Below, in pieces: positions 1-64,000 of a stretch of DNA of 64,000 nt. Each line of letters begins with the position of its first letter. Positions within the stretch are counted from its first letter, which is position 1. The stretch is taken from positions 20,046-84,045 of the forward strand of contig JAFYMC010000002.1 of NCBI GenBank assembly GCA_017556805.1, given 5' to 3'. The notes beneath the pieces were generated by a model that was not told the origin of the DNA, did not search any database, and was given only the letters and a program-made list of their open reading frames with translations. The position numbers and the translations under genes were made by a program. This DNA is from Lachnospiraceae bacterium. Lineage in GTDB: Bacteria; Bacillota; Clostridia; Lachnospirales; Lachnospiraceae.

Positions 1-123
1 AGCCTGGGGATCCAGCGTGCCCGTATGGCCCATTCTTCGCTCCTTTAATATACCCCGGAGTTTAGCCACCACGTCAAAGGACGTATAGCCTGCTTCTTTA
101 TAAATATTTACTATTCCGTCCAT
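1..123 (-). CDS. truB: tRNA pseudouridine(55) synthase TruB, N-terminal fragment (runs off the window)
   Basis: Only the first 41 codons lie in the window; the gene continues past position 1. The fragment reads [18 protein letters not shown] and later has GHTGTLDP, which is TruB motif I containing the catalytic aspartate. TruB isomerises U55 in the T-loop of tRNAs. The ATG at 123 follows the stop of the DHH phosphoesterase gene by 9 bases, so truB is the next gene of the rimP-nusA-infB operon, its usual place in Firmicutes. Family assignment is secure despite the truncation; nothing can be said about the C-terminal PUA-like part. Confidence 0.93.
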
Positions 124-132
124 GCACCGCTC

Positions 133-1092
133 CTATTCCGAATATTCCTTCAGCTGATGCTCGATTTGTCCGGAAAGATTGTTAATTACATCATGCATGG
201 AACCGTTCATAGTACAGCCAGCCGCCATCTTATGACCGCCGCCGCCGAACAGACAGCAGATTTTACTCACATCCACTTTGCCGTTGGACCGCATGCTGAC
301 CTTATAGTTCTGCACGCCTTCTTCTCTGACCAGGATTGCAACCTCAACCCCCGCTGTTACCCTGAGCTGGTCGATAATGCCGTCCAAGTCCGCCGGTACC
401 GCACCGTAGAGCTGCATCATTTTCTGGGATACACAGGAGAAAATAATCGCCCCGTCCAGCATGAGAATACTCTCCAGCAAACAACGTCCCAAAATCTGAT
501 TCTGCATATAAGTCTTGCGATAAAAAGAATCATCGATGACCTGAGATGCGGAAACGCCCTTTGTAAGAAGCATTCCTGCGGTATCCATAGTCTTTCGGGA
601 GGTGTTGGAGTGCTTAAACACACCGGTATCGTGTACAATTCCCAGATACAAACACTCTGCCGTCTCTTTGCTGATACAGGAATCCTCGAAAAATCCGCAC
701 AACACTTCACAGGTAGAACTGGCATCTCCTTCTACATGGTTATACTCCGCAAACATCGTATTACTGATATGATGATCTATACTCACCGTGTGGGTTGCGG
801 AAAGGAATAGTTCCTCCGTAAATCCCAAACGGTCTCTGCTGCCGCAATCCAGAGCAATAAACAGGTCATACGTCCCTGCATTCTCCGTGGACTGCTTTGC
901 ACATTCCCGGTTTTTCAGGAAGGAAAACGCTGCCGGAACCGACTCCAGATACACATCAATCTGCTTATCCTTCATATTTTCATTTAAATAATTGTATAAC
1001 CCGAGACAGGAACCCACGCAATCGCCGTCCGGACGCACATGGCCTGCAATTGCGATTGTTTTTGCCTCACTTACAATCTGTAATAAATTCAA
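133..1092 (-). CDS. nrnA: DHH/DHHA1 bifunctional oligoribonuclease / PAP phosphatase, NrnA type
   Basis: The protein has the DHH-superfamily metal-binding motifs: GHVRPDGDCVGS near the N-terminus, IDHH in the middle, and a C-terminal DHHA1 domain with FGGGGHKMAAGC. NrnA-type enzymes degrade 2-5 nt RNAs and dephosphorylate pAp, acting in the cytosol. Gene position between rbfA and truB is the standard one in clostridia. Start choice: a TTG at 1092 is preceded by AAAGGAGGGGG with 8-nt spacing and gives 319 aa, the usual family length. The alternative ATG at 1152 adds 20 residues unlike the family and has a weaker purine-rich site only 10 bases after the rbfA stop. The enzyme class is secure; exact substrate preference is inferred. 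Confidence 0.9.
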   Translation of the reverse strand: MNLLQIVSEAKTIAIAGHVRPDGDCVGSCLGLYNYLNENMKDKQIDVYLESVPAAFSFLKNRECAKQSTENAGTYDLFIALDCGSRDRLGFTEELFLSATHTVSIDHHISNTMFAEYNHVEGDASSTCEVLCGFFEDSCISKETAECLYLGIVHDTGVFKHSNTSRKTMDTAGMLLTKGVSASQVIDDSFYRKTYMQNQILGRCLLESILMLDGAIIFSCVSQKMMQLYGAVPADLDGIIDQLRVTAGVEVAILVREEGVQNYKVSMRSNGKVDVSKICCLFGGGGHKMAAGCTMNGSMHDVINNLSGQIEHQLKEYSE

Positions 1093-1162
1093 GGCATCCC
1101 CCTCCTTTATCGAACATGACGCCCGTTCCCCCTTACGCGGAAACGAGCGCATTTCTCTCTTC

Positions 1163-1555
1163 TTATTCTTCTTCCGTCTCTTCCTCGTCGGAACGGTCCG
1201 GAAGCTGTGCGGTCACGTCATCAATTAACTTTGACATGGACACACCGTACGCAATGGAGCGGTCTCCCACAAAGGTCAGCTCCGGCGTATTTCTTAAATT
1301 CAAAGACTTCGCCAGCTTGGAACGAAGGTGGGAAGCCGCACTCTTTAAGCCCTTTAAGGTGTTTGCGATAGCTTCCTCATCGCCCAATACGCTGATATAA
1401 ATCTTTGCCGTCTTTAAATCCGGTGCCACCTCCGCCGCAACCACCGAAGTAAGCGGATGGATGCGCGGGTCTTTGCACTCCTCACGGATTAAGGTGCTGA
1501 GTTCTCTCTGGACCTCAGCATTAATCCGCGTATTTTTTACACTGTTTTTTCTCAT
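1163..1555 (-). CDS. rbfA: 30S ribosome-binding factor RbfA
   Basis: A 130-residue KH-fold protein with the RbfA pattern: N-terminal RINAEVQRELSTLIREECKDPRI and the core TSVVAAEVAPDLKTAKIYISVLG, followed by the LRNTPELTFVGDRSIAYG segment. RbfA binds the 30S subunit and helps mature the 5' end of 16S rRNA. The ATG overlaps the infB stop in a TAATG junction, which indicates translational coupling, and the acidic tail DRSDEEETEEE is typical for clostridial versions. It precedes nrnA in the operon. Confidence 0.97.
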   Translation of the reverse strand: MRKNSVKNTRINAEVQRELSTLIREECKDPRIHPLTSVVAAEVAPDLKTAKIYISVLGDEEAIANTLKGLKSAASHLRSKLAKSLNLRNTPELTFVGDRSIAYGVSMSKLIDDVTAQLPDRSDEEETEEE

Positions 1556-4437
1556 TATCTCGGTACCTCTTCCATGACATAAAGCTCAATCTGGTCAAAC
1601 TCCTGCAGATCATTGAACTTCTCGAATACAAGACCGCACTCGTAGCCGGTTGCCACTTCCTTTACATCGTCCTTGAAACGCTTTAAGGAAGCCAGCTCGC
1701 CTTCAAAAATCTGCTCGCCTTCACGGGTAATACGAGCCTTACAGCCACGTACAATCTTACCGTCAAGTACGTAAGAACCTGCAATCATACCAAGGCCGGA
1801 TGCCTTAAATACCTGGCGAACCTCCGCATGACCGATTACCTTTTCTACAAATACCGGGTCAAGCATACCCTTCATTGCTGCCTCTACATCCTCGATTGCA
1901 TTGTAGATGACACGATACAATCTGATGTCTACCTTCTCGCGATCCGCCATTTCCTTTGCCTGATTATCCGGCTTGATATTGAAGCCGATGATAATTGCAT
2001 TGGATGCACTCGCAAGGGTAACGTCGGACTCGTTTACCGCACCTACACCGCTATGGATAATACGGATAGCAACTTCTTCGTTGCTAAGCTTAAGAAGACT
2101 TTGCTTCACAGCCTCAACAGAACCCTGTACATCGGCCTTAACAATAAGGTTGAGTTCCTTAATGTTACCCGCCTGAATCTGGGAGAACAATCCGTCAAGG
2201 GAAAGCTTTGCCTTTGTATCCGCAATGAGACGCTCCTTACCCTGTGCAATAAATGCTTCCGCAATATTTCTTGCTTCCTTCTCATTCTCGCATGCCATAA
2301 CGATTTCACCGGCATTCGGAACTTCGTTCAAACCTAAAATCTCAACCGGAGTAGACGGCGTTGCTTCCTTTACTCTGCGGCCCTTATCATCCATCATGGC
2401 ACGTACTTTACCGTATGCGGAACCGATAGCAACAATATCACCCACATGAAGGGTACCCTTCTGTACGAGAATGGTTGCAACCGGACCCTTGCCCTTATCC
2501 AGCTGTGCCTCAATTACGAGACCTCTTGCCTTACGGTTCGGATTTGCCTTTAACTCACACATTTCTGCGGTAAGAAGTACCATTTCAAGAAGCTGGTTGA
2601 TACCTTCCTTCGTATGTGCGGATACCGGTACGAAAATGGTGTCACCGCCCCAGTCTTCCGCTACTAACTCGTGCTCGGTAAGCTCCTGCTTTACGCGCTC
2701 TACGTTTGCACTCGGCTTATCAATCTTATTTACCGCAACGATAATCTGGATACCTGCGGCCTTTGCATGGTTAATTGCCTCTACGGTCTGCGGCATTACA
2801 CCGTCATCCGCAGCAACTACTAAAATCGCGATATCCGTAGACTTCGCACCACGCATACGCATGGAAGTAAATGCTTCATGTCCCGGAGTATCAAGGAACG
2901 TAATGTGCTCGCCGTTTACCTCAACGGTATACGCACCGATATGCTGGGTAATACCGCCTGCCTCACGAGAGGTAACATTTGCCTCACGGATGGCATCCAG
3001 TAAGGAAGTCTTACCGTGGTCAACGTGACCCATTACACAGACTACCGGCGGACGCTTCTCCATTAAGCTTTCGTCTTCCTCAGCCTCCTTAAGAAGCTCC
3101 TCTACGATATTAACCTTAACTTCCTTCTCTGCGATACAATCATATTCCAAAGCGATTTCTTCCGCTTCCTCAAAGGTAATTTCCTGATTAATGGAAACCA
3201 TCTTACCTGCAAGGAACAACTTCTTTACCAAAGCGGATGCCGGCTGTTTTAATTTATCAGCCAGTTCCTTTACGGTAATCACTTCCGGAACTACGATGGA
3301 CTTAATCTCTTCCTCTACCGGCTTTACTACTTCCGGCTTAATGAAAGCACCCTTACGATTCGGGTCCTTCTTCTTTAACATCTTCTCCATGGAAGCATCT
3401 TCCATCTCGCGATCCTTCTTCTTTTCTCTTTCCTTATCGCGGTCACGATGGCTGAATGCTGCCACTCTTTGCTCCTTCGTCAACTCATTGGCGAAATCTG
3501 CCTTGATACTGCTTGCAGCACCGCTTCTGCCATCATTACGGCCACGTGCTGCCGGACGCTTCTGTACTGCATCCTTATCCGCATCCTTATCAAAGAAACG
3601 GTCCTTATTAAATCCACCGTTCTGCGGTCTTGCGCCCATGCCGCCTTGCGGTCTCTGACCCTGCGGTCTGTCGCCGAATCTTCTTTCGCCTTGCGGACGG
3701 TCTCCCTGCGGACGATTTCCCTGCGGGCGGTCTCCGTATCTGCGCTCACCCTGCGGACGGTCTCCCTGCGGACGATTTCCCTGTGGGCGGTCTCCGTATC
3801 TGCGTTCTCCCTGCGGACGCTCTCCCTGCGGACGCTCTCCCTGCGGGCGATTTCCCTGCGGACGGTCTCCGTATCTGCGCTCTCCCTGCGGACGGTCTCC
3901 CTGCGGACGATTTCCCTGCGGGCGGTCTCCGTATCTGCGCTCTCCCTGCGGACGCTCTCCCTGCGGACGCTGATTCTGTGCCTGAGCTGCCTTTTCCGCA
4001 GCCTTTGCTGCCTGACGCTCTGCCTGCTGCACATATACATTACCTAAAATATTGATACGCGGCTCATCCTTCTTTTCCACCGATGCCGCTTCCTTCTTCT
4101 CATCCGGCTTTTCAACCTTTTCTTCCTTTTTCTCTGCCGGTGCTGCCTCCTTCTTTTCTTCTGCCGGCTTCTTCTCGGTTACCGGCTTAGCCTTGATCTC
4201 GGTCTTCTTTACCGGCTTCTTCTCTGCGTCATCCTTCTTTGCGGAATCGGTACTCGTTCCCACATCCAGCTTTCCGCCGTTAATGGATACAATACCACGA
4301 ATCATGGAAATCTGCTTTTCATCCAGATTGCTGGAATGACTTTTGATTTCAAGACCGAATCCGTTCAGATAACTTATAATGTCCTTACTCGGGATATCTA
4401 ATTCCTTTGCAAGTTCACTTACCCTCATTTTTGCCAT
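1555..4437 (-). CDS. infB: Translation initiation factor IF-2
   Basis: Full-length IF-2 of 960 aa. It starts at [17 protein letters not shown] (ATG 4437, preceded by GGAGGT at 9 nt; the in-frame codon at 4467 lacks this site). The N-terminal IF2_N helix is followed by a lysine/glutamate/alanine-rich linker, then a long RPQG repeat (about residues 157-266), a second IF2_N module, and the GTPase domain with GHVDHGKT near residue 469, [14 protein letters not shown] near 569 and SAHTKEG. Domains II, III and C follow. IF-2 places initiator tRNA on the 30S subunit and promotes subunit joining. The glycine/arginine/proline/glutamine repeat in the linker is unusual and described separately. Confidence 0.98.
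3640..3969 (-). repeat. In-frame 15-bp tandem repeat coding a pentapeptide array in IF-2
   Basis: Twenty-two consecutive 15-bp units encode pentapeptides: seventeen RPQG(E/N/D/Q/G) and five RR(Y/F)GD. They form a higher-order pattern of roughly five pentads ([25 protein letters not shown]). Third-position changes between units show they are old enough to have drifted but are still nearly identical. The repeat opens long open frames on other strands and frames that are not genes. Confidence 0.95.
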
Positions 4438-4444
4438 GTATGTT

Positions 4445-4804
4445 TTACCTCCGTCGTTGATCCTCATGTTCTAAAAATGCCAGTTGTTTCATAATTGCCG
4501 TTGCCAGTCCGGTATCCGTAATGGCCAACGACGCGCGGAACTCTTTTCCCATTGCGTGCCCCAGTTCATCCTTTCCGCCGAACAGATAAACCGGTACGGA
4601 ATAGTAAGTTGCACTGTCGATAAACTTCTTTTTCGTATTGGCGGAAGCCTCTTCGGAAACCAAAATCAATTCCGCTTTCCGCTCCTGAATTGCTTTTTCC
4701 GTTAAAAACTCACCTGCCGCAGCCTTTCCGGCCTTCTGGGCCAATCCGATATAGGAGTAAATCTTCTTCGATACAGCCTCACGCATTGCTTCTTCATTCT
4801 GCAT
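4445..4804 (-). CDS. ylxQ: L7Ae-family K-turn RNA-binding protein YlxQ
   Basis: A 119-residue protein with the L7Ae/L30e/S12e/Gadd45 fold: [18 protein letters not shown] at the N-terminus, [18 protein letters not shown] in the middle and [19 protein letters not shown], typical of bacterial YlxQ/RplGB proteins that bind kink-turn RNA. Its ATG lies inside the 3' end of ylxR (11-nt overlap), and infB follows directly. The order ylxR-ylxQ-infB is conserved in Firmicutes. The precise cellular role is not established; association with ribosomal or RNase P RNA is likely from the fold. Confidence 0.94.
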
Positions 4805-5063
4805 TGCCGTCCGTCAACTCCTTTTCCAATGCTTCGTACACCTCTGTCGGAATCGCACACTGTAAGGAACGTTCCAGTCCTTTGCTCTTTCTGGCTTTCC
4901 TGAAACACTCTATCTGATTACAGAGATAAGCACCTCGACCGTTCTTTTTCCCTGTTACATCTAATACTATAGTGTCCTCCGGCGTTTTTAATACACGAAT
5001 CAATTCTTTTTTTGTCTTCATCTCACCGCAACCGGTACATTTACGAAGCGGAATTTTCTTCAT
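4794..5063 (-). CDS. ylxR: YlxR (DUF448) nucleoid/RNA-binding protein
   Basis: An 89-residue basic protein with the YlxR signature: RKCTGCGEMKTKKELIRV at the N-terminus and KKNGRGAYLCNQIECF in the middle. The family has an RNA-binding-like fold, and members have been linked to the RNase P or nucleoid regulatory context in bacilli and clostridia. It sits between nusA and ylxQ as expected. The CxGC and C...C cysteines are kept. Confidence 0.95.
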   Translation of the reverse strand: MKKIPLRKCTGCGEMKTKKELIRVLKTPEDTIVLDVTGKKNGRGAYLCNQIECFRKARKSKGLERSLQCAIPTEVYEALEKELTDGNAE

Positions 5064-5081
5064 CTACATCAATCCCTTCTT

Positions 5082-6197
5082 CTATTCTTCGCCCATCCAG
5101 TTGCCCATGTCGTCGTAATATCCGGTATTTGCCTTCTTCTTCGGCTTTGCTGCACCGCCCTGTGCAAGCTCGGACTTAATGTCAATCTTGTAGCCGGTCA
5201 ATCTTGCCGCAAGTCTTGCGTTCTGACCCTCTCTACCGATGGCAAGAGATAACTGATAATCCGGAACGATAACCTGTGCGGTACGTTCCTCGGTATCTAC
5301 GGTTACGGAAACTACCTTTGCCGGGCTTAATGCGTTCTCGATCAATACTTCCGGGTCGTCGCTCCAGGTAATGATATCAATCTTCTCACCGCGAAGCTCA
5401 TTTACGATAGCGTTTACGCGGGAACCGTTTACACCGACACATGCACCTACCGGATCAACATTCGCATCATTGGACTTCACCGCCATCTTCGTTCTGGAAC
5501 CCGCATCACGGGATACCGCCTTAATCTCAACCACGCCGTCGCGAATCTCGGTTACTTCCTCCTCAAAGAGACGCTTTACCAGTTCCGGATGGGAACGGGA
5601 TACGGTAACACGCGGTCCCTTGGTGGTTTCCTTTACTTCCATCACGTACACCTTGATACGATCGTTCGGACGATATACCTCGCCGCGAATCTGCTCGCTC
5701 TCCATAAGGATTGCTTCGCACTTACCTAAGTTTACGCTAAGGTTGTTGCCGAGATATCTCTGCACCACACCGGTAACAACCTCTCTCTGCTTTTCGCTGT
5801 ACTGGGTGTAAATTGCCTTACGCTCTTCTTCACGAATCTTCTGCACCACTACCTGCTTTGCCTTCTGCGCTGCGATACGGCCGAAGTTCTTCGGGGTAAC
5901 CTCGATATTTACGATATCACCGATTTCATACTTTTCTGCCGGGAACTTAATGGCTGCTTCCGCAAGAGAAATCTCTTCTACTTCGTCCTCAACCTCTTCC
6001 ACAACTCTCTTTTCCGCCCAAACTACAACCTCACCGGTCTTGCGGTCGATATTTACCTTAATATTATCTGCCTTACCATAGTTATTCTTGCACGCTGCAA
6101 TCAAAGAATTCTCGATTGCCTCCAACAAAATATCCTTGCTGATTCCTTTCTCCTTTTCCAACAGGTTTAATGCCTCAATTAATTCCTTTGCGTCCAT
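5082..6197 (-). CDS. nusA: Transcription termination/antitermination factor NusA
   Basis: NusA of 371 aa with the N-terminal RNA-polymerase-binding domain (about 1-125), an S1 domain beginning near REVVTGVVQRYLG, and two KH domains: VDPVGACVGVNGSRV and LSLAIGREGQNARLAARLTG. It has no C-terminal acidic repeats, as in other Gram-positive bacteria. It modulates pausing, intrinsic termination and antitermination. ATG 6197 has GGAGG at 5 nt. It follows rimP by 31 bases in the same operon, whose leader is structured. Confidence 0.98.
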   Translation of the reverse strand: MDAKELIEALNLLEKEKGISKDILLEAIENSLIAACKNNYGKADNIKVNIDRKTGEVVVWAEKRVVEEVEDEVEEISLAEAAIKFPAEKYEIGDIVNIEVTPKNFGRIAAQKAKQVVVQKIREEERKAIYTQYSEKQREVVTGVVQRYLGNNLSVNLGKCEAILMESEQIRGEVYRPNDRIKVYVMEVKETTKGPRVTVSRSHPELVKRLFEEEVTEIRDGVVEIKAVSRDAGSRTKMAVKSNDANVDPVGACVGVNGSRVNAIVNELRGEKIDIITWSDDPEVLIENALSPAKVVSVTVDTEERTAQVIVPDYQLSLAIGREGQNARLAARLTGYKIDIKSELAQGGAAKPKKKANTGYYDDMGNWMGEE

Positions 6198-6228
6198 AAT
6201 ATCCTCCTTATCGTTTTTTGTTCTTAAA

Positions 6229-6696
6229 TTAAAAATGAATTGCTAACTTTATCATTGCAATGCTCTCTCTCGGAATGGTCAGTGTCTCTTCCTCCGAAAT
6301 GCCAAGCACAATGTTTTCCGCATCATAGCTTACAAGCTCTCCCTCAAATTCCTTCTGCTTGTTTAACGGCTTATACAGCTTTACTTCCACGTCTTCGCCG
6401 ATACTGCGGGCAAAATCCTTCTCCTTCTTTAACTGTCTGCCCAGTCCCGGAGAACTGATTTCCAGGAAATACGCCTCCGGAATAAAATCCTCCACGTCCA
6501 GCAAATCACTCAACTCTCTGCTGACAGCCTCACAGTCGTCAATGGTAATGCCGCCTTCCTTGTCAATGTAGGCCCGTAAATAGTAGTTACTGCCTTCCTT
6601 CACATACTCCACATCCACCAACTCGAAGCCGGTCCGCTCCATAATCGGCGCAAGCAGCGCTTCGGTCTTCTGCTCGTAATCGTCTCTCTTTGCCAT
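6229..6696 (-). CDS. rimP: Ribosome maturation factor RimP
   Basis: A 155-residue RimP: N-terminal alpha/beta domain with TGFELVDVEYVKEGSNYYL and the IDKEGGITIDDCEAVSRELS motif, the EISSPGLGRQL signature, and a C-terminal SH3-like domain. It assists assembly of the 30S 3' domain. Start is ATG 6696, with AAGGAG 5 nt upstream; an open frame extends further to 6789, but that stretch is the hairpin-rich leader and looks untranslated. First gene of the nusA-infB operon. Confidence 0.96.
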   Translation of the reverse strand: MAKRDDYEQKTEALLAPIMERTGFELVDVEYVKEGSNYYLRAYIDKEGGITIDDCEAVSRELSDLLDVEDFIPEAYFLEISSPGLGRQLKKEKDFARSIGEDVEVKLYKPLNKQKEFEGELVSYDAENIVLGISEEETLTIPRESIAMIKLAIHF

Positions 6697-6900
6697 ATAA
6701 TCTCCTTTTTGTTTCGCATGTGGACTCCAAATCGAGTTCTGCTCGCAGAACTCGTGCGCGTGAGCGGTGTCCGAAGGACTATCTACCATTCCGCGAACTG
6801 CGCATCCATTCGAAAGAATACTCTTTCTTAATGCAAATGCTTCTCATTGCATTAAGAAAGAGTGGACTTTCGTCCACTCTTTGCTCAACCTTTATGCTAC
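6697..6900 (-). promoter_or_regulatory. Structured 5' leader of the rimP-nusA-infB operon
   Basis: The roughly 200-nt leader has several perfect hairpins. I: 6857-6882, 11-bp stem AAAGAGTGGAC with GAAA tetraloop. II: 6821-6835 paired with 6848-6862, 15-bp stem CTCTTTCTTAATGCA. III: 6733-6741 with 6746-6754, 9-bp stem. Hairpins I and II share 6857-6862, so they are partly mutually exclusive. A second GTCCAC at about 6719-6724 could also pair with the 5' arm of hairpin I near the rimP ribosome binding site. None is followed by a U-run, so a simple terminator is not seen. Confidence 0.6.
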
Positions 6901-6908
6901 CATAGGTT

Positions 6909-6937
6909 ACTATAGCACGGAAATCTTGAAAAATCAA
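6909..6937 (-). promoter_or_regulatory. Sigma-A promoter of the rimP operon
   Basis: TTGATT (6937-6932), 17-bp spacer, TATAGT (6914-6909), with TG one base before the -10 (extended -10). It lies just after the VWA gene stop and is directed at rimP. Confidence 0.75.
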
Positions 6938-6963
6938 GTAGTTTTTGGAAATTTCATTGGAAA

Positions 6964-9348
6964 TTATTTGGATAATTCTTTCCAATAATAAAACTCAATA
7001 AAATCAATTCGTTCTCCCTTGTTTCCGAACACACCGTCCGTATCATAGAAGGCATAGTCCCATACATCCTCTCCTTCGCTTTTTAATAAAGACGAAATCG
7101 ATTTTTCTCTTCTTACCGTTAAAATGAATTCCTCTCCCGGATAATTGGTATTATACACATAGAAACGATATTCCGACGGATTGGCTACACTCCGTTCGAT
7201 TCGGATCACATTTGCCACATGGTTCGGAGACCCGATAATTAACGGAATGCCTTCTCGCACCTTCTGTATTATCGTTTCAAACCGTTCCCTCTTTGCGGTC
7301 GGGCTGTCTTCCCACTTGATTCCGTAACACATATCGATTTTTTCTATATTCTCCGTATCCTGACAGGCCATCAGATTGTTCAGTGCGCGAATCAATTCAT
7401 AAATCTCCCGGTCATTTCCCGTTAAAGTAGTGTCATCCACATCAATAAACGTAAGTGCCGGCACTTCACCGGAAGAAGCTTCTTTCCCGTCACTCCATAC
7501 AAAGCCTGCATCCATCGGAACTTCCTTTAACACAAAGAGCGGGTAGTCTTCAATATACCGCTTCCATACATCTGTCAGTGCCAGACGCGATTCATCTGTC
7601 GTATCCCGTTTCCATTGTCCTGTCGATTGGTTAAAAGAATCGAATCGTGTAAACTTATACTTTTCATACAACGGCACCTTATTACTCATCAGGTCCGTCT
7701 CTCCTTCATATCCCGGAACATCGAAAAAATCATAGGAGTTCCCGTAATAGTCCGGTCCCTGAAAAGACGTTCTGCTCATCGGAAGCATTCCCTTGTAGTA
7801 CAACTGTGCGAACAAACTCATACCGTAGCACTGACCTTCTATTACTTCCGTTCCGTCAAAGAAATAATAGTTTTTAAAGGAAAAACCGTCTCTCTTGACA
7901 TCAAATCCGCTGTCTGCCACCGATACATAATCAAACTCGCCGTCTTCATCCGCATCCACATAGTTATAATTCATGCCGGCAGTTATACGTTCATTTACAT
8001 GGTCTAACACATCCGCACTGTTGGCATAGATATAAGATCCGCCGGTATTGGCACTTAACGTCGTCAGATAATTTGCGTCCACCTTACTTCCCAGACCAAT
8101 GGTAATGACAGTAATGCCTTTTGCTACCGCACGCTTGGTTGCATCGTCTAACTCGTAACAAAACAGCCCGCTTTCCGTAGTGGCACCATCGGTAAGAAGG
8201 ATGATATAGCGCTTTTCTCCGTTATTTTCCTTCTCAAACTTCTCGGTTGTCTGAATCACCGCATTATTAATATAAGTGCCGTTGAAATTTTCATTTTCAT
8301 TGATTCCGTCAATAGCAGCATTTAATACTTCCTCATCATTCGTCCACTCCGATGTAAGCTCCCGATAGGATGCAGTAAACTTGGATACGAAGAAATCGCA
8401 GGAATCCTTTGAGTCTGCCACAATCTGCTTTGCCAAAGCTAAACGCTTCATTTCCGGGTCATTGGCATCACTTCCCTCCATATCGTACATGGAGCCGGAA
8501 TTATCAATGAGAATCGCCACCTTCGGTCGCGGCGTCTCTGTTTTAGACACCTCTGCAACGGTAGAGTCCGCCAGTGCATACATGCTGAAGTGCTCCAATT
8601 CCGCGATAACCGTTCCCATTCCGTCATTCTTACATGCTACCGGCAAAAGTTCCAACTGTTCCGACACCTGATAGATTCGTAAGGTTTCCGGGGTGTACCC
8701 CTGACGCCTTGCCTGCTCCGCATCATAGGTCAGGGTTAAGGTAGCAGACTCAAACTCCCTTCCTTTTAAATAGAACTCATGCACCTCTCCGTAGATTCCA
8801 GGCAAAGCGGAAAGACCGGACTCGGACTCAAGCCCTGTATACAGGCTATAGATATTTGCGGCACCTTCAATGGACAGCGTACCGCCCTCTAAGGCCACCT
8901 CCCGTTCAAACAGACGCTTTCTGTCGTCCTCTTTGCCGTCACTGCACTTTTCCTTCGGGTCAAGGCCGGCCAGAAGTTCCTCCCCGTCCAACAAACCGTC
9001 CCCGTCCGTGTCTTCGGACAACGGGTCCGTCCTGCTTACCGTACGCTCGTACAGGTCATCCAGACCGTCTCCGTCCGTATCTGCAGAAAACTTATTGAGT
9101 CCTAACCGTTCCTCTTCTCCGTCCTTAATCCCGTCCCCGTCCGTATCCGCCTCCGAATCCGTCTTAGAGTACCCGGCAGTAAGGGCAGCAAGCATCACAT
9201 CGATTTCCTTCTCTTCTTTTTTCTTTTTCCCGTCCGTATCCTCCGTACGGTCCCGGTTCAAAAACAGTACGCTTACCGCAACACCTGCTCCGATCAGTAA
9301 AACACCGATTACGATTGCAAGTATCAACCACTTTTTCTTCTGTTTCAT
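6964..9348 (-). CDS. Membrane-anchored surface protein: calcium-binding repeats, VWA domain and papain-like C-terminal region
   Basis: A 794-residue protein. Residues about 8-30 form a signal anchor or signal peptide. Residues about 65-130 carry three thrombospondin-type-3/EF-like repeats (DTDGDGIKDGEE, DTDGDGLDDLYE, DTDGDGLLDGEE). A VWA domain follows with the MIDAS DNSGSM near residue 281 and LLTDGATTES. The C-terminal third has GQCYGMSL (Cys near 506), HVANVIRIE (His near 709) and YNTNYPGE (Asn near 733). This order of Gln-Cys, His and Asn/Asp fits a papain-like cysteine peptidase fold; that is inference. The gene stands alone behind a c-di-GMP-I riboswitch and terminator, with its own AAAAGGAG site. 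Likely role: c-di-GMP-controlled surface adhesion or proteolysis. Confidence 0.85.
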   Translation of the reverse strand: MKQKKKWLILAIVIGVLLIGAGVAVSVLFLNRDRTEDTDGKKKKEEKEIDVMLAALTAGYSKTDSEADTDGDGIKDGEEERLGLNKFSADTDGDGLDDLYERTVSRTDPLSEDTDGDGLLDGEELLAGLDPKEKCSDGKEDDRKRLFEREVALEGGTLSIEGAANIYSLYTGLESESGLSALPGIYGEVHEFYLKGREFESATLTLTYDAEQARRQGYTPETLRIYQVSEQLELLPVACKNDGMGTVIAELEHFSMYALADSTVAEVSKTETPRPKVAILIDNSGSMYDMEGSDANDPEMKRLALAKQIVADSKDSCDFFVSKFTASYRELTSEWTNDEEVLNAAIDGINENENFNGTYINNAVIQTTEKFEKENNGEKRYIILLTDGATTESGLFCYELDDATKRAVAKGITVITIGLGSKVDANYLTTLSANTGGSYIYANSADVLDHVNERITAGMNYNYVDADEDGEFDYVSVADSGFDVKRDGFSFKNYYFFDGTEVIEGQCYGMSLFAQLYYKGMLPMSRTSFQGPDYYGNSYDFFDVPGYEGETDLMSNKVPLYEKYKFTRFDSFNQSTGQWKRDTTDESRLALTDVWKRYIEDYPLFVLKEVPMDAGFVWSDGKEASSGEVPALTFIDVDDTTLTGNDREIYELIRALNNLMACQDTENIEKIDMCYGIKWEDSPTAKRERFETIIQKVREGIPLIIGSPNHVANVIRIERSVANPSEYRFYVYNTNYPGEEFILTVRREKSISSLLKSEGEDVWDYAFYDTDGVFGNKGERIDFIEFYYWKELSK

Positions 9349-9485
9349 TTATTCTCTCCTTTTACTTTATCCGGTTTGAAGCCTATTTCATCATATCACA
9401 TCCCCGAATACAGCTCCACCGTTTCAACCGTACAATTTCTGCTACTCACGGTTGCAAATAAAATACTCCCGAAGCTCCCTTCCCC

Positions 9486-9528
9486 AATAAAACAGCCCGA
9501 CCGCAAGCTTTCTGCCTGCAGTCGAGCC
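9486..9528 (-). terminator. Rho-independent terminator overlapping the riboswitch 3' end
   Basis: Arms 9514-9528 and 9494-9508 form a 14-bp stem with three G-U pairs and a 5-nt loop, followed by TGTTTTATT. Its 5' arm is the 3' side of the upstream c-di-GMP aptamer, so aptamer and terminator compete. It can also end the hydratase transcript. Confidence 0.8.
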
Positions 9529-9592
9529 GCCATAATCGTTTCTCTTAAACCTCTGACTTTGCGTCCCTGCGTTTCCACAGGTTTGCTTCCTG
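9518..9592 (-). promoter_or_regulatory. Cyclic di-GMP-I (GEMM) riboswitch aptamer
   Basis: On the minus strand the core reads GCAAACC (9586-9580), a stem closed by a GAAA tetraloop (9575-9572), GGGACGCAAAG (9567-9557), then AGAGG-UUUAAG and a 3' side ending GGCGGCUCGACUGC. GCAAACC, the GNRA loop and GACGCAAAG in this order are the diagnostic GEMM-I consensus. The aptamer starts within a few bases of the hydratase stop codon and is followed by the terminator at 9486-9528 and then the VWA surface-protein gene. The competing stems suggest transcriptional control; on or off direction cannot be set by eye. Confidence 0.88.
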
Positions 9593-11872
9593 TTAGCCTC
9601 TGTAGTAGTTAATGAGACAACCCTTGGTGATAATCTCGCGCTCATCATCGGTCAGCTCCCCGAGACGTACGGTAAACGGAACCAGCTTCTCGCCTACCAC
9701 ATATGCGGTAATCTCGGACTGCTTCTCGACAACAGCCTTCTTAATGTCCTTTAAGAAGATGTAGTCACCGTTCTTGAACGGCAACTCACCGTCGAACAAG
9801 AACGGAAGCATACCCCAGTTGATGAGGTTACTGCGGTAACGCTTGGTTGCGTATTCCTTCGCAATGTTTGCAAGACCACCAAGTACCTTCTGACAGCTTG
9901 CTGCCTGCTCACGTGCGGAACCGTCACCCGGCTTCGTTGCATAAATCACACTACCGATTTCGGTTGCGGACGGATTTACCTCCATCTGCTTTGCTACCAT
10001 ATCGAAGGCAGCAGCTACTTCTGCATTTGCCTCGCTGATGGAAGCGCCTGCAATTCTTGCCTTCTCTGCCTTCTGTACTTCCTTTGCACGGCCCACGTAT
10101 GCCGGGTCCTTTCTGGAAAGGGTAAACTCAGCAAGACCGAGCGGGTTGGAACGATAAGAGGAAGTCTCACCGGACGGAATCAACTCATCGGTGGTGGTAA
10201 CCGGATCATGAATCTCGGAAACAACCTTAAGCAACATATCGTCGGTCAGTGCGGACATTGCCGGCCAGTCAACGATACCCGGTCCGAACTTCACTTCCGC
10301 ATCCTTATCCGGCTTTCCTGCGCCGAAGTATACTCTATTCTCATAAATGGAAGAATCAAAATAGTAAGCCGGCTTCGTAAATACGGTGTCAAGCTCGTCA
10401 GCACCGGTTAAGAAGCCCTTGTTTGCTGCGGTTGCCGCAATGGAACGTGCATCCATAAGTGCAACGGAAGCAATCTGGCCGTTGGTAACCTTGGAACCTT
10501 CGCGGTTCGGGAAGTTACGGGTAGAATGACGGATACTGAGACCGTTGTTTGCCGGAACATCACCTGCACCGAAGCACGGTCCACAGAATGCGGTACGGAT
10601 GGTAGCACCTGCACGCATCAGTTCTGCTACTCTGCCGTTCTTAACTAACTCCATGAAAATCGGCTGGCTGGCCGGATATACGCTTAAGGAGAACTCATCG
10701 TTACCGATGAACTTGTCCTTTAAGATGTCTGCTGCATCACAAATGTTCTCAAAGCCGCCACCTGCACAACCTGCGATAACGCCCTGCTCGATGTAGAGCT
10801 TGCCGTTACGGATCTTGTCGCGAAGCTTATAGGTAACCTTGTTATTGTCAAGGCTCACTAACGCCTTCTTTTCAACCTCTGCCAAAATATCCTCTAAGTT
10901 AGCCTTTAAATCAGCGATGGTATACACATTGCTCGGATGGAACGGCATTGCAATCATCGGGCGGATCTTATCAAGCTCCACCTCAATGATACCGTCATAG
11001 TAAGTCACCGGAGCAAGCTTTAACTCCTTGTAGTCTTCCTTACGTCCGTGCATCTCGTAGAACTCTTCCACTGCGGAATCGGTCTCCCAGATGGAGGACA
11101 GACAGGTGGTCTCCGTGGTCATAACATCTACGCCGATACGGTAATCCACACTCATGTTGTGAACGCCTTCACCGAAGAATTCCATTACCTTATTGTTTAC
11201 ATAGCCGTTGGCAAATACAGCACCGATAATCGCCAGTGCGATATCCTGCGGACCTACACCCTTTGCCGGCTTACCGGTCATGTGTACGCCCACTACCTTC
11301 GGCATATTGATATCATACGTCTTATTGAGAAGCTGCTTTACAAGCTCCGGACCACCCTCGCCTACTGCCATGGTACCTAATGCACCGTAACGGGTATGGC
11401 TGTCGGAACCGAGAATCATCTTGCCGCCACCAGCCAGCATTTCTCTTGCAAACTGATGAATAACAGCCTGATGCGGCGGAACATAGATGCCGCCGTAACG
11501 CTTTGCACAGGAAAGACCAAACATGTGGTCATCCTCATTAATGGTACCGCCTACCGCACAAAGACTGTTGTGGCAGTTGGTCAGAACATACGGAACCGGG
11601 AACTCGGTGAGTCCGCTGGCTCTTGCGGTCTGGATAATACCTACGAACGTAATATCGTGGGAGGTAAGCTTATCAAACTTAATCTTTAACTTATCCATGG
11701 AACCGGAGGTATTGTGCGCCTCTAAAATTCCATAGGAAAGCGTTGCCTTCTTTGCTTCTTCTGCTGCCGGCACAGAGCCTAATAATGCAGCAACCTTCTG
11801 CTTGCCGTCTGCGGTATCTTCGATTACTTCACCGTTAACCACATACGCGCCGTTTTTAAATAATGTAATCAT
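9593..11872 (-). CDS. Aconitase-family hydratase (YbhJ/AcnA-like, substrate uncertain)
   Basis: A 759-residue protein of the aconitase superfamily. Iron-sulfur ligands are visible as [11 protein letters not shown] (Cys near 367) and [11 protein letters not shown] (two Cys near 429-432). [14 protein letters not shown] and [20 protein letters not shown] are the conserved substrate-site segments. The C-terminal swivel domain ends near [14 protein letters not shown]. Start ATG 11872 follows AAAGGG at 7 nt; the frame extends to 11905 without a good site. Clostridial genomes often annotate this class only as hydratase; it may supply aconitase activity or act on a related hydroxy-acid. No citrate synthase or isocitrate dehydrogenase gene is adjacent. 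Confidence 0.85.
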
Positions 11873-11937
11873 AGTTTTACCCTTTCTAACGTCTGCGACG
11901 CCCAATCTATTCTATTCAACGCCGAAGTGGCTATACC

Positions 11938-12489
11938 TTATTCGGTATAGCCATCCTTCGGATTGATATAGTATACATCATCACAACCGGTAATCGTGGT
12001 AGAATTAAACAATCCTTCACCGGCCTTTATGCGGACAAGAACTTCTTCATCCTTCGTATCCGCAAGCTCAAAACTGATTTTACCGTCAAATCCGTATAAG
12101 AACTGTCCGGTCTGTAAAAGTGCCTCACCGCCGTCCTCGAACTTAATCTGAATGGACAACCAGGCCTCTCCCGTAAGTTCGGATAATGCAAGGTCTTCGG
12201 TGGACTTCGTTACTTTTTCCTTTGCCGCCACGGAATCAAGCGCCATAATATCGATATAATCCCCGTTTGCATCCTCATACCAGAACTCCAATCCCGTAAT
12301 ATTATGGGAAGACCTGTTGTTTACCACAAGCTTGTTCCGCATGCCTTTCTCTACACAAATTAACGCAACCACGCCGACAATTACCACTACAATTGCCGCA
12401 AGAAGAAAACATAACTTCTTATTCCAAAAGCCGGATGTTTCCTCCTTCTTACTCTGATATACGTAATTGTTTTTCTTAACCTTACTCAT
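11938..12489 (-). CDS. Single-pass membrane protein of unknown function
   Basis: I do not recognise this 183-residue protein. A basic cytosolic N-terminus (MSKVKKNNYVYQSKKEE) is followed by one strong membrane segment (about residues 26-46) and an extracytoplasmic, beta-rich, mildly acidic domain of about 130 residues ending in NPKDGYTE. Start ATG 12489 has TTTAGGAG at 7 nt. It lies upstream of the hydratase gene and downstream of the cheX-like terminator, so it may be the first gene of a unit with the hydratase. A 9-bp perfect hairpin (GGCTATACC / GGTATAGCC) spans its stop codon, without a U-run. Confidence 0.75.
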   Translation of the reverse strand: MSKVKKNNYVYQSKKEETSGFWNKKLCFLLAAIVVVIVGVVALICVEKGMRNKLVVNNRSSHNITGLEFWYEDANGDYIDIMALDSVAAKEKVTKSTEDLALSELTGEAWLSIQIKFEDGGEALLQTGQFLYGFDGKISFELADTKDEEVLVRIKAGEGLFNSTTITGCDDVYYINPKDGYTE

Positions 12490-12521
12490 TACCCATCTCC
12501 TAAACCATAGTATCGTAGTCT

Positions 12522-12553
12522 CAAAAAAAGAGGTGATGCCCTTTGCGTCACCT
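12522..12553 (-). terminator. Terminator after the cheX-like gene
   Basis: Arms 12545-12553 and 12531-12539 (9 bp, one mismatch), followed on the minus strand by CTCTTTTTTT. The sequence is also T-rich on the other side and could work in both directions, though no plus-strand gene precedes it. Confidence 0.75.
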
Positions 12554-12573
12554 TCTTTTTGTATTTCCTGTGC

Positions 12574-13047
12574 TTATGCCAGTTTCAATAAGAAGTATAA
12601 CTTAACCTCTCCGCTCTCATATACAAGCGGCACTTTAATAGATGTCATATTCGGAGAGGACAACCTCGTCGCTCCCATACCGAGGGTCGGTGGTGTTATG
12701 TCGATTCTGAAATCATTATTAGAAAGCAAGGTGGCCGCATTTCCCATAATCATATTGCCCAGCTCGCTTAACGCACTCTTGGCCATATCATCAATCTCAG
12801 CCACCGGCATACCCATCATCATACGAGAAGCTACATCCTTTGCAACCGCCAAATCAAACACAATACAAACCTGTCCGGTCATCTCTCCGGTAATACCTAA
12901 CATAATAAATACAGACTCACCGTCAATACACATATTTTCCTTGGAAAGCTGTCCTACGTTTGTCTGAATACTGCAAACCTGCACCAAAATCTGCTGCGCC
13001 GATAATAAAAACGGATTGATATGATTCACCGAAATAATACCTGCCAT
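12574..13047 (-). CDS. cheX: CheX-like chemotaxis phosphatase / CheC-CheX-FliY family protein
   Basis: A 157-residue CheX-type protein starting MAGIISVNHINPFLLSA. It has one copy of the phosphatase signature (SALSELGNMIMGN, i.e. S-x3-E-x2-N), and the core GEMTGQVCIVFDLAVAKDVASRMMMG. CheX dephosphorylates CheY-P; stand-alone CheX domain proteins are also found in other two-component contexts. Start ATG 13047 is preferred over upstream in-frame codons at 13080 because the protein family begins there. No flagellar or che genes are in the window. It has its own promoter (13142-13170) and terminator, so it is monocistronic. Confidence 0.85.
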   Translation of the reverse strand: MAGIISVNHINPFLLSAQQILVQVCSIQTNVGQLSKENMCIDGESVFIMLGITGEMTGQVCIVFDLAVAKDVASRMMMGMPVAEIDDMAKSALSELGNMIMGNAATLLSNNDFRIDITPPTLGMGATRLSSPNMTSIKVPLVYESGEVKLYFLLKLA

Positions 13048-13141
13048 AGTAATCCCCATACCTTTCCTGGCTGTTGCCAAATCTTTCGTAAACGCATCAT
13101 TTCCCTAGCAACACAATCCCAGCCCCTTATATATTATCTCT

Positions 13142-13170
13142 ATCATACCAAATTTGCACGCGAGTTTCAA
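13142..13170 (-). promoter_or_regulatory. Sigma-A promoter of the cheX-like gene
   Basis: TTGAAA (13170-13165), 17-bp spacer, TATGAT (13147-13142). The transcript would have a leader of about 90 nt in which GGC plus TGTTGC (5') can pair with GCAACA-GCC (3') next to the ribosome binding site, leaving an 8-nt bulge. Confidence 0.7.
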
Positions 13171-13186
13171 TACTTTTCAAAATTTT

Positions 13187-15103
13187 TTAAAAAAGCAAAT
13201 AAATCAATGAGATTGCAAGTCCCATGGCCGCCAACAAAAGGCCGAAGGATACACTTCCGGTGACAAGCGAAAAAGTCTGACGTGCTTCCAATTCACTTAC
13301 CGCAAACAATGATACAAAGGATTTTGTAATCGGATGATTATGAAATAAGGTTTTATTTAAGACAGAAACAATTCCGTCCATAAGGGTACCTAACATATGC
13401 GTCACTTTCGTTCCGACCCAGATAGACATCTTGTGTTTTCTCGGTGCAAATACCGTAGCCTTCAAAAAGCCGGACACGCCATCCACCAAAGTATCACAAA
13501 TTCTGGAAAACAGTGCCAGAACAAACGGTAACACATATAAAACCACCGGACGATATACGGACTCCTCCAAATCAAACCACTTCGGAATACGGTTCACATA
13601 GACTCTTTTGCCGTTTTCTTTTTTCATTAAAAGTCCACGGACAACAAGTATATATACCGCAACACCGATTCCCACGGAAATCAAAGCGCCCTTCAGATTT
13701 GCAAAAGCGAGCCAGTGAATCTGATGTGTTTCTTCATGCAAGGCCGGAGTCGCACAAAAATAGTTCGGGCCCAAAAAATCCTCTGCCGCCTTACCGATTT
13801 TTGCAAAAATCAAATCCGGAGTCAGACCAAGAACCGGAATCAGCAATGCCGAACCACATACGGCAATTCCGGACAGAATTGTCATACTGCTCTTCTGTTC
13901 CGCTTCTTCCCCATCGCCCTTTTCCACAAATATCGCAATAAAGAGCTTTAACATATAGGCAAGGGTCAAACCGCCGGAAAGTAAAAACAACACCTCCACC
14001 GTTTGAAACATTCCGATTTCGGAACGGAAACCGGCTGCTTCCAGATGATGCATATGCTCCACCAGACTCTCGTGCAGTAACGTCTTACTGATGTAACCGT
14101 TAAATCCCGGAATTCCGGCAAGTCCCAGTCCGCCGAAGGCTACCGCCACCGCCAAAAACGGATGCTTTCTTCCGTAACCGCGTACCTTGTTTAAATCCAA
14201 AGAATGGATATTCATATAGACCACACCGGCAGCAAGGAATAAAACCAGCTTTAACACGGTATGGTTCACCATATGGTAAACCGTTCCCTGCAATGCAATG
14301 CCTTGACCGCCCATAATACTAATCATACCGATACCTAAGGTGATGAAACCGATTTGGGATACGGAGGAACACGCCAAGATGCGTTTAATATCCACGGAAA
14401 ACAACGCAGACAACGCTCCGAGTACCATCGTAATCGTACCGAGAATCAAAATCACCTTTCCCCAGGTTGCATCCGCAAACAAAAGATGACAATTCACCAA
14501 AAGCATGCCGAAAATACCGCACTTGGTCAACATACCGGAAAGAAGTGCGGATGCCGGTGCCGGAGCTGCCGGATGTGCCTTCGGAAGCCAGATATGTAAC
14601 GGGAACACGCCCGCCTTACCGCCAAAGCCTACCGCAAGCAAAGCTGCCGCTATATATAAATAGGTCTGACGATTCCCGAAGTTTCCGCCCTGACCGGATA
14701 AAAATGCACCTGCCGCCTCTCGAAGTTCCGCTATTGTAAGCGTTCCCAAGGCATGGTCCAGCATAAAAATGCCCATGAGCATGGACAATCCGCCGATCAC
14801 AGCCACCGCAAGATAGGTCTTTGATGCCCGAAGTGCCGCCTCGGTTTCTTCCTGTGCCACCCACACATAGGAAGTGAAGGACATAATCTCAAAGAATAAA
14901 AACAACGTCAGTAAATCCGCCGCAAAGAATACCCCCAGTACTGCGGCAAACGTTATAAAATAAAATACAAAATACCGCGTCAGATGTCTGTGACGGTAAA
15001 AATACTGCTTAGAAAACAACAAGGTCATTACCCAAAGCAAGGTAGCCAATAAAGCATATACAACGCGAAATCCATCCGTTGCAAACCGTAAGGATTCTAT
15101 CAT
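13187..15103 (-). CDS. Proton-conducting NuoL/HyfB-type subunit, fourth antiporter-like subunit of the Mrp/Mbh cluster
   Basis: A 638-residue polytopic membrane protein of the proton_antipo_M family. The TM5 glutamate (LFLFFEIMS) and TM7 lysine (GFGGKAGVFPLHIWLPKAHP) needed for ion movement are present, as is LTKCG (TM8 lysine). It is longer than its three neighbours, with an extra C-terminal part of about 150 residues containing several hydrophobic segments and a terminal helix, comparable to NuoL/HyfB. The ATG overlaps the stop of the preceding subunit. It is the last gene of the operon. Calling it MrpA-like would be possible by size class, but the MrpA C-terminal modules are separate genes here. 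Confidence 0.9.
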   Translation of the reverse strand: MIESLRFATDGFRVVYALLATLLWVMTLLFSKQYFYRHRHLTRYFVFYFITFAAVLGVFFAADLLTLFLFFEIMSFTSYVWVAQEETEAALRASKTYLAVAVIGGLSMLMGIFMLDHALGTLTIAELREAAGAFLSGQGGNFGNRQTYLYIAAALLAVGFGGKAGVFPLHIWLPKAHPAAPAPASALLSGMLTKCGIFGMLLVNCHLLFADATWGKVILILGTITMVLGALSALFSVDIKRILACSSVSQIGFITLGIGMISIMGGQGIALQGTVYHMVNHTVLKLVLFLAAGVVYMNIHSLDLNKVRGYGRKHPFLAVAVAFGGLGLAGIPGFNGYISKTLLHESLVEHMHHLEAAGFRSEIGMFQTVEVLFLLSGGLTLAYMLKLFIAIFVEKGDGEEAEQKSSMTILSGIAVCGSALLIPVLGLTPDLIFAKIGKAAEDFLGPNYFCATPALHEETHQIHWLAFANLKGALISVGIGVAVYILVVRGLLMKKENGKRVYVNRIPKWFDLEESVYRPVVLYVLPFVLALFSRICDTLVDGVSGFLKATVFAPRKHKMSIWVGTKVTHMLGTLMDGIVSVLNKTLFHNHPITKSFVSLFAVSELEARQTFSLVTGSVSFGLLLAAMGLAISLIYLLF

Positions 15104-16581
15104 AACAAACTACCTCCCTTCGCAATGGTAGCAAATACCTCCGTAAGCTGCTGTCCGAACACTCCCAGAAGTACAATCATGACGCATAACAGAACCAGCG
15201 GTACAGTCATATACCCATTGGCTTCACATCGCTTTGTCTCTGGTTGCGCTCCCGTCTTTGACGGAAAACAGGTTACAAATACGACACGGAACAAATACAT
15301 TGCAGTCAGCACCGCAGAAATCAAAAGTACCGCAATTCCCACATAGGCAAGAGCATTTTTCCCGGCCAGCGCACCGGTTGCCAAATTCCACTTACTGAAA
15401 AAGCCCGGAAGAGGCGGAACTCCTACCAACGCCGCAGAAGAAAGCACAAAGCAGGCAAAGGTCACCGGCATGCGTTTTCCCATGCCACGCATATCATAGA
15501 TATACTCCTGCCCTGTCTTGTATAACACCGCGCCGGCACAGAAGAATAAAGTAATCTTCACGACACCGTGCACTACCATATGGGTCAATGCGCCGGTCAA
15601 GCCAGCCGGAGACATTAACGTTGCTCCGAATACAATATAGGACAGATTACTGATGGTGGAATATGCCAAACGACGTTTTAAATGCTGCTCCTTTAATGCC
15701 ATGGTAGATCCGAATAAAATCGTTACCAACGCCGCTCCCATTACAATATACTGGGCATAGGTTCCGGCAAGTAAGTCGGTTCCGAAGCTGAAATATGTAA
15801 TTCGGATAATCGCAAATGCTCCCGCCTTTACTACGGCCACCGCATGAAGCAAAGCCGTCACCGGAGTCGGTGCTACAGAGGCCGTCGGCAACCACATATG
15901 GAACGGAAATACCGCAGCCTTTACACCAAAGCCGAATGCGGTAAGCACATACGCTCCCCGGAGTAATTGCTCCTGTAATGCCGTGTATTCCCCGTTCAAT
16001 ACACCTCCGTATACAAAATCAAAGCCTTCGCCGAAGGTTAAAATAAATGCGATTCCGATAAACGCGAAGGCTGCTCCGCCTACCGAATAGGTCACATAAC
16101 GTCTACCCGCAAATACGGACTTTTTGCTCATTCCGTGCATTACAAGCGGCAATGTCACAAAGGTAAGCAACTCATAAAAAAGATATAACGTCATCAAATT
16201 TCCCGCAAACGCAATACCAACCGTAATTCCGTAGGTCATGGTATAAAAAGAAAAGAATGTATTCTCTTTTCCTTCATGCTTCATATACTCGAATGCATAG
16301 AAAGTCGCAACCGGCCAAAGGACCGCGATTAAGGAACCGAACACGCATCCCATACCATCCATATGGAAAGAAATAGAAAGCTTTCCTGCCATATTAAGCA
16401 ACATAAGATTTCCTTCCGGACGTACCGCAAACATAATATAAAACATAAGAAGGGTGTTAAAAATTGCCACTCCACCGACATACCACTGTCGCGCTCTTTT
16501 ATTTTCAAATCGAAGCAACGGAATCATTGCACCGAGTACAATCGGTACAAAAATCGGAAGCAACATCAGATATTGACTCAT
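15100..16581 (-). CDS. Proton-conducting membrane transporter, NuoN/MrpD-type (third of four)
   Basis: 493 residues, about 14 membrane segments. TM5 glutamate in LYLFYELLTFVTLPLV and TM7 lysine in FGFGVKAAVFPFHMWLPTAS are kept; LLHAVAVVKAG supplies the TM8 lysine region. Belongs to the family shared by Mrp antiporters and complex I-related hydrogenases. It lies 21 bases after the second paralogue and overlaps the fourth by 4 bases (ATGA-type junction). Substrate ion (Na+ or H+) cannot be told from sequence. Confidence 0.92.
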   Translation of the reverse strand: MSQYLMLLPIFVPIVLGAMIPLLRFENKRARQWYVGGVAIFNTLLMFYIMFAVRPEGNLMLLNMAGKLSISFHMDGMGCVFGSLIAVLWPVATFYAFEYMKHEGKENTFFSFYTMTYGITVGIAFAGNLMTLYLFYELLTFVTLPLVMHGMSKKSVFAGRRYVTYSVGGAAFAFIGIAFILTFGEGFDFVYGGVLNGEYTALQEQLLRGAYVLTAFGFGVKAAVFPFHMWLPTASVAPTPVTALLHAVAVVKAGAFAIIRITYFSFGTDLLAGTYAQYIVMGAALVTILFGSTMALKEQHLKRRLAYSTISNLSYIVFGATLMSPAGLTGALTHMVVHGVVKITLFFCAGAVLYKTGQEYIYDMRGMGKRMPVTFACFVLSSAALVGVPPLPGFFSKWNLATGALAGKNALAYVGIAVLLISAVLTAMYLFRVVFVTCFPSKTGAQPETKRCEANGYMTVPLVLLCVMIVLLGVFGQQLTEVFATIAKGGSLL

Positions 16582-16602
16582 TTTGTTCTCCTTTCCGCTC
16601 TC

Positions 16603-18069
16603 TTAAAACAAACTCGTTCCGAGCTTTGTTACAAGCTCAACCAACGGAGATGCAAACACACCTAACAATAACGCAGCAGCAGCAAAAATACCGCACGGAA
16701 TAAGCATCGATACATGCCCCTCCCCCGGCTCCGGCGTAGGCTCTACAAAATCCTTCCCCGGCAGAAAACCGTCAGCGGTAACAGACAGCAAATATCCTGC
16801 GGTCAGCAGGGCACTCACTAATAATACCGCCGGACCTATGTAAGAAAATGCACCCACGGGTGCCTCCATAGCTCCCTTTGCCAAGTACCACTTACTGACA
16901 AAACCGGACATCGGCGGTATTCCTACCAACGCCAAGGATGCAAAGGTAAAGCACCAGAAAGTCACCGGCATATATTTTCCCATACCGCATAAACCTTCCA
17001 CACGCTCTTCTCCTGTCTGATGAATCACCGTACCCGCAAACAAGAACAAACCGTTCTTAATTACAGAATGAAATATCATATGAAGTAATGCCGCAGCAAG
17101 TCCTGCCGGCGTAAATAACGCCAGACCGAACAATACATAAGACACCTGGCTCACCGTAGAGTACGCCAGACGCTTCTTTAATACTTTTTCTTTATAAGCA
17201 AGCATGGAACCCATAAATACCGTAATCAACGCCAATATAAGAAATACGGTCTGCACATAGGTTCCGACCAGATACTCCGCTCCGATGACATAGTACATAC
17301 TACGGATAATTCCGAGCACTCCGGCCTTCGTAATAATTCCGGACAACACAGCGGATGCCGGAGCCGGAGCCACCGGATGAGCTGTCGGAAGCCAGCCGTG
17401 CATCGGGAACATCCCCGCCTTCGTTCCGAATCCAAGGAGTAACAATACTGCCGCCAACAACACCTGCGTAGTGTCTGCATCGGCATTTAATCCTCCGCCG
17501 GCAAAAGACAACCCTTCCGCATTTCCGGAAAGCAGGAAAATTCCCGCCAATGCAAAGCTTGCACCGGCCACGGAATAAAACAAATACTTTCTTCCCGCCC
17601 GGGTCGCCTCCGCGGTACGGTTATAAAACACAAACGGTACCGTCATCAAAGTCATCCACTCATAAAACAGATAAAAAGTGACCAAATTTCCTGCAAGACC
17701 GAGACCTTCCAAAACACCGAGAGCAATCAGATAAAATCCGTAAAACATCACCTGCTTTTTTGTTTCTTTTAAATAGCGGAAGGAATAAATTCCTACAAGC
17801 AACCATACAAAAGCCACCAGTACACCGAATATGCGGGAAAGTCCGTCATTGCACATAAGTAAGCGAATCGACGGTGTCACACAAAAGCCTTCTACAACTG
17901 TCTCCTGCATAAAAGAACCTGCCGACACCAGACCGCATTCTATTGCCAGCACTGCAGACACATACAATTTCTGTACGTTATGATTGTCCTTCCGATTCAG
18001 AACAAATAAAAGGCATCCCGCCACTACCGGAAACAGAATCTGCAATATTAATACCAATTCTCTACCCAT
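16603..18069 (-). CDS. Proton-conducting membrane transporter, NuoN/MrpD-type (second of four)
   Basis: 488 residues with the family core FYLFYEWMTLMTVPFV (TM5 Glu), GFGTKAGMFPMHGWLPTAHP (TM7 Lys) and GIITKAG (TM8). Closely resembles its downstream neighbour in length and layout (shared LPTAHP/LPTAS, STVSQVSYVLFG versus STISNLSYIVFG), suggesting tandem duplication. Ribosome binding site AAAGGAGG precedes ATG 18069. Part of the Mrp/Mbh operon; expected to form one ion channel of the complex. Confidence 0.92.
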   Translation of the reverse strand: MGRELVLILQILFPVVAGCLLFVLNRKDNHNVQKLYVSAVLAIECGLVSAGSFMQETVVEGFCVTPSIRLLMCNDGLSRIFGVLVAFVWLLVGIYSFRYLKETKKQVMFYGFYLIALGVLEGLGLAGNLVTFYLFYEWMTLMTVPFVFYNRTAEATRAGRKYLFYSVAGASFALAGIFLLSGNAEGLSFAGGGLNADADTTQVLLAAVLLLLGFGTKAGMFPMHGWLPTAHPVAPAPASAVLSGIITKAGVLGIIRSMYYVIGAEYLVGTYVQTVFLILALITVFMGSMLAYKEKVLKKRLAYSTVSQVSYVLFGLALFTPAGLAAALLHMIFHSVIKNGLFLFAGTVIHQTGEERVEGLCGMGKYMPVTFWCFTFASLALVGIPPMSGFVSKWYLAKGAMEAPVGAFSYIGPAVLLVSALLTAGYLLSVTADGFLPGKDFVEPTPEPGEGHVSMLIPCGIFAAAALLLGVFASPLVELVTKLGTSLF

Positions 18070-18084
18070 CTTCTGCCTCCTTTA

Positions 18085-19578
18085 TTACGAAAACATATGT
18101 AAGCCCTGCTCTATCGCATTGATAATCGGGAAAGAAGCAAGACCGAGCACAAAATTAATTACAATAAAACATACCATACCGACGCAAAAAGTTTTTCCCG
18201 GACGGAAACTCGCATCCCGGTAGTGCTCGTTGCGCGGAGTATAGATAGAAATCACCGCACGAATAAAGTACAATGCGTTTAAGATTGTACTGATTGCCAG
18301 AACAATCACTGCTACTGCCATTTTTACGGACATTGTTTCCAATGCGGCAGATGTCAAATAAAGCTTTGAAATAAAGCCCGCAAACAGCGGTACACCCACC
18401 ATGGAGAATGCACCTACGGAAAATGCCACACCCGCCGGCTTATTACGAAATCCGGAACCCTTTAAGTCCGAAAAATCCTTTTTATTTCCGGATACTTCGG
18501 ACAATCCGCGACATGCCACAAACAACATGGATTTTGTCGCCGCATGGGATAAAATATGGAACACCGCGGCCACCATGCCCAGTTCCGTACCGAATCCAAG
18601 GCCCATATAAATATATCCGATCTGGGCCACGGACGAAAATGCAATCATACGACGCATATCATGCTCTTTAATTGCACTGAAAGAACCGAACAACATGCCG
18701 GCCACACCAAGTATAAAGAATACGTTTGTTATCTTGCTGTCCCAGAACACTTCCGTTCCGATGACACGGTACATAATCTTAATCAAAAGAAAAATATATG
18801 CCTTTGATACTAAGCTGGATAAAATTGCCGCAGAGGATGCTGTGGAATAACCGTAAGCATCCGCAAGCCAGGCATGAAACGGAAACAATGCACTCTTTAT
18901 GGCAATACCGACACTCATCAAACCGATAATTACCGTAAGAGGTACCGTATACTCTCCGTTTGCCGCCAATACTGCGATCGAATCCTTAATATTACTCATC
19001 AACAGATGTCCCGTCAGATCATACTGCAATGTAATACCGATTAACAACAAACCGGAGCCCAGCAGGCTCATAATCATATACTTCATCGAAGCAAGCACAC
19101 AATGTCCGTTGCTGCGAATCATAATCAAACCACCTGCCGCAATGGTATTAATCTCCACAAATACATACGCGGTAAACAAGTCATTGGTATATACCAAGGC
19201 AAGCAAAGAACTGAGAAGCAGGTTAATTAATACAAATACAAGGTTCTGCTTCGGCTCTTCCACATCAATTTTTATATATTTCTCTCCTCCGAGAATCGCA
19301 AGCAGCATAATCACAGAGAAAAAGGTAGCCATCACGCCTTCCAGTACCCCCGCCCGGATTTCATTTCCGAAAGGAGCAGGAAAATGTCCCATCATATAGG
19401 TAAATGCTTCCCCGGTTTCGACCGTATACAAAAGTACGCAAAAAGAGCATACAAGACAAACAGAAACAAGGGTAACCGAAACAACCTTTGCCACCTTCGG
19501 CTTTAATACGGAAGAGATTACACCGGTTGCCAAACATAACACGATGCAAAAAAACGGAAAATTACATACAAAATCCAT
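18085..19578 (-). CDS. mrpD: Mrp antiporter subunit D (MnhD/MrpD)
   Basis: 497 residues. It follows mrpC with overlapping stop/start, the position of MrpD in classical operons. The TM5 glutamate is in FTAYVFVEINTIAAGGLI, the TM7 lysine in IAIKSALFPFHAWLADAYG, and TM8 has LVSKAYIFLLIK, all typical of MrpD. MrpD works with MrpA as the antiporter core that expels Na+ in exchange for H+. It is the first of four homologous subunits in the operon. Confidence 0.93.
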   Translation of the reverse strand: MDFVCNFPFFCIVLCLATGVISSVLKPKVAKVVSVTLVSVCLVCSFCVLLYTVETGEAFTYMMGHFPAPFGNEIRAGVLEGVMATFFSVIMLLAILGGEKYIKIDVEEPKQNLVFVLINLLLSSLLALVYTNDLFTAYVFVEINTIAAGGLIMIRSNGHCVLASMKYMIMSLLGSGLLLIGITLQYDLTGHLLMSNIKDSIAVLAANGEYTVPLTVIIGLMSVGIAIKSALFPFHAWLADAYGYSTASSAAILSSLVSKAYIFLLIKIMYRVIGTEVFWDSKITNVFFILGVAGMLFGSFSAIKEHDMRRMIAFSSVAQIGYIYMGLGFGTELGMVAAVFHILSHAATKSMLFVACRGLSEVSGNKKDFSDLKGSGFRNKPAGVAFSVGAFSMVGVPLFAGFISKLYLTSAALETMSVKMAVAVIVLAISTILNALYFIRAVISIYTPRNEHYRDASFRPGKTFCVGMVCFIVINFVLGLASFPIINAIEQGLHMFS

Positions 19579-19949
19579 TATTTCTCCTCCTTTACGAAAC
19601 GCGTAATCTCATCGATGTCAAGCGTCCGATATCTTCTGTACAACCGAATGGTCAGTGATAACATTACGGCAGTTACACTGACGGATACAACGATACCGGT
19701 CAGTACCAGACCTGTCGGAATCGGATTGATATACTTTTCCGGCTCCGGAACAGTACCCGTTACAATCGGTACCTTTCTCCCGAATATGTAGCCTTTTGCC
19801 GCCAAAAACAAATAGATTGCCGTATCCATAATATTAAGGCCCAGTATCTTTTTAATCATGTTACGGTTTAACAACAACGTCGTGAAACCGATACCGAACA
19901 AAATCATAGATACCGCTTCATAATAATTCGCAAATAAATTTCCCAACAT
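19578..19949 (-). CDS. mrpC: Mrp antiporter subunit C (NuoK-like)
   Basis: A 123-residue three-helix protein homologous to NuoK/MnhC: YYEAVSMILFGIGFTTLL, KKILGLNIMDTAIYLFLAA and a third helix LVLTGIVVSVSVTAVMLSLTIRLYRRY. Start ATG 19949 has GGGAGG at about 8 nt; a longer frame to 20009 overlaps the previous gene and lacks family similarity. The start overlaps the upstream stop region by almost nothing, giving tight coupling. Confidence 0.93.
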   Translation of the reverse strand: MLGNLFANYYEAVSMILFGIGFTTLLLNRNMIKKILGLNIMDTAIYLFLAAKGYIFGRKVPIVTGTVPEPEKYINPIPTGLVLTGIVVSVSVTAVMLSLTIRLYRRYRTLDIDEITRFVKEEK

Positions 19950-19950
19950 C

Positions 19951-20994
19951 TTACATTCCTCCCTTACGGAACAACGTATAGAAATGATACATGGTGCAGG
20001 CAACCACAATACCTACACATATATTCAACGGTAAAATAAGTCCCGCAGAAAGAATATTTCCCGGTGTCCCCTTCGGAATTCCGCTCTCCAGGTGATTTGC
20101 TCCCGTAAAGAAGGAATACCCTTTCGCAAGTGCATAAAACAGCAACGGAACCACGGAAATCACCGCGTAATTCTTCCGGTTCATAATACGCTTTGCTTTT
20201 TCAAAGCCGAAGGCATTCACATATAAAATCAAGCCCGCACCGATAATGGCACCGCCGGAAAATCCACCGCCCGGCGATAAGTGACCGTTTAAGACCACAT
20301 AAATGCCATACATAATAATGACCGGCACCAGAATCTTCGCGGAAAGCTGCAATATCTTATCGTTTTTCGGTTCGTATAAACGGTCGTTTTCTTCTTCCGC
20401 CCGCTTTGTATCCGTCGGCTTTCCGTCCTTTGTCAACTCCAGACGAAGTAAAATCATCACACAAACTGCAGCTACAAATAACACATGAGATTCGCCTAAT
20501 GTATCAAACGCACGATAATCCAAAATCATACCTGCTACATTATTTACCGCTCCGGTATCCTGTAATCCCTCTTTATTATACTTTTCTACCACTTCGTTAT
20601 TATTCGGATTATCCGGACTGCCGTATTCCGGCAAATAAGAAACGGTTACCAACAAGGTCGTAATAATAACAGCGCAAAGCAACACTGCCATAATTGCATA
20701 CAAACGGCCGAAAATCTTGACACCGTGTTCCTTCGGCCAGTTTTTATACTTTTCAAGCAATTCTTCCGCTTCCTTTTGATGTTCCATTTCCAGACGACGC
20801 TTACGATCGTCTCTGTCTTCTTTTTCCTGCTGTTCAAACAGTGTTTCCGCCTCTACATCAACCTTCTTCTGACTCAAGGCATCACTTACTCTGTTTTCTT
20901 CCGCACGACGCTCTACATCCGCCAATGTTTCACCGTCAACGAAGCGTACAAGACGGCGCCATAACGAAAGCTCATAATCACTCCTCGGCTTCAT
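19951..20994 (-). CDS. mrpB: Fused MbhE-like and MrpB/MbhF-like subunit with charged N-terminal extension
   Basis: 347 residues. The N-terminal 75 or so residues are strongly charged with coiled-coil character (ADVERRAEENRVSD through EHQKEAEELLEKY) and match no family I know. Then an MbhE-type part with two helices flanking TLGESHVLFVAAVC, and a C-terminal MnhB/MbhF domain with GHLSPGGGFSGGAIIGAG, the hallmark of MrpB. In Bacillus Mrp these are the tail of MrpA and MrpB. Here both are joined in one chain. It overlaps the preceding gene by 17 bases. Confidence 0.88.
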   Translation of the reverse strand: MKPRSDYELSLWRRLVRFVDGETLADVERRAEENRVSDALSQKKVDVEAETLFEQQEKEDRDDRKRRLEMEHQKEAEELLEKYKNWPKEHGVKIFGRLYAIMAVLLCAVIITTLLVTVSYLPEYGSPDNPNNNEVVEKYNKEGLQDTGAVNNVAGMILDYRAFDTLGESHVLFVAAVCVMILLRLELTKDGKPTDTKRAEEENDRLYEPKNDKILQLSAKILVPVIIMYGIYVVLNGHLSPGGGFSGGAIIGAGLILYVNAFGFEKAKRIMNRKNYAVISVVPLLFYALAKGYSFFTGANHLESGIPKGTPGNILSAGLILPLNICVGIVVACTMYHFYTLFRKGGM

Positions 20995-21241
20995 CGTCTT
21001 CTTCTCCCTTCATTGCATGAATCTTCTTTAATGTAATATAAAACAATACGCTGGTAACACCTGCACCTACCGCAGCCTCCGTAATTGCAAGGTCCGGAGA
21101 CTCTAAAATCATCCAAATAATAGACATAATGACACTATAGGCCATAAAGATAACAATAGAGGTCAGCAAATTCTTGGAAAGTGCCACGGAAACCGCACAC
21201 ACAACCAAAAAGGATAACAAAATCATCTCTAAAATTTCCAT
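20978..21241 (-). CDS. MbhD-like (DUF4040) subunit, detached MrpA C-terminal module
   Basis: An 87-residue protein with three hydrophobic stretches and the MbhD/DUF4040 core IMSIIWMILESPDLAITEAAVGAGV, in which the D-x-A-x-T-E-A pattern is diagnostic. In classical Mrp systems this module is the C-terminal portion of MrpA; in membrane-bound hydrogenases it is MbhD. The acidic tail KGEEDDEAEE is encoded across the overlap with the following gene. Starts one base into the mrpG stop. Confidence 0.88.
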   Translation of the reverse strand: MEILEMILLSFLVVCAVSVALSKNLLTSIVIFMAYSVIMSIIWMILESPDLAITEAAVGAGVTSVLFYITLKKIHAMKGEEDDEAEE

Positions 21242-21558
21242 TATTCACGCACCTCACATTCCTCGGACAAATGCTTGTCCGTCGTCACCTCCAGACGCGC
21301 AATCAAATGTCCGGAAACCGGGCTTGCCACCCAGACTAACAGAACAATTAAGACCACCTTTACCGTCGCGAAGGAAACCCCGTATGCCACAGCCACTCCT
21401 ACCATTGCAAGCAACAACGCAAAGGAATCGATTATAGCTGCCGCATGCATCCGGTTCAATATAAATTTAAACTTAAATACACCCGCCACGGAAATAACCG
21501 CCATTCCGAGAGACGCCGCCAAAAACAATGCAATTACGCAAAAACGTACCCATTCCAT
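21241..21558 (-). CDS. mrpG: Mrp antiporter subunit G
   Basis: 105 residues with three membrane helices and the MnhG signature FKFKFILNRMHAAAIIDSF, followed by VVLIVLLVWVASPVSGHLIARL. MrpG is a small accessory subunit needed for complex assembly. ATG 21558 overlaps the last base of mrpF, with GGAGGAGA upstream. The order E-F-G followed by MbhD-like and B modules is that of Mbh/group-2-type Mrp operons rather than Bacillus A-B-C-D-E-F-G. Confidence 0.93.
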   Translation of the reverse strand: MEWVRFCVIALFLAASLGMAVISVAGVFKFKFILNRMHAAAIIDSFALLLAMVGVAVAYGVSFATVKVVLIVLLVWVASPVSGHLIARLEVTTDKHLSEECEVRE

Positions 21559-21887
21559 TACTTTGTCTCCTCCTTCTTCTTTCGTTCCGCTCTTCTCTGT
21601 GCCCTGATTTCCTCATGACGGTGTACTCCCATATACACTTTGGTCAGCACTACCACCGCAAGGAAGCTTAACATCGCATAAATCAAATCAATGTCTAGCA
21701 AAAAGCTCTCTTCCAAATAAAGAGACATAATCGCAATCATAATAATCGATAAGGTACCGATCATATTGATTGCCAAAATACGGTCCATCGTTCTCGGTCC
21801 CTTAATGGCACGAATCAAACAACAAAAAATACATAGTGCAAATCCGATCATTGCACTGATATATAACACCGAATATGCCGTTTCCAT
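21558..21887 (-). CDS. mrpF: Mrp antiporter subunit F
   Basis: 109 residues, three helices, with the MnhF core CCLIRAIKGPRTMDRILAINMIGTL and SFLAVVVLTKVYMG. The basic C-terminal tail (RAQRRAERKKKEETK) is cytosolic. ATG 21887 has GGAGG at 7 nt. Accessory membrane subunit of the Mrp complex, between mrpE and mrpG. Confidence 0.93.
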   Translation of the reverse strand: METAYSVLYISAMIGFALCIFCCLIRAIKGPRTMDRILAINMIGTLSIIMIAIMSLYLEESFLLDIDLIYAMLSFLAVVVLTKVYMGVHRHEEIRAQRRAERKKKEETK

Positions 21888-21899
21888 ATGTATGCCTCC

Positions 21900-22370
21900 T
21901 TACTTTCCTGCCGTCTGTTCCATCTTTTTAAGCAGACGTACAAACACGGAATTTTCGATTCCTTCCGCCATTTCCTTATCCAGACAATGTACCTTAAATT
22001 CGTCGTCCGTGAGTTCCACCGTAATGGTGCCCGGCGTCAGGGTTATGGAATTTGCAAGCACCGTACGCGCCAAATCCGTCTTTAGATCCGTACGGAACGT
22101 TACAAGCAGCGGTTCCACTTCATATTTCGGAGATACAATCAGACTGATTGCCGTACAATTTGCTTTTATTACTTCCCAAACAAGCACAAAAAAGTAGCCG
22201 ATGCCCTGCGGCAAAAGTCGCAGAGCAAGCAGCTCACGTTTCGGGCTATATTCTAAAAATTTCCAGCAGAATAAATACACTGCTACCGATAATACAATAC
22301 CGAACAAAACAAGTTCTAAGGTTACTTTTCCGTTAAATATCAACCAAAGTGCAAACAATACAACTATCAT
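21900..22370 (-). CDS. mrpE: Mrp antiporter subunit E
   Basis: 156 residues with the MnhE domain: two N-terminal helices (VLFALWLIFNGKVTLELVLFG), KANCTAISLIVSPKYEVEP, and the cytosolic domain with ANSITLTPGTITVELTDDEFKVHCLD, the conserved NSITLTPGT motif. Start ATG 22370 is preceded by GAGAGGTGAG; the frame extends to 22406 but those residues do not look like MrpE. First gene of the ten-gene operon, downstream of a strong promoter. Confidence 0.94.
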   Translation of the reverse strand: MIVVLFALWLIFNGKVTLELVLFGIVLSVAVYLFCWKFLEYSPKRELLALRLLPQGIGYFFVLVWEVIKANCTAISLIVSPKYEVEPLLVTFRTDLKTDLARTVLANSITLTPGTITVELTDDEFKVHCLDKEMAEGIENSVFVRLLKKMEQTAGK

Positions 22371-22423
22371 AGTACTCACCTCTCGGATTCTTTTCCCACC
22401 CATCAAAGGATAAAACCCAACTC

Positions 22424-22452
22424 ATATTAGCACTTTGTTCATAGCCTGTCAA
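22424..22452 (-). promoter_or_regulatory. Strong sigma-A promoter of the Mrp/Mbh operon
   Basis: TTGACA (22452-22447), 17-bp spacer, TAATAT (22429-22424), with TG one base before the -10. It lies between the sigG stop and mrpE; no terminator for sigG is evident, so some read-through from the sporulation genes may occur. Confidence 0.8.
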
Positions 22453-22496
22453 GTAAACGCAAAGAAATCTTAACAAGTTACGACACTTTTCCCTTT

Positions 22497-23285
22497 TTAC
22501 TTTTTCCGATCGGACAAATAGGTTTTCATACCTTTTAATGCATTCTTCTCCAACCGCGATACCTGGGCTTGGGAAATGTGGATTTCCTCTGCCACCTCCA
22601 TCTGGGTTTTTCCCTGAAAAAAGCGCATATCGATAATCATCCGTTCCCGCACCGGCAGTCTCCCCATGGCATCTTTTAGGGAAATTTCTTCTATCCAAAC
22701 CTCCTCGCCGCTTTTTTTATCGCACACTTGGTCCATGATAAACAGTGCATCCCCACCGTCTTTGTATACAGGCTCATATAAAGACACAGGCGTCTGAATC
22801 GCATCGAAGGCTTCATTGATTTCTTCCGATGTCAGACCCGTACGTTCCGATATTTCCGCTATGGACGGATCTCTGTTTAGTTCCTTCGTCAACTGCTCCT
22901 TTGCATAAATCGCTTTGTATGCCGCATCCCGCAGGGAACGACTGACCCGGATTGTATTGTTATCCCTGAGATATCGTCTGATTTCTCCGATAATCATCGG
23001 TACCGCATAGGTAGAAAATTTTACCCCCTGGGCAATATCAAAATTATCGATAGCCTTCATCAAACCGATACACCCGATTTGAAATAAATCGTCCACATTT
23101 TCGTTATTACCCGAAAATCGCTGGATAATACTGAGCACCAATCGCAGATTTCCTTTGATATATTGTTCTCTTGCCGATTTATCTCCTTGCTTTATTTTCA
23201 AAAACAATGTTTCCTTTTCTTCATTACTTAAAAGCGGCAGCTTCGCTGTATTCACACCGCATATTTCCACTTTATAAAGCGCCAT
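22497..23285 (-). CDS. sigG: Sporulation sigma factor SigG
   Basis: 262 residues. Starts MALYKVEICGVNTAKLPLL (ATG 23285, GGAGGG at 7 nt), the usual SigG N-terminus. Region 2 has NLRLVLSIIQRFSGNNENVDDLFQ and VKFSTYAVPMIIGEIRRYLRDNN. Region 3 is QLTKELNRDPSIAEISERTG, and region 4 has RMIIDMRFFQGKTQMEVAEEIHISQAQVSRLEK. SigG directs late forespore transcription. Position directly after sigE is conserved in bacilli and clostridia. The 110-bp gap to sigE should carry its own forespore promoter, but I could not identify a convincing one. Confidence 0.97.
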   Translation of the reverse strand: MALYKVEICGVNTAKLPLLSNEEKETLFLKIKQGDKSAREQYIKGNLRLVLSIIQRFSGNNENVDDLFQIGCIGLMKAIDNFDIAQGVKFSTYAVPMIIGEIRRYLRDNNTIRVSRSLRDAAYKAIYAKEQLTKELNRDPSIAEISERTGLTSEEINEAFDAIQTPVSLYEPVYKDGGDALFIMDQVCDKKSGEEVWIEEISLKDAMGRLPVRERMIIDMRFFQGKTQMEVAEEIHISQAQVSRLEKNALKGMKTYLSDRKK

Positions 23286-23395
23286 GACACATCCCTCCTG
23301 TACTAACAGCCCATGAGGAAACTCTCTCATATACTGTTAATTTAAGGATGTACCATGGCGCTCTTCTTTATACTGAGACCTTTTGTCATCTTCTG

Positions 23396-24133
23396 TCAGG
23401 CAATCATCATTTCCTTTCGAAGACGCTTCATAATCTTCTTTTCCAATCTTGAAATATAGGACTGGGATATCCCCAGTAAATCCGCAACCTCCTTCTGCGT
23501 ATGTTCGTTTCCGTCCCTGCTTTCCAACCCATACCGTAAATTGATAATCAAGCGTTCCCTGTCGTTAAGACAGGACAATGCCTGAAACAGGGAATTCCGG
23601 TCAGCTTCCTCCTCCAGCCCCCGGTATACTTCGTTTTCATCGGTACCGAGAATATCCGATAGCAACAGTTCGTTTCCGTCCCAATCCACATTTAACGGTT
23701 CATCGATGGACACTTCCAGCTTCTGTCTGCTGCTCCGACGAAGATACATCAAAATCTCGTTTTCGATACACCGGGAAGCATAGGTAGCCAGTTTAATATT
23801 CTTTTCCGGATTGAAGGTATTGATGGCTTTGATTAACCCGATGGTCCCGATGGAAATCAAATCCTCCACACCCACGCCGGTATTCTCAAACTTCTTTGCT
23901 ATGTATACCACCAGACGCAGATTATGCTCCACCAAATCCGAACGTGCCTCGCCGCTCTCATCGTCCGCCAGTGCCGCAATCATCCGCGCCTCTTCCTCCG
24001 GCGAATACGGCGGCGGTAACACCTCCGTACCGCCGATATAATGAATCTCTCCGTACTGTCCCGTTAATAATGCAGTCAGATTCGGAATCATCCGAAACTG
24101 AAACCGGTTCGGTATAGAAACTTTAAATAACAT
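23396..24133 (-). CDS. sigE: Sporulation sigma factor SigE (pro-sigma-E)
   Basis: 245 residues with a pro-sequence of about 30 residues at the N-terminus ([25 protein letters not shown]) that is removed by SpoIIGA. Region 2: [34 protein letters not shown] in outline, then [21 protein letters not shown]. Region 4: [15 protein letters not shown] and [22 protein letters not shown]. It controls early mother-cell transcription. It follows spoIIGA by one base (stop/start nearly overlapping), so protease and substrate are co-made. Confidence 0.97.
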
Positions 24134-24134
24134 A

Positions 24135-24992
24135 TTATCCTCCTTCCTGTGTAGCCCCTACACACTCCATTGTCATAACCTCCGGCTGCAATATCATCCT
24201 GTATTCACAGCCTTGAAACAAACTATGTTCTGCCGCCACTGCCGCCACCTCGCCGGACACTTTATGTCCGTCTTCCCGTGTCAATATACAGTGCAGCCTG
24301 ACACCTTGTAAAATTCCTTTCCCTCCGACACCTTTATAAGGCAAAGACACCAGCTTTTGCGGCATGGTTTGCTCTGCCGTTTTCATCCATTCCGTAATAT
24401 ACTCCCTGTCCACCAGTACCACCGGCATTGCACTGCCCGGAAGCCGCAGGCGATTTCCTGTGTCCATAAAGGCCGTCAAGTGTTTTTCTTCCGCTCCTTG
24501 ACAAAGCTTCACTTCGTACATGAAACATTGTGTCTGTTTTGCTCGGAACAGCCGTGTAATCAAACTCATAAGAGCCGGAAGTAACAGCGTTCCCACAAGG
24601 CACAGCAACCCCGTATTTTTTACCGGTAACATTTGCAATAAACCGGCCATCAGGGCTGTCACCCCAAGCAACAACACACTGCCTTTTATCACCTTCTGCT
24701 TTCCGTAGGCAATCCACGCTCCCAGAAAAAGTCCGAGACCTGCTGCTATAAAGTTCAGGGTAATGTGTTCTCCGATTCCCGACACACAGAAGAAAAACAT
24801 CGTAACGGTATCAAACAACGCACAGCATAACGCTGCAAGAACCCATCTCCCCTTTTTTGTTTTGTCACACCGGCCTTGCAACATCACTCCCGCAAGACAA
24901 AAACACAACAGGTGCAGCCAAAAGCTTGCCGCCATGTAACTGTCCAGATAAATTCTTACCTTGCGCCACCTCCCTTGTCTTTGCTCCTCCAT
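24135..24992 (-). CDS. spoIIGA: Sigma-E processing aspartic peptidase SpoIIGA
   Basis: 285 residues. Five N-terminal membrane helices are followed by a cytosolic aspartic-peptidase domain with [11 protein letters not shown] (catalytic DTGN), a VVLVD strand and [13 protein letters not shown]. SpoIIGA cleaves pro-sigma-E in the mother cell after a forespore signal. The start is uncertain. ATG 24992 has no ribosome binding site and overlaps the likely -10 element. A good GGGAGG (24974-24969) is 9 nt before a GTA codon (24959-24957) exactly where other SpoIIGA proteins begin (VRIYLD versus typical MKIYLD). Confidence 0.93.
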
Positions 24993-25074
24993 TATACACT
25001 ATATAATTTACATTTTCTGTAAATTTTTGTAAATTTTTCCCAGTTATAGTCGCAAATAAAGACAGTATTCGACA
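24991..25074 (-). promoter_or_regulatory. Probable Spo0A-controlled promoter of spoIIGA-sigE
   Basis: A -10 TATAAT (24996-24991) has a TTTACA 21 bp upstream (25023-25018); B. subtilis spoIIG likewise has an unusually long spacer with Spo0A bound over the -35. A perfect Spo0A box core TGTCGAA lies at 25074-25068, about 75 bp upstream of the -10. A second TTTACA (25033-25028) and a TGTAAA (25012-25007) flank the -35. Spo0A control is inferred from this layout and from the gene. Confidence 0.5.
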
Positions 25075-25080
25075 TAATTC

Positions 25081-25317
25081 GCGCCACCTACGCACTTCGC
25101 GACTCCGTCGTTCAGTCGTGGGCGCGTTCGCATGACTATTCATCTCTTTGCGTGCAGGCCACTCGCATGCGCGTCACCCACGCACTTCGCGACTCCGTCG
25201 CTCAGTCGTGGACGCGTTCGCATGACTATTCATCTCTTTGCGTGCAGGCCACCCGCTTGCGCGTCACCCACGCACTTCGCGACTCCGTCGCTCAGTCGTG
25301 GGCGCGTTCGCATGACT
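25081..25317. repeat. 90-bp tandem direct repeat, about 2.6 copies
   Basis: Units begin with CGCACTTCGCGACTCCGTCG at 25091, 25181 and 25271, so the period is exactly 90 bp. Units 1 and 2 differ at 4 of 90 positions by eye; unit 3 matches for its first 47 bases and then diverges into the hairpin part of the structured element (25240-25377). Each unit contains GCGTGCAGGC (start of the closing stem) and the conserved ATGCGAACGCG block. It fills the gap between the spoIIGA promoter and the ftsZ terminator. Short open frames across it are not genes. Confidence 0.92.
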
Positions 25318-25377
25318 GCGCAACTGCAAGTGAGCAAGCTCATGCAGTTTGCTCGCATGCTCACTTTGCCTGCACGC
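25240..25377 (-). ncRNA. Structured repeat element, copy A (candidate RNA, family seen again at 36087-36218)
   Basis: On the minus strand it is closed by a perfect 10-bp stem, GCGTGCAGGC (25377-25368) with GCCTGCACGC (25249-25240). Inside come a hairpin with TGAG-CUUG-CTCA (CUUG tetraloop) and the conserved block ATGCGAACGCGC-CCAC-GACTGAGCGAC, in which CCCAC pairs with GTGGG and GACT with AGTC. It begins immediately after the U-run of the ftsZ terminator. Whether it is an RNA, a DNA-level repeat or both is not known; it is unlikely to encode protein. Confidence 0.65.
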
Positions 25378-25405
25378 AAAAAAGGCTACGCTTTCGCGTA
25401 GCCTT
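25378..25405 (-). terminator. Rho-independent terminator of ftsZ
   Basis: AAGGCTACGC stem (10 bp, 25405-25396 with 25391-25382), GAAA loop on the minus strand, followed by TTTTTT. It abuts the structured repeat element that follows. Confidence 0.9.
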
Positions 25406-25426
25406 CTATACTGTCTCTCATCTACA

Positions 25427-26716
25427 TTACTTCTTCTTGGAAGAATAGTTCTGGATAAACGGCGGTATCTTAATCTTCTCTTCGCCGCCGTCTGCTGCAG
25501 CCGTATCCTGCTTTCCGAACATCGGATTGGTGGAACGTGCCGCAAACGGAGCCGCACCTGCCGGCTTATACTCGGTGGTCGTCGGCTTCGGGCGTACCGC
25601 ATTCGGGTCAAACTTGTAATCGAACTGCTCCATGGTGCCACGGTCTGCCGGTGCCACGTTATTGGTAGCAGAGTAATTGCCACGGCTTAAGAAGCCCGGA
25701 AGGGATACTCCCGGTGCCGGTGTCTTTATACCGAACTGACTATTCATACGCTGTGCCTGTGCACCGTTCTCCTGAAGACCGGTAGCGATAACGGTAATCA
25801 CCGCCTGATCCTGCATGGTCTCGTCGTACATTGCACCAAAAATAATATTTGCATTCTCACCTGCAAGTAACTGTACCTCGGTGGCTGCCTCATTTACCTC
25901 AATCAGGCTGACATCACCGGATACATTTAAGATAACATGACTTGCGCCCTGAATCTTCGTTTCGAGAAGCGGACTGGATACTGCCTTATGTACCGCATCT
26001 AAACACTTCTGCTCGCCGGTACCCATACCGATACCGATATGTGCCACACCCTTGTCCTGCATAACCGTCTGTACGTCCGCAAAGTCAAGGTTAATAAGAG
26101 CCGGGAGATTAATGAGGTCGGTAATACCCTGTACACCCTGCTGTAATACTTCGTCTGCCTTCTTTAATGCCTCCGGCATGGAAGTACGACGATCTACAAT
26201 TTCAAGAAGCTTGTCATTCGGAACTACAATCAAAGAGTCCACGTTCTGCTTTAATTTCTCAATACCGGAAACCGCATTTGCCATACGTACCTTATGCTCA
26301 AAGGTAAACGGCTTGGTCACAATACCAACCGTCAGGATACCCATCCCCTTTGCGATGCCCGCAACCACCGGAGCCGCACCGGTACCGGTACCGCCACCCA
26401 TACCACAGGTAACGAACACCATATCCGCTCCCTTAATAATCTGGGTCAATTCCTCTATGTTCTCTTCAGCGGCCTTTTCACCGATTTCAGGCTTTGCACC
26501 TGCACCGAGACCCTTGGTCAGCTTTTCTCCGATCTGAATACACTGGGATGCCTTACAATTCTTTAAGTGCTGCTTGTCCGTATTGACACAAACAAACTCA
26601 ACACCGCCGATCCCTTCCTCAATCATTCTGTTTACCGCATTATTACCCGCACCGCCGACGCCGATTACCAAAATCTTAGCGGCTACGTCTGTGGTATTGT
26701 TCATAATTTCAAGCAC
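25427..26716 (-). CDS. ftsZ: Cell division protein FtsZ
   Basis: 429 residues. GTPase domain with [26 protein letters not shown] and the tubulin signature [12 protein letters not shown]7 loop [12 protein letters not shown] variable, proline/threonine-rich linker leads to the C-terminal anchor peptide KIPPFIQ. FtsZ polymerises into the division ring. Start is GTG 26716 with GGAGG at 7 nt; an ATG four codons in (26704) is too far from that site. It has its own promoter and terminator, separate from the upstream division genes. Confidence 0.98.
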
Positions 26717-26803
26717 GGTGACTCCTCCTTTTATTCTCTCACAACCCTCAAAACAACAAGATGTTGTGTATATTTTCCTCTATTGCCCCATCCTCTATAC
26801 TAT

Positions 26804-26832
26804 ATCATATATTGAAATAGAAAATTTAGCAA
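26804..26832 (-). promoter_or_regulatory. Sigma-A promoter of ftsZ
   Basis: TTGCTA (26832-26827), 17-bp spacer, TATGAT (26809-26804), about 90 bp before the ftsZ GTG and downstream of the ftsQ stop. Confidence 0.65.
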
Positions 26833-26860
26833 GCATTTTTTTCACATTTTATTCTTTTTT

Positions 26861-27604
26861 TTACTCTTCCTTCGGTTTTGCTATAATATCCTCCGTTCCG
26901 CCGCTGTATCCGGACAAGTCGATATACAGATTCCGGTCCGTAACAGACGGGAGCAAATCCGCCAGTTTTTGTATCGGCAAATCATAGGCCGTACGGCGTC
27001 CCATAGCCACACTACAGGTCCCAACCTCCAGCTCCACCTCACCTTTTCCGTTAAAGGTAATGCTCTCTGCGGGAATTTCGTATTCCCGGACCAGCTTTGT
27101 TATATTTAAAATAATATCATATAACTCGTCCTTCTGGATCTTCAACTTTTCGTACAAAACAATCCGGTCAAACTCCAGTCCCTTTACAAGCGGAACGCCC
27201 GGCAACTGCTCCACGGAGGTCTCCGTAACATAGCCGTCCTTATCAAAATACAGGTACTGCCCCATTACCTTCACGGAGCCTACCAGAATTTTCTCGTACA
27301 CCCGGATGTGAATGACATTTTTTCCTTCCACCGTAATATCATAGCGTTCGATATAGGGAACTCTCTGTTCTCCGTTCCGGAACTGTTCCAACCGGAACAA
27401 CAGGGTATTTTTTCTGGCAGTCTCATCGGAGATTTTTGTAAGAAACTCCTCCTTCGTATAATAGGTCAGCCCTTCGACCGTTATTTCCTCTGTCCGGAAC
27501 ACCCCGTAAAACAACAGCACCAAAGCTCCGAGAATCACCGCCACTGCGATAAACCGAATCAGTCCACGGATTCCTCCGCGCTGTTCTTCCGTATGATTAC
27601 TCAT
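26861..27604 (-). CDS. ftsQ: Cell division protein FtsQ/DivIB
   Basis: 247 residues. A short cytosolic N-terminus, one membrane helix (FIAVAVILGALVLLFYGVF), a POTRA domain beginning EEITVEGLTYYTKEEFL, and a beta domain with ILVGSVKVMGQYLYFDKDGYV. It links the septal synthase to the divisome. The C-terminal ITFNGKGEVELEVGTCSVAMG and LYIDLSGYSGG are typical of clostridial forms. Follows murA by 25 bases. Confidence 0.93.
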   Translation of the reverse strand: MSNHTEEQRGGIRGLIRFIAVAVILGALVLLFYGVFRTEEITVEGLTYYTKEEFLTKISDETARKNTLLFRLEQFRNGEQRVPYIERYDITVEGKNVIHIRVYEKILVGSVKVMGQYLYFDKDGYVTETSVEQLPGVPLVKGLEFDRIVLYEKLKIQKDELYDIILNITKLVREYEIPAESITFNGKGEVELEVGTCSVAMGRRTAYDLPIQKLADLLPSVTDRNLYIDLSGYSGGTEDIIAKPKEE

Positions 27605-27629
27605 AGTTACTCTCCATCTTCATTTATTT

Positions 27630-28880
27630 CTACTCCGCAACCACTGTCATTGCTCCTAAACGCCCCAGTGTCCCGCAGATATCCTCGTATCCTCTGGCAA
27701 TGTACTCGTACCCGGCCACACAGGTTTCTCCCTCTGCCGCAAGTCCCGCCAGAACAAGTGCCGCTCCGCTCCGCAAATCCGTTGCCGTAACTGTCGCTCC
27801 GTGTAAATGTTCTGTCCCCCGGATAAAAACGGAACGGCCGATTCTCTTTATATCCGCTCCCATCCGTTGTAATTCCGGCACAACGCCGAACCGGGATTCA
27901 AACACCGTTTCTGTTACACAACTTTCTCCCTCTGCCATCGCAAGCATTGCCACGGTCTGGGACTGCATATCCGTAGGAAACGCCGGATAGGGAGCCGTCA
28001 CAATCCCCGGCACCGCCCTCAGCCGTTTCGGAGCTCTCAAAATGACCGAATCACCTTCCCGGTATACCCGGTTTCCCATTTTGCGGAAACATTCCAGAAT
28101 TCCGTTCAAACAAACCTGCCCGGTCCCGCAAAGACAAACCTCTCCGGCAGTTACAGCCGCAGCAGCCAAATACGTCCCGGCCACAATCCGGTCTCCCGAT
28201 ACGGTATACTCCGTTCCGTAAAGTCCGTTCACTCCTTCTATTACAATCCGTGAGGTACCCATGCCACGGATTCTTCCTCCGGCCGAATTTAAGAAACGAC
28301 AAAGCTCCGTAATCTCCGGTTCTCTTGCCGCTCCGCAAATTACCGTAGTTCCTGTTGCGCACACCGCAGCCAGTACAGCATTTTCCGTTGCTCCCACACT
28401 GGGATAAGACAGCATCACTCTGCCTCCCGCAGGACAGCCGCGAAGCATTACTCCCTCCGACTCCTCCGTTAGGATTGCTCCCAACTGTCGGAATACCCGG
28501 CAATGTAAATCTATGGGACGTGCTCCGATGACGCAACCTCCCGGATAGGCCATTCCCGCTTCGTGAAAGCGTCCCCAGCATGCACCGAGAAGCAAAACAC
28601 CGCCTCTCGTCTTTCCCGCAAGCTCCGGTCCGAACCGATACGGTTTTGCATCTGTCGTATCCAGTTCCAAAAGTCCCTCTTTGAAGGTACTTTTCACTCC
28701 GGAAAAGGAAAGCGTATAAAGGAGATTCCTTACATCGGAAATATCCGGACAATGATGCAGCATTACCTTTCCTCTGCAAAGGATACTTGCTGCCAGAATC
28801 GGTAATACCGCATTCTTTGACCCCTGCAGAAAAAGCTCTCCCTCCAGTTTATTTCCGCCTTCTATCTTCACATACGACAT
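27630..28880 (-). CDS. murA: UDP-N-acetylglucosamine 1-carboxyvinyltransferase MurA (divergent paralogue)
   Basis: 416 residues, EPSP-synthase fold. GSKNAVLPILAA supplies the substrate Lys-Asn, PGGCVIGARPIDLH the catalytic cysteine, and YPAFPTDMQSQ the catalytic aspartate. It makes the first committed step of peptidoglycan precursor synthesis. Compared with standard MurA, the segment before the cysteine (TRGGVLLLGACWGRFHEAG) and several other stretches are divergent and cysteine-rich, so it may be the MurA2-type copy. It lies between ftsW and ftsQ, where murG or murD often lies. Confidence 0.9.
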   Translation of the reverse strand: MSYVKIEGGNKLEGELFLQGSKNAVLPILAASILCRGKVMLHHCPDISDVRNLLYTLSFSGVKSTFKEGLLELDTTDAKPYRFGPELAGKTRGGVLLLGACWGRFHEAGMAYPGGCVIGARPIDLHCRVFRQLGAILTEESEGVMLRGCPAGGRVMLSYPSVGATENAVLAAVCATGTTVICGAAREPEITELCRFLNSAGGRIRGMGTSRIVIEGVNGLYGTEYTVSGDRIVAGTYLAAAAVTAGEVCLCGTGQVCLNGILECFRKMGNRVYREGDSVILRAPKRLRAVPGIVTAPYPAFPTDMQSQTVAMLAMAEGESCVTETVFESRFGVVPELQRMGADIKRIGRSVFIRGTEHLHGATVTATDLRSGAALVLAGLAAEGETCVAGYEYIARGYEDICGTLGRLGAMTVVAE

Positions 28881-28933
28881 AGCATCTCTCCGGGTGTTAT
28901 TCTATGTCATACTATGCTGCCAACACAAAAATG

Positions 28934-30085
28934 TTACCTTTCGTATTCAATCCGGTTGGAAACGCTGAGAGCAATTCCCATCTCCGCCATCAGTACTACC
29001 AGGGATGTACCTCCATAACTGATAAACGGAAGCGGAATACCGGTAGACGGCATCGTATTGGTAACTACCGCAATATTAATCAGTACCTGCATCGCTATAT
29101 GTATCATAATTCCCACACAGATGAGGGAACCGAACAAATCTCTTGCATTTACCGCTACCACAAACAAACGCCACAGAAGCAATACATAAAGCAAAATAAT
29201 CGCCAAGGCACCCACAATACCCAATTCCTCGCAAATCACCGAGAAAATCATATCGTTATGGGACTCCGGAATAAAGCCCAGCTTCTGCATACTTTGTCCC
29301 AGACCCTTACCCCACAAACCGCCGGAGGCAATGGCGTACAAGCCCTGCAAAATCTGATAGCCCTTCGGATGGGTTTCTACATTCAGCCACGCGTCGATAC
29401 GCTCTCCTCGGAAGGCCTCTCCCAGGAAGATGTACCCGGCCACCAGCCCCGCCGCAAGCAATCCCGCTACAAAGAAATATCCCTTTCTTCTGGCCACCAC
29501 AAAGCATACCAGAAAGGTAATTCCCGCAATAATAATCGCAGTACTTAAGTTCTCCGCCGCTACCAGTGCCAGAAGCGGTGCCACATAAATACATACCCGG
29601 ATAAATCCGTATACCGTATCCAGTCGTTTCGGTGCCGCATACACAATATAGGCCACCAGCAATATGACGCAGATTTTGGTAAGCTCCGAAGGCTGGAAGG
29701 TACCTAAAAGCGGGATTTTAATCCAACGCTTTGCACCTTTTACCTCTTCTCCGAAGAACAATACATAAATCTGCAGGCCGATACACAACGCATACGCCAG
29801 AAACAACAATCTAATCTTATACTTCTTTCCGATTCCTTTGATATAAAAGAAGTAGTCGATTTTAGATATAACAATCATAACCACAGCACCGATGACCGCG
29901 GATATAAGCTGCCGTTTAAAAAAGTAGGCCGCATCTCCGAATTTTTGCTTTACCGCATAATAGGAGCTGGTACTGTAGACCATAACCAAACCGATACATA
30001 CTAAAATAAGCGTTATGAAAAGCAGGCTGTAGTCATAATAGGTCTGCGGTTTATATTCAGTTTTTCGCACCGTAGGCTTCTCCAT
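28934..30085 (-). CDS. ftsW: SEDS peptidoglycan glycosyltransferase FtsW/SpoVE
   Basis: 383 residues with about ten membrane helices. SEDS family signatures: YDYSLLFITLILVCIGLVM at the start, KRWIKIPLLGTFQPSELTK (SEDS R-W, P-S-E-L-K region), and GIPLPFISYGGTSLV near the C-terminus. It polymerises lipid II at the septum together with the class B PBP encoded upstream. Because a SpoVD-like PBP precedes it, it may be the SpoVE-type copy used in spore cortex synthesis; sequence alone does not separate FtsW from SpoVE here. Confidence 0.92.
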   Translation of the reverse strand: MEKPTVRKTEYKPQTYYDYSLLFITLILVCIGLVMVYSTSSYYAVKQKFGDAAYFFKRQLISAVIGAVVMIVISKIDYFFYIKGIGKKYKIRLLFLAYALCIGLQIYVLFFGEEVKGAKRWIKIPLLGTFQPSELTKICVILLVAYIVYAAPKRLDTVYGFIRVCIYVAPLLALVAAENLSTAIIIAGITFLVCFVVARRKGYFFVAGLLAAGLVAGYIFLGEAFRGERIDAWLNVETHPKGYQILQGLYAIASGGLWGKGLGQSMQKLGFIPESHNDMIFSVICEELGIVGALAIILLYVLLLWRLFVVAVNARDLFGSLICVGIMIHIAMQVLINIAVVTNTMPSTGIPLPFISYGGTSLVVLMAEMGIALSVSNRIEYER

Positions 30086-30114
30086 AGTTTCACCCTCCTG
30101 CCACTCATTATATT

Positions 30115-32064
30115 CTATTTCATATGGAGAATCAAGGCAGTGTTTTTCTTTACCTCTTCTCCCGCTTCCGGAAACTGTTCCGCCACCGTTTCCCCGTCTC
30201 CGGAAATGTAGAGCTCTCCGATTTCATAAGCCTTTAACAACTTTTGCGCTTCACCCTTTGTCAGTCCTACCAATGCCGGCATCGGAAAGGTTCCCACACC
30301 GTCCAGCTTCAACTCATCCTCGGAATATACCGGCTCAATCCCCAGATATGGAAGCACCTCGTCAAACACCTCCGCAATGACCGGTGCCGCAATGGTTCCT
30401 CCGTAATAAATCCCTTCCGGCTCGTCAATCAACACCAACGCAATCACCTGCGGATTCTCTGCCGGTGCAAAGCCTAAGAAAGAGGAAATATACTGATTGG
30501 AGCTACGGGGCAGTTTTTCGGAGGTAGCAGTCTTCCCACCAATCCGGAATCCCGGCAGGTATGCCCTCTTTCCGGTTCCGTCGTGTACCACCGCCTCTAA
30601 AAGAGTCTTCATGGTTTCACTGGTCTTTTCGGAAACAATCCCGGTTTCTCCGCTGTACTTATAGGTCTTTACCGTATTTTCTTCCGTATTCTTTGCATAC
30701 ATAGCAAAATGAGGTGTAATTTCGTTTCCTCCGTTGATTACAGTGCTCACCGCCGAAAGAAGCTGCATCGGCGTAATCTGAAAGGACTGGCCGAAGGATA
30801 TGGTGGCCAGCTCCACTGCCTTTACATTTTCGGTTTTATGCATGATAGAGGACGCTTCTCCCGGTAAATCAATACCGGTCTTTCTCATCAGGCCCAGTTT
30901 TTCAAAAGTCTCATACAAGCCGTCGATTCCCACTCTAGCTCCGATTTCCATAAAAACCGGATTGCAGGAATTCTTAATCCCATCCACAAATGTCTCACTT
31001 CCGTGTCCCCCCACCTTATGACAGTGAATGGTTCTGTCTTCTACAATCTTATAGCCCGGACAATAAAACCGGTCCGTCACCGACACCTTGGCAAATTCAA
31101 AGGCCGCAGTAGCCGTTATAATCTTAAACGTGGACCCCGGCTCATAAGTATCACTGATACAGGGATTTCTCCACATTTGATTCAGTAACGTATTCTTTTC
31201 TTCCGGGGACACTTCCGAAGAAGTTGCCTTTGCGGCGTATTCCTCATTTAACGTATACGGGGCATTCAAATCAAACTCCGGCACATTGGCCATAGCGTAA
31301 ATTTCTCCGTTTTGCGGATTCATCAAAATCATACTGACATGGTTTGCGTTTTTCGCTTCCAGTACCTTCATGGCCGCCTGCTCCGCATAGCGCTGGATAT
31401 TCACATCCAGACTGACGGTCAGGGAATTGCCTGCCACCGGTTCCTGTCTGTTTTCCGCCGCATTGGGTATCTCGGTGCCGTGGGCCGTTGTCAGCGTCAG
31501 AATCTTGCCCGGTATTCCGGACAGTAAGGAGTCATACTTTACCTCCAGTCCGATAATCCCCTGATTATCCCCTCCGGTAAAACCGATCACTCTGGACGCC
31601 ATGGTGCCGAAGGGATAATACCGTTTATAATCCTCGTCCACCATAACGCCATCCAGTTCAAAGCTCCGCAAATAATCCGCTGTCTCTTTGTCTACATTGG
31701 CCTTAATCCGCTCAATGGAGGATACCTTTTCCACCCGTTTGCGTACGGTTTCCTCCGGAAGCTCCAGAACCTCACACAATACGGAAATCACCCGTTCCGG
31801 GTCCGTAATCTGGCTGTGAATAACCGATACGGTACATACCGGCTTATTGTCCGCCAAAACAACACCGTTTCTGTCAAAAATAATTCCGCGGGCCGCCTTA
31901 ATGCTTCGTTCCCGTTCGTGCAATTCCTGCGCCTGCACGGCGTAATCCTCCGAATGAAGAATCATCAGATACACCAGTCTGCCTATCAGTCCAAGCGTCG
32001 CCGCAAATAACATGCAAATCACCAATAAAGCCGTTTTCCTTTGTTTGGATGTAATCTGCCTCAT
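30115..32064 (-). CDS. spoVD: Class B penicillin-binding protein with PASTA domain, SpoVD-like
   Basis: 649 residues. One N-terminal membrane helix, a dimerisation domain with ARGIIFDRNGVVLA, and a transpeptidase with EPGSTFKI (SxxK), NSCNPVF (SxN) and GGKTATSEKLP in place of the usual KTGT. A single C-terminal PASTA domain starts near FPMPALVGLTKGEAQKLL. Class B PBPs with one PASTA domain next to a SEDS gene are SpoVD or PbpB/Pbp2x types. ATG 32064 is chosen; an in-frame TTG at 32076 has no ribosome binding site. The KTA variant of motif 3 is unusual relative to its neighbour. Confidence 0.9.
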   Translation of the reverse strand: MRQITSKQRKTALLVICMLFAATLGLIGRLVYLMILHSEDYAVQAQELHERERSIKAARGIIFDRNGVVLADNKPVCTVSVIHSQITDPERVISVLCEVLELPEETVRKRVEKVSSIERIKANVDKETADYLRSFELDGVMVDEDYKRYYPFGTMASRVIGFTGGDNQGIIGLEVKYDSLLSGIPGKILTLTTAHGTEIPNAAENRQEPVAGNSLTVSLDVNIQRYAEQAAMKVLEAKNANHVSMILMNPQNGEIYAMANVPEFDLNAPYTLNEEYAAKATSSEVSPEEKNTLLNQMWRNPCISDTYEPGSTFKIITATAAFEFAKVSVTDRFYCPGYKIVEDRTIHCHKVGGHGSETFVDGIKNSCNPVFMEIGARVGIDGLYETFEKLGLMRKTGIDLPGEASSIMHKTENVKAVELATISFGQSFQITPMQLLSAVSTVINGGNEITPHFAMYAKNTEENTVKTYKYSGETGIVSEKTSETMKTLLEAVVHDGTGKRAYLPGFRIGGKTATSEKLPRSSNQYISSFLGFAPAENPQVIALVLIDEPEGIYYGGTIAAPVIAEVFDEVLPYLGIEPVYSEDELKLDGVGTFPMPALVGLTKGEAQKLLKAYEIGELYISGDGETVAEQFPEAGEEVKKNTALILHMK

Positions 32065-32106
32065 ACCGTTCCGCAAAATGTTTTTATAATCTTATGCGAA
32101 AGTTAC

Positions 32107-34071
32107 CTATTCCATGTCATCCGGAATGGCTGCCATATTTCCCTCATTCATATCCGGATCGTATACCACGCCGGTATCTCCGATCTCACCGATTTGCATC
32201 TCTACATCTTCTTCGTCAACAACAAAGCTCGGATACTTAATTTCCGTATCCGGATATATTTTCAAATACGGTAACGACTCTTCTAAAATATCCGCCGCCA
32301 AGCCGGACGCAATAGATGCTCTGCTCTGCAGTTCCTCGTCATCCGCCTCGTCAACTACCACATAAATCATGACCTGCGGATTGTCTGCCGGTGCACATCC
32401 GATAAAGGATACCAGGTACTTTCCTTCACTTCTCGGAAGCTTCTGGGCCGTACCGGTCTTTCCTCCGATCAAATATCCCTCTACCTGGGCTGCGGTCGCC
32501 GTTCCCTCCTGTACGGTCAAATAAAACGCATCCCGTAAAAACTCCGAGGTTTCTTTCGAAATCGTATTGCATACCACTCTCGGCTCAATTTTTTCGATTA
32601 CCACACCATCCGCATTCCGGATTTCCTTTATTACATGCGGCTCATAATAAATACCGCCGTTTACCATAGAGGAAAAAGCAGAACCCAACTGAATCATAGT
32701 AGTATTAAAGGACATACCGAAGCTGGCGGTTGCAAGCTCCGTTTCGTTTAACTGCTCCTCATCCATTAAAATACCCGGAACCTCCCCCGGCAAATCCACA
32801 CCGGTCAGCTGTCCGAATAAAAATCTGCGCTGATACTCCGCAAAAACCTCCCTGCCTTCCTGCTTTGCCACCTCCATCAATACATCGTTACAGGAGTGCA
32901 TAATACTCTGGGCAGCATTAATCATACCGTGTCCCCATTTGTTATGACAGGAAATAAAATAGTTGGCTACCTGTTCCCCTCCGTTACACAAAAAGGTCTC
33001 TGTCGTGTCAATAATCGTCTCCTCTAACGCAGCCGCAATGGTGAACGGCTTAAAGGTAGAGCCCGGCTCATAAGAGTCACTGATACAGAAGTTTCTCCAT
33101 ACCTTATACAAAGCCTCCAGATATGCAGTATCATCCATGGCTGCAATTTCTTCCTCGGAATACCATTTGGAAAGACTACGCGGATCATTTAAATCATAGC
33201 TGTAGTTGGACTGCATTGCCAGTACTTCTCCGGTATTTACTTCCATCATAATGACTCCGACGTTTTTAGCTCCGATTTCATCTAAAAACGCCTCCGTGTG
33301 CTTCTGTACGATTCGTTGCAGATTGGCATCTATGGTGGAAACAATAATTTGTCCGTCCTGTGCCGGAACCGTCTCCTGTTGTACATTCAAATCCGCATCG
33401 TAATAGTCGTACACTCTGCCGTTAATACCGGACAATTCCTCGTTATACTGCTGTTCGATTCCGTAAGTGCCGTCTCCGTCCGCTTTTGCAAAACCAAGCA
33501 CATGAGACGCCAAGGTACCGAAAGGATACGTCCGCAAATACTCTTCCTCAAAGGTCACACCGAGAATCTTTCCTTTATCTTTGTTTTCGGAACCGTCCGC
33601 CTCCTTCGGCAGATTCTTTTCATATTCTTCAAACAGCATCTTTTCCTCGTAAGTCATATACTTACGAAGCCTGTAATACGCACTGTTTTTCCGTTCCTCA
33701 AGCACCGCGCGCAGTTCTGCCTCTTCGTAGCCGTACACGCTGCACAACGCACGAATGGTAGGCTCGATACTGTCCTCGTTGTTTAAAATCAACCGGGAAT
33801 CCAGAATCAGATGATAGACTTTTTCACTCTTTGCCAGTACGGTGCCGTTCCGATCAAGAATATCGCCCCGTTTATACTGTAACACCGTATCGGTACCGGT
33901 CTTCTGGGATAAGGATGCCTTTGCATAGCTCGTATTGCTTCCCACCAGAACCACGCGTATCATAATTACTAAAATACCCACAAGAAACAGGCAAAACACA
34001 ACCCACAATGTCGCCTGCATTTTGCCTGTCATTCTCTTACGTTTTTTCTTCCTCTTTTCACCCTGTTCCAT
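32107..34071 (-). CDS. pbpB: Class B penicillin-binding protein (FtsI/PBP2-type septal transpeptidase)
   Basis: 654 residues. N-terminal basic tail (KRKKKRKRMTGK), one membrane helix, dimerisation domain with YKRGDILDRNGTVLAKS, transpeptidase with EPGSTFKPF (catalytic Ser, Lys), HSCNDV and GGKTGTAQKLP. The C-terminus is acidic (VDEEDVEMQIGEIG onward) and lacks a PASTA domain. It cross-links septal peptidoglycan. It lies between ftsL and the SpoVD-like gene, so the cluster codes two tandem class B PBPs. Confidence 0.92.
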   Translation of the reverse strand: MEQGEKRKKKRKRMTGKMQATLWVVFCLFLVGILVIMIRVVLVGSNTSYAKASLSQKTGTDTVLQYKRGDILDRNGTVLAKSEKVYHLILDSRLILNNEDSIEPTIRALCSVYGYEEAELRAVLEERKNSAYYRLRKYMTYEEKMLFEEYEKNLPKEADGSENKDKGKILGVTFEEEYLRTYPFGTLASHVLGFAKADGDGTYGIEQQYNEELSGINGRVYDYYDADLNVQQETVPAQDGQIIVSTIDANLQRIVQKHTEAFLDEIGAKNVGVIMMEVNTGEVLAMQSNYSYDLNDPRSLSKWYSEEEIAAMDDTAYLEALYKVWRNFCISDSYEPGSTFKPFTIAAALEETIIDTTETFLCNGGEQVANYFISCHNKWGHGMINAAQSIMHSCNDVLMEVAKQEGREVFAEYQRRFLFGQLTGVDLPGEVPGILMDEEQLNETELATASFGMSFNTTMIQLGSAFSSMVNGGIYYEPHVIKEIRNADGVVIEKIEPRVVCNTISKETSEFLRDAFYLTVQEGTATAAQVEGYLIGGKTGTAQKLPRSEGKYLVSFIGCAPADNPQVMIYVVVDEADDEELQSRASIASGLAADILEESLPYLKIYPDTEIKYPSFVVDEEDVEMQIGEIGDTGVVYDPDMNEGNMAAIPDDME

Positions 34072-34080
34072 GCACTACTC

Positions 34081-34548
34081 CTACTCCGGAATATCCTGAT
34101 ACTGTATTACATGCCCCTGTTCCGTAGACTTATATGTAATCACTTCGTTCTGATTCGGATATACCATACCAAGCTCGCCAACCGCAGTCATGTAAACCGC
34201 TTCCCAGTTGACCTGTCCGTTTAAACTATCTTCCAGTGCGGCATTCTCGGCCTTAACGGTAGTAAGCTGCTGATCCAGCACCATAATATCCCGTTCCAGC
34301 TGTACAATGTTACCCTGCACCTGAAGGTAATTATAACACAAGTAAAGCGTAATTGCCATAGCTGCAACCAAAAGAGTCATAGAAAGAAAATCAATTCCGT
34401 GACTTACCTTCGGTGCATGCTTCGGTTGCTCCGCCACACGCGGACGCGATACCTGCTCTCTTTCATAATCCGGCACCACCTGCAATTGTCTTGCAGCCGT
34501 ACCGTCTACCATATATCCTTTGTTTGAATACTTGTCTCTTGCATCCAT
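34081..34548 (-). CDS. ftsL: Cell division protein FtsL
   Basis: 155 residues: a cytosolic N-terminus of about 75 residues, one membrane helix (FLSMTLLVAAMAITLYLCY), and an extracytoplasmic coiled coil (VQLERDIMVLDQQLTTVKAENAAL in outline) that pairs with FtsB/DivIC. Sequence conservation is low, as usual for FtsL; assignment rests on topology and the position between rsmH and pbpB. Start ATG 34548 has GGAGGAG at 6 nt; the longer frame to 34632 overlaps rsmH. Confidence 0.88.
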   Translation of the reverse strand: MDARDKYSNKGYMVDGTAARQLQVVPDYEREQVSRPRVAEQPKHAPKVSHGIDFLSMTLLVAAMAITLYLCYNYLQVQGNIVQLERDIMVLDQQLTTVKAENAALEDSLNGQVNWEAVYMTAVGELGMVYPNQNEVITYKSTEQGHVIQYQDIPE

Positions 34549-34564
34549 GCAGACTCCTCCTTCA

Positions 34565-35515
34565 CTAATTGCGTTCAAACACCCGCAACTTTGCGCTCTT
34601 TGCTCTTTTGTTCTCTTCACATTCTGTTTCACTCGGTAAAATCGGTTTCCGTGTAATTACCGTTCCTGCCGACTTTTTCCCGCATACACATACCGGGAAG
34701 CTCGGCGGACACTCGCACGGATTCTCTCTCTTTTTAAAGCCGGATTTTACAATCCGGTCCTCCAGAGAATGGAATGTAATAATACATAATCTTCCGTTTT
34801 CTTCCAGCAGATCAATCATGTCATCCAATGTGTTCTGAAGCACTCTCAGTTCTCCGTTCAGTTCAATACGAATTGCTTGAAAAGTACGCTTCGACGGATG
34901 TCCCAGATTCTTTTGAATCTTCATCGGAATCGCTGCCCGAATCGCCTCGTTTAAATCACCGCAGGTAACAAGCTCCTTCTTCTCCCTGCGCATTACAATG
35001 TGCTTTGCTATATTTTTTGCAAAAGGATCTTCACCGTAATCTTTGATAATCCGGAAAAGTTCCTTCTCACTGTAGCCGTTTACAATATCCCTTGCGGTCA
35101 TTTCCATACGGTTGTCCATCCGCATATCAAGCGGTGCATCCTCTTCCCGATAGGAAAATCCACGTTCTGCGGTATCCAACTGATACGAGGACACTCCCAG
35201 ATCAAGCAAAATACCACTGACCTTTTCGATGCCCAGATCCTGTAATACCGTCTTCATCTCACTGTAATTACTACGCACCACCTTAGCAAACGGATACTTT
35301 GCAAGACGTTCGCTTGCCACGGCAATGGCATCCGCATCCTGGTCGATTCCCACAAAGGAACCGCCTTTTAAACGCTTACATACCTCACCGGCATGTCCCG
35401 CACCACCCAGGGTACCGTCTACGTAAATTCCGTCCTCCCGTATATTTAACTGTTCCAGTACTTCCTCCAGTAATACCGACTTGTGCCGGAATACAATTTC
35501 CTGTTCGTTTCCCAT
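34565..35515 (-). CDS. rsmH: 16S rRNA (cytosine(1402)-N(4))-methyltransferase RsmH
   Basis: 316 residues. N-terminal [13 protein letters not shown] and the SAM site [36 protein letters not shown] and [14 protein letters not shown] are RsmH hallmarks. It methylates C1402 in the ribosomal P site. Position after mraZ is conserved in the division cluster. ATG 35515 has AGGTG at 7 nt. Confidence 0.97.
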
Positions 35516-35535
35516 GCGGTATCACCTGTCCTTTC

Positions 35536-35964
35536 CTAAAAGTTAATTCCGTACTGTGCCATGTTCTCTGCCACATCCTCCATGTTGCCGTCACCTTCGA
35601 CCTCTTCCCAACGCTCTTTACTCCAAAGCTCGATTTTGGAAAGCACGCCCACAAGTACCACATCCTTTGTCAATCCCGCCTGTTCCCTGAGTTTTCCCGG
35701 AATCAGGAATCTTCCCTGCTTGTCCACGTCTACCTCTGCGGCTCCTGCCATAAAGTGACGCTGTAACTGACGTCCTTCTTTGGTACCCGGCAAACTTCTC
35801 AGCTTGTCCGCAAACTGTTCCCATTCCCCCATGGGATAAGCGAACAGGCAGCCGTCCAAGCCCAAGGTAAGAATAAAACGTTCTCCCAGTTCCTCACGAA
35901 ACTTGGCCGGAACAATCATACGCCCCTTCGGGTCTAAGGTATGATCATACTCTCCCATGAACAT
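35536..35964 (-). CDS. mraZ: Transcriptional regulator MraZ
   Basis: 142 residues with two SpoVT-AbrB-like motifs: MGEYDHTLDPKGRMIVPAKFRE and VDKQGRFLIPGKLREQAGL. MraZ binds repeats in front of its own gene and controls the division and wall cluster. A run of decamer repeats matching its known target lies directly upstream. Start ATG 35964 (MFMGEY) is the family start; the frame extends to 36030 through the operator. Confidence 0.96.
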   Translation of the reverse strand: MFMGEYDHTLDPKGRMIVPAKFREELGERFILTLGLDGCLFAYPMGEWEQFADKLRSLPGTKEGRQLQRHFMAGAAEVDVDKQGRFLIPGKLREQAGLTKDVVLVGVLSKIELWSKERWEEVEGDGNMEDVAENMAQYGINF

Positions 35965-35980
35965 GAAACTCACCGCCTTT

Positions 35981-36042
35981 CGCTCCACTTTATTCCACTT
36001 CTCTCCACTTCCCTCCACTTCTACCCTCATTTTACTCCACTT
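35981..36042 (-). promoter_or_regulatory. MraZ operator: 10-bp-spaced AGTGGA repeats
   Basis: On the minus strand four consecutive decamers start AGTGGAG, AGTGGAG, AGTGGAA and AGTGGAG (36020 to 35981), with a further AGTGGAG at 36042-36036 and a degenerate one between. Known MraZ boxes are GTGG-type repeats with 10-bp period. The last copy sits inside the promoter spacer and the others follow the -10, so binding should repress. Confidence 0.85.
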
Positions 36043-36057
36043 TTTTTAAATTTTCAA
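36029..36057 (-). promoter_or_regulatory. Sigma-A promoter of mraZ and the division cluster
   Basis: TTGAAA (36057-36052), 17-bp spacer, TAAAAT (36034-36029). One MraZ box lies in the spacer and four just downstream of the -10. Confidence 0.8.
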
Positions 36058-36086
36058 CCCCTAAATGAAAATATTGAAAAAAAATT

Positions 36087-36218
36087 GCGTGCAAGCACTG
36101 CTTCGCACCTCTCCCCACCTCGCGACTTGGTCGCTCGGTCGTGAGCGCGTTCGCATACCCAAAAATTTTCGGGAGCAAGCTCCCAAAATTTCTGGGTATG
36201 CTCACTTTGCTTGCACGC
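36087..36218 (-). ncRNA. Structured repeat element, copy B (candidate RNA)
   Basis: Closed by a perfect 11-bp stem: GCGTGCAAGCA (36218-36208) with TGCTTGCACGC (36097-36087). Inside is a long hairpin of about 17 bp capped by GGGAG-CUUG-CTCCC, then the block ATGCGAACGCGC-TCAC-GACCGAGCGAC, where CTCAC can pair with GTGGG. Compared with copy A at 25240-25377 the closing stem has a G-C to A-U exchange on both sides, and the internal hairpin differs in sequence but keeps its CUUG loop. As in copy A, it starts directly after a terminator U-run. Confidence 0.65.
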
Positions 36219-36250
36219 AAAAAAGAGCATTTAGTCCGCCTAAATGCTCT
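36219..36250 (-). terminator. Rho-independent terminator of the lgt-like gene
   Basis: Stem of 11 bp around GAGCATTTAG / CTAAATGCTC with a 5-nt loop, followed on the minus strand by TTTTTT and then immediately by the structured repeat element. Confidence 0.9.
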
Positions 36251-36269
36251 AAAAAATATTTTTCTAATT

Positions 36270-37118
36270 TTAATTTCCGTTAAAACGAATCTTTTTTAAC
36301 TTGCTTTGCAAGGAAGTATGCCGCAACCACCCTACAACAATCGTCAGAAGAATAACGCCGGCCACCACAAAATTTACCGGAATATCGGTTCCCCAAATAC
36401 AATATGAATCTGCACGGAAGCATTCCAATACAAACATTTCTGCCGCCTGCAACACAAGATACCCGTAAAACACGTTGCCTGTCTGTTTTGATTTTCGGGA
36501 TATTATGCAAAGTACTGTAAATATCAACACACTGCCTACAATACCGTAGATTGCCACAGGATGCACAGATACATAGGCTGCGTTTTCTCCTGTCGTTCCG
36601 TACTCACCGCTGATTCGTACAGCAAAAATCCCATCATAGGCCTTTCCCAAAGGTTCCCGCATAAAAGCACATCCGGCCCATACAAAGGGAGACGCCGCCC
36701 CGACACCAAGGCTCAGTACATCCGCACTCAACAAAAACTCCGCATCTTTTTTGCGACAATATCCTCTTATGGCAAACCACGCGCCGAACAAAGCTCCGAA
36801 GTAAGTAAGACCACCGCTTCTGAGATTAAATACAGCCAACGGATGTTGCGCAAAAGCGTGCCACTCAAACAAAAGATAGAACAACCGACCGCCTAATAAC
36901 GCCGCCACAATGGTCAATGTAAGCAAAGTTAAATGAAGTTCCGTGTTATACTGCTTCCGACGGGTTATCTCGGTAACCGCAAGAATTCCCACAAGAGCAG
37001 CAAGCACAAGACACACACCGTAAAATGATATTGTAAATCCGAATAAGGAAACGGATTCCGGAATTAAAAAACTCTCGCTTTGTTCGGAAAAGAATACTTC
37101 TCCCGACCTCAGTGTCAT
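36270..37118 (-). CDS. lgt: Divergent prolipoprotein diacylglyceryl transferase (Lgt) homologue
   Basis: 282 residues with about seven membrane helices and the Lgt layout: FTISFYGVCLVLAAL, ALLGGRLFYLLFEW, LRSGGLTYFGALFGAWFA, HPVAIYGIVGS. Lgt adds diacylglycerol to the lipobox cysteine of prelipoproteins. The canonical loop G-R-x-x-N-F-x-N-x-E-x-x-G is replaced by SPFVWAGCAFMREPLG, so the catalytic arginine and asparagine are not recognisable. It may be a specialised paralogue rather than the housekeeping enzyme. ATG 37118 has AGGTG at about 8 nt; a terminator follows. Confidence 0.78.
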   Translation of the reverse strand: MTLRSGEVFFSEQSESFLIPESVSLFGFTISFYGVCLVLAALVGILAVTEITRRKQYNTELHLTLLTLTIVAALLGGRLFYLLFEWHAFAQHPLAVFNLRSGGLTYFGALFGAWFAIRGYCRKKDAEFLLSADVLSLGVGAASPFVWAGCAFMREPLGKAYDGIFAVRISGEYGTTGENAAYVSVHPVAIYGIVGSVLIFTVLCIISRKSKQTGNVFYGYLVLQAAEMFVLECFRADSYCIWGTDIPVNFVVAGVILLTIVVGWLRHTSLQSKLKKIRFNGN

Positions 37119-37164
37119 TTCGGAATCACCTGCCTTTCTTCAGACTCACCGGTCAACGCATCAC

Positions 37165-38262
37165 TTACACGTTAAAACGGAACAATACCACGTCGCCGTC
37201 CTGTACTACATATTCCTTACCTTCGGAACGAACCAAGCCCTTTTCCTTTGCTGCGTTCATGCTTCCGCAATCAATCAGGTTCTGATAGCTGACAACCTCG
37301 GCACGAATAAAACCACGCTCAAAATCGGAATGGATCTTACCTGCTGCCTGCGGTGCCTTGGTTCCTCTGGTAATGGTCCATGCTTTGGACTCCATCGGGC
37401 CTGCGGTCAAGTAACTGATTAAGCCTAAGATATTGTAACTTGCACGAATCAACTTCTCCAGACCGGATTCGGTCAGTCCCAAATCCTCTAAAAACATCTT
37501 TTTCTCTTCGTCATCCAGTTCCGCAATCTCCTGTTCAATCTGTGCACAAATCACAAACACCTCGGAATTTTCTTCCTTGGAAAACTCACGTACTGCCTGT
37601 ACATATTCATTGGATGCACCATCGTCCGCCAAATCGTCTTCCTTTACGTTTGCCGCATAAATCACAGACTTTGCGGTTAAAAGATTATAGCTTGCCAAAA
37701 GCTCCGTCTCCTCATCATCGCCGCAAGCAAAGGTTTTTGCCATGTTACCGGCTTCCAGATGAGCCATGAGACGTTTAATCATATCTTCTTCCTTTGCCAG
37801 TGCCTTATCGTTTCTTGCACCGCGGATTACTCTGGACAAACGACGTTCCAGTACCTCCAAATCGGAGAATACCAACTCAAGATTAATGGTTTCGATATCA
37901 CGAAGCGGATTTACAGAACCGTCTACATGAATAATGTTGGTATCCTCAAAACAACGAACCACATGTACAATGGCATCTACCTCACGAATATTTGCAAGGA
38001 ACTGGTTACCGAGACCTTCTCCTTTGGATGCACCTTTTACAAGACCTGCAATATCAACAAACTCCACCACCGCAGGAACTACACGTTCCGAATCATACAT
38101 CTTTCCCAGTACATCCAGACGCTCGTCCGGTACCGGTACAATGCCCACATTCGGGTCGATGGTACAGAACGGATAATTGGCCGACTCTGCACCTGCCTTG
38201 GTCAAAGAATTGAACAACGTACTCTTTCCTACATTCGGGAGACCTACAATACCTAACTTCAT
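37165..38262 (-). CDS. ychF: Redox-regulated ATPase YchF (OLA1 family)
   Basis: 365 residues, the family length. G1 GLPNVGKSTLFN, G3 DIAGLVKGASKGEGLGNQFL, a coiled-coil insert, and a C-terminal TGS domain ending QDGDVVLFRFNV. The NxxE motif (NVKEDD) replaces NKxD, giving ATP preference. It binds ribosomes and is involved in stress responses. Start ATG 38262 follows AGGTG; the frame reaches a GTG at 38274 that overlaps the same site. Confidence 0.96.
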   Translation of the reverse strand: MKLGIVGLPNVGKSTLFNSLTKAGAESANYPFCTIDPNVGIVPVPDERLDVLGKMYDSERVVPAVVEFVDIAGLVKGASKGEGLGNQFLANIREVDAIVHVVRCFEDTNIIHVDGSVNPLRDIETINLELVFSDLEVLERRLSRVIRGARNDKALAKEEDMIKRLMAHLEAGNMAKTFACGDDEETELLASYNLLTAKSVIYAANVKEDDLADDGASNEYVQAVREFSKEENSEVFVICAQIEQEIAELDDEEKKMFLEDLGLTESGLEKLIRASYNILGLISYLTAGPMESKAWTITRGTKAPQAAGKIHSDFERGFIRAEVVSYQNLIDCGSMNAAKEKGLVRSEGKEYVVQDGDVVLFRFNV

Positions 38263-38341
38263 TTTACTTATCACCTATTCGAAAATGCCTTATTTTCAAG
38301 CATTCCCGCCTTTCTCTTATTCCTATTGCGCAATTTATGCA

Positions 38342-38983
38342 CTAATCTCTTGCTTCTATCATCAATAAATATCCGGACAAAAAAGAAACCTCCATAATTT
38401 CTTCCTTTCCTTCGTTACTGATTCCCAAACTGATTCCTGCCGTCAACGTTTTCCCCGAAAGCGGATACTTAAAGCCTTTTAACGTCACTCCGGTTACCTC
38501 TCCGAAAAACGGCAAAAAAGAAATATAGTTACCGAACAACTCGTCCTTTTTCAAAAAAAACGATTCCTTATGCAAGGAAATCCGGTTATTTTCATTCAAA
38601 ATCCGGGCCTTTTTCCCCATCTGCAACACCCGGTAAAGCATATGGAAATTAGCCATGGTATGGTCCATCCGGCTTCCGGTGGCTCCCAGCAAAAGAATGC
38701 AATCAGCCCCTCGCTCCAACGCTTCGTCTATCGCCAATTCCGTATCTGTGGCATCCTTCTCCGGCTTATGTCGTATCGTCACGCAACGTCCTTCGTACTG
38801 TTCCACCAAAGACGCATTTGCCGTATCAAAATCTCCCACAAGATAATCCGGAACAATCCCCGCCGCATCCGCGACAGTAAGCCCTCCGTCTACCGCATAT
38901 ACAACCGCATCCGGATACTCTTCCTTAACCTCTTTCAAAAAACAGGCAGATAAACTTCCGCCACAAATTAATAATGCCGTCAT
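38342..38983 (-). CDS. thiN: Thiamine pyrophosphokinase
   Basis: 213 residues. The TPK catalytic domain has VYAVDGGLTVADAAG, YLVGDFDT, EKDATDTELAIDEAL and LGATGSRMDHTMAN, followed by the B1-binding beta domain with FGEVTGVTLKGFKYPL and GISLGISNEG. It makes thiamine diphosphate from thiamine and ATP. It is the last gene of the long run that begins with murE; ThiN after RsgA-Rpe is a common Firmicutes arrangement. Confidence 0.96.
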   Translation of the reverse strand: MTALLICGGSLSACFLKEVKEEYPDAVVYAVDGGLTVADAAGIVPDYLVGDFDTANASLVEQYEGRCVTIRHKPEKDATDTELAIDEALERGADCILLLGATGSRMDHTMANFHMLYRVLQMGKKARILNENNRISLHKESFFLKKDELFGNYISFLPFFGEVTGVTLKGFKYPLSGKTLTAGISLGISNEGKEEIMEVSFLSGYLLMIEARD

Positions 38984-39003
38984 ACTTCCTCCGGATTCTC
39001 TGC

Positions 39004-39684
39004 CTATCTCGGGCGAATATTTTCTCCGCCGCGTTCCTTCTGGAGCATTAATCGCTGACGTTCGAACAGATACCGCTCCAATTCCTTTCTTACCTTTGTG
39101 AATTCACAGCCGTAGAAGTTACGAAACGGTTTATCGTGTACATCCGCTCTACGCACAATCTTTCCGCGACAGGTCATAATTCCCATATTCGTTGGCATAT
39201 CAAAGCCCATCATCGCATCGATTTCCATCTCTTCATTGGTATAAAGACCTGCACCGCTGACACTTAAATCCATCAACAAGCCTTCAAACGGCTTTAATTT
39301 TTCTTCCGTCTCGCCATCTTCGGTTTTCTTAGAAAAAATCCGATACATCAAAAGGCTCTCTCCGATCGGTACACGGAAAGAATCCCGTCGATTGTATACG
39401 ATTCCCTGCGCTTTGGAGAAAAACGTATGAACCGGCTCCCCTTCCATTCTCGCCAAGCCCGGCTTCACATGCTCCCATTTCCACATGCGTTCTTCGCCAC
39501 GATATACAATCGTAACATCATCGCCTTCTTCAAAATGAAACATCCGGCCTTTTGCCACAATTGGAGATACCGCTACCATACCGTCTGTTGTCCCCTCAAT
39601 TTTACTTACCAGACGATAATTATACCCCTCTCTGTCAACCAGCACTTCCAGTTTCCTGCCAAGCACCATTTCTTTAATCAGCAA
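39004..39684 (-). CDS. PilZ-domain c-di-GMP-binding protein, YcgR-like
   Basis: 226 residues. The N-terminal YcgR-type domain (about 1-95) has YNYRLVSKIEGTTDGMVAVSP. The PilZ domain starts at YNRRDSFRVPI (RxxxR) and has DLSVSGAGLYTNEEM (D/N-x-S-x-x-G), so both c-di-GMP-binding motifs are intact. YcgR-like proteins slow flagella or alter surface behaviour on c-di-GMP binding. Start TTG 39684 has GGAGGAAA at about 9 nt and overlaps rpe by 11 bases. With the riboswitch at 9518-9592 it shows c-di-GMP is used by this organism. Confidence 0.9.
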   Translation of the reverse strand: MLIKEMVLGRKLEVLVDREGYNYRLVSKIEGTTDGMVAVSPIVAKGRMFHFEEGDDVTIVYRGEERMWKWEHVKPGLARMEGEPVHTFFSKAQGIVYNRRDSFRVPIGESLLMYRIFSKKTEDGETEEKLKPFEGLLMDLSVSGAGLYTNEEMEIDAMMGFDMPTNMGIMTCRGKIVRRADVHDKPFRNFYGCEFTKVRKELERYLFERQRLMLQKERGGENIRPR

Positions 39685-40333
39685 CCCCGATTTCCTCCTT
39701 AAACGCTTTCACGTTCTGTACAATGTCTCCGCGGAAGACTGCCGTTCCTGCCACAAATACCTCCGCTCCTGCTTCCCATACCGACTTTACATTGGAAAGA
39801 CCGATTCCTCCGTCCACCTGAATATCAAAGGTGGCGGATATCTCCTCCCGATGCTTTGCCAATGACCTCACCTTTTCCACACATGCCGGAATCAGTTTCT
39901 GACCGCCGAAGCCCGGCTCTACCGTCATTACCAATACACGGTCCAAATATTGCTCTACATCCTCAAGTATCGAAATCGGTGTGTCAGGCTTAATGGATAC
40001 ACCTACACGAACGCCCAATTCCTTTACCCTTAACACTGTTGCCTTTAAATCACTACATGCCTCGGCATGTACGGTAATTCCGTCCGCTCCGCAGGATACG
40101 AACTCCTCCAGATAACGCATCGGTTCCGTAATCATCAGGTGTACATCAAAAAATATCTTGCTGGCCTTCCGGATGGACTGTATGACCGGCATACCGAAGG
40201 ATATACTCGGAACAAACACTCCGTCCATCACATCAATATGCAGTTCATCCGCACCGGCCTGTTCCACCGCTGCAATCTGTTCCCCTAATTTTGTAAAATC
40301 CGCCGCAAGAATCGACGGTGCCAATTTAAACAT
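39674..40333 (-). CDS. rpe: Ribulose-phosphate 3-epimerase
   Basis: 219 residues, TIM barrel. Signatures: LAPSILAADFTKLG, LHIDVMDGVFVPSISFG, FFDVHLMI, TVEPGFGGQKLIP and FDIQVDGGIGLSNV. It interconverts D-ribulose 5-phosphate and D-xylulose 5-phosphate. ATG 40333 is favoured over a GTG at 40339 because of spacing to GGAAAG. Located between rsgA and the PilZ gene. Confidence 0.97.
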   Translation of the reverse strand: MFKLAPSILAADFTKLGEQIAAVEQAGADELHIDVMDGVFVPSISFGMPVIQSIRKASKIFFDVHLMITEPMRYLEEFVSCGADGITVHAEACSDLKATVLRVKELGVRVGVSIKPDTPISILEDVEQYLDRVLVMTVEPGFGGQKLIPACVEKVRSLAKHREEISATFDIQVDGGIGLSNVKSVWEAGAEVFVAGTAVFRGDIVQNVKAFKEEIGVAD

Positions 40334-40363
40334 ACTCACTCACTTTCCGATATTTACAACCGA

Positions 40364-41242
40364 CTAATATCTTTTGATATTGCTAAGTTCCGTATATAAC
40401 TGACGGTAGCTTTCATAACGCTGTTTCGCAATTATTCCGGAAGCAACTCTGCTTTTTACTCCGCAGTCCGGTTCTTCCATATGGCAGCACCCCGTAAAGC
40501 GGCATTCTTTTTCCGCGTCCTTCATTTCCGGGAAATACTCCCATAACTCCTGTGCCGGTATCTCATTAACATACAACGAAGAAAATCCCGGTGTGTCCAT
40601 GACATAGGTATCCTGCCGTAACACAAAAATCTCCGAATGACGGGTGGTGTGTCTGCCTCTTTCAATTTTACGACTGACATCTCCCGTCTCCATCTCTGCC
40701 TGCGGACAAAGATAATTCATAAGACTGGACTTCCCGACACCCGACGGGCCCGCAAGTGCCGTTGTTTTCCCCGAAAGCGCTTCGTATAACGCCTCCAGTC
40801 CCGTACGTTCCTTCACGGAAAAGAAATGCACCCGGTATCCCGCCAGGGTATAAATCTCCCTCATTTGTTCAATCTGAGCCTCCGGCACCAGCTCACACTT
40901 ATTGAAACCGATAAATACCGGCACCGTTTCCAATCCCATACGAATCAGAAAACGGTCCAATAAATTAAAGTTCGGTGCGGGCTTTGCTGCCGCAAACACG
41001 ACCAAAACCTGATCGATATTCGCCGCAGCCGGACGAAGAAGCTCGCTTCTTCTTTCTAAAATCTCATCCAGATTTCCAAGCTTCTTCTCCCTGTCCAGCA
41101 CTGAAATATTTACATTATCTCCTACAAGAGGCTTAATACCGTCTTTACGAAATACACCTTTTGCCTTGCATTCGTACAAACAGCCGTCTTCCCCGTGTAC
41201 ATAGTAAAAACCCGCAATTCCTTTTGTGATTTTTCCTAACAT
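40364..41242 (-). CDS. rsgA: Ribosome small subunit-dependent GTPase RsgA
   Basis: 292 residues. An N-terminal OB fold precedes a circularly permuted GTPase: VFIGFNKCEL (G4), GPSGVGKSSLMN (G1) and DTPGFSSLY (G3) in that order. The zinc site is CRFTGCCHMEEPDC. RsgA checks 30S maturation. Its ATG overlaps the prkC stop (TAATG). Neighbours prpC-prkC-rsgA-rpe-thiN match B. subtilis order. Confidence 0.97.
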   Translation of the reverse strand: MLGKITKGIAGFYYVHGEDGCLYECKAKGVFRKDGIKPLVGDNVNISVLDREKKLGNLDEILERRSELLRPAAANIDQVLVVFAAAKPAPNFNLLDRFLIRMGLETVPVFIGFNKCELVPEAQIEQMREIYTLAGYRVHFFSVKERTGLEALYEALSGKTTALAGPSGVGKSSLMNYLCPQAEMETGDVSRKIERGRHTTRHSEIFVLRQDTYVMDTPGFSSLYVNEIPAQELWEYFPEMKDAEKECRFTGCCHMEEPDCGVKSRVASGIIAKQRYESYRQLYTELSNIKRY

Positions 41243-43422
41243 TATACCTCTTTTTCCGCTACGGTTGCACTACAAATCATCGCCGGTGTTCCGTTTACAT
41301 AAACACGAACCGTTGCGTTTCCGTTATTGGAAATGCTCGCAATCTTTCTCTTCTCTACCATAAATGACAGCGTGTCCACATCCAAATCATCATAGCTCAT
41401 GGCATCGTTATCATGAATGATATACTCTTCACCGTTAGAAGTGACAAGTTCAAACATTACCCAGGTCACATCGCCTTGATTTAACGGGTTTCTTTGAATA
41501 TCTACCGTAATCTCCCACATCTCCTTTTTCGGTACCGGCGTAGAGGTCGGTATCGGCGTCGGAGTCGGATCCGGATTATCGAACGGTCCCGGCATCGGAG
41601 TCGGGGTCGGTGTCGGCACTACAATACCGTTACTAACCGTCAAATAAATTGTTGTACCGTACGGAAGCATGGTATTTCCGGACTGACTCTGGTAACAAAC
41701 CTGTCCTTCCGCATAAACCGCTGATCCTTCATAGGTTACCTCACCTACTACAAAGCCTTTTTCTTCCAACGTAAGCTTTGCACCATCCAAGGTCATTCCC
41801 AGAACACTCGGCATCAGCTCTACCTGTTCTCCGCGGCTTACCACAATCACAAGCTCACCGCCCTTTGCCAAGAGCTGCTCTCTCTCCGGCACGGTACGAA
41901 TCACAATGTTTGCCTCCAATTCACTCGGCTCAAACTCAATACGTACCTTGAAATCATTTTCAGCCTGAATCTTCGCATCATTAAAATTCCAAAGAGTATA
42001 ATCCGGCACCTGTAACATTTCCGGACCGGCGCTGACTACAAGACGGATTTCCTCGTCCGCCGCAACATCTACGCCACCCTCCGGATACTGGGAAATAACC
42101 ATTCCCGCCGGCTTATCGCTGTAATCCGTATCACCGTCCAAAATGGTAAAGCGATCGGACTGCTTATATAACAATTCCTTTGCATCATCCACCATACGTC
42201 CCACCACATTTTGTAACGGGAAGGTATCAAGATCGACACGCTTTGTCGGTTCCGGTGTCGCAGTTCCGTGGAAGCCGGTCGGGGTCGTTAAATCCCCCGG
42301 CGTAGGTGTCACCCTGCCGGTGCCGAAAATATCCACAAACTTAACCACCGCAAACAATATTGCCGCCATACCGAGCAAAATAACTATAATGCTGGCAATG
42401 ACAATCGTCTTATCCCATTTGGAATCCGAAGAATCCAGTTCTTCTTCTTCCTCACGGAGAATCTGGGCGTTCTGAGGAGTCGGCTCAAATCTCGTCACCG
42501 GAGACTTCGCCGCACTTTTAATTACCGCAAGCTCGTCCTGCGTCATGCTCTTGGTCGGGGAATCCGATACCACCCCTGCAGTAATCCGTACAAAATCCCC
42601 TTCCGGATTCATCACGGAACGCTTTAAATCCACAATCAGCTCGGATGCGGACAAATAACGATTCTCCGGACGTTTCTGCATACACTTCTGGACAATCATA
42701 TCAACACTGTACGGTACCGCCGGATTCACTTCCTTTACCGGTACCGGTTCATACTGAATATGGGATAATGCTACGGAAACCGTGTTATCTCCCGCAAACG
42801 GGACTTTACCGCATAACATCTCATACATGGTAACACCGAGAGAATAGATGTCACTCTTCTCATCGCTGTAGCCGCCTCTGGCCTGCTCCGGAGACAGATA
42901 ATGTACAGAACCCACCGCATTCTGGGTCACTGTATTGGTGGTAGCAGCCTTCGCAATACCGAAATCCGCCACCTTTACCTTACCCTCACGGGAAATAATG
43001 ATATTCTGCGGCTTAATATCGCGATGTACGATGTGATTATCATGAGCCGCTTCAAGCCCCTGGGAAATCTGAATCGCAATACCGATAGCTTCCTTAATTT
43101 CGAGCCTTCCCTTTTTCTCGATAAACTTCTTTAAGGTAATGCCTTCCACCAGCTCCATTACAATGTAATGTAAATCGCCGTCGTCGCCGACATCATATAC
43201 ACTTACGATATTCGGATGCGAAAGCCCCGCCGCAGACTGCGCTTCCGCACGGAACTTTGTCACCAAATTTTTATCCGCAGAAAACTCCGGCTTTAAAATT
43301 TTGATTCCGACATAACGGTTTAAACGATGACATTTGGCACGATATACATCTGCCATGCCGCCCGAACCGACCTTCTCGATAATCTCATATCGTTCACTGA
43401 TAAACATTCCCGGTTTTACCAT
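41242..43422 (-). CDS. prkC: PASTA-domain serine/threonine protein kinase PrkC
   Basis: 726 residues. Kinase domain (about 10-270): GSGGMADVYRA, VGIKILKPEF, HRDIKPQNI, DFGIAKA and GSVHYLSPEQARGG. Juxtamembrane acidic stretch, membrane helix near residue 345, a threonine/proline linker, then three PASTA domains (about 390-590). A proline/threonine spacer (TPTPTPMPGPF) follows and a small C-terminal beta domain with no family I recognise. PrkC senses muropeptides or lipid II and controls wall synthesis and germination. Next to its phosphatase gene. Confidence 0.96.
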   Translation of the reverse strand: MVKPGMFISERYEIIEKVGSGGMADVYRAKCHRLNRYVGIKILKPEFSADKNLVTKFRAEAQSAAGLSHPNIVSVYDVGDDGDLHYIVMELVEGITLKKFIEKKGRLEIKEAIGIAIQISQGLEAAHDNHIVHRDIKPQNIIISREGKVKVADFGIAKAATTNTVTQNAVGSVHYLSPEQARGGYSDEKSDIYSLGVTMYEMLCGKVPFAGDNTVSVALSHIQYEPVPVKEVNPAVPYSVDMIVQKCMQKRPENRYLSASELIVDLKRSVMNPEGDFVRITAGVVSDSPTKSMTQDELAVIKSAAKSPVTRFEPTPQNAQILREEEEELDSSDSKWDKTIVIASIIVILLGMAAILFAVVKFVDIFGTGRVTPTPGDLTTPTGFHGTATPEPTKRVDLDTFPLQNVVGRMVDDAKELLYKQSDRFTILDGDTDYSDKPAGMVISQYPEGGVDVAADEEIRLVVSAGPEMLQVPDYTLWNFNDAKIQAENDFKVRIEFEPSELEANIVIRTVPEREQLLAKGGELVIVVSRGEQVELMPSVLGMTLDGAKLTLEEKGFVVGEVTYEGSAVYAEGQVCYQSQSGNTMLPYGTTIYLTVSNGIVVPTPTPTPMPGPFDNPDPTPTPIPTSTPVPKKEMWEITVDIQRNPLNQGDVTWVMFELVTSNGEEYIIHDNDAMSYDDLDVDTLSFMVEKRKIASISNNGNATVRVYVNGTPAMICSATVAEKEV

Positions 43423-43436
43423 AGTATCTCACCTTT

Positions 43437-44171
43437 CTATTCCTGTTTCAAGCTGATAATAATAATGGAGATATTGTCTTTCCCACCATACTCATTTGCT
43501 TTTTTTACTAATTTTTGAACCGCGTCCTGCGGTGCATTTGCATATTTCATTACCATATGGCGGATTTCGTCATCCTCCACCATATTGGTTAAACCGTCGG
43601 TACACAACAAAAGAAAATCGGAATCGTCCCCGGTCTCAATCTCATAGAAATCCGCTTCCACATTCTCTTCTACGCCTACCGCACGGGTAATCACATTTTT
43701 CTTCGGATGAATCCGGGCATCCTTACGCTGAATCTCGCCCTTACGCACCATTTCTTCCACATAAGAATGATCCACCGTAACCTGCTTCATTTCATCGCCC
43801 AGCAAATATAATCTGCTGTCTCCCACATTCATCACATAGGTCCGGTCCGGAAACACGGTTGCCGCCACAAAAGTCGTTCCCATGCCGTTCATCTCTTCAT
43901 TCTCTCTGGCATGGCGAAGTACCGTTGCATTGGCGGTTCGCAACGCCTCTGTCATCGTACTGATGACCGTCGGTTGCTTATTCTTCCGCACTTCATCCAC
44001 AAAGGCATCCACGCTGCAATGAGACGCAAAGTCTCCCGCATTATAGCCTCCCATACCGTCCGCTACAATATATAAATTAGGCAACAGTCCCACAGGCTCG
44101 TCGCTGCAATATATGTAATCCTGATTAATCTCTCTTGTTTTGCCTTTATCTGTCGTAGAATATCCTTTCAA
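43437..44171 (-). CDS. prpC: PP2C-type protein phosphatase PrpC/Stp
   Basis: 244 residues, PPM family. Metal-binding motifs GKTREINQDYIY, VADGMGGYNAGDFAS, VNVGDSRLYLL, LLLCTDGLTNMVEDDE and GGKDNISIIII. It dephosphorylates PrkC and its targets. Start is TTG 44171 with GGAGG at 9 nt. Lies 14 bases upstream of prkC, so kinase and phosphatase are made together. Confidence 0.95.
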   Translation of the reverse strand: MKGYSTTDKGKTREINQDYIYCSDEPVGLLPNLYIVADGMGGYNAGDFASHCSVDAFVDEVRKNKQPTVISTMTEALRTANATVLRHARENEEMNGMGTTFVAATVFPDRTYVMNVGDSRLYLLGDEMKQVTVDHSYVEEMVRKGEIQRKDARIHPKKNVITRAVGVEENVEADFYEIETGDDSDFLLLCTDGLTNMVEDDEIRHMVMKYANAPQDAVQKLVKKANEYGGKDNISIIIISLKQE

Positions 44172-44204
44172 GGCAATTCACCTCCTCCGTTGTTCAACAC
44201 CCGA

Positions 44205-45269
44205 TTACACAGCATCCCCCTGCGCGGCCATAGAATCCAAATGACTCTTACGAAGCTGTCCGCAGGCAGCTCCGATATCCGCACCTAATTCTCTTCTTAT
44301 AGTAACATTTATATTATATTTTTCAAGCCTTTTTCTAAAATTTAAAACATTTTTAAAACTTGATTGCCTGTATTCCCTTTCTTTAATGGGATTCACAGGA
44401 ATCAGATTCACATGGCAGTTTTTCCCTTTTAAAAGACGTCCTAACGCATCCGCTTCCGTTTCGGTATCGTTTTCCCCCGCCACCAGACTGTACTCATAAC
44501 TGATTCTGCGCCCGGTTTTCTCAAAATAGTAATCACAGGCCGCCAGTACATCCTTTAAGGCATATTTGTTTGCCACCGGCATCAAACGACGTCTCGCCTC
44601 ATCGTTCGGTGCATGCAGAGACAATGCTAACGTCACAGGGAGTCCCTCCTCCGCAAACCGGCGCATATTTTCCACAATTCCGCAAGTAGATACCGTAATG
44701 TTACGGATGCTCATATTCTGCCCCTCCGGGGCGGAAATCAGGCGCAAAAACTTCACCAAATTGTCGTAATTGTCCATCGGCTCTCCGGTACCCATCACAA
44801 CCACATTGGACACCCGTTCCCCGGTCAGTTCCTGAATCCGGTAAATCTGCTCCAGCATCTCGGAAGGCAAAAGATTCCGTTCCAAGCCGCCGAGGGTAGA
44901 CGCACAAAAGCGACATCCCATCCGGCACCCCGCCTGGGAAGAAATACAAACGGAGTTGCCGTGCTTGTATTTCATAAATACGCTCTCAATGACCTTATCA
45001 TCCGGTAACGCAAATAAAAACTTTACCGTTTCGTCCTGGGACGAGGCCAGACGCGTCACCTCACGCAGGGATACAATTCTATAGACATCCGCCAGCTTTT
45101 CCCTCAGTCCCGCAGACAAATTGGTCATCTGCGAAAACTCGGTAGCTCCGCGCTTATGCAGCCAATCAAACACCTGGGTCGCACGAAATTTCTTTTCCCC
45201 CAGTGCTAAAAACTCCTCCGTCAGCTCCTCAAGCGAAAAAGACCTCAGGTCCTTTTTTCCTTCCAGCAT
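44205..45269 (-). CDS. rlmN: 23S rRNA (adenine(2503)-C(2))-methyltransferase RlmN
   Basis: 354 residues, radical SAM. CRMGCRFCAS gives the CxxxCxxC cluster ligands; NVVVMGTGEPMDNYDN is the family GEPMxN motif; the C-terminal GAACGQL supplies the second catalytic cysteine. It methylates A2503 of 23S rRNA and A37 of some tRNAs. Lies between rsmB and prpC. Confidence 0.97.
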   Translation of the reverse strand: MLEGKKDLRSFSLEELTEEFLALGEKKFRATQVFDWLHKRGATEFSQMTNLSAGLREKLADVYRIVSLREVTRLASSQDETVKFLFALPDDKVIESVFMKYKHGNSVCISSQAGCRMGCRFCASTLGGLERNLLPSEMLEQIYRIQELTGERVSNVVVMGTGEPMDNYDNLVKFLRLISAPEGQNMSIRNITVSTCGIVENMRRFAEEGLPVTLALSLHAPNDEARRRLMPVANKYALKDVLAACDYYFEKTGRRISYEYSLVAGENDTETEADALGRLLKGKNCHVNLIPVNPIKEREYRQSSFKNVLNFRKRLEKYNINVTIRRELGADIGAACGQLRKSHLDSMAAQGDAV

Positions 45270-45275
45270 ATTATC

Positions 45276-46646
45276 TTACCTCTTACCTTTTCGAAATCTT
45301 GCCACAAAGAATCCGTCCGTTTTATGTACCCCCGGAATCAGTTGCAAATAGCCGTCTTTTGTACTGTCCGTCCAAAGTTCCTTTGAAAGAAACTGCTCCA
45401 GACTCTCCGGCTGCAATCCGCACTCCTTCTTTAAGAACTCATATCCCCCCATATTTTCGTCTTTATTCAATGTACAGGTAGAAAATACAAGCACACCGCC
45501 CGGCTTCACATACCGTACCGCATTGCCCAAAATTTTCTTTTGGAGAACACAAAGCTCCGCCTCCTGATCCGTCGTCATAAACATTTTAATATCTGGCTTC
45601 TTTCCGATGATTCCCAGACCGGAACACGGCACATCCGCCAGCACTACATCATATGCCTCCTCATCTTCCTTTCGGAACACAGTGGCATCCGCCCGGCGAA
45701 CCGTTACATTATTTATGTGACAACGTGCTTTATTTTCGTTTAGTAAAGCAACCTTTGCATCGGTCAAATCTCTGGCTTCCACGGTTCCGTTTCCCGATAC
45801 CGTCAGAATATCCGCCGCCATCAAAGACTTCCCTCCCGGCGCCGCACACAAGTCCAGCACCCGTTCATCTCCGGTAAGTCCCGCCGCGAGAACCGCCTGC
45901 ATGGAACTCTCATCCTGAATATAAAATGCACCTTCGGAAAATCCCGGCAACCGCTCTGGAGAGTCTATCCGCGTAAGACGTAACGCATCCGCCGAATAAT
46001 ATCCGCTTTCTATTGTTACATCGGCTTCCGACAGTCTTTTCTTTACTTCATTCGTAGGAATCACATGCGTCATACAACGAATTGAAATCGACTCCTCTTG
46101 TTGTAAAAACGAAGCAAATATCCTCTCGGAAATTTCCGCTCCATACTGTGCAAGCATCTGTTCTACAATCGTAGACGTCACGGAATACTTAACCGAAAGA
46201 TATGCCACCCTGTCTTTTTCCGCATCCGGGTACGGTATCTCCTCCGCTCTTGCAACGGAACGTGCCACTCCGTTTACAAAGCCGGATAATCCGGAAAATC
46301 CGTACTTTTTTGCCAGTTTTACCGCTTCGTTACATGCTGCTCCCGCCGGAATCTTATCCATAAAACGGAGCTGATATACCGTCATCCGCAAAATTGCGGC
46401 AATAGCCGGCTTCATCTTCCGTACCGGCGTTTTAGAAAAGCGGTCAATGATATAATCCAACTCAATCATCCGTTCCAGGCTTCCCTCAAACAACCGGGTT
46501 GCAAGCGCGCGTTCCCGCTTTTCTTCGATTTTATCCAAATACTTCCCCTTTACCACATGGGAAAACTGCTTGTCCTTACATACCGCAAGTAACATTTTTA
46601 CCGCAGCCTCTCTGGCGGTAAGGGAACGTTTTTCTTCCGTCGTCAT
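45276..46646 (-). CDS. rsmB: 16S rRNA (cytosine(967)-C(5))-methyltransferase RsmB
   Basis: 456 residues. N-terminal NusB-like domain (about 1-150), then a methyltransferase domain with VLDLCAAPGGKS, ADVPCSGLGIIGKKPD (catalytic Cys) and VFSTCTLNKDEN (second Cys). It methylates C967 of 16S rRNA. The order fmt-(protease)-rsmB-rlmN-prpC-prkC-rsgA is the typical Firmicutes cluster. Confidence 0.97.
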   Translation of the reverse strand: MTTEEKRSLTAREAAVKMLLAVCKDKQFSHVVKGKYLDKIEEKRERALATRLFEGSLERMIELDYIIDRFSKTPVRKMKPAIAAILRMTVYQLRFMDKIPAGAACNEAVKLAKKYGFSGLSGFVNGVARSVARAEEIPYPDAEKDRVAYLSVKYSVTSTIVEQMLAQYGAEISERIFASFLQQEESISIRCMTHVIPTNEVKKRLSEADVTIESGYYSADALRLTRIDSPERLPGFSEGAFYIQDESSMQAVLAAGLTGDERVLDLCAAPGGKSLMAADILTVSGNGTVEARDLTDAKVALLNENKARCHINNVTVRRADATVFRKEDEEAYDVVLADVPCSGLGIIGKKPDIKMFMTTDQEAELCVLQKKILGNAVRYVKPGGVLVFSTCTLNKDENMGGYEFLKKECGLQPESLEQFLSKELWTDSTKDGYLQLIPGVHKTDGFFVARFRKGKR

Positions 46647-46649
46647 AGT

Positions 46650-47333
46650 TTAGTTTCTCCTTCTGCGTGAAATCAAAATCAAACGCAGCAACTGTAATGC
46701 GGAGGACGCTGCCGCCGCAAGGTAGGTATAGGCCGCCGCCTTTAAAACCTTCTTTACCTTCGGTAATTCCTCGGTAGTCACCATTCCGCTTTCTCCCAAA
46801 ATTGCCACTGCTCTGGAAGAAGCATTAAACTCCACCGGCAGGGTCACAAACTGGAACACCACAGCAAAAGAAAAAAGGAAAATTCCAATCGGAACCAGTG
46901 TATTGTATGCACCAAGCAGCAAACCGATCACAAACAACGGCATAGATAGACGATTTCCGAAATTCACTACCGGCACAAGATAATGACGCAAACGTAACGG
47001 CCCATACTCCTCGTGATCCTGGATGGCATGTCCGCATTCATGTGCCGCTACTCCTACTGCCGCCACGGAAGTACTATGGTATACCGAATCGGACAGCCGT
47101 AAAATCTTCGCGGAAGAATCGTAATGATCCGTCAGATTTCCGGACACCCGTTCTATCTTTACATCATAAATGCCGGCGCCGTGTAAAATCCGTTCTGCCG
47201 CCTCATAGGCCGTCACTCCGCGGGATGTAAGCACCTTCGAAAACTTAGAAAAACTGTTTTTCACCCCTGCGGATGCCCATAAGGACAATACCGCACCGAT
47301 AATTACCAAAAAATACGTCCAATCGTATAACAT
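46650..47333 (-). CDS. YugP-family zinc metallopeptidase
   Basis: 227 residues, membrane-embedded. VGVAAHECGHAIQDHEEYG contains the HExxH zinc motif, and helices surround it (YFLVIIGAVLSLWAS, SMPLFVIGLLLGAY, ALQLLRLILI). The family (neutral zinc metallopeptidase YugP) is found in this gene neighbourhood between fmt and rsmB across Firmicutes; its substrate is unknown. ATG 47333 has GGGAGG at 6 nt. Confidence 0.92.
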   Translation of the reverse strand: MLYDWTYFLVIIGAVLSLWASAGVKNSFSKFSKVLTSRGVTAYEAAERILHGAGIYDVKIERVSGNLTDHYDSSAKILRLSDSVYHSTSVAAVGVAAHECGHAIQDHEEYGPLRLRHYLVPVVNFGNRLSMPLFVIGLLLGAYNTLVPIGIFLFSFAVVFQFVTLPVEFNASSRAVAILGESGMVTTEELPKVKKVLKAAAYTYLAAAASSALQLLRLILISRRRRN

Positions 47334-47382
47334 GACAATGCCTCCCTTCCATACACCCGACTATACACCATTCTTGCCTCTA

Positions 47383-48318
47383 TCAGCTCCCGAACACCAC
47401 TCCCGGTACAAGCGGATAGCCCCGAAGATATTCTTCCGTGGTCATCCGGCGTTTTCCCTCCGGCTGAAGCTCCTTTACCTGTAAAATGCCGTCTCCGGTC
47501 ATAATCCAAAGCATTCCGTTCCGTACGGACACCAAGGTTCCGCACGGACAAGCATCAAACTTTTCATAAGAAACAGATGCGTTCCAGAACTTTATAGTCT
47601 TTCCGTCCTTGTAAGTATATGCACTCGGCCAAGGATTTAAACCGCGAATATAACGCTCCAGCTTTTTAGCCGACTCCGTAAAATCAAGCTTACCCAGCTC
47701 CTTGCGAAGCATTTTGGCATAGGTATGTTCCTCATGGTTCTGCGGAGTATATACTACCGTACCGTCTTCAATCTGCCGGATTGCCTCTAACAAAAGCGGT
47801 CCGCCTGCTGCCGCCAGCTTATCGTGAAGACTGCCGCCGGTTTCCTCTGCAGTAATCGGAATCTCTACCCTGCAAATCATATCACCGGTATCAATGCCCT
47901 CATCCATTCGCATAATCGTAATACCGGTCACTTCCTTACCGTCTAAAATTGCCCATTGAATCGGTGCCGCACCACGGTACTCCGGAAGTAACGATGCATG
48001 TACATTGATACAGCCGTACTTCGGAATATCCAAAATTTCTTTAGAAACAATCTGACCGAAGGCCGCCACCAAAAAGATGTCCGCCCTGTATTCTTTTAAC
48101 TGTGCCACTGCCTCCGGAGCCTTTACCTTCTCCGGCTGAAACACCGGAATGCCATGTTCTTCCGCTACCAGCTTCACCGGAGACTTTGCCAGTTCTTTTC
48201 CCCGTCCCTTCGGACGGTCCGGCTGTGTTACCACAGCAACGATTTCATGTTCGGAAGTAAGCAGGCACTTTAATACCTCTGCCGCAATATCCGGAGTTCC
48301 CATAAAAACCGCTCTCAT
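47383..48318 (-). CDS. fmt: Methionyl-tRNA formyltransferase
   Basis: 311 residues. N-terminal formyltransferase domain with FMGTPDIAAEVLKCLL, CINVHASLLPEYRGAAPIQWAI (Asn-His catalytic pair) and GIDTGDMI; the C-terminal OB-like domain starts near IRGLNPWPSAYTY. It formylates initiator Met-tRNA. It follows def by one base. Confidence 0.97.
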   Translation of the reverse strand: MRAVFMGTPDIAAEVLKCLLTSEHEIVAVVTQPDRPKGRGKELAKSPVKLVAEEHGIPVFQPEKVKAPEAVAQLKEYRADIFLVAAFGQIVSKEILDIPKYGCINVHASLLPEYRGAAPIQWAILDGKEVTGITIMRMDEGIDTGDMICRVEIPITAEETGGSLHDKLAAAGGPLLLEAIRQIEDGTVVYTPQNHEEHTYAKMLRKELGKLDFTESAKKLERYIRGLNPWPSAYTYKDGKTIKFWNASVSYEKFDACPCGTLVSVRNGMLWIMTGDGILQVKELQPEGKRRMTTEEYLRGYPLVPGVVFGS

Positions 48319-48319
48319 G

Positions 48320-48799
48320 TTAGTCCTCCTGTACCGCTACGTCGTGCAAATCGCCTTCTACCTTCTGCACATACACTACACCGTCCAGATGATCGATTTC
48401 GTGACAAAGCGCACGGGCCAAAAGTTCGTTTCCTGTCAGTTCAATCGGCTGCATCTTTAAATTATAACCACGAACCGTTACCTCGTTCGGTCTGGTCACA
48501 CAACCGGACTTTCCCGGTACGCTTAAACAGCCTTCTTCCCCGCTCTGGGTACCGGACATTGCGATAATTTCCGGATTAATGAGTACAATCGGCTTATTTC
48601 CTTCCGGTGACACATCGATTACGATAATTCTCTTTAGTACACCCACCTGCGGTGCCGCAAGACCTACGCCGTTCGCAGTATACATGGTATCCAACATATC
48701 ATATGCCAATTCTTTAATCTTTTCATTTACCTCGGCAATCGGCTTTGATACCTTTTGCAATACCGGGTCTCCCAAGGTTCTGATTTTTCTTAATGCCAT
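48320..48799 (-). CDS. def: Peptide deformylase
   Basis: 159 residues with the three PDF motifs: GVGLAAPQVG, EEGCLSVPG and HEIDHLDGVV. It removes the formyl group from nascent proteins, the counterpart of Fmt, whose gene follows. ATG 48799 has GGAGG at 7 nt; upstream in-frame codons to 48820 are not ATG/GTG/TTG starts. Confidence 0.97.
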   Translation of the reverse strand: MALRKIRTLGDPVLQKVSKPIAEVNEKIKELAYDMLDTMYTANGVGLAAPQVGVLKRIIVIDVSPEGNKPIVLINPEIIAMSGTQSGEEGCLSVPGKSGCVTRPNEVTVRGYNLKMQPIELTGNELLARALCHEIDHLDGVVYVQKVEGDLHDVAVQED

Positions 48800-48816
48800 C
48801 TTTTTTCCTCCTGTTA

Positions 48817-51051
48817 TCAATAACCGTTAAACGGATTGAAGTCAAACTGTATGTTACACTTCATTGACGATTCTGTCAATAGTTTCTGTTGCGCCGCAAG
48901 CCGGTGGAACTCCATCAAACGCTCATACTTTGCAGATTTAATATAGATAAGAAAACGATACATATCATTGGCCTTAGCCAATCCCGCCGGAACCGGCCCG
49001 GATATGGTACCGAACCCCTCCTCCGGTTTCCTTGCCGCCTGCAGAATTCCCGCAAGTTCCACCGCCGCCTTTTTTGCTGTCGATTCTTCTTCTCCCTGTA
49101 TCAGAACAGCCAGTACATGCGTGGTCGGCGGGTACCGCAGTAACCGGCGATACGCCATTTCCTGCGTATAAAACCCTTCGTAATCTTCTGTGGCCGCCGT
49201 CACAATACTGTAGTGCTCCGGCTGATAGGTCTGTATCACCACTTCTCCCGGTAATTTATCCCGGCCCGCTCTGCCGGCTGCCTGGGCCAGCAGACAAAAG
49301 GTCCGTTCCGCCGCCCGATAATCTCCCGCATATAAGGACAAATCCGCCGCGATAATCCCGACTAAAGTTACTCTCGGGAAATCATGTCCTTTTACAATCA
49401 TCTGGGTCCCGATTAATACCTGCGCCTCTCCTTTGGAAAAGGCCTCCGCAATCCTTTCGTGACCGCCTTTGTTTTTTGTAGTATCCGCATCCATCCGGAG
49501 CACCGATGTTCCCGGAAACTCCCGGAGCACCGCTTCTTCCACCTTTTGGGTTCCCGTACCGAACAATCCGATGTACTTGGAACCGCAGGACGGGCAAGTC
49601 TTCGGTTGTGTCGTCTCATAACCGCAATAGTGGCATAGCAGCTTTCCGCCTTTATGGAAGGTCAGGGAAATATCACAGTGGGGACATTTTAAGCCCTCTC
49701 CGCAGGAACGACAGGAAACGGTCCCCGCATACCCCCGGCGATTCAAAAACAGCATCACCTGTTCGCCTCGGGCAAGACGTTCTCCCATCAATTCCTTTAA
49801 CTTCCGGCTGAACATGGAACGGTTCCCTTCCGCCAATTCCTGCCGTAAATCCACAATCTCTACCTTCGGCATCACCGCTTCCTTGGCCCGCCTGGTCAGG
49901 GTCAGCAATCGATACTCTCCGTTCTTTGCTCTTGTATAAGCTTCCAAAGACGGAGTTGCCGAGCCGAGTATCAGAGAGGCACCTGTCAGCTCCGCCAAAT
50001 ATTGCGCCGTCTCTCTGGCGTGATATTTTGGCGTTCCTTCGCTTTTATATGCTCCCTCCTGCTCTTCATCCATCAAAATCAGTCCCAGTCGTTCAAAAGG
50101 CGTAAATAACGCCGAACGAGGGCCGATCATCACATCAATTTCTCCGTTTCTTGCCCGTACATACTGGTCATACCGCTCCCCGGCGGAAAGTCTGGAATGC
50201 AGTACCGATACCCGCTCTCCGAACCGTTCATAAAAACGACGTACGGTCTGAAAGGTTAGGGAAATCTCCGGAATCAACATAATTGCCTGCTTTCCCTCAC
50301 GGATGACCCGTTCAATTAATTCCAGATACACCTCGGTCTTTCCGCTTCCGGTGACTCCGAATAACAAATAGGTTCCGCGTTTTCCGGCCGCATAGTCCGA
50401 CCAAACCGTTTCTACCGCCGTTTTCTGTTCCTCGTTTAACCTCGGTTTCTCTGTGGCTTGCAGTCCCTTTGCGGGATTCCGGTACACCGTTTCTTCTCTG
50501 ACACAAACAATCCCGTCCCGGCATACCGCATCAACCGTGCTTGTCGTCAGTTTAAGCTTCTGTTCCGCCTCGGTATAATCAAGTTCCGTTTTTTCCTTTA
50601 AGGCATCCAACAGACGAAGTCTGGCTTCGTATTTCCGCTTCACGGCAAGTGCATAATAGGCTTCAAAGGCCTCCGGGGCCGCAATCCGCACGATGGTGCG
50701 TTTTTTCAGATTCCGCACCTCCTGCTTTACCGGAAGCACCGTCTTTAACGCCTCATTCATCGTACCGCCGAAATGCTCCTTCATCCAGTACGCCAATGCA
50801 ATGGAGCGACGTTCCAACGATACTGCTCCCTGCACTACACAAAGGATTTCCTTCGTCCGTGCCGGGTCAAACACCGGTGTATCGGAGGTATCCATAATAA
50901 AACCTTCCAGCTTACGGTTCCCACCACCGAAAGGTACCTCTACCTTAGCACCCACTACCGCCGTCTCCGAAAGATGCTCCGGAATCGCATATTGGTATGT
51001 CTTATCCAGTTTTTCCAACGAAATATCTATAATGACATCGGCATACCGCAT
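48817..51051 (-). CDS. priA: Primosomal protein N' (replication restart helicase PriA)
   Basis: 744 residues. N-terminal DNA-binding domains, helicase motif I FGVTGSGKTEVYLEL, motif II MDEEQEGAYKSEGTP, motif III LILGSATPSLE, and zinc knuckles CRSCGEGLKCPHC and CHYCGYETTQPKTCPSCG. It reloads the replicative helicase at stalled forks. It sits after murE and before def in the long operon. Confidence 0.97.
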   Translation of the reverse strand: MRYADVIIDISLEKLDKTYQYAIPEHLSETAVVGAKVEVPFGGGNRKLEGFIMDTSDTPVFDPARTKEILCVVQGAVSLERRSIALAYWMKEHFGGTMNEALKTVLPVKQEVRNLKKRTIVRIAAPEAFEAYYALAVKRKYEARLRLLDALKEKTELDYTEAEQKLKLTTSTVDAVCRDGIVCVREETVYRNPAKGLQATEKPRLNEEQKTAVETVWSDYAAGKRGTYLLFGVTGSGKTEVYLELIERVIREGKQAIMLIPEISLTFQTVRRFYERFGERVSVLHSRLSAGERYDQYVRARNGEIDVMIGPRSALFTPFERLGLILMDEEQEGAYKSEGTPKYHARETAQYLAELTGASLILGSATPSLEAYTRAKNGEYRLLTLTRRAKEAVMPKVEIVDLRQELAEGNRSMFSRKLKELMGERLARGEQVMLFLNRRGYAGTVSCRSCGEGLKCPHCDISLTFHKGGKLLCHYCGYETTQPKTCPSCGSKYIGLFGTGTQKVEEAVLREFPGTSVLRMDADTTKNKGGHERIAEAFSKGEAQVLIGTQMIVKGHDFPRVTLVGIIAADLSLYAGDYRAAERTFCLLAQAAGRAGRDKLPGEVVIQTYQPEHYSIVTAATEDYEGFYTQEMAYRRLLRYPPTTHVLAVLIQGEEESTAKKAAVELAGILQAARKPEEGFGTISGPVPAGLAKANDMYRFLIYIKSAKYERLMEFHRLAAQQKLLTESSMKCNIQFDFNPFNGY

Positions 51052-51086
51052 CGACTCCGCCCTCCTTCCGTAGATTTCTATCCGGC

Positions 51087-52595
51087 TTATAAAATAATCT
51101 TCAGACGTTCCTTTTCTTCCGGTGTCATCTCGGAAAGAATCTCCCGAATCAACACCCTCTCATCCATCGGGTATTTCACACCCTTGATTTCCTGGTAATC
51201 CTCATGCCCTTTACCGGCCAAAACAATCACATCTTCGTCCTGTGCGTTCAAAATCGCATACCGGATAGCCTCCTTACGGTCCGGTACCGTCACGTAGGCA
51301 CCGTCCGCCTTCTTCACTCCGGTCAGAATATCCTCGATAATCGCCTCCGGTTCTTCAAACCGCGGATTATCCGAAGTTACAATGGTCAAGTCCGCGTACC
51401 GGGAAGAAATCTCTCCCATCTCAAACCGCCGGTCACGGGAACGATTGCCACCGCAGCCGAACAGGCATACCAGACGCTTCGGCCGATACTCCTTTAAAGC
51501 CGTCAGCAGACTCTTTAAACTCATGGCATTGTGCGCATAATCAATCATCAAAGAAAATCTCGGGGAAAGGTGAATACTTTCCAGTCTTCCCTTTACCTGG
51601 ACCTCCGTAAATGCCTTCTTCATAACCTCGGTCGGCACTTTAAACTGCATACAGATAGCCGCCGCCGTCAGGGAATTGTATACCGTAAACATTCCCGGTA
51701 CCGGTACGGCAATCTCCGTCTCCAAAATTCCCTTTGTCGCATAGGAAACCATCAGCTTCCCGTCGGTACGATGTAAATCAATACCGGTAGCCTGTAAATC
51801 CGCTCCGTCCCCGCAACCATAGGTCATATAGTCACAGGTACTTCCCATCAGCATCCGGTTCATCATCGGGTCATCCCCGTTTAAGATACCGAACCGGCAC
51901 TGACAAAACAGCCGTGACTTACATTCCGCATAATCTTCAAAATCGGCATGCTCGTTCGGTCCGATATGGTCCGGTTCCAGATTGGTAAATACCGCATAAT
52001 CAAATATCACGCCTCCGACTCTGTGCAACTTCAGTGCCTGGGAGGACACCTCCATCACCACCGCCTTACAACCGTTGTCTACCATTTCACGAAAATACTT
52101 CTGTAACAGGAAGGATTCCGGCGTGGTATGGCTGGCCGGAATCGTCTCCGCACCGTTTCTTACCTCTACCGTCCCCACCAAACCGGACTTTATACCCACC
52201 TTCTCCAAAATGTGATGTACCATATATGCCGTGGTTGTCTTTCCCTTTGTACCGGTAATGCCGATAGTAACCAGCTTCTTTGCCGGATATCCGAACCATG
52301 CGGCAGAGATATATGCCAACGCCTTTCTTGTATCCTTAACCAACACTAAGGTAGCATCTCCGGAAAGCGTAAGCTCCTTTTCTGCAACAATCACGGAGGC
52401 ACCCGCCGCCACTGCGGTTTCCGCATACTCATGTCCGTCGAATACCGCACCCGTGATACAAACAAACAAGCTCCCTTTTCCTATGGTTTTTCTGGTATCG
52501 TAAACAATCTCCGTTACCTCTGCTTCTTTATTTCCTCGTATTTCTACGACTGAATTTTCGGAAAGCAATTGCACAAGCAATTCATCTAACTTCAT
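51087..52595 (-). CDS. murE: UDP-MurNAc-tripeptide synthetase MurE
   Basis: 502 residues. ATP site GITGTKGKTTTAYM, GTVEVRNGAETIPASHTTPES (UDP-MurNAc-dipeptide site), the carbamylated-lysine region AECKSRLF, and SDNPRFEEP. The DNPR motif marks meso-diaminopimelate as the added residue rather than lysine. It appears to open the long murE-priA-def-fmt run; its upstream gap contains the glgA terminator. It is detached from the division cluster at 25-36 kb. Confidence 0.95.
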   Translation of the reverse strand: MKLDELLVQLLSENSVVEIRGNKEAEVTEIVYDTRKTIGKGSLFVCITGAVFDGHEYAETAVAAGASVIVAEKELTLSGDATLVLVKDTRKALAYISAAWFGYPAKKLVTIGITGTKGKTTTAYMVHHILEKVGIKSGLVGTVEVRNGAETIPASHTTPESFLLQKYFREMVDNGCKAVVMEVSSQALKLHRVGGVIFDYAVFTNLEPDHIGPNEHADFEDYAECKSRLFCQCRFGILNGDDPMMNRMLMGSTCDYMTYGCGDGADLQATGIDLHRTDGKLMVSYATKGILETEIAVPVPGMFTVYNSLTAAAICMQFKVPTEVMKKAFTEVQVKGRLESIHLSPRFSLMIDYAHNAMSLKSLLTALKEYRPKRLVCLFGCGGNRSRDRRFEMGEISSRYADLTIVTSDNPRFEEPEAIIEDILTGVKKADGAYVTVPDRKEAIRYAILNAQDEDVIVLAGKGHEDYQEIKGVKYPMDERVLIREILSEMTPEEKERLKIIL

Positions 52596-52673
52596 CTTTC
52601 TCTCCTTTCGAACCCGTTTTTCTCAGTGTATGCCGGTTACAAAAGAGTTCCACTCTTCACACCCTTCTCCCGA

Positions 52674-52711
52674 CAAAAGCCCATTTTGGGCACAAAGGTC
52701 CAAAATGGGCT
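52674..52711 (-). terminator. Terminator after glgA
   Basis: A 12-bp perfect stem AGCCCATTTTGG (52711-52700) with CCAAAATGGGCT (52689-52678), 10-nt loop, followed by TTTTGTC on the minus strand. Confidence 0.8.
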
Positions 52712-52718
52712 GTCAGCA

Positions 52719-54164
52719 TTATTCTCCAAGCATGGTCCGATATAAATCCTCGTACTTCTTAGCAGAAGCCTTCCAGGAAAAATCCGTAGCCATTCCGCGG
52801 TCCACGAGCTTATTCCACTCTCTCTTTTTATTGTAGTAAATATGCTTTGCATAACGTACAATGGAAAGCATCTCATGGGCATTGTAATTTGCAAAACTGA
52901 AGCCGGTTCCGGTACCTTCGTACTCATTGTACGGAACTACCGTATCCTTAAGGCCGCCGGTCTCTCGTACAATCGGCACGGTACCGTACCGTAAACTGAT
53001 GAGCTGGCTCAGACCGCACGGTTCAAACAGAGACGGCATCAAAAATGCATCACAAGCCGCATAAATCTTATGGGCACGCTCATTGTTATAGTAAATATTC
53101 GAGGACACTCTTCCGTGATACTTCCATTCGTAATAACGGAACAGATTCTCGTATTTCGGATCGCCGGTACCTAAAATAACAAGCTGTACATCGGTATCGC
53201 AAAGCTCTTCCATGACACACTCCACCAGGTCAAAGCCCTTCTGGTCGGTCAATCTGGATACCACGCCGATCATAAACTTCTTGCCGTCACGCTCTAAGTC
53301 AAGTTCCTCCTGCAAAGCAAGCTTATTCTTTACCTTTTCCTTGCGGAAGTTCGCGGCATTAAAATTCTGTACGATAAACGGATCCGTCTCCGGGTCATAT
53401 TCCTCGTAATCGATACCGTTTACAATCCCCCAGAGATTGTTGGAGCGGGCACGCATCAGACCGTCCAGTCCCTCGCCGTAAAACGCTGTCTTAATCTCCT
53501 CCGCATAGGTATCACTTACCGTAGTCACATAGTCCGCATACACAATACCGCCCTTTAAGTAGTTGGCATCGCCGTACGCCTCCAGCTTGTCCGGCGTAAA
53601 GTAATACATATCAAGTCCGGTAATATCCGCTACCGTCTTCTTGTCCCAAACGCCCTGGAACTTTAAATTATGAATCGTCATAACAGACTTGATCCCGCGA
53701 TAAAAGTCGCCCTGCTCGAAACTGTCATGCAAATACACCGGAATAAGTCCGGTCTGCCAGTCGTTACAATGAATCAAATCCGGACGGAAGCCGATTTGCG
53801 GAAGCGCCGATAATACGGCACGGGAAAAGAACGCAAACTTCTCGATATCCTCATGGATATTGCCGTAAGGCTTATCCCCCGCAAAATAATATTCATTGTC
53901 AATCAAATAAAAGGTAACTCCGTCAATGACGGTCTCCAACACACCCACATACTGACTACGCCATGCAAGGTCCATATAGAAATGGGTCTTGTACTGCATC
54001 TTCTCCTTATATTTCGCCGGAATGGACATATAATTCGGAAGCATTACGCGTACATCATAACGCTCCTTATCCAGATACTTCGGAAGGGCTCCTACCACAT
54101 CCGCCAGACCTCCGGTCTTAATAAAAGGCACACACTCAGAAGCAACAAAAAGAATATTTTTCAC
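52719..54164 (-). CDS. glgA: Glycogen synthase GlgA (ADP-glucose type)
   Basis: 481 residues, GT5 family. KTGGLADVVGALP is the ADP-glucose-binding loop; VSRLTDQKGFDLVE and MPSLFEPCGLSQLISLRYGT (E-x7-E region) are in the C-terminal Rossmann domain. Start is GTG 54164 (VKNILFVASE) with GGAGGAG at 6 nt; the frame to 54194 overlaps the promoter region. No glgB, glgC or glgD is adjacent, so it is a single-gene unit with its own promoter and terminator. Confidence 0.95.
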   Translation of the reverse strand: MKNILFVASECVPFIKTGGLADVVGALPKYLDKERYDVRVMLPNYMSIPAKYKEKMQYKTHFYMDLAWRSQYVGVLETVIDGVTFYLIDNEYYFAGDKPYGNIHEDIEKFAFFSRAVLSALPQIGFRPDLIHCNDWQTGLIPVYLHDSFEQGDFYRGIKSVMTIHNLKFQGVWDKKTVADITGLDMYYFTPDKLEAYGDANYLKGGIVYADYVTTVSDTYAEEIKTAFYGEGLDGLMRARSNNLWGIVNGIDYEEYDPETDPFIVQNFNAANFRKEKVKNKLALQEELDLERDGKKFMIGVVSRLTDQKGFDLVECVMEELCDTDVQLVILGTGDPKYENLFRYYEWKYHGRVSSNIYYNNERAHKIYAACDAFLMPSLFEPCGLSQLISLRYGTVPIVRETGGLKDTVVPYNEYEGTGTGFSFANYNAHEMLSIVRYAKHIYYNKKREWNKLVDRGMATDFSWKASAKKYEDLYRTMLGE

Positions 54165-54205
54165 GGTTCTCCTCCTTGTGTAAACTGATATCATTATATA
54201 AATTC

Positions 54206-54234
54206 AGTATACCACAAATCTGCCGTTTTGAAAA
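54206..54234 (-). promoter_or_regulatory. Probable promoter of glgA
   Basis: TATACT (54211-54206) with TTTTCA 17 bp upstream (54234-54229). An overlapping TATAAT lies a little downstream without a good -35. Confidence 0.4.
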
Positions 54235-54284
54235 GCATTTTTCTGCAAATTCAACCTTTTGTTTGTATTCTTTTTCTATTGCTT

Positions 54285-55085
54285 TTACGAAGCACGCAAT
54301 TTATATTCCAAACGGATTTTATCGGCAATGAGTGCAACAAACTCCGAATTGGTCGGCTTGCCCTTTCCGCCGGATACCGTATACCCGAACAACGAATCAA
54401 TGGTATCGGTTTTCCCTCTGCTCCAGGCCACCTCAATGGCATGACGAATGGCACGTTCCACACGGCTGGGTGTTGTCTTGTGACGCTTTGCAATGGTCGG
54501 ATACAACATCTTTGTAATAGAGTTTAGCATCTCCGTATTATCCACCGACAACATAATCGCATCTCTCAAATACTGGTATCCCTTAATATGGGCCGGCACT
54601 CCGATTTCATGAATAATATCCGTCACATCCATCTCCAGATGATTCGTCCCCGCTGGCTTAACCTCCTGACTGACCAGACGATTGTGCTCCACACCGCAAA
54701 TAGTTCCCAGTCCCATCACCTGGTGAATCCGTTGCATAATCACCGCACTGTCAAAAGGCTTCATGATGTAGTAGCTGGCTCCCAGTGCAAACACACTCTC
54801 CGTCACACGTTCCTGCCCGATGGCGGTTACCACAATCACATGAGGCTGTTTTACAATCTCCGTATCCTTACGAATCTGCTCCAGCACTCCGATTCCGTCA
54901 AGCTTCGGCATAATGATGTCAAGCAAAACGACATCCGGCTGCAGCTCTTTGATTTTTTTGACAGCTTCTACGCCGTCCTCCGCTCTTCCGACATGCTCCA
55001 CTGCCGAATCCTTCTTTAACAGTTCCTCATAAAGTTCCAAAATGCGAACATTGTCATCTACCGTAAGAACACGAATCTTTTCCAT
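54285..55085 (-). CDS. spo0A: Sporulation master regulator Spo0A
   Basis: 266 residues. Receiver domain: [18 protein letters not shown] (acidic pair), [13 protein letters not shown] (phosphorylated Asp), VVTAIGQ and MKPFD (Lys). C-terminal effector domain with [21 protein letters not shown] and recognition helix [17 protein letters not shown]. Phosphorylated Spo0A binds TGTCGAA boxes and starts sporulation. A strong promoter and several inverted TTTACA/TGTAAA motifs precede it. No spoIVB lies upstream, unlike in bacilli and many clostridia; the next upstream gene is divergent degV. Confidence 0.98.
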
Positions 55086-55124
55086 CTTCTTTTCTTCTCT
55101 GCCTTTCTCCCGAATTTACCATTT

Positions 55125-55207
55125 TTTGTAAATTATTTACAAACCATATTATAACAGCATTTTTAAAATTTGCAAGCAAAAATTGTAAATTTTTTACAGT
55201 TTTTACA
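55125..55207. promoter_or_regulatory. Cluster of TTTACA/TGTAAA motifs, including a perfect 9-1-9 dyad, in front of spo0A
   Basis: TTTGTAAAT-T-ATTTACAAA (55125-55143) is a perfect inverted repeat at the expected spo0A start point. TGTAAA-TTT-TTTACA (55184-55198) is a second dyad upstream of the -35, and TTTACA recurs at 55202-55207. The layout, one site at +1 and others upstream, resembles operators; the binding protein is unknown. Confidence 0.5.
55148..55175 (-). promoter_or_regulatory. Sigma-A promoter of spo0A
   Basis: TTGCAA (55175-55170), 16-bp spacer, TATAAT (55153-55148) with TG one base before the -10 (extended -10). Confidence 0.75.
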
Positions 55208-55263
55208 AAATTTCTTTTCCTTTCCACCGGCAACCGCAAAAAATACTCATTTTGACAATTTCT

Positions 55264-55291
55264 TTGTAACTTTTTTCCGATATCCTATACT
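55264..55291 (+). promoter_or_regulatory. Probable promoter of degV
   Basis: TTGTAA (55264-55269), 16-bp spacer, TATACT (55286-55291), about 40 bp before the degV ATG. Confidence 0.55.
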
Positions 55292-55332
55292 AACCTAATA
55301 TACAAGCAGATAAAAGAAAGGGGACCTCCTAT

Positions 55333-56223
55333 ATGAGAGACTTTATCATCACCACTGATTCCAATTCCGATTTACCGAAGGAATACATCGACAAGCTTGG
55401 CACCGTTATTATTCCGCAGTATTACTCCTTCGGAGATACCGTATACGGTGACGAACTGAATATGCCGCCGGCCGAGTTCTACGAGCGCATGAAGAGCGGC
55501 GAGCTTCCTCAGTCCCAGGCAAACAATCCGGCTGTCATTGAGGATAAATTCCGCGCAGTTTTGGACCGTGGCCTTGACATTATCCATATCGCATTCTCCT
55601 CCGCATTAAGCGGCAGCTACAACAACGTATGTATGGTAGCAAGAGAACTGGAGGAGGACTATCCGGAAGCAAGAATCACGGTCATCGACTCCTTAAATGT
55701 ATCCCTTGGCGAAACCATCCTGTTATTGCATGCTACGGACTTAAAGGCAAAGGGATGCTCCTATGATGAGATTGTAACCGATTTGGAACAATATAAACAG
55801 CACATTAACGTACAGTTTACCGTAGACGACTTGTTCCACTTACAGAGAGGCGGCCGTGTCAGCAAGACTACCGCACTTGTAGGAAGCGCACTGAACTTAA
55901 AGCCGTTCCTTACCATCACCGACGCCGGCACCCTCATCTCCGACGGTACCGCACGGGGCAGAAAGAAATCCATGCGTACCCTGGTAGACCGTATGAAGGA
56001 TACCCTGGAGGACACTCCGGACACTTCCATCCCGGTGGGCATCGTACACGGCAACTGCATCGAAGACGCTAACACCATCGCTGAGCTGATAAAGTCCGAA
56101 ACCGGATTTACCAACATTATCATCAACGATATCAGCCCGAGCATCGGCACCCATGCAGGTCCGGGAGCATTGGGATTACTCTACTACGGAAAGTTAAAAC
56201 CGGAAGCAAAGGACGAGAAATAA
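55333..56223 (+). CDS. DegV family fatty acid-binding protein
   Basis: 296 residues. N-terminal DFIITTDSNSDLP; fatty-acid-binding segment IAFSSALSGSYNN; DDLFHLQRGGRVS and the C-terminal GIVHGNCIEDA and ISPSIGTHAGPGALG are standard for DegV. Such proteins bind acyl chains and can act as the FakB part of fatty-acid kinase; the kinase gene fakA is not in the window. One of only two long plus-strand genes; AAAGGGG lies 9 nt before the ATG. Ends at a two-way terminator. Confidence 0.94.
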   Translation: MRDFIITTDSNSDLPKEYIDKLGTVIIPQYYSFGDTVYGDELNMPPAEFYERMKSGELPQSQANNPAVIEDKFRAVLDRGLDIIHIAFSSALSGSYNNVCMVARELEEDYPEARITVIDSLNVSLGETILLLHATDLKAKGCSYDEIVTDLEQYKQHINVQFTVDDLFHLQRGGRVSKTTALVGSALNLKPFLTITDAGTLISDGTARGRKKSMRTLVDRMKDTLEDTPDTSIPVGIVHGNCIEDANTIAELIKSETGFTNIIINDISPSIGTHAGPGALGLLYYGKLKPEAKDEK

Positions 56224-56240
56224 AAAACCGATAAATAATA

Positions 56241-56283
56241 AAAAAAAGTGGGGCGACTTACGTCAGCCCCACTTCGTTTTTCT
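56241..56283. terminator. Bidirectional terminator between degV and the lipoprotein gene
   Basis: AAGTGGGGC / GCCCCACTT, 9-bp stem, flanked by an A-run on the left and CGTTTTT on the right, so it serves both convergent genes. Confidence 0.9.
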
Positions 56284-56287
56284 GTTA

Positions 56288-57112
56288 TTACTTTACCGTC
56301 ACGGAAGTGATGTGCGGGTTTACACCCTCATACCAGTACAGGAAACCTTCCATATCTACCGTATCACCCACTTTTAAGTTCTTAACCGCTGCGTATACGT
56401 CGGTGGTATTGTCGCACAAATAAGACTCTACGGTGAAGGAGTAGGTAGCACCGTTTAAGGATACGTTAAAGTACAGGTCGTTACCGTCCTGACCGGAACC
56501 GTCCCAGTTGTACAGGAATGCTACATTGTTGCCTTCCGCATCCTGACCTGCTGCTTCTACGGTCATACCCTTAAAAGCTACGAACTCGTTCTGATGCTTG
56601 ATTAACTCATCGGTGCCGAGCAGAGCGGTTACATCCTTTACCGGAGCGATGTAGGTATCGCCGCCTTCAACAAACTCAAAGGTAGCATCCATTACTTCGA
56701 TTTCGCCGGACCACTCGCCCTTGTAACCGGTTACCTTAATCTTGGTGCCCGGAACCAGCTTCTCATAATCTTCTGCGGAACATGCCATGTTGTACAGGAA
56801 ATATGCGCCGTCCTTATCCTGAGTGTAAACGGTAGCCTTGTCTTCCCACCAGGACTGCTTTGCCTGTACGTAGGTCTCGATTACCACTTCGGAATCCATT
56901 GCTGCTGCCATGTACTCAGCGTAGGTCATAACACCTTCGGACTCTGCGTCTACGTCTGCCTTGTCGCCGTTGTTTGCATCATTATTGTTCTCTACTGCTG
57001 CCGTTGCGGTCGGTTCCGGAGTTACATTATTCTCTTCTTTCTCCTTCTTACCGCAACCGATACATGCAACCGCAAGTAACGTGCATGCTGCTAACACTAA
57101 TATCTTTCTCAT
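56288..57112 (-). CDS. Secreted lipoprotein with OB-fold-like repeats, function unknown
   Basis: 274 residues. A signal peptide (MRKILVLAACTLLAVACIGC) ends in a lipobox-like sequence; a charged, threonine/asparagine-rich tether of about 40 residues follows. Two similar beta-rich modules are seen: VVIETYVQAKQSWWEDKATV with VPGTKIKVTGYKGEW, and NEFVAFKGMTVEAAG with LKVGDTVDMEGFLYWYEG; the K-x-G-D/T-x-V-x-G pattern suggests OB-type folds. Similar lipoproteins occur in Lachnospiraceae; no role is known. It has its own strong promoter inside the end of the preceding gene. Confidence 0.8.
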   Translation of the reverse strand: MRKILVLAACTLLAVACIGCGKKEKEENNVTPEPTATAAVENNNDANNGDKADVDAESEGVMTYAEYMAAAMDSEVVIETYVQAKQSWWEDKATVYTQDKDGAYFLYNMACSAEDYEKLVPGTKIKVTGYKGEWSGEIEVMDATFEFVEGGDTYIAPVKDVTALLGTDELIKHQNEFVAFKGMTVEAAGQDAEGNNVAFLYNWDGSGQDGNDLYFNVSLNGATYSFTVESYLCDNTTDVYAAVKNLKVGDTVDMEGFLYWYEGVNPHITSVTVK

Positions 57113-57153
57113 TTTCTTTCTCCTTTTCGTGCAAAGTTAGATAAACACCATAG

Positions 57154-57181
57154 ATTATACACACATTTTTAAATAAGTCAA
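57154..57181 (-). promoter_or_regulatory. Sigma-A promoter of the lipoprotein gene
   Basis: TTGACT (57181-57176) overlaps the stop codon of the binding-protein gene; 16-bp spacer; TATAAT (57159-57154). Confidence 0.75.
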
Positions 57182-58794
57182 TGACTGTCTTTGGATTTTC
57201 TCTTCTTTTTTTTCAGATAAGATAAGCCCACATAAAGCCCCATACCGGCCCAGGCTACCGCCAAAGTAACCAACAATGCCACCGCCGTACTCGGTAAAGC
57301 CCCCAACTCCTCTTTTCCTGTTCCGGCATCGCTTCTCTGGTCCAGCCGATACAGGGAGGTCATGTCCGCAAACAAGTCCTCTATGAAAGCCTCGTTTACC
57401 TCCTTTTTTCTGCGAATAGCCTTTGTCACCTCTTCAATCATCTGACCTGCAGCATTACGAAGAGACGTAGAACCGTTAAACACCGGCGTTACAAAGGTAT
57501 GCTCCACATTCTCAAGCAAAAGTTTCGAAGCCTGAATCTTGATATCGTAATACAGGGCGTTATCTTCACCGCTCCGGGACAAATAGTCCACATAGGTCTC
57601 TGCCGTCTGTGCCTTAGAAGTTACCGGCACATACCCTTCCGTCCGGGCATAGGCAATCTGTACCTCATTCGTCAGAAGATACTGCACAAACAGCCAGGAC
57701 GCCAGTACCTCCTGGGGATTCTCTTTATTAAAAATACACACCGACGGGCCCTGGGAAATCATTTGCGGATTGTCCGGGTCAAGCTGTGGCAGCATCCGTA
57801 CCTCTGTTTCAAACCTTACCAGCTTATCCTCACTGATGTCGCACAGCGGCGCATCGCTTCCCATCCAGGTAGCTCCCGCGGTGGAATCGATAGCAAAGAT
57901 GCACTGCCCCGCATTTAAGAAGTTGGCCGGATACCCCACAATCTTAAAGGTAGAAAAGGCGCCGGTCTTCGCATGCTCGGCCACGTCAAATAAAATATCC
58001 TTGGTAGTCTCATTAAAAATCAATACCTTGCCGTTCTCATCGGAATATCCCCCATCGGACTGAGCAAGCAGCTGAATCATCATATTGTCCGTAGACTTAT
58101 AAATGAACGGAATCAATACCTTCTGACCGTTTACAAGATAATTTCCTTCCGCATCTTTCGCCGTCGCCGCCTCGGACACCTCCCAGATAAAGTCCCAGGT
58201 CAGCTCCTCCGGCACCTCATAGCCCAGCTTTTCTACGTAAGTCTTATTAATATAGCAAGCCTCCGTAGAGCGCATAAACGGTACCGCGTAATAATTGTTA
58301 TCAAAGGCACATTCGGTAAGAAATTGCGGAATCATCTCCTCCTTCGCCGGAGAATCAAACCTCACCTCACTGCCCGCCAGACCGAACCGATCATCCTCCA
58401 TTAGACTGTCTAACGGCACCACACAGTTATCTCCCGTCAAATAAGTGGCAATATGGTCCGGGTAGGTAATACATACATTCGGCGTCGTTCCTGTGGAAAT
58501 ATTGGTAATCACATCGTTATAAATCCGCCCGTAATCCGTATACAGACGCAAATTCACCTTTACATTCGGATACAAAGCTTCAAAACCCTTGATGGCCTTC
58601 TCATAAATCTCCGTCTGGGTTTTGTTGGTATCGTTTTTCGCCCAAAAAGTAATTTCGTGCTGCATCGTCTCATCAAAGCTTTCCGGCACCGCAAACTCGT
58701 TCCGGCCCATGGAACCATGGCATCCCCCCAGTACCGTCAGGCAAAGCAAAGTCGCAAGAAAACCGCATAAATAACGTTTTTTCCGTCTTCTCAT
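57178..58794 (-). CDS. ABC transporter substrate-binding lipoprotein (family 1, UgpB/MalE-like) with C-terminal membrane helix
   Basis: 538 residues. Signal peptide with lipobox VLGGC (Cys25), then a solute-binding protein fold: EITFWAKNDTNKTQ, YAVPFMRSTEACYINKTYVEKLGY, GQCIFAIDSTAGATWMGS and SWLFVQYLLTNEVQIAY. Unusually, a second membrane segment (ALLVTLAVAWAGMGLYVGL) and a basic tail KKKKRKSKDSH end the protein, so it would be anchored at both termini. The ATG overlaps the stop of the MalG-type permease gene (ATGA). Likely substrate: a sugar, oligosaccharide or glycerol-phosphate compound. Confidence 0.9.
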   Translation of the reverse strand: MRRRKKRYLCGFLATLLCLTVLGGCHGSMGRNEFAVPESFDETMQHEITFWAKNDTNKTQTEIYEKAIKGFEALYPNVKVNLRLYTDYGRIYNDVITNISTGTTPNVCITYPDHIATYLTGDNCVVPLDSLMEDDRFGLAGSEVRFDSPAKEEMIPQFLTECAFDNNYYAVPFMRSTEACYINKTYVEKLGYEVPEELTWDFIWEVSEAATAKDAEGNYLVNGQKVLIPFIYKSTDNMMIQLLAQSDGGYSDENGKVLIFNETTKDILFDVAEHAKTGAFSTFKIVGYPANFLNAGQCIFAIDSTAGATWMGSDAPLCDISEDKLVRFETEVRMLPQLDPDNPQMISQGPSVCIFNKENPQEVLASWLFVQYLLTNEVQIAYARTEGYVPVTSKAQTAETYVDYLSRSGEDNALYYDIKIQASKLLLENVEHTFVTPVFNGSTSLRNAAGQMIEEVTKAIRRKKEVNEAFIEDLFADMTSLYRLDQRSDAGTGKEELGALPSTAVALLVTLAVAWAGMGLYVGLSYLKKKKRKSKDSH

Positions 58795-59666
58795 CCCTTG
58801 GTACCTCCTCTGGACACACCCGCCATAATTTTCTTTCGGAATACCAGAAACAGGATAATCAGAGGCAGGGAAATGACTACCACCGCCGCCATCATAGCCG
58901 GAATATTCTCACGCCCGAAACCGTTTTCCCTGATTTCCTGGATACCGTTGGATACAAGAAAATAGTTTTTATCATCCGTAATCAACCGCGGCCACACATA
59001 AGAGTTCCAGCACTCGATGACCTTCAGTATCACAATAGTTACCACCGTCGGCTTACAAATCGGAAGTAACACCTTAAACAGGTATTTTAAATCCGAGGTA
59101 GCATCCACCTTTGCCGCGTAGTACAGCTCGTCCGGTACCTGGGCAAAATTTTCTTTTAGCAGATAGATATAGAATACCGACGTTACCGACGGCAAAATCA
59201 GTCCCAAAAAGGTATTCCGCAGGTCCATATTCGTAATCGTGACAAAGTTGGTAATCACCACCAACTCATTCGGAACCATCATCAATGCAAGAAACAGTGT
59301 AAATACCAGGTCCTTTCCTCGAAACTGCAGTCTGGCAAAGGCAAAGGCCGCAAACACAATCACCAGAAGCATCAATGCCGTGGTCGCCACCGTAAAGACG
59401 ACTGTGTTGAAAAAGTACTTTGCCAGCGGCACCTCCGTAAAAGCATCGATATAATTTTGCATCGTCGGCGACAGGGTAAAAAACTTCGGGATATACTCGG
59501 AGTTGTAGGCGCCGTAGCTTTTCACCGAGGTCAGCACCATCCAATAAAACGGAAATAATACGATGACCGCCCATACCGCAAGCAGCGTATAAATTACCGT
59601 TTTCCCGAGGGCATTCCGCACCTTGGCCCTTTGTTCAATTGTTTTATATGTAGGCTTCTTTTCCAT
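58791..59666 (-). CDS. ABC transporter permease, MalG/UgpE type
   Basis: 291 residues, six membrane helices, with the EAA loop ELYYAAKVDATSDLKYLFKVLLPICKP in outline (EAA---G variant AAKVDATS). Start is ATG 59666 with AGAGGG at 6 nt; an ATG six bases upstream is too close to that site. It pairs with the MalF-type permease encoded 11 bases upstream. Confidence 0.94.
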   Translation of the reverse strand: MEKKPTYKTIEQRAKVRNALGKTVIYTLLAVWAVIVLFPFYWMVLTSVKSYGAYNSEYIPKFFTLSPTMQNYIDAFTEVPLAKYFFNTVVFTVATTALMLLVIVFAAFAFARLQFRGKDLVFTLFLALMMVPNELVVITNFVTITNMDLRNTFLGLILPSVTSVFYIYLLKENFAQVPDELYYAAKVDATSDLKYLFKVLLPICKPTVVTIVILKVIECWNSYVWPRLITDDKNYFLVSNGIQEIRENGFGRENIPAMMAAVVVISLPLIILFLVFRKKIMAGVSRGGTKG

Positions 59667-59677
59667 AGGCATCCCTC

Positions 59678-60568
59678 TTAATAGTGAACGTGCTTTTTGC
59701 TGACAAGCAGGTTAATACACGTAATGGTCAGTATAATCGAAAACAGTACAATAGCCGCCGCCGAGGCAAAGGATGGGTATCCGCCGGAGTCGCCGTACAG
59801 CATATCGTAAATGTAACCCACCATGGTATTCATGCCGGCTGCGTTTAAGTCCGTACCGAACAATGCCACCGCATCACTGTAGGCTTTAAATGCACCGATA
59901 AATCCGGTTATCACAAGATAGAACACCGTCGGTGAAATCATCGGCAGGGTAATGCGGAAAAAGATACGGGCTTTTGACGTTCCGTCTACCTTTGCCGCGT
60001 TATAGTAATCCTGCTTCACGGAAGCCAGTGCACTGGTCAGAATCAGCACTTTAAACGGCAGCACTACCCATACGGTATAGGCACACAGTACAAACATCTT
60101 TGCCGCATAAGTTCCGTCCAGAAAATCCACCGTACTACCGCCGAAGGCCTGAATCAGCACATTAATCATTCCGTCGGAATACGGCGTCTTTTTAAACAAA
60201 ATCATAAAAACCAAACCAACCGCTAAGGTATTGGTCACATACGGTAAAAAGTAAACCGTCTGGAACAATTCCTTTAACTTCGTTATCGAGGCCAGTCCCG
60301 CTGATATTAGAAGTGCCAGTCCTGTAGACACCGGCACTGTAATCAATACCAGAATAAAGGTATTCTTTACGGCCTGTAAAAAATATGTATCGTGTAATAC
60401 ATAGGAATAGTTGTAAAATCCTACGCCGAAGGATTCTCCCGATGCGAAATTAAACCCCTCCTCCACAGAGTAGATCAGCACATCGATTAACGGGTATACC
60501 ATAAACACACCCAGAAAGAGAATCGCCGGTATCAGATACAACCAACCCTTTTTATTATTATTCTCCAT
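59678..60568 (-). CDS. ABC transporter permease, MalF/UgpA type
   Basis: 296 residues, six helices: GWLYLIPAILFLGVFMVYPL at the N-terminus and the EAA loop DYYNAAKVDGTSKARIFFRITLP, the clear motif of carbohydrate-uptake family 1 permeases. ATG 60568 has GGGAG at 6 nt. It follows the ATPase gene by 14 bases. Confidence 0.94.
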   Translation of the reverse strand: MENNNKKGWLYLIPAILFLGVFMVYPLIDVLIYSVEEGFNFASGESFGVGFYNYSYVLHDTYFLQAVKNTFILVLITVPVSTGLALLISAGLASITKLKELFQTVYFLPYVTNTLAVGLVFMILFKKTPYSDGMINVLIQAFGGSTVDFLDGTYAAKMFVLCAYTVWVVLPFKVLILTSALASVKQDYYNAAKVDGTSKARIFFRITLPMISPTVFYLVITGFIGAFKAYSDAVALFGTDLNAAGMNTMVGYIYDMLYGDSGGYPSFASAAAIVLFSIILTITCINLLVSKKHVHY

Positions 60569-60582
60569 AAGCGTCTCCCGTA

Positions 60583-61686
60583 TTAGTTCGCGTTAAAATA
60601 GATTCGTGCATCGGTGGTTACATCAAACAGCAACACCTTATTAGGCTTCAAAGAAAAACGTACTTTTTCCGCCGCCAAATCCACCTTATTTTCCGCACTG
60701 ATAATGGAGCGAATCTCCACATTCTCGGACTCCTCGTGGGTGGATACCACCGTCACGTCCCGCCCCATTACTTCAATCTCCGCAAGCTTACAGGAAAGCG
60801 GTCCCTTTTCATCCAGAACGAAACCCTCCGGACGGATACCTGCCGCCACAGGGCCTTCCGGTGCTCCTGTAACAGACAATACCGCTTCGTCCCCAATCCA
60901 AAGCTTCCCGGCTTCTACTCTGCCACGGAACATATTAATCGGCGGCGTACCAAGGAACTTTGCCACAAACCCGTCCACCGGATTGTCGTACACCTCCTGA
61001 GGAGCACCTATCTGGTGAATACTACCGTCCTTCATGACAATAATCAAATCGGAAATACTCATGGCCTCTTCCTGATCATGAGTGACAAAAATCGTAGTAA
61101 TCTTTGTCTCCCGCTGGATTCTGCGAATCTCTTCTCTCGTCTGGAGACGGAGTCTGGCATCCAGATTGGAAAGCGGCTCATCAAGTAGCAGAATCCGCGG
61201 CATCTTAACAAGCGCTCTGGCTATGGCCACACGCTGCTGCTGACCTCCGGACAGCTCCGACGGTTTCCGGTCCATAAGCGTATCAATCTGAACCAGCTTT
61301 GCGGCCTCGTAAGCCTTTTCTTTCATAACCTCTTTGGTCAGCTTCTTATCGCCCTTAAAATTCTGGAGCGGGAACATAATATTTTGCAATACCGTCAAAT
61401 GCGGATACAACGCATAATTCTGAAACACCAGGCCTACGCCCCGGTTTTCCGCCGGTAAATTTGTCACATCATCTTCTCCGAAGAAGATACGTCCCTCCGT
61501 CGGTTTTAAAAGTCCGGAAAGCAGGTTCAACGCCGTACTCTTTCCACAGCCGGACGGTCCTAAAAGACCGATGAGCTTCCCGTCCGGAATCTCCACGTTA
61601 AACTTATTAACCGCGATGACCTCTTCTTTGATTCTTTTATTCCGATTCGGGAATTTCTTTGTTACATTCTGCAAAACAACTTTCAT
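60583..61686 (-). CDS. ABC transporter ATP-binding protein, UgpC/MsmK/MalK type
   Basis: 367 residues. Walker A GPSGCGKSTALN, signature LSGGQQQRVAIARAL, Walker B RILLLDEPLSNLDARLR, H-loop VTHDQEEAM, and a C-terminal TOBE-type regulatory domain from about residue 240. ATPases of this class often serve several sugar transporters. It is the first gene of the ABC operon, behind a TTGACA promoter with a GTTCA-AA-TGAAC dyad in its leader. Confidence 0.95.
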   Translation of the reverse strand: MKVVLQNVTKKFPNRNKRIKEEVIAVNKFNVEIPDGKLIGLLGPSGCGKSTALNLLSGLLKPTEGRIFFGEDDVTNLPAENRGVGLVFQNYALYPHLTVLQNIMFPLQNFKGDKKLTKEVMKEKAYEAAKLVQIDTLMDRKPSELSGGQQQRVAIARALVKMPRILLLDEPLSNLDARLRLQTREEIRRIQRETKITTIFVTHDQEEAMSISDLIIVMKDGSIHQIGAPQEVYDNPVDGFVAKFLGTPPINMFRGRVEAGKLWIGDEAVLSVTGAPEGPVAAGIRPEGFVLDEKGPLSCKLAEIEVMGRDVTVVSTHEESENVEIRSIISAENKVDLAAEKVRFSLKPNKVLLFDVTTDARIYFNAN

Positions 61687-61767
61687 GGCAATCCTCTCTT
61701 TGTCATTCCGTGTAAATTCATGCGAAATATCTTATAACGTTCAAATGAACTATTTTCCTACAAATTA

Positions 61768-61796
61768 TATATAAATCTTTCTCCAACTTTTGTCAA
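61768..61796 (-). promoter_or_regulatory. Sigma-A promoter of the ABC transporter operon
   Basis: TTGACA (61796-61791), 17-bp spacer, TATATA (61773-61768). A short inverted repeat GTTCA-AA-TGAAC lies downstream at 61739-61750 and could be an operator. Confidence 0.6.
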
Positions 61797-61814
61797 GTTT
61801 GTGTACAATTCCTC

Positions 61815-61843
61815 TTGATTTTCCGTAATAGGAGTTGTATACT
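61815..61843 (+). promoter_or_regulatory. Sigma-A promoter of the CPA2-type antiporter gene
   Basis: TTGATT (61815-61820), 17-bp spacer, TATACT (61838-61843), about 38 bp before the TTG start. Confidence 0.7.
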
Positions 61844-61880
61844 TGCATTTGGCTAAAAAATATAGAAAGAAGGCGTCACT

Positions 61881-63179
61881 TTGAGTAGTGTATTATTGTC
61901 AGTATCCGTTGCACTTTTGGCCGGATTACTTATGACACGTTTGTTTAAGCCGTTAAAATTGCCGTCTGTTACGGCATACTTAATCTCCGGTGTATTAATC
62001 GGACCGTACTGCCTCGGTGCCTTAGACATCGACGGGCTTGGCTTTTCTTCCATGGAAAATGTAACCAATCTGGCACTGATTTCCGAGGTTGCTTTAGGCT
62101 TTATCGCATTTTCCATCGGTAACGAGTTCCGTCTGGAGGATTTAAAGAAAACCGGTAAGGCAGCATTTACCATCGGTATTTTTCAGGCTTTGGCCGCTAC
62201 CTTATGTGTAGATTTGGCTTTACTCGGCATTCACTTACTTATGCCGGATAAGCTGTCCGTACCGCAGTTGCTTACCTTAGGTGCCATTGCGACCGCTACC
62301 GCACCGGCAGCTACCCTTATGGTAGTTCGCCAGTACAAAGCAAAGGGTCCGTTAACAAGCTTACTTCTCCCGATTGTTGCATTGGACGATGCGGTGGGCC
62401 TGATTGTGTTTGCGGTATGCTTCGGTATTTCCAAGACCTTAGTCAGCGGTTCCGTGGATCTCGTTTCCATTATTGTGAATCCGTTGGTAGAGATTGTAGC
62501 TTCTCTGCTTCTGGGCGCCATCATGGGCTGGTTACTGACTCAGTTGGAGAAGATGTTTAACTCCAATACCAACCGTTTGAATCTGACCATTGCGTTCGTA
62601 TTCCTGACGGTTTCCCTGTCTATGTTGGACTTCCATGCAGGTCCGGTACATATCAGCTTTTCCTCTCTTTTGGTATGTATGATGCTCGGTACCGTATTCT
62701 GCAACCTTTGTCCGCTGTCCCACGATTTGATGGGCGCCTCCGACAAATGGACCTCTCCTCTGTTTGCGCTGTTCTTTGTCATCAGCGGTGCGGAGCTGGA
62801 ACTTAGCGTATTTACGGATTTCGCTATCGTATTTATCGGTGCGATTTACATTTTATTCCGTTGCCTCGGAAAGTATATCGGTACTTTCCTTTCCGCAAAG
62901 GCAGTGAAGTGCGAACCGAACATTTGCAAGTATTTGGGTATTACCCTCTTCCCGCAGGCCGGTGTCGCTCTCGGTATGTGTGCTACCGCCATGCAGCTTG
63001 GTGAAGACGGACACCTGATTCGCAACATCACCTTATTCGCAGTTCTCATTTACGAGCTCTTCGGACCGTTACTCACCAGACAGGCACTTATGACTGCCGG
63101 CGAAATTTATCCGATTCCGGAGCATGTATTGAATCGTAGAAAACATAAGCTGGAACAGGCAAAAGAAATGCGGAAATAG
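61881..63179 (+). CDS. Monovalent cation:proton antiporter-2 (CPA2) family membrane protein
   Basis: 432 residues with about 12-13 membrane helices. Typical Na+/H+ exchanger elements: KLPSVTAYLISGVLIGP, SEVALGFIAFSIGNEF, TAPAATLMVVRQYKAKGP and LPIVALDDAVGLIVF; the DD pair in that last helix fits the ion-binding site. A cytosolic RCK domain is absent. Start is TTG 61881 with AAGAAGG upstream. Ion specificity unknown. It stands alone between its promoter and a two-way terminator. Confidence 0.9.
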   Translation: MSSVLLSVSVALLAGLLMTRLFKPLKLPSVTAYLISGVLIGPYCLGALDIDGLGFSSMENVTNLALISEVALGFIAFSIGNEFRLEDLKKTGKAAFTIGIFQALAATLCVDLALLGIHLLMPDKLSVPQLLTLGAIATATAPAATLMVVRQYKAKGPLTSLLLPIVALDDAVGLIVFAVCFGISKTLVSGSVDLVSIIVNPLVEIVASLLLGAIMGWLLTQLEKMFNSNTNRLNLTIAFVFLTVSLSMLDFHAGPVHISFSSLLVCMMLGTVFCNLCPLSHDLMGASDKWTSPLFALFFVISGAELELSVFTDFAIVFIGAIYILFRCLGKYIGTFLSAKAVKCEPNICKYLGITLFPQAGVALGMCATAMQLGEDGHLIRNITLFAVLIYELFGPLLTRQALMTAGEIYPIPEHVLNRRKHKLEQAKEMRK

Positions 63180-63197
63180 AATAGATACATAGATACA

Positions 63198-63238
63198 AAA
63201 AATCACCCGTCCCCAAAAGGGCGGGTGATTTTTGTTGG
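63198..63238. terminator. Bidirectional terminator between the antiporter and XRE regulator genes
   Basis: AAAAATCACCCG / CGGGTGATTTTT, 12-bp stem, with T-runs on both strands. About 65 bases of low-feature sequence lie between it and the XRE gene stop. Confidence 0.9.
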
Positions 63239-63304
63239 CTTCAAATAGCCGTAAGGCTAAAATCTTTTACTAATTTCTAACATCGACAAACTGAAAGTTT
63301 CATA

Positions 63305-63910
63305 TTATCTGGTTAAAACATGTTTGCAATATTTTGTACATCCGCATTTAGGACAAGTTAACTTTCTTTTGGTAATTGTATGAGGCCCCATAACATAGGA
63401 TTTCATATTCGGAACAAAACGCTCCTTGCATTCAGGACATTCAAAGGCTCCTGCATCTCTATCTAATACGCATGCAATAGCAATTCCCATTGCCATCACT
63501 ACAAATCCAATTCCCAGCAAAAGTATTCTGGTCCACACCTGCATTTCCAATAATCCTGCCATCATAAACAAAGGCATTGCTGCAATAATCACTAATACCG
63601 CAACCATTACCGACATTATGATTTTCTTTTTACTTTCCTGAGCCTCTTTTACTAAATTCACCATATTTTCCTCCGCTTTCTTTTTATAATCCGCTTCTTG
63701 CAATCGTTCACCTGATAAAAGTTCATTTACCGTAACTTCTAATTCATTGCAAAGTGGAAGTAACAATGATACTTCCGGGAAGCCATTACCTCTTTCCCAT
63801 TTTGAGATTGTTTTATCGCTGATACTAAGCTTATCTGCCAATTCCCTTTGCGTATAATTTTTTGCTTTTCTTTCTTCAGCAATAAATTTACCGATCTTAA
63901 TTTGATCCAT
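63305..63910 (-). CDS. Membrane-bound XRE-family regulator with C-terminal zinc ribbon
   Basis: 201 residues. N-terminal HTH_3 (about 5-60): RKAKNYTQRELADKLSISDKTISKWERG. Then a charged linker, two membrane helices (SVMVAVLVIIAAMPLFMMAGL and ILLLGIGFVVMAMGIAIACVL), and a zinc-ribbon-like tail with CPECKERF and CPKCGCTKYC. The layout suggests a membrane-tethered repressor; target and signal are unknown. GGAGG lies 8 nt before ATG 63910. Confidence 0.88.
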   Translation of the reverse strand: MDQIKIGKFIAEERKAKNYTQRELADKLSISDKTISKWERGNGFPEVSLLLPLCNELEVTVNELLSGERLQEADYKKKAEENMVNLVKEAQESKKKIIMSVMVAVLVIIAAMPLFMMAGLLEMQVWTRILLLGIGFVVMAMGIAIACVLDRDAGAFECPECKERFVPNMKSYVMGPHTITKRKLTCPKCGCTKYCKHVLTR

Positions 63911-63936
63911 AGGTTCGTGTCCTCCTTTCCGGATTT

Positions 63937-63965
63937 ATTGTATGGATTTCCATTTTGTTTTTACA
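63937..63965 (-). promoter_or_regulatory. Weak candidate promoter of the XRE regulator gene
   Basis: TACAAT (63942-63937) with TGTAAA 17 bp upstream (63965-63960). The -35 is poor. Confidence 0.3.
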
Positions 63966-64000
63966 CCCACGGAACGTAGAATATGGTGAATTTTAGCGGT

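Follow-up and report, generated by a model that had tools for sequence, protein, structure and literature searches.

A folded, gene-less repeat that directly follows intrinsic terminators in a Lachnospiraceae genome is probably a non-autonomous mobile element

The window analysed here, a stretch of 64,000 nucleotides from a Lachnospiraceae genome (GCA_017556805.1), contains two copies, A and B, of a structured sequence lying between operons, and raises the question of whether such an element is a functional RNA or a mobile piece of DNA. The initial annotation described two loci of shared architecture with different closing helices and different CUUG-capped stems, each seated at the end of a Rho-independent terminator. 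The sequence bears out the coordinates, the closing helices and the differing stems, and in both copies the element starts directly behind the terminator's last T (Table 1). The gene neighbours are also as described, with Pfam placing FtsZ and LGT genes before copies A and B and SpoIIGA and MraZ genes downstream. For neither copy did any of 200 shuffles fold as well (z -4.53 for A, -9.70 for B). With up to 3 mismatches allowed, the pattern GCGTGCANGCAAAGTGAG was found 36 times in the genome, a count that takes in short partial copies as well as a few look-alikes, versus 0 for a backward control, so the likeness of A and B is not due to chance. One of the two partial units trailing copy A corresponds to a match of the covariance model for this element (R1) at 25079-25192 (36.8 bits). 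The region of copy A gave no match to plasmids, and copy B gave none to phages.

Table 1. Features of the R1 element and its surroundings in the window. The R1 covariance model was built from 18 copies, A and B both among them.
Feature	Position	Strand	Description	Basis
Copy A	25240..25377	(-)	full-length element, 138 nt	R1 covariance model, 123.5 bits
Copy B	36087..36218	(-)	full-length element, 132 nt	R1 covariance model, 135.6 bits
P1 5' arm / left terminal inverted repeat	25368..25377	(-)	GCGTGCAGGC; pairs with 25240-25249	
P1 3' arm / right terminal inverted repeat	25240..25249	(-)	GCCTGCACGC; pairs with 25368..25377	
P2	25306..25364	(-)	conserved base GTGAGCAT/ATGCGAACGC, variable yet paired stem, CUUG loop	alignment columns
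P3	25266..25302, ends approximate	(-)	CCCACGAC-UGAG-CGAC..GUCG-CGAA-G, helix and internal loop	
Intrinsic terminator behind ftsZ	25378..25405	(-)	putative landing site of copy A; hairpin AAGGCTACGCGAAAGCGTAGCCTT and T-tract	sequence
Intrinsic terminator behind lgt	36219..36250	(-)	putative landing site of copy B	sequence
Tandem partial unit after copy A	25150..25239	(-)	90 nt, without P2	sequence
Second tandem partial unit after copy A	25080..25149, end approximate	(-)	decayed right end	sequence

The element is about 130 nt long, or about 190 nt with an optional inner module, and its ends form a 10-bp inverted repeat (P1) closing a folded core with three inner hairpins. Over the whole copy alignment 93.7% of cells pair, and of 40 pairs 35 have changed on both sides; such double changes are found in all 10 pairs of P1 (copy alignment A2) and in all 5 pairs of the P3 helix, where 98.9% of cells are paired. 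Covariation, measured by counting pairs against shuffles and slid partners, scored 0.357, compared with 0.135 for shuffled alignments (0/500) and no more than 0.068 when the partners were slid. The covariation is strong, and the compensatory changes first noticed between two copies are confirmed. G-U exceeds A-C by 113:65 in the paired cells of an alignment that is model-fitted and favours G-U; 12 tRNAs used as control gave 11:0. For an RNA under selection this excess is weak, and there is none in P3 or P4 (4:5 and 3:3), but it points to the sense strand and is thus compatible with an RNA form. By these counts, the distinction between RNA and DNA is ambiguous.

The family is dispersed, as had been proposed from the two loci. 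At E ≤ 0.1 the genome itself holds 36 matches, some partial and A and B among them, and between 10 and 38 matches in each of the 10 genomes of the genus. In other genera of the family a match was found in 1 of 297 sampled genomes, by searches with strict filters that scored at most 54 or at most 11 candidates per genome and may miss weak copies. By eye, this distant copy also sits after a terminator. Of the 88 GTDB loci, 80 were scanned. In viral contigs an R1-type pattern was found in one stretch (L245), the 17-base left end had no match, and the 18-mer TGATGTTGGGGTCAAAAG occurred in three stretches. One of these (L303) adjoins a tyrosine integrase (no NCBIfam match), and L305 carries the same stretch; a second element end was not found near TGATGTTGGGGTCAAAAG in the viral contigs, and for this reason no link between the element and the integrase is claimed.

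Placement behind terminators is precise. It was measured on 68 of the 97 R1 matches outside the window (at least 79.8 bits) and 30 of the 36 own-genome matches, one copy near a contig end (L066) being left out of the flank and offset counts. The terminator T-tract ends exactly at the element start (offset 0) in 66 of 94 copies, a count that includes orthologous copies and copies found by patterns or models of the element itself, whereas a terminator ends at offset -5 in 8 of 94, at offsets from -10 to -200 in at most 7 of 94, and at random positions in 43 of 2845. In the own genome alone, offset 0 is occupied in 20 of 29 copies. When 93 copies were sorted by side, 57 had a terminator only upstream, 2 only downstream, 8 on both sides and 26 on neither; some of these last are nested or have broken T-runs and others are true exceptions. 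Of 95 copies, 90 have a T immediately to the left and 75 an A immediately to the right, and identical flanks of at least 3 bases, as expected of a target duplication, were found in 0 of 95.

Orthologous sites show that the element comes and goes. For 25 own copies, 22 sites were readable by eye in the closest genome (G004), the L066 site from its left flank alone; 8 are empty, 9 hold a full or variant copy and 5 a truncated one. Junctions at the empty sites lie in T-runs, and breakpoints are therefore uncertain by several bases. The copy B site in G004 is empty behind a nearly identical terminator hairpin (one base differs), and the element is also absent there from G006, G001, G003, G002, G009 and G007, the genus genomes with a stretch covering the site. 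At the copy A site, G004 has a similar terminator with another loop, followed by a truncated element. At the L052 site the element behind the terminator is in sense orientation in G000 and inverted, with different ends, in G004; G006 carries a third copy there, and G001 has none. The L049 site is occupied in G000 and G007 and lacks the copy in G004, and some empty sites, this one for example, would be explained by loss, not gain. At the L053 site copies are common to three species. Among sister species, copies thus vary in presence, length, orientation and modules.

Because of the covariation, the terminator peak at offset 0 and the relatives' terminators that lack the repeat, we regard R1 as a mobile, non-coding, terminator-targeting repeat. 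Copies A and B are probably non-autonomous, gene-less mobile elements that use the terminator T-tract as target, with an enzyme supplied in trans. Such an enzyme would recognise the element in its folded form, be it single-stranded DNA or RNA, and, as its target, a hairpin with a T-tract behind it. The element sits between T and usually A with no target duplication detected, and its sense strand nearly always follows the terminator, a position that may spare genes and shield the element from transcription and so favour its persistence. A more specific version, in which the element moves through a folded single-stranded RNA or DNA intermediate and reads the terminator hairpin and T-tract as target, a SINE-like passenger of a foreign enzyme to which Clostridiales-1 would be a related branch, is doubtful at this level of detail. 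Of the two origins offered in the initial annotation, the dispersed, structure-conserved repeat of REP-like or MITE-derived kind is retained; an RNA released by read-through is not supported, given the element-free terminators of relatives, the copies gained, truncated, lost and in one case inverted, and the weakness of the G-U excess. We consider any host function to be secondary.

The search for a moving enzyme in the genus was limited to two families, PF01797 and PF00078. A resident Y1 transposase, as in REP/RAYT systems, is not general in the genus: PF01797 (RAYT-type) matches in 2 of the 10 genomes, all 10 assemblies being incomplete (72-97%) and fragmented. Reverse transcriptases (PF00078) occur in 4 of the 10, one below the cut-off, and of the three above it, which were the matches checked with Pfam, one (G009) has a group II maturase domain. 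Matches from cmscan included no group II intron family, hence no ribozyme domains, and an element of about 130-190 nt is too short to encode an intron protein. A crude scan of the collected loci for longer ORF-bearing elements with the same ends returned 44 left ends without a near right end, which by eye are ordinary or truncated copies; it revealed no longer element or transposase-coding partner sharing the ends, and it is a weak scan because its right-end pattern misses ordinary copies.

The Rfam family Clostridiales-1 (RF01699) offers a point of comparison. Copy A scores 31.5 bits against it, below the gathering threshold of 48, and copy B is unlisted up to E 5, as it is in the genome-wide search, which extended to E 1; eight own-genome R1 copies that match score 16-43.6 bits, and a separate place in the genome (L001) scores 111.8 bits. 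The secondary-structure architecture is the same, copy A covering model positions 1-166; in this alignment many pairs of the long hairpin are non-standard. Both families are multi-copy and share the closing helix, the long hairpin with a CUUG-like loop and a helix with a UGAG..GAA(T/G)-type internal loop; by loose motif counts, R1 copies carry the internal loop in 90 and the fourth hairpin in 41 of 96 cases, and RF01699 loci carry them in 30 and 15 of 30. The suggested Rfam check thus yields a match along the full model and a score short of membership, and R1 is a divergent relative of this "sRNA". The end sequences differ, a terminator lies upstream of 3 of 30 strong RF01699 loci compared with 66 of 94 R1 copies, and 5-bp duplications flank 10 of 21 strong RF01699 loci and no R1 copy. 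From their flanks, strong Clostridiales-1 members look like MITEs. RF01699 matches occur in 109 of 200 sampled family genomes (E ≤ 1e-4), over the cut-off in 87. A search with Clostridiales-1 end sequences in three genomes gave at least two inverted pairs, 1.6-1.9 kb apart, among the matches listed; no autonomous partner was recognised in these two, the long ORFs inside both being, by eye from their translations, unlike transposases. In the portions of the open-access literature covered, Weinberg 2010 was the sole paper on the motif.

The strongest alternative, still somewhat unlikely, agrees on mobility and holds that R1 is an ordinary MITE moved by a DDE transposase and found behind terminators since insertions elsewhere were purged. 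R1 is indeed short, non-coding and multi-copy with terminal inverted repeats, one site carries an inverted copy, and its relative has the 5-bp duplications. However, purging predicts a spread of distances rather than a peak at offset 0, no target duplication is seen in R1, and the strand bias of 57 to 2 is unexpected for a plain inverted-repeat transposon. It is improbable that the element is instead, in line with Rfam's treatment of Clostridiales-1, a functional RNA, small or acting in cis as a regulator, that was duplicated and kept for its function: although covariation is strong, 5 of 20 scanned own loci lie behind a T-box or TPP riboswitch and ahead of the regulated gene, and the L053 copies are shared by three species, the orthologous sites record gain, loss, truncation, inversion and module changes, little transcription would be expected behind a terminator, and P3 and P4 lack a G-U excess. 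Similarly improbable is the special case of our preferred reading in which a retroelement-like RNA, in effect a bacterial SINE, is reverse-transcribed in trans behind terminators as group IIC introns are, for which the shared target (PMC8919778), one prevailing strand, the lack of duplication and the weak sense-strand G-U excess speak, and against which stand the single maturase domain, the lack of a group II family, the inverted copy and the paired ends.

If the preferred reading, a mobile repeat moved in trans, is correct, a gene-less repeat can be added to those elements whose insertion point lies exactly behind an intrinsic terminator, described until now for group II introns of class C and some related types. 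Whether terminator targeting is a general way of inserting without harm could then be tested. Strong covariation among the copies of one genome can then stem from a mobile repeat, and the comparison suggests that Clostridiales-1 is at least partly a MITE family. Copies inside T-box and TPP leaders might alter attenuation.

Among known systems, REP elements are dispersed extragenic palindromes, and R1, likewise dispersed and extragenic, differs from REP/REPIN-RAYT systems in its longer unit, several hairpins, terminator target and scarcity of Y1 transposase. Group IIC introns insert directionally and without target duplication, are much larger than R1, and are not known to have paired ends. R1 shares their direction, lack of duplication and target, and differs in its small size, absence of an ORF and of a group II cmscan match, and ends paired as an inverted repeat. 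According to the part of PMC8919778 available, group IIC introns insert directly behind intrinsic terminators, as do part of the related g6, U1 and U2 types; titles and abstract openings in the open-access literature gave no other terminator-seated repeats. The pneumococcal BOX, RUP and SPRITE repeats are, like R1, gene-less, intergenic and restricted to close relatives; BOX is modular, as is R1, and BOX and RUP fold tightly with inverted ends hybridised (PMC3049150). The available part of that paper, on whose descriptions rather than on sequences this comparison rests, does not mention exact placement at terminator ends. By analogy, the anatomy of R1 resembles that of MITE and BOX repeats, and its choice of target resembles that of group IIC introns.

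On re-reading the sequence, both full-length copies of the repeat in the window (A and B) proved to be as the initial annotation had described them, and each indeed begins directly at the end of the T-tract of an intrinsic terminator, with zero spare bases. Each copy folds better than 200 of 200 dinucleotide shuffles. Downstream of copy A come two incomplete units in tandem, both without the second hairpin. The single Rfam match at threshold in the window was to a c-di-GMP-I riboswitch.

Features of the window, with strand and neighbouring genes
Feature	Position	Strand	Neighbours	Rfam score
Copy A	25240-25377	minus	FtsZ, SpoIIGA	
Copy B	36087-36218	minus	LGT, MraZ	
c-di-GMP-I riboswitch	9514-9597	minus		54.5 bits

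The two copies had been taken for members of a dispersed family, and the genome search bore this out. A left-end pattern with at most three mismatches occurs at 36 places in the 2.9-Mb genome, and its backward control at 0. Eighteen clean copies from this genome, including A and B, were aligned to build a covariance model (R1), which returned 36 matches in the genome at E <= 0.1, 30 of them below 1e-7. Among 61 genomes, R1 found 10 to 38 matches in each of the ten belonging to the genus; the other 51, 27 from the family and 24 from the order, gave none. Three of 299 sampled genomes of the family had a match: two belong to the genus, and the third, from a different genus, has a lone copy of 66.6 bits. 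A pattern scan of a named-species collection gave 88 stretches. They come from 12 assemblies whose titles read Lachnospiraceae, Clostridia or 'bacterium' and in several cases name deer or sheep gut; when R1 was run on 80 of these stretches, three assemblies showed only weak matches at best (36.8 and 29.1 bits) or none.

The closing helix of the element, P1, is a terminal inverted repeat. P2 has a constant base, a mostly constant CUUG loop and a freely variable stem, P3, judged by a loose pattern, retains its NGAG/CGAN internal loop in 90 of 96 copies, and P4 forms a short hairpin. Behind P3 there can be an extra module of roughly 55 nt. The compensatory changes noted between A and B extend through the family: pairing-preserving double changes are found at 24 of 40 pairs in the 18-copy alignment, and at 35 of 40 in an alignment of 100 R1 matches, in which 93.7% of cells are paired. 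The covariation score of the latter was 0.357; shuffling gave 0.135 (0 of 500) and sliding the partners no more than 0.068, with the qualification that this alignment was fitted to R1 and that the shuffles ignore the relatedness of the copies. Mismatches able to pair on only one strand were G-U rather than A-C at a ratio of 113:65 over the copies and 58:24 in the best 55, with no such bias in P3 (4:5) or P4 (3:3); 12 tRNAs serving as a control gave 11:0. The G-U excess indicates that pairing of the sense strand is favoured, though much more weakly than a plain RNA gene would show; the folded form may be DNA or RNA.

Several variants of this architecture were observed. The module (GGTCCACAACGTCCGG..GACCGAAACGAAGTGTAGACG) is present or absent within otherwise orthologous copies (loci L057 and L064 versus their orthologues L276 and L284 in the closest genome, G004), a similar stretch lies in another context at L293, and the module may itself be a nested repeat. 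A compound form, which may spread as one unit, recurs at six loci (L132, L176, L118, L120, L103 and L045) as a short left end resembling or identical to GCGTGCAGGCAATGT, then a complete inner copy, closed in several of them by an outer right part. At locus L067, from position 1501, the P2 hairpin (AAAAGAGTTGCATG..CATGCAACTCTTTTTTT) resembles a bidirectional terminator between convergent genes, a possible domestication.

Placement behind terminators was scored mechanically, a terminator being 45 nt that fold to <= -7 kcal/mol with at least five T in six near the end. By this test the terminator end coincided exactly with the element start in 66 of 94 copies (20 of 29 in the own genome alone); with the test point 5 bases upstream the count fell to 8 of 94, at 10 to 200 bases upstream to 1 to 7 of 92-94, and random positions in the same loci scored in 43 of 2845. 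Some of the failures are terminators by eye, with interrupted T-runs or with the compound form, in which TTTTT-GCGTGCAGGCAATGT precedes an entire second copy. Terminator sequences vary among copies except at orthologous sites. Of 93 copies, 57 had a terminator upstream only, 2 downstream only, 8 on both sides and 26 on neither. The left neighbouring base is T in 90 of 95 copies and the right one A in 75, and direct duplication of three or more flanking bases occurs in none of the 95. An Rfam scan of 20 own loci put five of them behind a T-box (four) or a TPP riboswitch pair (one); at L045, L047, L049, L053 and L056 the repeat is seated between the T-box or TPP regulatory terminator and the regulated gene.

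At the MraZ site (copy B), G004, whose MraZ is 96% identical, has a near-identical terminator and no element, and six more genomes of the genus with the site covered lack it, G005 and G008 falling outside this count. At the SpoIIGA site (copy A), G004 retains just the initial portion of the element and the eight remaining genomes lack it altogether, with the caveat that the upstream gene in G002 and G003 is seemingly different. The flanks of 23 other own copies were mapped to G004 and two other genomes of the genus, G006 and G001. Once A and B are added there are 25 sites, of which 22 were readable by eye in G004, with a full or variant copy at nine (one cut by a contig end), a truncated copy at five and none at eight. 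The L047 site is a clean empty-site case, reading TTTTATTTT-element-AGAAGGC.. in the own genome and TTTTTTTTAGAAAAGG.. in G001. The L050 copy, another clean case, is common to the own genome and G004, with G001 empty. At the L052 site the own genome has a sense copy, G004 an inverted one whose ends differ, G006 a third version and G001 none; the terminator there looks regulatory by eye and gave no T-box match at threshold. A copy common to the own genome, G004 and G006 at the L053 site, and an L049 copy found in the own genome and, judged by its flank, in G007, indicate that some copies are old, and the lack of the latter in G004 that loss occurs too. This turnover at orthologous sites points to insertion, loss and remodelling, not to a fixed RNA gene. 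Other inserted sequences lie at this post-terminator spot in G006 (L047-L049 sites), G001 (L049) and G004 (L060), so insertions in general are either tolerated there or drawn to it; the peak at offset 0 argues against mere tolerance. Such sequences were seen at L253 and L268 (G006) and L261 (G004), one of these sequences (..AAGTCTTTCTAATTACTCCGG..GGAGTAATAAGAAAGTCT..) lying at two G006 sites.

In the Rfam comparison (cmscan), copy A scored 31.5 bits across the whole of the Clostridiales-1 model (RF01699), short of the 48-bit threshold. This model found 12 places in the own genome at E <= 1; eight are R1 copies (16-43.6 bits), and L001 is a true Clostridiales-1 (111.8 bits). Of 14 control genomes one matched, under the cut-off. 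Of 200 family genomes, 109 had matches at E <= 1e-4 and 87 above the cut-off, many with at least 12-13 (at most 13 were scored per genome). Thirty of the strongest loci, from other genera (L215-L244), had an upstream terminator by the same test in three cases. These strong members carry TGATRYCAGGGTCAAAAG and, in many cases, CTTTTGACCCCAACATCA as their ends. At 21 of the 30 loci a second end resembling ACATCA, frequently in the form CTTTTGACCCCAACATCA, is found 16-74 nt past the model end, in most cases at about 30 nt, and these 21 show perfect duplications of 5 bp in 10 and 6 bp in 2, against 0.97 and 0.10 for shuffled flanks. A Clostridiales-1-like end sequence also adjoins a tyrosine integrase gene on a viral contig (L303, 8366-8383). 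Clostridiales-1 is entered in a 2010 table as a probable RNA, probably not cis-regulatory (Weinberg 2010); from its second ends and duplications, the Rfam family looks to consist at least in part of MITEs.

The element of the window is non-coding and directional, has paired ends, varies in presence between sister genomes and sits exactly behind T-tracts. An enzyme supplied in trans would act on the folded strand, recognising hairpin and T-tract as its target; the landing signal may be the terminator DNA, which may turn single-stranded, or the terminator RNA, whose end would fall precisely at the insertion point. Y1 transposases were found in two of the ten genomes of the genus and reverse transcriptases in four, one below the cut-off, so neither of the two candidate families covered is common to the genus; this absence is weak evidence because the assemblies are fragmentary and the search was confined to these two families. 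The copy in a genome of another genus (G192) also starts, by eye, directly behind a terminator, suggesting that this habit predates the genus. The family is like Clostridiales-1 in architecture but differs from it in its ends, its target and the lack of a duplication; in anatomy it is like MITE and BOX repeats, and in target choice like group IIC introns.
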